From assembly GCA_020853375.1 (NCBI GenBank), contig JADYZA010000224.1, positions 1-11,294 of the forward strand: DNA of 11,294 bases, read 5' to 3'. This document shows positions 1-11,294 of the stretch, in pieces. Position 1 is the first letter of the stretch. The number at the start of each line of letters is the position of its first letter. A program made the translations under genes and the position numbers. The notes beneath the pieces were generated by a model. It was not told where the DNA came from. It saw nothing but the letters and a program-made list of their open reading frames with translations, and searched no databases. Origin of the DNA: Verrucomicrobiota bacterium. GTDB taxonomy: Bacteria > Verrucomicrobiota > Kiritimatiellia > Kiritimatiellales > Tichowtungiaceae.

Positions 1-1
1 C

Positions 2-2518
2 TATATTTTCACGTTGCGCTGCGCCGCATACGGCGAGCCGCGCGGACCGTTCTCCATCCGGTCGAATGGCCGAGAAATCGCGACCCAAGTTAAGATTCCG
101 GCTTTCACGGTTAAAAACATCACCTGGAGTCAGTGGGTGGAAGACGGTGTCAGCGAAATTTCTTTCGCTGGCGACAACTGGGCGGTTTCCTCGCTGGGCG
201 TCCAACTCCTTCAACACAGCATGGAAGACTTCAAGTTCCGCCGCGGATTCTGGCGTGCGGATGGCTTTGAGCCACATCCCGTCAATGCGAACGCCTCTTT
301 TGCATCCCCAGTCAAGTATGCGGTGGGTATCTCGGAAATACCGCTTCCGCAAACTGCGATTACAGATCCAGCCAAGAGTCCCGCCGTTCCGGCAGGTGAA
401 ATTTGTCTACCCAAAGGCGATGCGCCGGAAATGGATTGGCGCTACAACATAGCGATCGGTTCATTAGGTCCGGCCAATAACGGCACGTTCACAGAGTTTG
501 ATACCACTGAGCTGATCGACCGCCGCCTGCAAGAGAGAAAAGCCAGCGGAATTAACACGCTCCTCCTGAACGGTCTGCTCTCCCGGCACACCTATCCAGA
601 CCAGCTTGCCCGCGTGCAGAAAACCATCACCGAAGTCTCCGCCGCCGGACATAAAAAAGGAATGAGGATTCTGGATCATCAGGATGTGACCCTCTTTTGG
701 AATATGGGACAGGGATACCGGGTTATGTGCGCCGAAATCGGCGAAATGCAGCAGAGCATTGACGGGAATCTCCCGCTGCGCGGGTTCTGTATTAATAATG
801 TCGAATTCAGAGAAGCCTATTTCAAATGGTTGGTGGATTACATTAAAGCGACCGACATCGACGGCATCATGCTGGATGAAGGAACCTTCTATCAGGACAC
901 CTTCTGCGGTTGCGCTGATTGCCGTAAAAAGTTCACCGCAGAGACCGGCCTTGTACTGCCGATGGATGAAACGTCGCCCATTTTGTTTAACAAAAACTCC
1001 ATGATCTGGAAGGCGTGGCTCCAATGGAGAATGAAAGCCGTCGGAGACTTTAAGCTGAATTTACGGCAGCGCATCATGCCCATTAAGCCCTATTTCACCA
1101 TGATGGTATATACAACCCACGGCGGATTCAGCTCATCCTGGTCGCCATTGGCGCACGGAGCTACCTTGAATGAACTGGCTCGAAGCTGTGATTTTATGGG
1201 AACAGAAATCATGAGCCGTAACGTCATGGCCGCGCACCGCGCTGTTTTCGCTTTCCGGAAGGCGAAAAATGCCCTGCGCACGGCATTCGATATTCCAATT
1301 TTCGGTCTGGTGTACCCTGAGAATTCCGCCAACTTCGCCTACTTCGGCTGGGCGTTGAACAACATGAATGCGCAAGTTACCTGGGAACTCGGCGGACGCT
1401 CAAAAAACACTGGGACGGATACAAAGTTCCTCGATTTCAAAGACAACTTCGACCGCAAAAACGCGAAACCGGTTTCTGAAATCGCCATGCTCTATCCCGT
1501 GCAGAGCATCAATTGGGCAAAATATATGGCCCCCACGCCGGATGTTCTTGGAGCCTCCCAGATGCTTTCCGACAAACATATGATGCATGACATGATCATC
1601 GAATGGTCCTTAACTCCCGCTGTTCTGAAAAACTACCGGGCGGTCATGGTCAACAGTGCGAATGCATTGAGTGATGCACAGGTCGAAACGCTCCTGAACT
1701 ATGTCAGCAATGGCGGCACTCTTTACCTGAGTGCCACGTCGGGAAGCTGCGATGAAATGGGAAATGATCGTAAGGAATGGCCATTTGCGAAAGCTCTGGG
1801 TGTCGATCTGAAAGTGGGCGATGGCAAATTCAAATTTTCACCCTGCACCTCGATTCGTTTTGCGGGCAAAGAACCAATCGCCTTCAGCTCCTCGGCGGTC
1901 AATTTCAGCCTTGATGCCGCAAATCCACCCGCTGTCAGAGCCGAGGTGGTGGATAAAGCCGGCGCGGTCATCCAGCCTTTGATCGTGGAACAGCAATACG
2001 GCAAAGGTCGCATCATCTACTGCGCCGTAGCCTTGGGTGGAAAAAATTATGAAATTGAGAAAAGCTACGGAAGCGAGTGGGATTTTGTACTGAACGAACC
2101 GGCCAAAGATTTCTTCATCGATACGGTTCGGAACGTTGTTCTCAAAGACGACAAGCTGTCCTTCGAAGGCATAGAGATTCCGGAAGACGTGCTGGTGTCG
2201 GTTTATTCTCAGAACGTCGGCGGAACCAATACCACCGTAGTGAACTTGCTCAACGCGATTGCTACAAAGAGCATGAAGAAACCCGGGCAGAAACTCCCGG
2301 CAGAAGCCCCTGCTCCGGCCTGGGTGAACTCGGATAAGGACATTGTGTTCGATATCACTCTTCCGTCATCGCTTACCAGAGCCTTTGCGGCATCGCCAGA
2401 CTGGAGCGGACAACAAGAAGTCTCCGCCGTGTCGCTGGGCAAAGGGGTTTACCGCGTAACGGTTCCAAAAGAACTACTGAAATGCTACACGCTGATTAAG
2501 CTGGAACGTTCCAAATAA
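2..2518 (+). CDS. Putative glycoside hydrolase with TIM-barrel and beta-galactosidase trimerisation-like domain, 5' partial
   Basis: The frame is open to the left edge, so the true start is outside the window; the TTG at 14 is not convincing as a start. Residue numbers here count from that TTG. Residues 1-85 look like the end of a beta-sandwich module (Tyr, Trp and Gly rich). Residues about 145-460 look like a TIM barrel: a strand with DGIMLDEG near residue 285 is followed by a Cys-rich CGCADCRKKF segment, a pattern I know from hypothetical glycosyl hydrolase (GHL6-like) proteins in which the acidic pair is a candidate active site. From about 487 (SEIAMLYP) to 585 (NGGTLYLSATSG) it resembles the class-I amidotransferase-like trimerisation domain of family 42 beta-galactosidases. 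A beta-rich tail follows. It probably acts on a plant or algal polysaccharide, but substrate and family are not determined. It contains no copy of the TTCCAANNNTTGGAA palindrome found elsewhere in the window. Confidence 0.72.
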   Translation, partial: YIFTLRCAAYGEPRGPFSIRSNGREIATQVKIPAFTVKNITWSQWVEDGVSEISFAGDNWAVSSLGVQLLQHSMEDFKFRRGFWRADGFEPHPVNANASFASPVKYAVGISEIPLPQTAITDPAKSPAVPAGEICLPKGDAPEMDWRYNIAIGSLGPANNGTFTEFDTTELIDRRLQERKASGINTLLLNGLLSRHTYPDQLARVQKTITEVSAAGHKKGMRILDHQDVTLFWNMGQGYRVMCAEIGEMQQSIDGNLPLRGFCINNVEFREAYFKWLVDYIKATDIDGIMLDEGTFYQDTFCGCADCRKKFTAETGLVLPMDETSPILFNKNSMIWKAWLQWRMKAVGDFKLNLRQRIMPIKPYFTMMVYTTHGGFSSSWSPLAHGATLNELARSCDFMGTEIMSRNVMAAHRAVFAFRKAKNALRTAFDIPIFGLVYPENSANFAYFGWALNNMNAQVTWELGGRSKNTGTDTKFLDFKDNFDRKNAKPVSEIAMLYPVQSINWAKYMAPTPDVLGASQMLSDKHMMHDMIIEWSLTPAVLKNYRAVMVNSANALSDAQVETLLNYVSNGGTLYLSATSGSCDEMGNDRKEWPFAKALGVDLKVGDGKFKFSPCTSIRFAGKEPIAFSSSAVNFSLDAANPPAVRAEVVDKAGAVIQPLIVEQQYGKGRIIYCAVALGGKNYEIEKSYGSEWDFVLNEPAKDFFIDTVRNVVLKDDKLSFEGIEIPEDVLVSVYSQNVGGTNTTVVNLLNAIATKSMKKPGQKLPAEAPAPAWVNSDKDIVFDITLPSSLTRAFAASPDWSGQQEVSAVSLGKGVYRVTVPKELLKCYTLIKLERSK

Positions 2519-2545
2519 CCCGCAAGGGTGCCGGTATAAAATCCG

Positions 2546-2576
2546 ACGGCCTGCAATGCTTCGCGTTGCAGGCCGT
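2546..2576 (+). terminator. Strong hairpin after the glycoside hydrolase gene, possible terminator
   Basis: Perfect 11-bp arms, ACGGCCTGCAA (2546-2556) and TTGCAGGCCGT (2566-2576), enclose a 9-base segment that can add three more pairs (one G-T) around a TTC loop. It begins 28 bases after the stop codon of the upstream gene and precedes the next gene by 63 bases. The 3' side is TATGATGTT rather than a run of T, so intrinsic termination is only moderately supported; mRNA 3'-end protection is an alternative. Confidence 0.5.
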
Positions 2577-2639
2577 TATGATGTTAACCCGAAAGTGTTT
2601 GTGGTGTACTTTTCAGGCGAATGATGGTTTTTTCTGCAC

Positions 2640-3659
2640 ATGCTACTCAACAAAACCATACGGCTCTTTCTCGACAGCATCGGACGGCGCGAAGAATACG
2701 AGTTTTACCTCAACAAATTCCAAGCCGCCCGCGCCGACTGCTTTGCCTTGCTCGTTCCCGATCTCGAAAGCCTTGAGCAGGGATCCGAGGCGCTGGCCTT
2801 CGATCTGAAGTTTCTACTGAAGCTCGGATTGCGGCCCGCCGTTGTGCTGTGTGGAATCGATGCCGCCGCCAAATGGAACCTGCTCAAAGACAACTCGCTG
2901 TTTGAACTCACCGTTTTTCCAAGCATTGGAAAGCGGAAAGCCGGCATTCCTGTTTTCGTCGAAGAAAACATCCAAACACTGGAAAGTCTGCTGCAAAAAG
3001 TTCCGGTAGTCGGTAAGCGGGTGCATTTCATCCGCGCCGGTGGCGGGTTGAACACGGAATATTATTATGTCCAGAAACCGGACGCATCGCTTTTGCCAGA
3101 AGACAGAGCAATGGCCGAAACCGCCGCCGCCCTGCTCGAAGCCCGGCCCGGAACCCATATTTCCGTCACGTCGCCAATCAATCTGCTGAAAGAAATTTTC
3201 ACCGTTAAAGGTGCCGGAACCGTTTTCCGGCGCGGCTCCGTCATTCTTTCCGGCCCGACAGACTCACCAAAACTGCTGGCGTTGCTCGAGGAAAGTTTCG
3301 GCAAAACGCCGCGAGACGGTGTGTTGAATGGTGTCGATAAAATTTATTTTGAGGAAAATTACCGTGGAGCCGCCCTGCTCGAAGAGCAACCGGAAGGACT
3401 TTACCTCTCAAAATTCGCCGTCGGCCCCGAGGCTCGCGGTGAAGGCCTGGCTCAAGAACTGTGGGAAGAAGTCTGTAAAAACCATGCCGCCTTTTTCTGG
3501 CGGTCGCGGAAAAATAATCCGATCAACCAGTGGTATGACCGGCATGCCGATGGACGACACACCGCAGGCGACTGGATTGTTTTCTGGCGCGGTATGGATG
3601 CGGCCGCAATTCCCGGCCTGATCGCTTTCTGTCAGGCCCGCTCCGCCGACTTCATCTGA
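2640..3659 (+). CDS. N-acetylglutamate synthase-like protein (amino acid kinase-like fold plus NAT/DUF619 acetyltransferase)
   Basis: Likely transfers acetyl from acetyl-CoA to glutamate, the first step of arginine synthesis. The C-terminal third (about residues 235-335) carries the hallmark pattern of the vertebrate/Xanthomonas-type synthase acetyltransferase: YLSKFAV near 254, RGEGLAQELW, FFWRSRKNNPINQWY, and DWIVFWRGM at the end. The N-terminal part (about 1-200) aligns in layout with an amino acid kinase fold (FALLVPDLESL, LRPAVVLCG, HFIRAGGGLN) but lacks an obvious kinase glycine loop, so it is probably non-catalytic. At 339 residues it is shorter than bifunctional synthase-kinases (about 440). 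A stop at 2622 in frame leaves ATG 2640 as the first ATG; no clear Shine-Dalgarno. Residues 93-98 (FPSIGK), 111-115 (IQTLE) and 121-126 (VPVVGK) are encoded by palindromic repeat copies. It ends 10 bases from the convergent thiL with no terminator between. Confidence 0.75.
   Translation: MLLNKTIRLFLDSIGRREEYEFYLNKFQAARADCFALLVPDLESLEQGSEALAFDLKFLLKLGLRPAVVLCGIDAAAKWNLLKDNSLFELTVFPSIGKRKAGIPVFVEENIQTLESLLQKVPVVGKRVHFIRAGGGLNTEYYYVQKPDASLLPEDRAMAETAAALLEARPGTHISVTSPINLLKEIFTVKGAGTVFRRGSVILSGPTDSPKLLALLEESFGKTPRDGVLNGVDKIYFEENYRGAALLEEQPEGLYLSKFAVGPEARGEGLAQELWEEVCKNHAAFFWRSRKNNPINQWYDRHADGRHTAGDWIVFWRGMDAAAIPGLIAFCQARSADFI
2916..2932. repeat. Palindromic repeat copy 1 (exact core)
   Basis: TTTCCAAGCATTGGAAA: perfect 7-bp arms, 3-base centre. 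It lies inside the acetylglutamate synthase-like gene, encoding FPSIGK. Confidence 0.9.
2970..3015. repeat. Palindromic repeat copy 2, paired, decayed
   Basis: ATCCAAACACTGGAA at 2970-2984 (one change in the core; encodes IQTLE) and, starting 31 bp later, TTCCGGTAGTCGGTA at 3001-3015 (strongly decayed; encodes VPVVGK). The second half is accepted mainly because spacing and peptide match the other pairs. Confidence 0.5.
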
Positions 3660-3669
3660 AACAGCGCCG

Positions 3670-4542
3670 TCACGTGAAATGCTCAAAGGCTTTACGCTCC
3701 AGAACGGTGCCGTCGAGCGTCAGAATTTCCGGCTGAGCGGTGATGGTTCCAATCCTTGAAAACTGCTGATCAAAATTTTCCAGACATTGGAAATCAAATG
3801 CATCGGCTTCATCGGCGTGAACGGTGAAGAGCAGTTCAAAATCCTCGCCGTCGAACAGCGCCTGCTCCAGATTCCCAAACTTCGGAATCCGTTCGCTTTC
3901 CAGCGCCGCGCCAACGTTGGAGGCTTTGAGAATATGGCGTAAATCAGTGGCGAGTCCGTCGCTGATATCCATCATGGAACGGACGAAGCCGGACTGCCGC
4001 AACCATTTGGCCTCTTTGATGCGCGGCATAAAGGTCAGGTGTTTACCGCTTATGAACGATCCGCCGAGCGGGCCGGTGACATAGATGACGTCGCCAGCGT
4101 GCGCGCCGGAACGCAACAGCGCTTTACCTTTTGGCACACGCCCAACGCCAAAAACGTGCAGTTCAAGGGTCGGCCCTTGAGAGAGGTCGCCGCCGACAAG
4201 ATCGACATCGAACAGCTTCCGAATCTCGGAAACTCCGGCATAAATTTTTTCCAAGGTTTGGAAATCCTGTTCCGGCGGCGCGACGAGGTTGATCAAAAGA
4301 TACTGCGGGTCGGCTCCCATCGCGGCGAAGTCGCTCAAGACACGGGCCGCGGCTTTCCAGCCGATGGCTTCAGGAGCGGTGCCTGGCGTGAAGTGAACTC
4401 CGCTGATGAGCGGGTCGGTGGTGAGAACGAGGTCGTAGTGCGCGTCGAGCGGCAGAACGGCGCAGTCGTCACCAACGGCTTTCAGGTTTTTCGTCAAGGC
4501 CGCGATCGCTGTGTGTTCGCCCATTTGTTTAAGTGTGCTCAT
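3670..4542 (-). CDS. thiL: Thiamine-monophosphate kinase ThiL
   Basis: Phosphorylates thiamine monophosphate to thiamine diphosphate with ATP in the cytoplasm. The family motifs are in order: MGEHTAIAALTKNL at the N terminus, GDDCAVL (24-30), TTDPLISGVHF (41-51), VLSDFAAMGADP, VGGDLSQG, MDISDGL (D192-L197) and DGEDFELLFT (from D231); these supply the Mg-ATP binding acids of the AIRS/PurM-like fold. Length is 290 residues, slightly short of the usual 310-330. I chose ATG 4542 over an ATG 36 bases upstream because MSTLKQMGEH matches the usual ThiL start. That start lies 14 bases inside the end of the rnfD-like gene, so it is the last gene of the operon and probably translationally coupled. Four palindromic repeat copies lie inside it, encoding FQTLE (94-98), VSEIRK (104-109), FQCLE (251-255) and FSRIGT (261-266). 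Confidence 0.93.
   Translation of the reverse strand: MSTLKQMGEHTAIAALTKNLKAVGDDCAVLPLDAHYDLVLTTDPLISGVHFTPGTAPEAIGWKAAARVLSDFAAMGADPQYLLINLVAPPEQDFQTLEKIYAGVSEIRKLFDVDLVGGDLSQGPTLELHVFGVGRVPKGKALLRSGAHAGDVIYVTGPLGGSFISGKHLTFMPRIKEAKWLRQSGFVRSMMDISDGLATDLRHILKASNVGAALESERIPKFGNLEQALFDGEDFELLFTVHADEADAFDFQCLENFDQQFSRIGTITAQPEILTLDGTVLERKAFEHFT
3747..3793. repeat. Palindromic repeat copy 3, paired
   Basis: TTCCAATCCTTGAAA at 3747-3761 and TTTCCAGACATTGGAAA at 3777-3793, each with one core change; their 15-mers start 31 bp apart. Both lie in thiL, where the minus strand encodes FQCLE first and then FSRIGT. Confidence 0.75.
4217..4264. repeat. Palindromic repeat copy 4, paired
   Basis: TTCCGAATCTCGGAA at 4217-4231 (self-complementary arms with a compensated A/T to G/C change) and TTTCCAAGGTTTGGAAA at 4248-4264 (exact core); the 15-mers start 32 bp apart. 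In thiL the minus strand encodes FQTLE and then VSEIRK. Confidence 0.8.
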
Positions 4543-5545
4543 GTTGATTCTTATGCTGTCCGGCAAGATGCTGCGCAAAACGGTGGCGACGGCGATGAAT
4601 CAGCCAGCCGCGCATCCGGAAGGCGGCCCGGTCAATGGTCGGCGTGAGCAGGTTCATGGTGAGGATGGAGTAGACGATGCCTTCGGAATAAAAGGTGTAA
4701 TGACGGATGCATCCGTTGATGGTTCCAGCCAGCGCTCCGGCAATGAGTCGTCCGGTGCGGCTGGCGGGTGAACTCTTCGGGTCTGTGACGATAAAGACGG
4801 CAACGAAAAGAACCGCTCCGGAGAGCAGATGAAAGCCAACCGGCTCACCGACGGCGGCGCAGGTGAGCGCGAAAGCGGTCAGGAAAGCGACGCCGCCGCG
4901 CCAGTCGATGATGCCGCGCACGAAGAGAATGATTCCGAAAAGGATCAGTACAGGACGGAACAGTTCGCCCGGCGCGCCGGGTATGATTTGATAGAGGCCT
5001 TCCCAGTTTTCGTGAATGCGTCCGGTGAAAAGATTCATCAGTCCGGTGATGTGTTCATCACTATGCCAGAGCTCGATCGGCGTGGCGCCGGTGAGTCCGT
5101 CGAGTTGCTGTCCTGAATAATTCCAGCGGACAATTTCGGCTCCGAAAACCAGCATGAGAAAGAACCGCCCGGCAACTGCGGCGTTGAAGCGCAAACTGTT
5201 CGATCCCGACATTTTGATCAGGCCAACGGAAACCAGCAGAGCGAGGCAGATGGTGCGCACCGGCATATCGGCGGGAACACTCATCACCAGCAGTCCGGCG
5301 GTCAGCGCGGCCCCGGCGTTTTTGATGCGCAGATTGCCGTCCCGCAGGAACCGGTAAAGCAGTTCAATCAAGGTGGCCAGAACCATGTAGCCGGAAAGCT
5401 TGAGGATGAATAGCGGTTGATAAAAGAGACTGTAGAGCCCGCCAAGGATCAACAGCATCGCGACGCACCAGAATGTCTGGACGGCGGAGCTGTCGGTAAC
5501 AGTCAGGTACGGCGGGCCGGAAATCGGTTTACGGATTACAGACAT
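4529..5545 (-). CDS. rnfD: RnfD/NqrB-like flavinylated membrane subunit
   Basis: Integral membrane protein of the RnfD/NqrB family, which carries FMN covalently bound to Thr and passes electrons across the membrane in Rnf and Na+-NQR complexes. Seen here: about nine to ten hydrophobic segments, the flavinylation motif DGLTGATP with D149 and candidate FMN-Thr T155, the family motif FIVTDPKSSP in the C-terminal half, and LRDGNLRIKNAGAALTAGLL near the N terminus. Length 338 matches RnfD. ATG 5545 is preceded by GGAAGG with five intervening bases (GTAAAAA counted to the start) and overlaps the upstream RnfC-like stop by 10 bases. The basic, His-rich tail (RRRHRFAQHLAGQHKNQHEH) is overlapped by thiL. 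NqrB is the alternative name; the RnfC-like neighbour favours RnfD. It contains no palindromic repeat. Confidence 0.86.
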   Translation of the reverse strand: MSVIRKPISGPPYLTVTDSSAVQTFWCVAMLLILGGLYSLFYQPLFILKLSGYMVLATLIELLYRFLRDGNLRIKNAGAALTAGLLVMSVPADMPVRTICLALLVSVGLIKMSGSNSLRFNAAVAGRFFLMLVFGAEIVRWNYSGQQLDGLTGATPIELWHSDEHITGLMNLFTGRIHENWEGLYQIIPGAPGELFRPVLILFGIILFVRGIIDWRGGVAFLTAFALTCAAVGEPVGFHLLSGAVLFVAVFIVTDPKSSPASRTGRLIAGALAGTINGCIRHYTFYSEGIVYSILTMNLLTPTIDRAAFRMRGWLIHRRRHRFAQHLAGQHKNQHEHT

Positions 5546-6555
5546 TTTTTACCTTCCCGTAAATGAACCGCCAGAGGAATACGCGCCGGACAGACAGCGG
5601 CGCAGGCTCCACAGAGAAAGCATTCTTTCATCTGAGATTTGAACGCCTCGCTGTGCGGCTGTTTTTTACGGATAATGTCCACCAAGGCGATCGGATGCAG
5701 TTTGAGCGGACAGACATCGTAACAGGCGCCGCACCGGATGCAGTCGGTTTCTTTGGTTTCCGCGCGACTCCGATTTAACACGAGAACGGAGGTTGTCCCC
5801 AGCGTTACCCGCTCGTCAGAGGAAACGGCGCGGCCCATCATCAGCCCACCGGCAATCAAAATTTGTCGTTCCTGATCGTATGCGCATCCGGAGGATTCCA
5901 GCAGTTCACTGAATGTGATTCCAACAGGAGCAATCAGGTTTTGATAACAACCGGCATCGGGTGCCACCAGCGTGAGCGGACGTTCAACCGCCGCAATTCC
6001 GTCCAGGATCGCCCGTCCTGCAGCGCGTAAGGTTGCGGCGTTCTGTACCAGAACTCCAAGATGGAATGGAAGCGCGCCCGGCGGAGGCATGCGGCGGAGC
6101 AGTTTGCGAAGGATCAGCCTTTCCGCACCAGCGGGGTAGGTTCGCTTCATGATGAGCAGGTCGAATGAAGGATAGAGTTTGCAGAGTTGTTTGATCAGCT
6201 CCGGCTCTTTTTTAACCGCGAGAACAATCCTCTTCGCGCCGACGGCGCGGGCAGAAGCTTCCGCTCCGGCAATGATCCAGCGTGAGTGATAAAGCAGTAA
6301 AGCCTGATCGATGGTGATTCCCGGCTCACATTCAACCGCGTTGATCACCAAGGTGTGGACGCCGCAACTGGCGCGGATTTTCCGAGACACAGGAAATATT
6401 CCGCCACCCATCCCGACGAGTCCGATGGTTTCAAGAAAGGCCGGATAATCCGCCGTGCTGAAGGAAACCGGCGCGGGCAGATTCATCGGTAAAAGGCGCG
6501 GCTCAAGGATTCCGGACGGTACAGAAAATCCGGGGTGCTGGATTTTTCGAAACAT
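5536..6555 (-). CDS. rnfC: RnfC-like NADH/flavin and dicluster iron-sulfur electron-transfer subunit
   Basis: Peripheral cytoplasmic electron-input subunit related to RnfC, NqrA and the 51-kDa subunit of complex I. Domains in order: a short N-terminal RnfC barrel-hybrid start (HPGFSVPSGILEPRLLP), a complex-I 51K-like FMN/NADH domain with GLVGMGGGIFPVSRKI and VINAVECEPGIT (about 45-80), a SLBB-like region (about 180-250), then two [4Fe-4S] motifs: C272, C275, C278, C282 (CIRCGACYDVCP) and C312, C315, C318, C322 (CFLCGACAAVCP). Length 339 is near the minimum for RnfC (usually 430 or more); it lacks the long C-terminal extension and has a reduced N terminus. ATG 6555 follows the FMN-binding gene by 6 bases, with AAGG shortly before it. 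In standard Rnf it moves electrons between NADH and ferredoxin; which donor is used here is unknown. Confidence 0.86.
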   Translation of the reverse strand: MFRKIQHPGFSVPSGILEPRLLPMNLPAPVSFSTADYPAFLETIGLVGMGGGIFPVSRKIRASCGVHTLVINAVECEPGITIDQALLLYHSRWIIAGAEASARAVGAKRIVLAVKKEPELIKQLCKLYPSFDLLIMKRTYPAGAERLILRKLLRRMPPPGALPFHLGVLVQNAATLRAAGRAILDGIAAVERPLTLVAPDAGCYQNLIAPVGITFSELLESSGCAYDQERQILIAGGLMMGRAVSSDERVTLGTTSVLVLNRSRAETKETDCIRCGACYDVCPLKLHPIALVDIIRKKQPHSEAFKSQMKECFLCGACAAVCPARIPLAVHLREGKKCL

Positions 6556-6561
6556 AGGGCC

Positions 6562-7080
6562 TTATTTTGAAAGCGGAGTTTTCGCCCAGTCCGGATTTTT
6601 TTCAATTTCTTCAACCACGGTTTTTGCCAGAAGGTTGAAATAGAGATAGATGCTTTCCTGATAGCGGGTCGCACCGGTCACTGCATCCACTTTTTGCAGG
6701 TTGCCGTTGGCATCCTTCACTGTGCTTCCGGAAAAAGCTTTGATGGCATCAGTCACTTTCTGCTGCTTGGCGGGTTCTTTGATGCGGGCAATATCGGGAA
6801 TCGAGGCGGAGCTGATCACCCACTGACCGTCCTTTTTCGTCACGGCAACCAGGCCGTTGACCGTGGCATAGGTTTTGATCGACCGCATGGCCGCGCCGGA
6901 AATCACATTGCCCTGCGCGTCATAGCCGAGATAAACATCACTGACAGCGGGTGAATACCCTTCCTTATGACTGTAGGAAGAAATATCTCCGAGCGACTTT
7001 ATAGCGAACTGATCGAATTCACCGGCATAGCCCCATGCGGAAAGTAGAAATACGCACAATAAAACGGCATTTTTTTTCAT
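6562..7080 (-). CDS. Secreted FMN-binding domain protein, RnfG/NqrC-like flavoprotein
   Basis: First gene of the operon. An N-terminal signal peptide (MKKNAVLLCVFLLSAWGYAG) is likely cleaved after it, placing the protein in the periplasm. The rest is a small FMN-binding domain like that of RnfG and NqrC: repeated small-residue strands (YLGYDAQGNVISGAAM, GLVAVTKKDGQW) and the flavinylation motif DAVTGAT, D132 to T138, where Thr138 is the expected site of phosphoester-linked FMN added by ApbE (no apbE in the window). At 172 residues it is shorter than RnfG and has only a signal peptide, not a clear membrane anchor, at its N terminus. I chose ATG 7080 because AAGGAG lies 7 bases upstream and the signal peptide begins there; a longer frame upstream has no support. 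It probably exchanges electrons with the RnfD-like protein on the outer face of the membrane. Confidence 0.82.
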   Translation of the reverse strand: MKKNAVLLCVFLLSAWGYAGEFDQFAIKSLGDISSYSHKEGYSPAVSDVYLGYDAQGNVISGAAMRSIKTYATVNGLVAVTKKDGQWVISSASIPDIARIKEPAKQQKVTDAIKAFSGSTVKDANGNLQKVDAVTGATRYQESIYLYFNLLAKTVVEEIEKNPDWAKTPLSK

Positions 7081-7087
7081 GATCCAA

Positions 7088-7093
7088 CTCCTT
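7088..7093 (-). promoter_or_regulatory. Shine-Dalgarno site fixing the FMN-binding protein start
   Basis: AAGGAG on the minus strand with a 7-base spacer to ATG 7080. It rules out the 45-codon longer reading of the same frame. Confidence 0.75.
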
Positions 7094-7213
7094 CTGTTTC
7101 GCCACAACGTACTCTTTCGCCTACCGGAAATTAAGTAAAAGTATAAAAAATCAGCTGGGCAGAATTGGGTTGAAGATGGCGGATGGCTGTTCCAGACTGC
7201 ATTCCGTTTTCGC

Positions 7214-7220
7214 AAAGGAG
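7214..7220 (+). promoter_or_regulatory. Shine-Dalgarno site fixing the epimerase start
   Basis: AAAGGAG with a 7-base spacer to ATG 7228. It supports that start over the in-frame ATG 45 bases upstream. Confidence 0.75.
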
Positions 7221-7227
7221 CTTCTGC

Positions 7228-8271
7228 ATGAATAAGAAGGTTTTAGTGACGGGGGGCAGCGGATTCCTCGGAATCAATATGATCCGCCACCTGCTTCGCC
7301 AGGGTATCACCGACATCACCGTACTGGACCTCGTCGAGTTCGACTATCCGGAAAAAGACCGGATCAAAGCGGTGCAAGGCGATATCCGCAACGGCTCAAC
7401 TGTGCGAGAGGTGATGAAGCACGTCAACTGGGTCATTCACACCGCAGCCGCCCTACCCCTTTACACCAAGGAAGAGATTTTCTCCACGGACATCGAAGGC
7501 ACCCGAACTCTTTTGGCGGCGGCGGCGGCCGAAAAGGTCGAGCGGTTTGTGCATATCTCTTCGACCGCCGTTTACGGAATTCCGGATCACCATCCGCTGT
7601 ACGAAACCGATCCGCTGATCGGCGTCGGTCCGTACGGCCACGCCAAAATCGAAGCGGAAAAAGTCTGTCTGGACTACCGCGCCAAAGGGATGTGCGTGCC
7701 GATCATCCGCCCGAAGTCATTCGTCGGCCCGGAACGGCTAGGGGTTTTCGCCCTCTTCTATGACTGGGCGAAAGATGCGAAAAATTTTCCAATGATTGGA
7801 AGCGGACACAACCGCTACCAACTGCTCGATGTTGAGGATCTCTGCGCGGCAATCTATCTCTGCCTGACCCAGAACGAGGCGACGGTTAACGACATCTTCA
7901 ATGTCGGCGCGACCCACTTCACGACGATGAAAGAGGATTATCAGGCCGTGCTCGATCGCGCCGGATTCGGAAAAAAGGTGATTGGAACTCCGGCTAAGCC
8001 GCTGATCTGGGTCTTGCGGATTCTGGAATTCTTCAAACTGTCGCCACTCTATAAATGGGTTTATGAAACCGCCTGCGAAGATTCGTTCGTCTCGACGGAA
8101 AAAATTGAACAGAAGTTGAACTTCCATCCGAAGTTTTCCAACAAACAGGCCTTGGTGCGCAACTATGAATGGTATCTCGCCAACCTGCACACCTTCGCAG
8201 GCAAAGGCGGCATTTCGCACCGCGTGCCGTGGAGTCAGGGTATTCTGAAATTCTTCAAACTGTTCTTCTAA
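7228..8271 (+). CDS. NAD-dependent epimerase/dehydratase, extended SDR family
   Basis: Extended short-chain dehydrogenase/reductase acting on a nucleotide sugar or a related substrate that I cannot name. The Rossmann glycine motif is TGGSGFLG (G9, G12, G15), an acidic residue at the end of beta 2 (VLDLVEF) suggests NAD preference, D-x-R follows (GDIRNG), and the catalytic pair is Y136 and K140 (PYGHAK), with Ser at HISSTAVYG (109-117). The C-terminal half has the family pattern FPMIGSGHNRYQLLDVEDLC (187-206) and then a helical substrate-binding part. It resembles the 3-beta-hydroxysteroid dehydrogenase/isomerase-like branch in its TAAALPLY segment, but this is weak. Length 347 is normal. First gene of a plus-strand cluster; the lipoprotein gene follows after 2 bases. 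FPMIGS at 187-192 is encoded by a perfect palindromic repeat. Confidence 0.87.
   Translation: MNKKVLVTGGSGFLGINMIRHLLRQGITDITVLDLVEFDYPEKDRIKAVQGDIRNGSTVREVMKHVNWVIHTAAALPLYTKEEIFSTDIEGTRTLLAAAAAEKVERFVHISSTAVYGIPDHHPLYETDPLIGVGPYGHAKIEAEKVCLDYRAKGMCVPIIRPKSFVGPERLGVFALFYDWAKDAKNFPMIGSGHNRYQLLDVEDLCAAIYLCLTQNEATVNDIFNVGATHFTTMKEDYQAVLDRAGFGKKVIGTPAKPLIWVLRILEFFKLSPLYKWVYETACEDSFVSTEKIEQKLNFHPKFSNKQALVRNYEWYLANLHTFAGKGGISHRVPWSQGILKFFKLFF
7787..7801. repeat. Palindromic repeat copy 5 (exact core)
   Basis: TTCCAATGATTGGAA: perfect 7-bp arms around a single central G. It encodes FPMIGS in the epimerase gene. Confidence 0.85.
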
Positions 8272-8273
8272 TT

Positions 8274-8996
8274 ATGAAAAAGCTGATTCTATTCATCTCC
8301 TGCGCGCTACTGCTGACCGGCTGTGGCAAAAACAGCGCGCAACTCGATACGGCGGACGAAAAAGACGCCCGCGTCCGCAAGGGCCTTGAACTGGTTCAGC
8401 AGAAAAATCTGAATGATGCCGTGAAACAGTTCGATGCCGCGCTGATCAAAAAACCAGAACTCGGACGTCCCGACCTTGAGTTGGCGATGATTTATCATCA
8501 GCAGAAAAATTTTGTCCGCGCCATCTACCACTATGAACGCTACCTTGAAAAACGTCCGCTCACGGAAAAACGCGCGCTGATTCAGGAGCGGATCAAACAA
8601 GCCAAAGTCTCGCTGTCCGGAGAAGTCGGCGGAGCCGGTGTCGATGTTTCGGAAGAACTGGTACGGCTGACCCGCGAGAATAATATGCTCCGCAAACAAC
8701 TCGAAGCCGCAGGTGGCGGAAGCGCCGCCACGGCAACCAGCGTAAAAACTCTTCTGACCGAACCCCCGCCACGGCCCGCACCCTCCGCCCCAGTCGTTGA
8801 AAAACCGGCGGCTCCAGCCAAGCCAGCCCGGACGTATACCGTGCGCCCCGGCGACACGCTTTCGCGCATCGCCGGTTCTGTTTACGGCGACGCTTCGCAG
8901 TGGAAAAAAATCTACGAAGCCAACCGCGACCAAATGAAAAATGAAACGGATATCAAAATCGGACAATCGCTTGTCGTCCCGGCCTTTGGAAATTAA
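8274..8996 (+). CDS. Lipoprotein with TPR-like region, coiled coil and C-terminal LysM domain
   Basis: Envelope lipoprotein likely to bind peptidoglycan. It has a type II signal peptide with lipobox LLTGC (Cys17); residues about 35-95 form two TPR-like helical hairpins (RKGLELVQQKNLNDAVKQFD, then MIYHQQKNFVRAIYHYERYL). A short heptad stretch (SEELVRLTRENNMLRKQLEA, about 125-145) predicts a coiled coil, a Pro/Ala-rich linker follows, and a single LysM domain ends the protein (about 187-236, TYTVRPGDTLSRIAGSVYGD through IGQSLVVP). LysM binds N-acetylglucosamine-containing glycans. ATG 8274 starts 2 bases after the epimerase stop with no Shine-Dalgarno, so translation probably depends on the upstream gene. 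An in-frame ATG at 8169 lies inside the epimerase and lacks the signal peptide logic, so I rejected it. Confidence 0.85.
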   Translation: MKKLILFISCALLLTGCGKNSAQLDTADEKDARVRKGLELVQQKNLNDAVKQFDAALIKKPELGRPDLELAMIYHQQKNFVRAIYHYERYLEKRPLTEKRALIQERIKQAKVSLSGEVGGAGVDVSEELVRLTRENNMLRKQLEAAGGGSAATATSVKTLLTEPPPRPAPSAPVVEKPAAPAKPARTYTVRPGDTLSRIAGSVYGDASQWKKIYEANRDQMKNETDIKIGQSLVVPAFGN

Positions 8997-9411
8997 GACG
9001 ACGTGGGGGGTGATCACGTTGATGCTCAACGACAAGGGCAAAGCGGTGGCGCTGAATTTTCCATATCTCGGAAAAGCGCCGAGCGAACCATTCTCGATGG
9101 AAAAGTTCCAAACGTTGGAAGATTTAGTGCGAAACTTTCCGAGCATTGGAAAGCTGGCCGGCACAGGATTCCAGCAAGATGTTTGGACGGCTCTGAGGAA
9201 AATACCGCGCGGACAGACACGCACGTACGGAGAGATTTCCGCCGCCATCGGAAAACCGAAGGCCGTGCGCGCCGTCGGCACCGCCTGCGGCGCGAATCCT
9301 CTGCCGGTTTTCATTCCCTGCCACCGAGTGGTTGCCAAAAATGGACTCGGTGGATTTGGTAGCGGACTGCCGTGGAAAACTCTCCTTTTAAAAATGGAAG
9401 GTGCTTTATGA
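8986..9411 (+). CDS. ogt: Methylated-DNA--protein-cysteine S-methyltransferase (Ogt/MGMT)
   Basis: Suicide repair protein that takes the alkyl group from O6-alkylguanine. The C-terminal domain is classic: GTGFQQDVWTALRKIPRGQT, the helix-turn-helix with TRTYGEISAAIGKPKAVRAVG and arginine finger, active site PCHRVV with Cys112, and GLGGFGSGLPWKTLLLKMEGAL at the end. The N-terminal domain is short and degenerate. Start is uncertain: TTG 8986 gives MEIKTTWGVITLML, a good first strand, and overlaps the lipoprotein stop; ATG 8941 would add 15 residues and a 56-base overlap; ATG 9022 has a GGGGGGTGATC purine run before it but would cut the first strand. Three palindromic repeats fill residues 25-56 (FPYLGK, FQTLE, FPSIGK). 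Its stop overlaps the ferredoxin start as ATGA. Confidence 0.9.
   Translation: MEIKTTWGVITLMLNDKGKAVALNFPYLGKAPSEPFSMEKFQTLEDLVRNFPSIGKLAGTGFQQDVWTALRKIPRGQTRTYGEISAAIGKPKAVRAVGTACGANPLPVFIPCHRVVAKNGLGGFGSGLPWKTLLLKMEGAL
9057..9075. repeat. Palindromic repeat copy 6, decayed core
   Basis: TTTTCCATATCTCGGAAAA: outer 6-bp arms are intact and the inner bases have drifted (two core changes). It encodes FPYLGK in ogt and is the first of three copies there. Confidence 0.6.
9106..9152. repeat. Palindromic repeat copy 7, paired
   Basis: TTCCAAACGTTGGAA at 9106-9120 (exact core, encodes FQTLE) and TTTCCGAGCATTGGAAA at 9136-9152 (one change, encodes FPSIGK); the 15-mers start 31 bp apart. This is the clearest pair. 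Confidence 0.9.
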
Positions 9412-9707
9412 AAAAACAAACGACTCCGTATCAGTGCCATATTTTTGTTTGCTCAAATGTACGTGAGAATAATCCCGAAAACCCCGGTTGCGGAGCCAAA
9501 GGCGGCGGCGCACTGAAAGATCAGTTGAAAGATGCGGTGAACACACGCGGCTGGAAAGGCAAGGTGCGCGTCTCCACTTCCGGTTGCATGGGCCTCTGTG
9601 GAACCGGCCCCAACGTGATGCTCTATCCGCAAGGGATCCATTTCTCTGCCGTCACAGAAGTCGATTTGCCCGTAATCCTAGACACGATAAAAACCCTTCT
9701 CGCGTAA
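9408..9707 (+). CDS. Thioredoxin-like [2Fe-2S] ferredoxin
   Basis: Small electron carrier of the thioredoxin-fold (Shethna/Aquifex type) ferredoxin family. Expected ligands are C15, C28, C60 and C64 (HIFVCSN, NPGCGAKGGG, STSGCMGLCGTGPNVMLYP); spacing of 13, 32 and 4 residues fits the family closely. C10 is extra. Length is 99 residues, usual for the family. I chose ATG 9408 because GGAAGG lies 6-7 bases upstream and MKKQTTPYQCHIFVC matches the family start; a longer in-frame reading from 9372 would run inside ogt. It overlaps ogt by 4 bases (ATGA), implying coupled translation. The redox partner is not visible in this cluster. Confidence 0.9.
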   Translation: MKKQTTPYQCHIFVCSNVRENNPENPGCGAKGGGALKDQLKDAVNTRGWKGKVRVSTSGCMGLCGTGPNVMLYPQGIHFSAVTEVDLPVILDTIKTLLA

Positions 9708-9717
9708 TCAAACCGTC

Positions 9718-10398
9718 ATGAAACCACTTTTGTTCATTTTGCTCGTAGCACTGGCGCTGGTATTCGCCGTCAGGCTGCTTCGTGCCGACGAACCGGCCAG
9801 ATCCGAGCGAGCAATCCGTGTGGCGTGTGTCGGCGACAGCATCACGTACGGCGCGCGGATTTCTAACCGCGAGGCGAAGTGTGATCCGACACAGCTCGGT
9901 TCAATGCTTGGAACCAATTATTCGGTACGGAATTTCGGCGTGAACGGAGCGACTCTGTTGAAGCACGGCGATATTCCCTACTGGCGGATGCGCGCTTTCA
10001 AGGCGGCGCAGGATTTCAAGCCGGACATAGCGGTGATCAACCTCGGAGCCAACGATGCCGCCCCTTACAATTGGATTTATAAACACGAATTTGTGCGGGA
10101 TTACACCGAACTGATCCAGAATTTTAAGTCGAACGGATGTAAAACAGTCTGGATATGCTATCCGGCCCCGACTTATCCAGGCCCGTATGATTTCACCGAC
10201 CCGATCGTCGTCAACGAAATCATTCCGATGATCGACGAGATCGCACGGCAAACCGGCGCAAAGATTATTGATCTGTACCGCCCGTTGAGCGGGAAGTCAG
10301 AACTTTTTCCGGATACGGTTCATCCGAATGCCGAAGGAGCACGGCTGATGGCAAAAGAGGTCTTCTCAGCCATCACAGCGGACGGAAATGCTCCGTGA
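9718..10398 (+). CDS. Secreted SGNH/GDSL-family esterase
   Basis: Probable carbohydrate or lipid esterase exported from the cytoplasm. The N terminus (MKPLLFILLVALALVFAVRLLRA) is a signal peptide or anchor. All four SGNH blocks are present: GDSIT with nucleophile S41, G77 in GVNGATLL, N112 in LGANDA, and D199-x-x-H202 in DTVHPNAEG. Length 226 is standard. Sialate or acetyl-xylan esterases of polysaccharide degraders have this layout, but substrate cannot be inferred. ATG 9718 is 10 bases after the ferredoxin stop with no Shine-Dalgarno, and it is the last gene of the cluster. A palindromic repeat begins right at its stop codon. Confidence 0.87.
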   Translation: MKPLLFILLVALALVFAVRLLRADEPARSERAIRVACVGDSITYGARISNREAKCDPTQLGSMLGTNYSVRNFGVNGATLLKHGDIPYWRMRAFKAAQDFKPDIAVINLGANDAAPYNWIYKHEFVRDYTELIQNFKSNGCKTVWICYPAPTYPGPYDFTDPIVVNEIIPMIDEIARQTGAKIIDLYRPLSGKSELFPDTVHPNAEGARLMAKEVFSAITADGNAP

Positions 10399-10412
10399 TC
10401 CAAGCATTGGAA
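10398..10412. repeat. Palindromic repeat copy 8, intergenic (exact core)
   Basis: ATCCAAGCATTGGAA starts at the last base of the esterase stop codon. Its 16 bases 10399-10414 are identical to 2918-2933. As a transcript hairpin it would have only five to six base pairs, so it is a weak terminator at best. Confidence 0.85.
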
Positions 10413-10444
10413 AGTGGTAGTCGGCGGGAATCCGATGGAAAAGA

Positions 10445-10521
10445 TGGTCGGGGTGACAAGATTCGAACTTGCGACTTCTACGTCCCGAACGTAGCGCTCT
10501 ACCAGGCTGAGCCACACCCCG
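10445..10521 (-). tRNA. tRNA-Pro (anticodon CGG)
   Basis: A full cloverleaf can be read on the minus strand. Acceptor CGGGGTG (10521-10515) pairs with CACCCCG (10455-10449), the D arm contains GGCTCAGCCTGGTAGAGC, the anticodon stem CTACG/CGTAG encloses loop TTCGGGA giving anticodon CGG for codon CCG, and the T arm contains GTTCGAATC. Discriminator A and CCA are encoded (10448-10445), giving 77 bases. This is the only RNA gene I see in the window. Confidence 0.95.
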
Positions 10522-10538
10522 CTAAAAAATGAGATGGC

Positions 10539-10566
10539 ATCGTACTCGGCCTGTTATTTTTGACAA
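10539..10566 (-). promoter_or_regulatory. Likely sigma-70-type promoter of tRNA-Pro
   Basis: On the minus strand TTGTCA (10566-10561, five of six consensus) and TACGAT (10544-10539, four of six) are 16 bases apart. The -10 ends 17 bases before the tRNA, leaving a short leader. A degenerate palindromic repeat abuts the -35 on its upstream side. Confidence 0.5.
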
Positions 10567-10581
10567 GTCCAAGCTTAGGAA
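10567..10581. repeat. Palindromic repeat copy 9, intergenic, decayed
   Basis: GTCCAAGCTTAGGAA, one change in the core, lies immediately upstream of the predicted -35 of the tRNA-Pro promoter. Confidence 0.5.
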
Positions 10582-10685
10582 ATATTGGGGCCAGTTTGCC
10601 CAGCAACGGTTCGATGGCCACTGCGAAAGTCTGTCCGCCGGGCCAATCCGGTTTTGATTTTAACTTCCCGCCAGACACGGCGAAG

Positions 10686-10691
10686 TATATA
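10686..10691 (+). promoter_or_regulatory. TATATA box directly before the 84-residue gene
   Basis: TATATA ends only eight bases before ATG 10700. As a -10 element it would place transcription start at or within a few bases of the ATG, giving a leaderless or near-leaderless mRNA; no Shine-Dalgarno is present, which fits. No convincing -35 is visible. The rest of the gap between the tRNA and this gene (10582-10685) shows nothing else I can support. Confidence 0.3.
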
Positions 10692-10699
10692 TACACCGC

Positions 10700-10954
10700 A
10701 TGAAACGCGACATTGAATGGATTGAGAAGCTCGACGACGGCGTGAAGCGCACCGTGCGCATTGCGATTTCGATGAACAAAGGAATCAAATGGCAGTTCAA
10801 ACGTTCTGACGAGGAACGCTGGGATTATGACACCCCCGCCTCCCCCGATGACTGGCAGGCGCTCGACGAAAAAGTTGCCGCACTCTACAACCGCCGCCGC
10901 GCCACCCATGAAGAACTGGAGCTTGTCCGTGCGCAAAGGAAACAACATGGCTGA
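10700..10954 (+). CDS. Small charged protein of unknown function
   Basis: I do not recognise a family. It has 84 residues, is strongly charged, and has no signal peptide, membrane segment or cysteine. An N-terminal part with IEWIEKLDDGVKRTVRIAIS could form a strand or helix, a WQFKRSDEERWDYDTPASPD segment is rich in Trp and acids, and residues about 52-84 form a probable amphipathic helix (LDEKVAALYNRRRATHEELELV). The last 8 bases overlap the start of the S4 gene, so the two are likely co-translated, which hints at a role near RNA or ribosomes, but that is only inference. The ATG has no Shine-Dalgarno. Codon choice resembles the neighbours, and the tight overlap supports it being a real gene. 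Confidence 0.7.
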   Translation: MKRDIEWIEKLDDGVKRTVRIAISMNKGIKWQFKRSDEERWDYDTPASPDDWQALDEKVAALYNRRRATHEELELVRAQRKQHG

Positions 10955-11153
10955 GTTTAAAATCATCGGCGACTACATCGAACTGGATAAGCTTCTGAAA
11001 GCGGCGCAACTTTGCGGTACTGGCGGCGAGGCACGCGTGGTTATCAGCGAGGGGCTGGTCACTGTGAACGGTGAAGTCGAACTGCGTCTGCGCCGTAAAG
11101 TTCTCCCCGGCATGATCGTTTGCTACGATGGACAAACTCTCGCGGTTCGCTGA
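10947..11153 (+). CDS. S4-domain RNA-binding protein, YbcJ-like
   Basis: A 68-residue protein that is almost entirely one S4 RNA-binding fold: YIELDKLLKAAQLCGTGGEA, VVISEGLVTVNGEVELRLRR and KVLPGMIVCYDGQTLAV match the YbcJ-type small S4 proteins. These bind structured RNA, and the exact target is not known. ATG 10947 has AAAGGA ending 6 bases upstream and overlaps the preceding stop by 8 bases. A longer frame in the same phase starts at 10827, but its added Pro-rich part lies over the upstream gene and is not credible. The context suggests a two-gene unit. Confidence 0.9.
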   Translation: MAEFKIIGDYIELDKLLKAAQLCGTGGEARVVISEGLVTVNGEVELRLRRKVLPGMIVCYDGQTLAVR

Positions 11154-11218
11154 TGCGGAAAATTATTCGCTCATGCCCCCGCGACAGGGTATAAAGAACA
11201 CAGAAATTGAGGCCTGTT

Positions 11219-11294
11219 TTGAAACGGAAGCTCTTTAGAAAAACGACCCATCGCGTCACCGCGACCAAAAATATCACCGCCCGCAAGACGGTGC
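11219..11294 (+). CDS. Possible start of a further gene, 3' partial
   Basis: From TTG 11219 the frame stays open to the right edge and reads MKRKLFRKTTHRVTATKN and on, a basic N terminus. GAGG lies 6 bases upstream. A second TTG in frame at 11207 is an alternative start; a stop at 11192 bounds it. Only 25 codons are visible, so neither product nor reality can be settled. The short stretch 11154-11218 shows nothing else definite apart from a TATAAA at 11190-11195. Confidence 0.3.
   Translation, partial: MKRKLFRKTTHRVTATKNITARKTV

Follow-up and report, generated by a model that had tools for sequence, protein, structure and literature searches.

What maintains a short palindrome that recurs in unrelated genes and between genes is the question raised by the window, the whole stretch of 11,294 nucleotides analysed here, which comes from a genome of the class Kiritimatiellia. 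A preliminary description had listed five exact copies of the core TCCAANNNTTGGA (2918, 4250, 7788, 9107 and 10399), five copies with one change (2971, 3748, 3779, 9138 and 10568) and two with two changes (4218 and 9060), and our scan recovered every one of them. Dinucleotide shuffles held on average 0.04 exact copies (largest count 1), and 0 of 200 reached five. The longer form TTCCAANNNTTGGAA is complete at four of the five exact sites, the site at 10399 having A instead of T as an outer base. One more one-change site, at 9900, was absent from the earlier list. Altogether, 19 matches with two or fewer changes were found against 5.87 expected, so that the six remaining two-change matches (822, 998, 1294, 3874, 6347 and 6686) may well be due to chance.

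The NAT-domain gene (2640-3659, plus strand) contains the exact 15-mer TTCCAAGCATTGGAA at 2917..2931 and, 53 bp away (five helical turns correspond to 52.5 bp), a one-change site with the core TCCAAACACTGGA at 2970..2984; like all sites below, these carry no strand assignment. In the ThiL-like AIRS gene (3670-4578, minus strand), a one-change site with the core TCCAATCCTTGAA at 3747..3761 is followed 31 bp (three turns) further on by the one-change site TTCCAGACATTGGAA at 3778..3792. The two-change site TTCCGAATCTCGGAA at 4217..4231 does have complementary changes on both arms, as had been proposed, and lies 32 bp before the exact 15-mer TTCCAAGGTTTGGAA at 4249..4263, which encodes FQTLE on the minus strand, a peptide present without the DNA site in some relatives. 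The NAD epimerase gene has the exact 15-mer TTCCAATGATTGGAA at 7787..7801. Within the Ogt-type methyltransferase gene (8941-9411, plus strand), the exact 15-mer TTCCAAACGTTGGAA at 9106..9120 is accompanied by the one-change site TTCCGAGCATTGGAA 31 bp past it (9137..9151) and by the two-change site TTCCATATCTCGGAA at 9059..9073, which is 47 bp away and out of phase (4.5 turns). The one-change core TTCAATGCTTGGA at 9899..9913, in a GDSL lipase-like gene, may be a chance match. The exact 13-mer with outer T replaced by A (10398..10412) coincides with the stop of this GDSL-like gene and occupies the convergent junction between it and tRNA-Pro (10445-10521), whereas the one-change core TCCAAGCTTAGGA at 10567..10581 is located 46 bp beyond the tRNA-Pro 5′ end, 169 bp from the 10398 site (16 turns are 168 bp). 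The sites thus do fall, as described before, in at least four unrelated genes (NAT-domain, ThiL-like, epimerase and Ogt-type) and beside a tRNA; the names ThiL and Ogt are our reading of Pfam matches.

The observation is real and extends far beyond the window. The incomplete genome from which the window comes has 233 copies of TTCCAANNNTTGGAA in 1.55 Mb and 511 of TTCCRRNSNYYGGAA, against 0 for the reversed control of each. The preliminary description had proposed such a count together with a control preserving codon usage; under codon resampling, the coding sequence of G000 has 35 sites against a mean of 0.67, and that of G048 has 21 against 0.03. Within the class, 25 of 81 genomes hold 58 to 1,339 copies and the other 56 hold 0-5; none of 159 genomes outside it has more than four. 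Enrichment is limited to the window's class, apparently Kiritimatiellia, within which the motif is patchy. In the window's genus, close relatives range from 62 to 793 copies, the density being roughly 30-380 exact copies per Mb. Genome counts, class restriction and the codon null all support the claim of a genome-wide signal common to a clade. The suggested link to Kiritimatiellota fits as well: among the matches listed, the phased double site occurs in MAGs mostly titled Kiritimatiellae, Kiritimatiellales, Kiritimatiellia, Kiritimatiellaeota, Lentisphaerae, Verrucomicrobia or uncultured bacterium.

Along G009, a single contig, 20 evenly spaced stretches contain 45 exact sites (mean 2.25, variance 3.8) with no obvious origin-terminus trend, judged without a formal test. 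The first contigs of G188, G191, G250, G101, G052 and G049 (84 kb) have no site. Site density is lower in divergent than in convergent gaps in all four samples, at small counts, and is highest at convergent gene ends. Since gene calling simply took the longest ORF, predicted starts often lie too far upstream and the split between coding and intergenic DNA is approximate.

When every 6-base inverted repeat with a gap of 0-8 was scanned, the motif or its nested forms came out on top in three of three motif-rich genomes. The same scan revealed no replacement palindrome in 100 kb each of four motif-poor genomes: alternatives did not exceed three copies in G016, G139 and G145, and G046 had only CG-rich words, with up to seven copies. 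Among one-change variants, 117 of 155 are altered at the two inner half-site positions, leaving 38 for the four outer positions, and 170 of 175 exact sites have G or C as the centre base, a profile that looks like the tolerance of a binding site. Middle bases and flanks form lineage dialects; the middle bases are near-fixed in some genomes, being TCA in 102 of 104 sites of one of them. In one genome we also read a weak symmetric CG about 13.5 bp on each side of the dyad.

Comparison of orthologues shows that point substitutions create and remove sites; these changes are often synonymous, and in most cases no indel is involved. Twelve window genes were compared, with comparable site positions coming only from ThiL, the epimerase and Ogt; ThiL rows G034 and G023 and Ogt row G009 were ignored as misread in the alignment, and in the tree G033 and G034 form long branches that probably reflect misreading. 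At seven of ten coding site positions ungapped orthologues lacking the site exist, and at the other three all non-carriers are gapped (36 ungapped and 33 gapped non-carriers over the ten). The peptide FPMIG at the 7787 site is identical in all 12 genus genomes where it was found, and the DNA site varies; for both FQTLEKIY and FPMIG, synonymous differences alone separate carriers from non-carriers. Arrays of sites are found inside or beside genes, and some of them grow.

The most informative feature is helical phasing, on which the preliminary description was silent. Successive sites are separated by whole helical turns in the window's genus and in several other lineages, most often by three (31/32 bp), with two, four, five and more turns also represented; the observed spacings include 31/32, 62/63, 94/95 and 126 bp, and G134 and G148 mix steps of 22 and 30/31 bp. 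In G009, the only genome sampled at even steps, the best period is 10.40-10.65 bp. Because distances within a cluster are not independent, the pooled test (G009, G000 and G018-G020, with G048 kept out) was restricted to nearest neighbours; after removal of distances of 31 and 32 it gave a best period of 10.40 (n = 36, p = 0.0001), and among distances above 60 bp, again excluding 31/32, a weak signal is left (n = 22, p = 0.025), both p-values assuming a uniform-distance null. Match listings guided the choice of the G000 contigs and of the G048 and G057 stretches, which are therefore not random samples; the G018-G020 stretches were chosen for holding ThiL or Ogt, and loci from a scan of genome contigs, selected for a 31/32 pair, were excluded from period tests. 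In G048 almost every spacing is 31/32, which puts the best period at 7.75 to 16 rather than 10.5, so that this genome alone cannot separate the helix from a fixed 31.5-bp pitch; its power at the codon period is also not small where pairs are close. Phasing is not universal, since G018-G020, which rank among the most motif-rich genomes, show neither a clear 31/32 pile-up nor phasing (70 sites in 160 kb, 14 neighbour pairs). Further phased pairs of a looser motif are present in motif-poor G054 and G056, and phased pairs also occur on three viral contigs.

Spacing by whole turns makes a protein partner likely. We give a probability of roughly one half to the reading that the palindrome is recognized by a putative homodimeric protein, cooperative along one face of the helix in several lineages, for which an architectural role (chromosome folding or packaging) is more likely than an operator-like, promoter-bound one. 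The putative sequence-specific protein of the class would recognize a half-site of TTCC and two further bases at which G is tolerated in place of A, around a dyad occupied by G or C. Its cooperative binding to same-face sites, with three turns preferred and two, four, five or more also allowed, may take place in the window's genus and in several other lineages, and could let clusters be wrapped or bridged. Copying would also explain the near-fixed middle bases mentioned above, which we count, together with the growth of some arrays, against this reading. More tentatively, a class-specific architectural protein might read the palindrome in genes and gaps alike and form a helically phased nucleoprotein, the sites serving as a sequence-encoded chromatin address of which lineages tune the centre, the flanks and the pitch (31, 32, or mixed two and three turns).

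It is possible, though unlikely, that the motif labels the cell's own DNA, which would then be taken up preferentially during natural transformation, and that biased recombination spreads it. Uptake accords with the hundreds to thousands of copies dispersed over the genome, dialects in centre and flanks, gains by substitution, the maximum at convergent gene ends and an apparent transfer alongside restriction genes into motif-poor genomes. The ComEC family is present in 51 of 52 genomes, in rich and poor ones alike, and the one without a match, G161 (94% complete), has 271 sites. However, the phased viral pairs count against uptake and, to our knowledge, uptake signals are not usually palindromic and do not need helical phasing. 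Less probable still is a HIP1-like product, whereby copies would arise and persist through the action of a methyltransferase or mismatch system on the motif: a target with twelve fixed bases and a restricted centre is long for a methylase, phasing is left unexplained and poor genomes have no alternative palindrome in 100 kb each. On the other side, this is a dispersed palindrome in genes, produced by substitution and far above expectation genome-wide, coding DNA included, and cyanobacterial HIP sites track methyltransferases according to part of PMC4390886.

We consider it improbable that the sites are operators of the class's Lrp/AsnC-family regulator acting as a global transcription factor. 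Lrp-like proteins, as portions of PMC2995911 describe them, bind clusters of palindromes or semi-palindromes two or three helical turns apart, centre to centre, and can wrap DNA. Palindromes at two or three turns are found here too, G018-G020 excepted, and four of eight genus genomes examined have a site about 52-56 bp upstream of the Lrp start codon (exact in G009, one change in G000 and G003, two in G005), with an exact site further upstream in G010. Nevertheless, the family occurs in 52 of 58 genomes (once in 48), those with 0-5 sites included, so its presence does not track the sites; its putative recognition helix is, in our reading, acidic and does not follow site number; no site is near the Lrp gene in G001, G006, G007, G018, G019, G020, G036 and G048; and the deficit in divergent relative to convergent gaps counts against operators. 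A similarly low probability attaches to a mobile or selfish palindromic repeat (REP, BIME, RPE or MITE type), already weakened by the ungapped site-free orthologues at most coding positions and the purely synonymous differences at FQTLEKIY and FPMIG. Such a repeat is suggested by the near-fixed middle bases, by the three positions with gapped non-carriers only and by the arrays, within which some spacers resemble one another; a six-site array (L151) within a nucleotidyltransferase gene looks inserted. The Y1 (RAYT) transposase tie expected of REP/RAYT repeats was not found: motif-rich G101, G191 and G057 lack the gene, and zero-site genomes, among them G115, G261 and G045, carry many copies of it. 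Nor did most of the ten site positions in the three window genes show the in-frame insertion expected of Rickettsia palindromic elements.

None of the candidate proteins Lrp, Y1 transposase, ComEC and HU follows the distribution of the motif. HU occurs in all 36 genomes examined, rich and poor, and thus gives no sign that a known packaging protein has been replaced, which we count against the main reading. An autoregulated regulator upstream of the arrays did not emerge, no DNA-binding family (best 25 of 104) matching two or more of the 61 of 63 array-upstream genes scanned, the two left out being from L157 and L166.

Over-represented words are common in bacterial genomes, but we know of no other that combines a long palindrome with maintenance inside genes, at synonymous positions, and with spacing in whole turns. 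Literature searches for the motif itself and for palindromes in Kiritimatiellota returned nothing, and wider searches gave nothing of this kind among the matches listed (titles and abstract openings). If the role is architectural, the packing of a bacterial chromosome can be written into coding sequence. Phasing offers a direct route to the protein partner, and the uneven copy number among close relatives of one genus provides a natural comparison for finding its gene.

Of the analogies drawn in the preliminary description, HIP1 and uptake sequences proved useful, both matching a dispersed motif with dialects that is made by substitution in coding DNA, whereas Rickettsia palindromic elements fit poorly, the L151 array aside. 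Like those elements and REP/BIME, the present palindromes occur in and between genes and in arrays, but most of the coding positions compared here reflect substitution, not insertion. CRISPR arrays likewise have repeats at regular intervals, separated by spacers that mostly differ but are nearly constant in length; here, the repeats are also found singly in genes, and normal aligned gene sequence lies between two ThiL sites. Lrp/AsnC (FFRP) clusters are likewise palindromic and grouped at two or three turns (PMC2995911), but are local and regulatory, while the present copies are genome-wide and mostly in genes. Neisseriaceae uptake sequences are similarly abundant, form lineage dialects and occur both within genes and at their ends, yet are not known to be palindromic or helically phased. 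HIP1 and the alternate HIPs of cyanobacteria are also dispersed, strongly over-represented, present in coding DNA and patchy between relatives; HIP1, however, is an 8-mer tied to methyltransferases (PMC4390886, in part), whereas the present motif has 12 fixed bases around a 3-base centre and is helically phased in several lineages.

The preliminary description had reported five exact TCCAANNNTTGGA sites in the window, and all five are found at the positions it gave, where dinucleotide shuffles expect 0.04. With up to two changes allowed, the window holds 19 motif matches versus 5.87 expected. The window's own genome (G000; 1.55 Mb, 87.9% complete) contains 233 copies of TTCCAANNNTTGGAA, with the reversed pattern absent, and 511 copies of TTCCRRNSNYYGGAA, which includes the tolerated changes, versus 0 for the control. 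Rnf-type genes located between the ThiL-like and epimerase genes (window 4529-7215, minus strand; Pfam identifies RnfD and RnfC, and we read the third as RnfG-like) contain no exact site.

The signal formed by this motif is real, spans the genome, is restricted to one class and is under selection or drive at the DNA level. We counted copies in the window's genome and 57 relatives: 51 of these 58 have at least one, genus members carry 62 to 793 each and genomes outside the genus 0 to 1,339; reversed controls in the same genomes number 0 to 3. We also drew 240 genomes from the phylum and counted the in-class and outside tallies from the result rows: 25 of the 81 in-class genomes carry 58 to 1,339 copies and the other 56 carry 0 to 5, while none of the 159 genomes outside the class has more than four. 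A search for site pairs spaced by 31 or 32 bp (three helical turns) in named genome contigs yielded at least 116 stretches. Most titles among those listed are Kiritimatiellae, Kiritimatiellales, Kiritimatiellia, Kiritimatiellaeota, Lentisphaerae, Verrucomicrobia or uncultured bacterium, the few others including Spartobacteria and one labelled Firmicutes. We infer that the motif-bearing class is Kiritimatiellia. Our literature search, with most subscription journals outside its reach, found no description of the motif.

We labelled genomes as rich (at least 100 copies per Mb) or poor on a ThiL tree covering 30 of them; the label needs seven changes, at least four of them on well-supported branches, with two rows probably misread. 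We searched 14 motif-poor genomes, and three of them (G050, G054 and G056) have an exact phased pair within or next to a restriction or nucleotidyltransferase gene; the genes at these pairs (loci L248, L049 and L050) match HSDR_N, ResIII and, below threshold, SMODS. This suggests that the pairs arrived with defence genes from motif-rich relatives. Other, looser phased pairs also exist in G054 and G056. In addition, phased pairs or arrays are carried by three viral contigs (L172/L173, L174 and L175), one of which has matches to terminase, portal and major head, another to transposase, DNA transposition protein and terminase small subunit, and the remaining one to head-closure.

Within genes, the motif acts at the DNA level. 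When synonymous codons are resampled, the 35 sites in G000 coding sequence compare with a mean of 0.67, and the 21 sites in that of a second genome, G048, with a mean of 0.03; all three reading frames are occupied. The epimerase peptide FPMIG, found in 12 genus genomes and identical in all of them, coincides with an exact site only in G000, G002, G009 and G010 (233 to 793 copies per genome). The site is one base off in G003 (595 copies) and G013 (379), and other codons are used in G005, G006, G007, G008, G011 and G012 (62 to 160). For the ThiL peptide FQTLEKIY, the codons of G000, G003, G007 and G013 contain the site, and those of G008, G010 and G012 are synonymous choices that disrupt it. Since this site is present in G007 (71 copies) and missing from G010 (793), the link between copy number and any given site is not strict. 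Ten site positions were compared among orthologues of the ThiL, epimerase and Ogt-type genes, with 36 ungapped and 33 gapped non-carriers altogether. Ungapped site-less orthologues occur at seven positions, and gapped ones only at the other three, indicating that conserved places change mainly by substitution; loops of altered length are also seen.

Most motif copies are genic because most DNA is genic, yet coding DNA has the lowest density (0.24 to 0.38 per kb). Convergent gaps have the highest in all four samples (0.94 to 5.17 per kb) and divergent gaps fall below them (0.35 to 3.77 per kb), both gap densities resting on small counts of 3 to 10 sites. This ranking is unlike the expectation for promoter operators. 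Among 61 scanned genes with arrays upstream, no DNA-binding family matched two or more (best 25 of 104 families). A six-site array with a 31-bp period lies within a nucleotidyltransferase gene (L151:609-778), whose NTP_transferase match is split into two stretches, the best one stopping at the array start; the array is likely an in-frame expansion. Arrays can also be duplicated, as two of them in G057 (L043 and L046) have spacers in common and nearly identical downstream sequence.

As for what is recognised, most one-change variants (117 of 155, chiefly A to G) affect the two inner positions of the half-site, the other 38 affecting the four outer positions. Of 175 exact sites, 170 have G or C at the centre. 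Testing every 6-base inverted repeat with gaps of 0 to 8 ranked the motif or its nested forms top in G000, G009 and G048, and found no substitute palindrome in G016, G139, G145 and G046. The middle bases and the flanks differ between lineages as dialects: the middle is TCA/TGA in 102 of 104 sites of one genome and GCC/GGC in 27 of 37 of another. In the former genome, a weak symmetric CG about 13.5 bp on each side of the dyad suggests, by our reading, a putative footprint near 29 bp.

Several lineages show helical phasing of the motif. Stretches chosen from hit listings in G000, G048 and G057 have accumulations of spacings at 31/32, 62/63, 94/95, 126, 157/158 and 189 bp. In G009, sampled at even steps over 400 kb, spacings fall within about 2 bp of 10.5-bp multiples, and the periodogram optimum is 10.40 to 10.65 bp. 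The result for G000 alone is noisier: the best period is 9.65 to 10.90 when pairs may have one or two changes and 14.4 when the six exact pairs are used. Power at 10.5 bp in this genome exceeds the uniform null (p 0.0002 to 0.005). Periodogram phases lie within 0.75 bp of zero. G048 alone shows no 10.5-bp step, its best period being 7.75 to 16 because its spacings are nearly all 31/32 or multiples. Codon-period power is at most 2.0 for pairs 60-250 bp apart and reaches 14.4 for close pairs in G048. Nearest neighbours pooled from G009, G000 and G018-G020, excluding distances of 31 and 32 bp, have their best period at 10.40 bp (n=36, p=0.0001 versus uniform distances), the signal being weak at distances of at least 60 bp (n=22, p=0.025). 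Spacings of 22 are mixed with 30/31 bp in G134 and G148. Stretches of G018, G019 and G020 (L321-L323, L363-L367) are very motif-rich yet unphased, unlike other lineages sampled: 160 kb with 70 sites revealed neither phasing nor a clear 31/32 pile-up (30, 32 and 33 once each). Phasing is thus a trait of some lineages, the window's included.

Our best reading, to which we give a probability of about 0.5, is that the motif copies are sites of a putative architectural protein, a dimer that would bind them cooperatively. The presence of Y1 transposase, ComEC or HU does not track the motif. Neither does that of an Lrp family protein, encoded in 52 of the 58 genomes, poor ones included; its putative recognition helix, by our reading, is acidic and does not track site number. 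In four of the eight genus genomes examined (L264, L266, L267 and L269), the Lrp-family start codon is preceded at about 52-56 bp by a site, either exact or carrying one or two changes; no site was found near this gene in the other lineages examined. Lrp-like regulators bind palindromes at two- or three-turn spacing (PMC2995911), and the motif would work like such an Lrp site cluster, with palindromes two or three turns apart in both.
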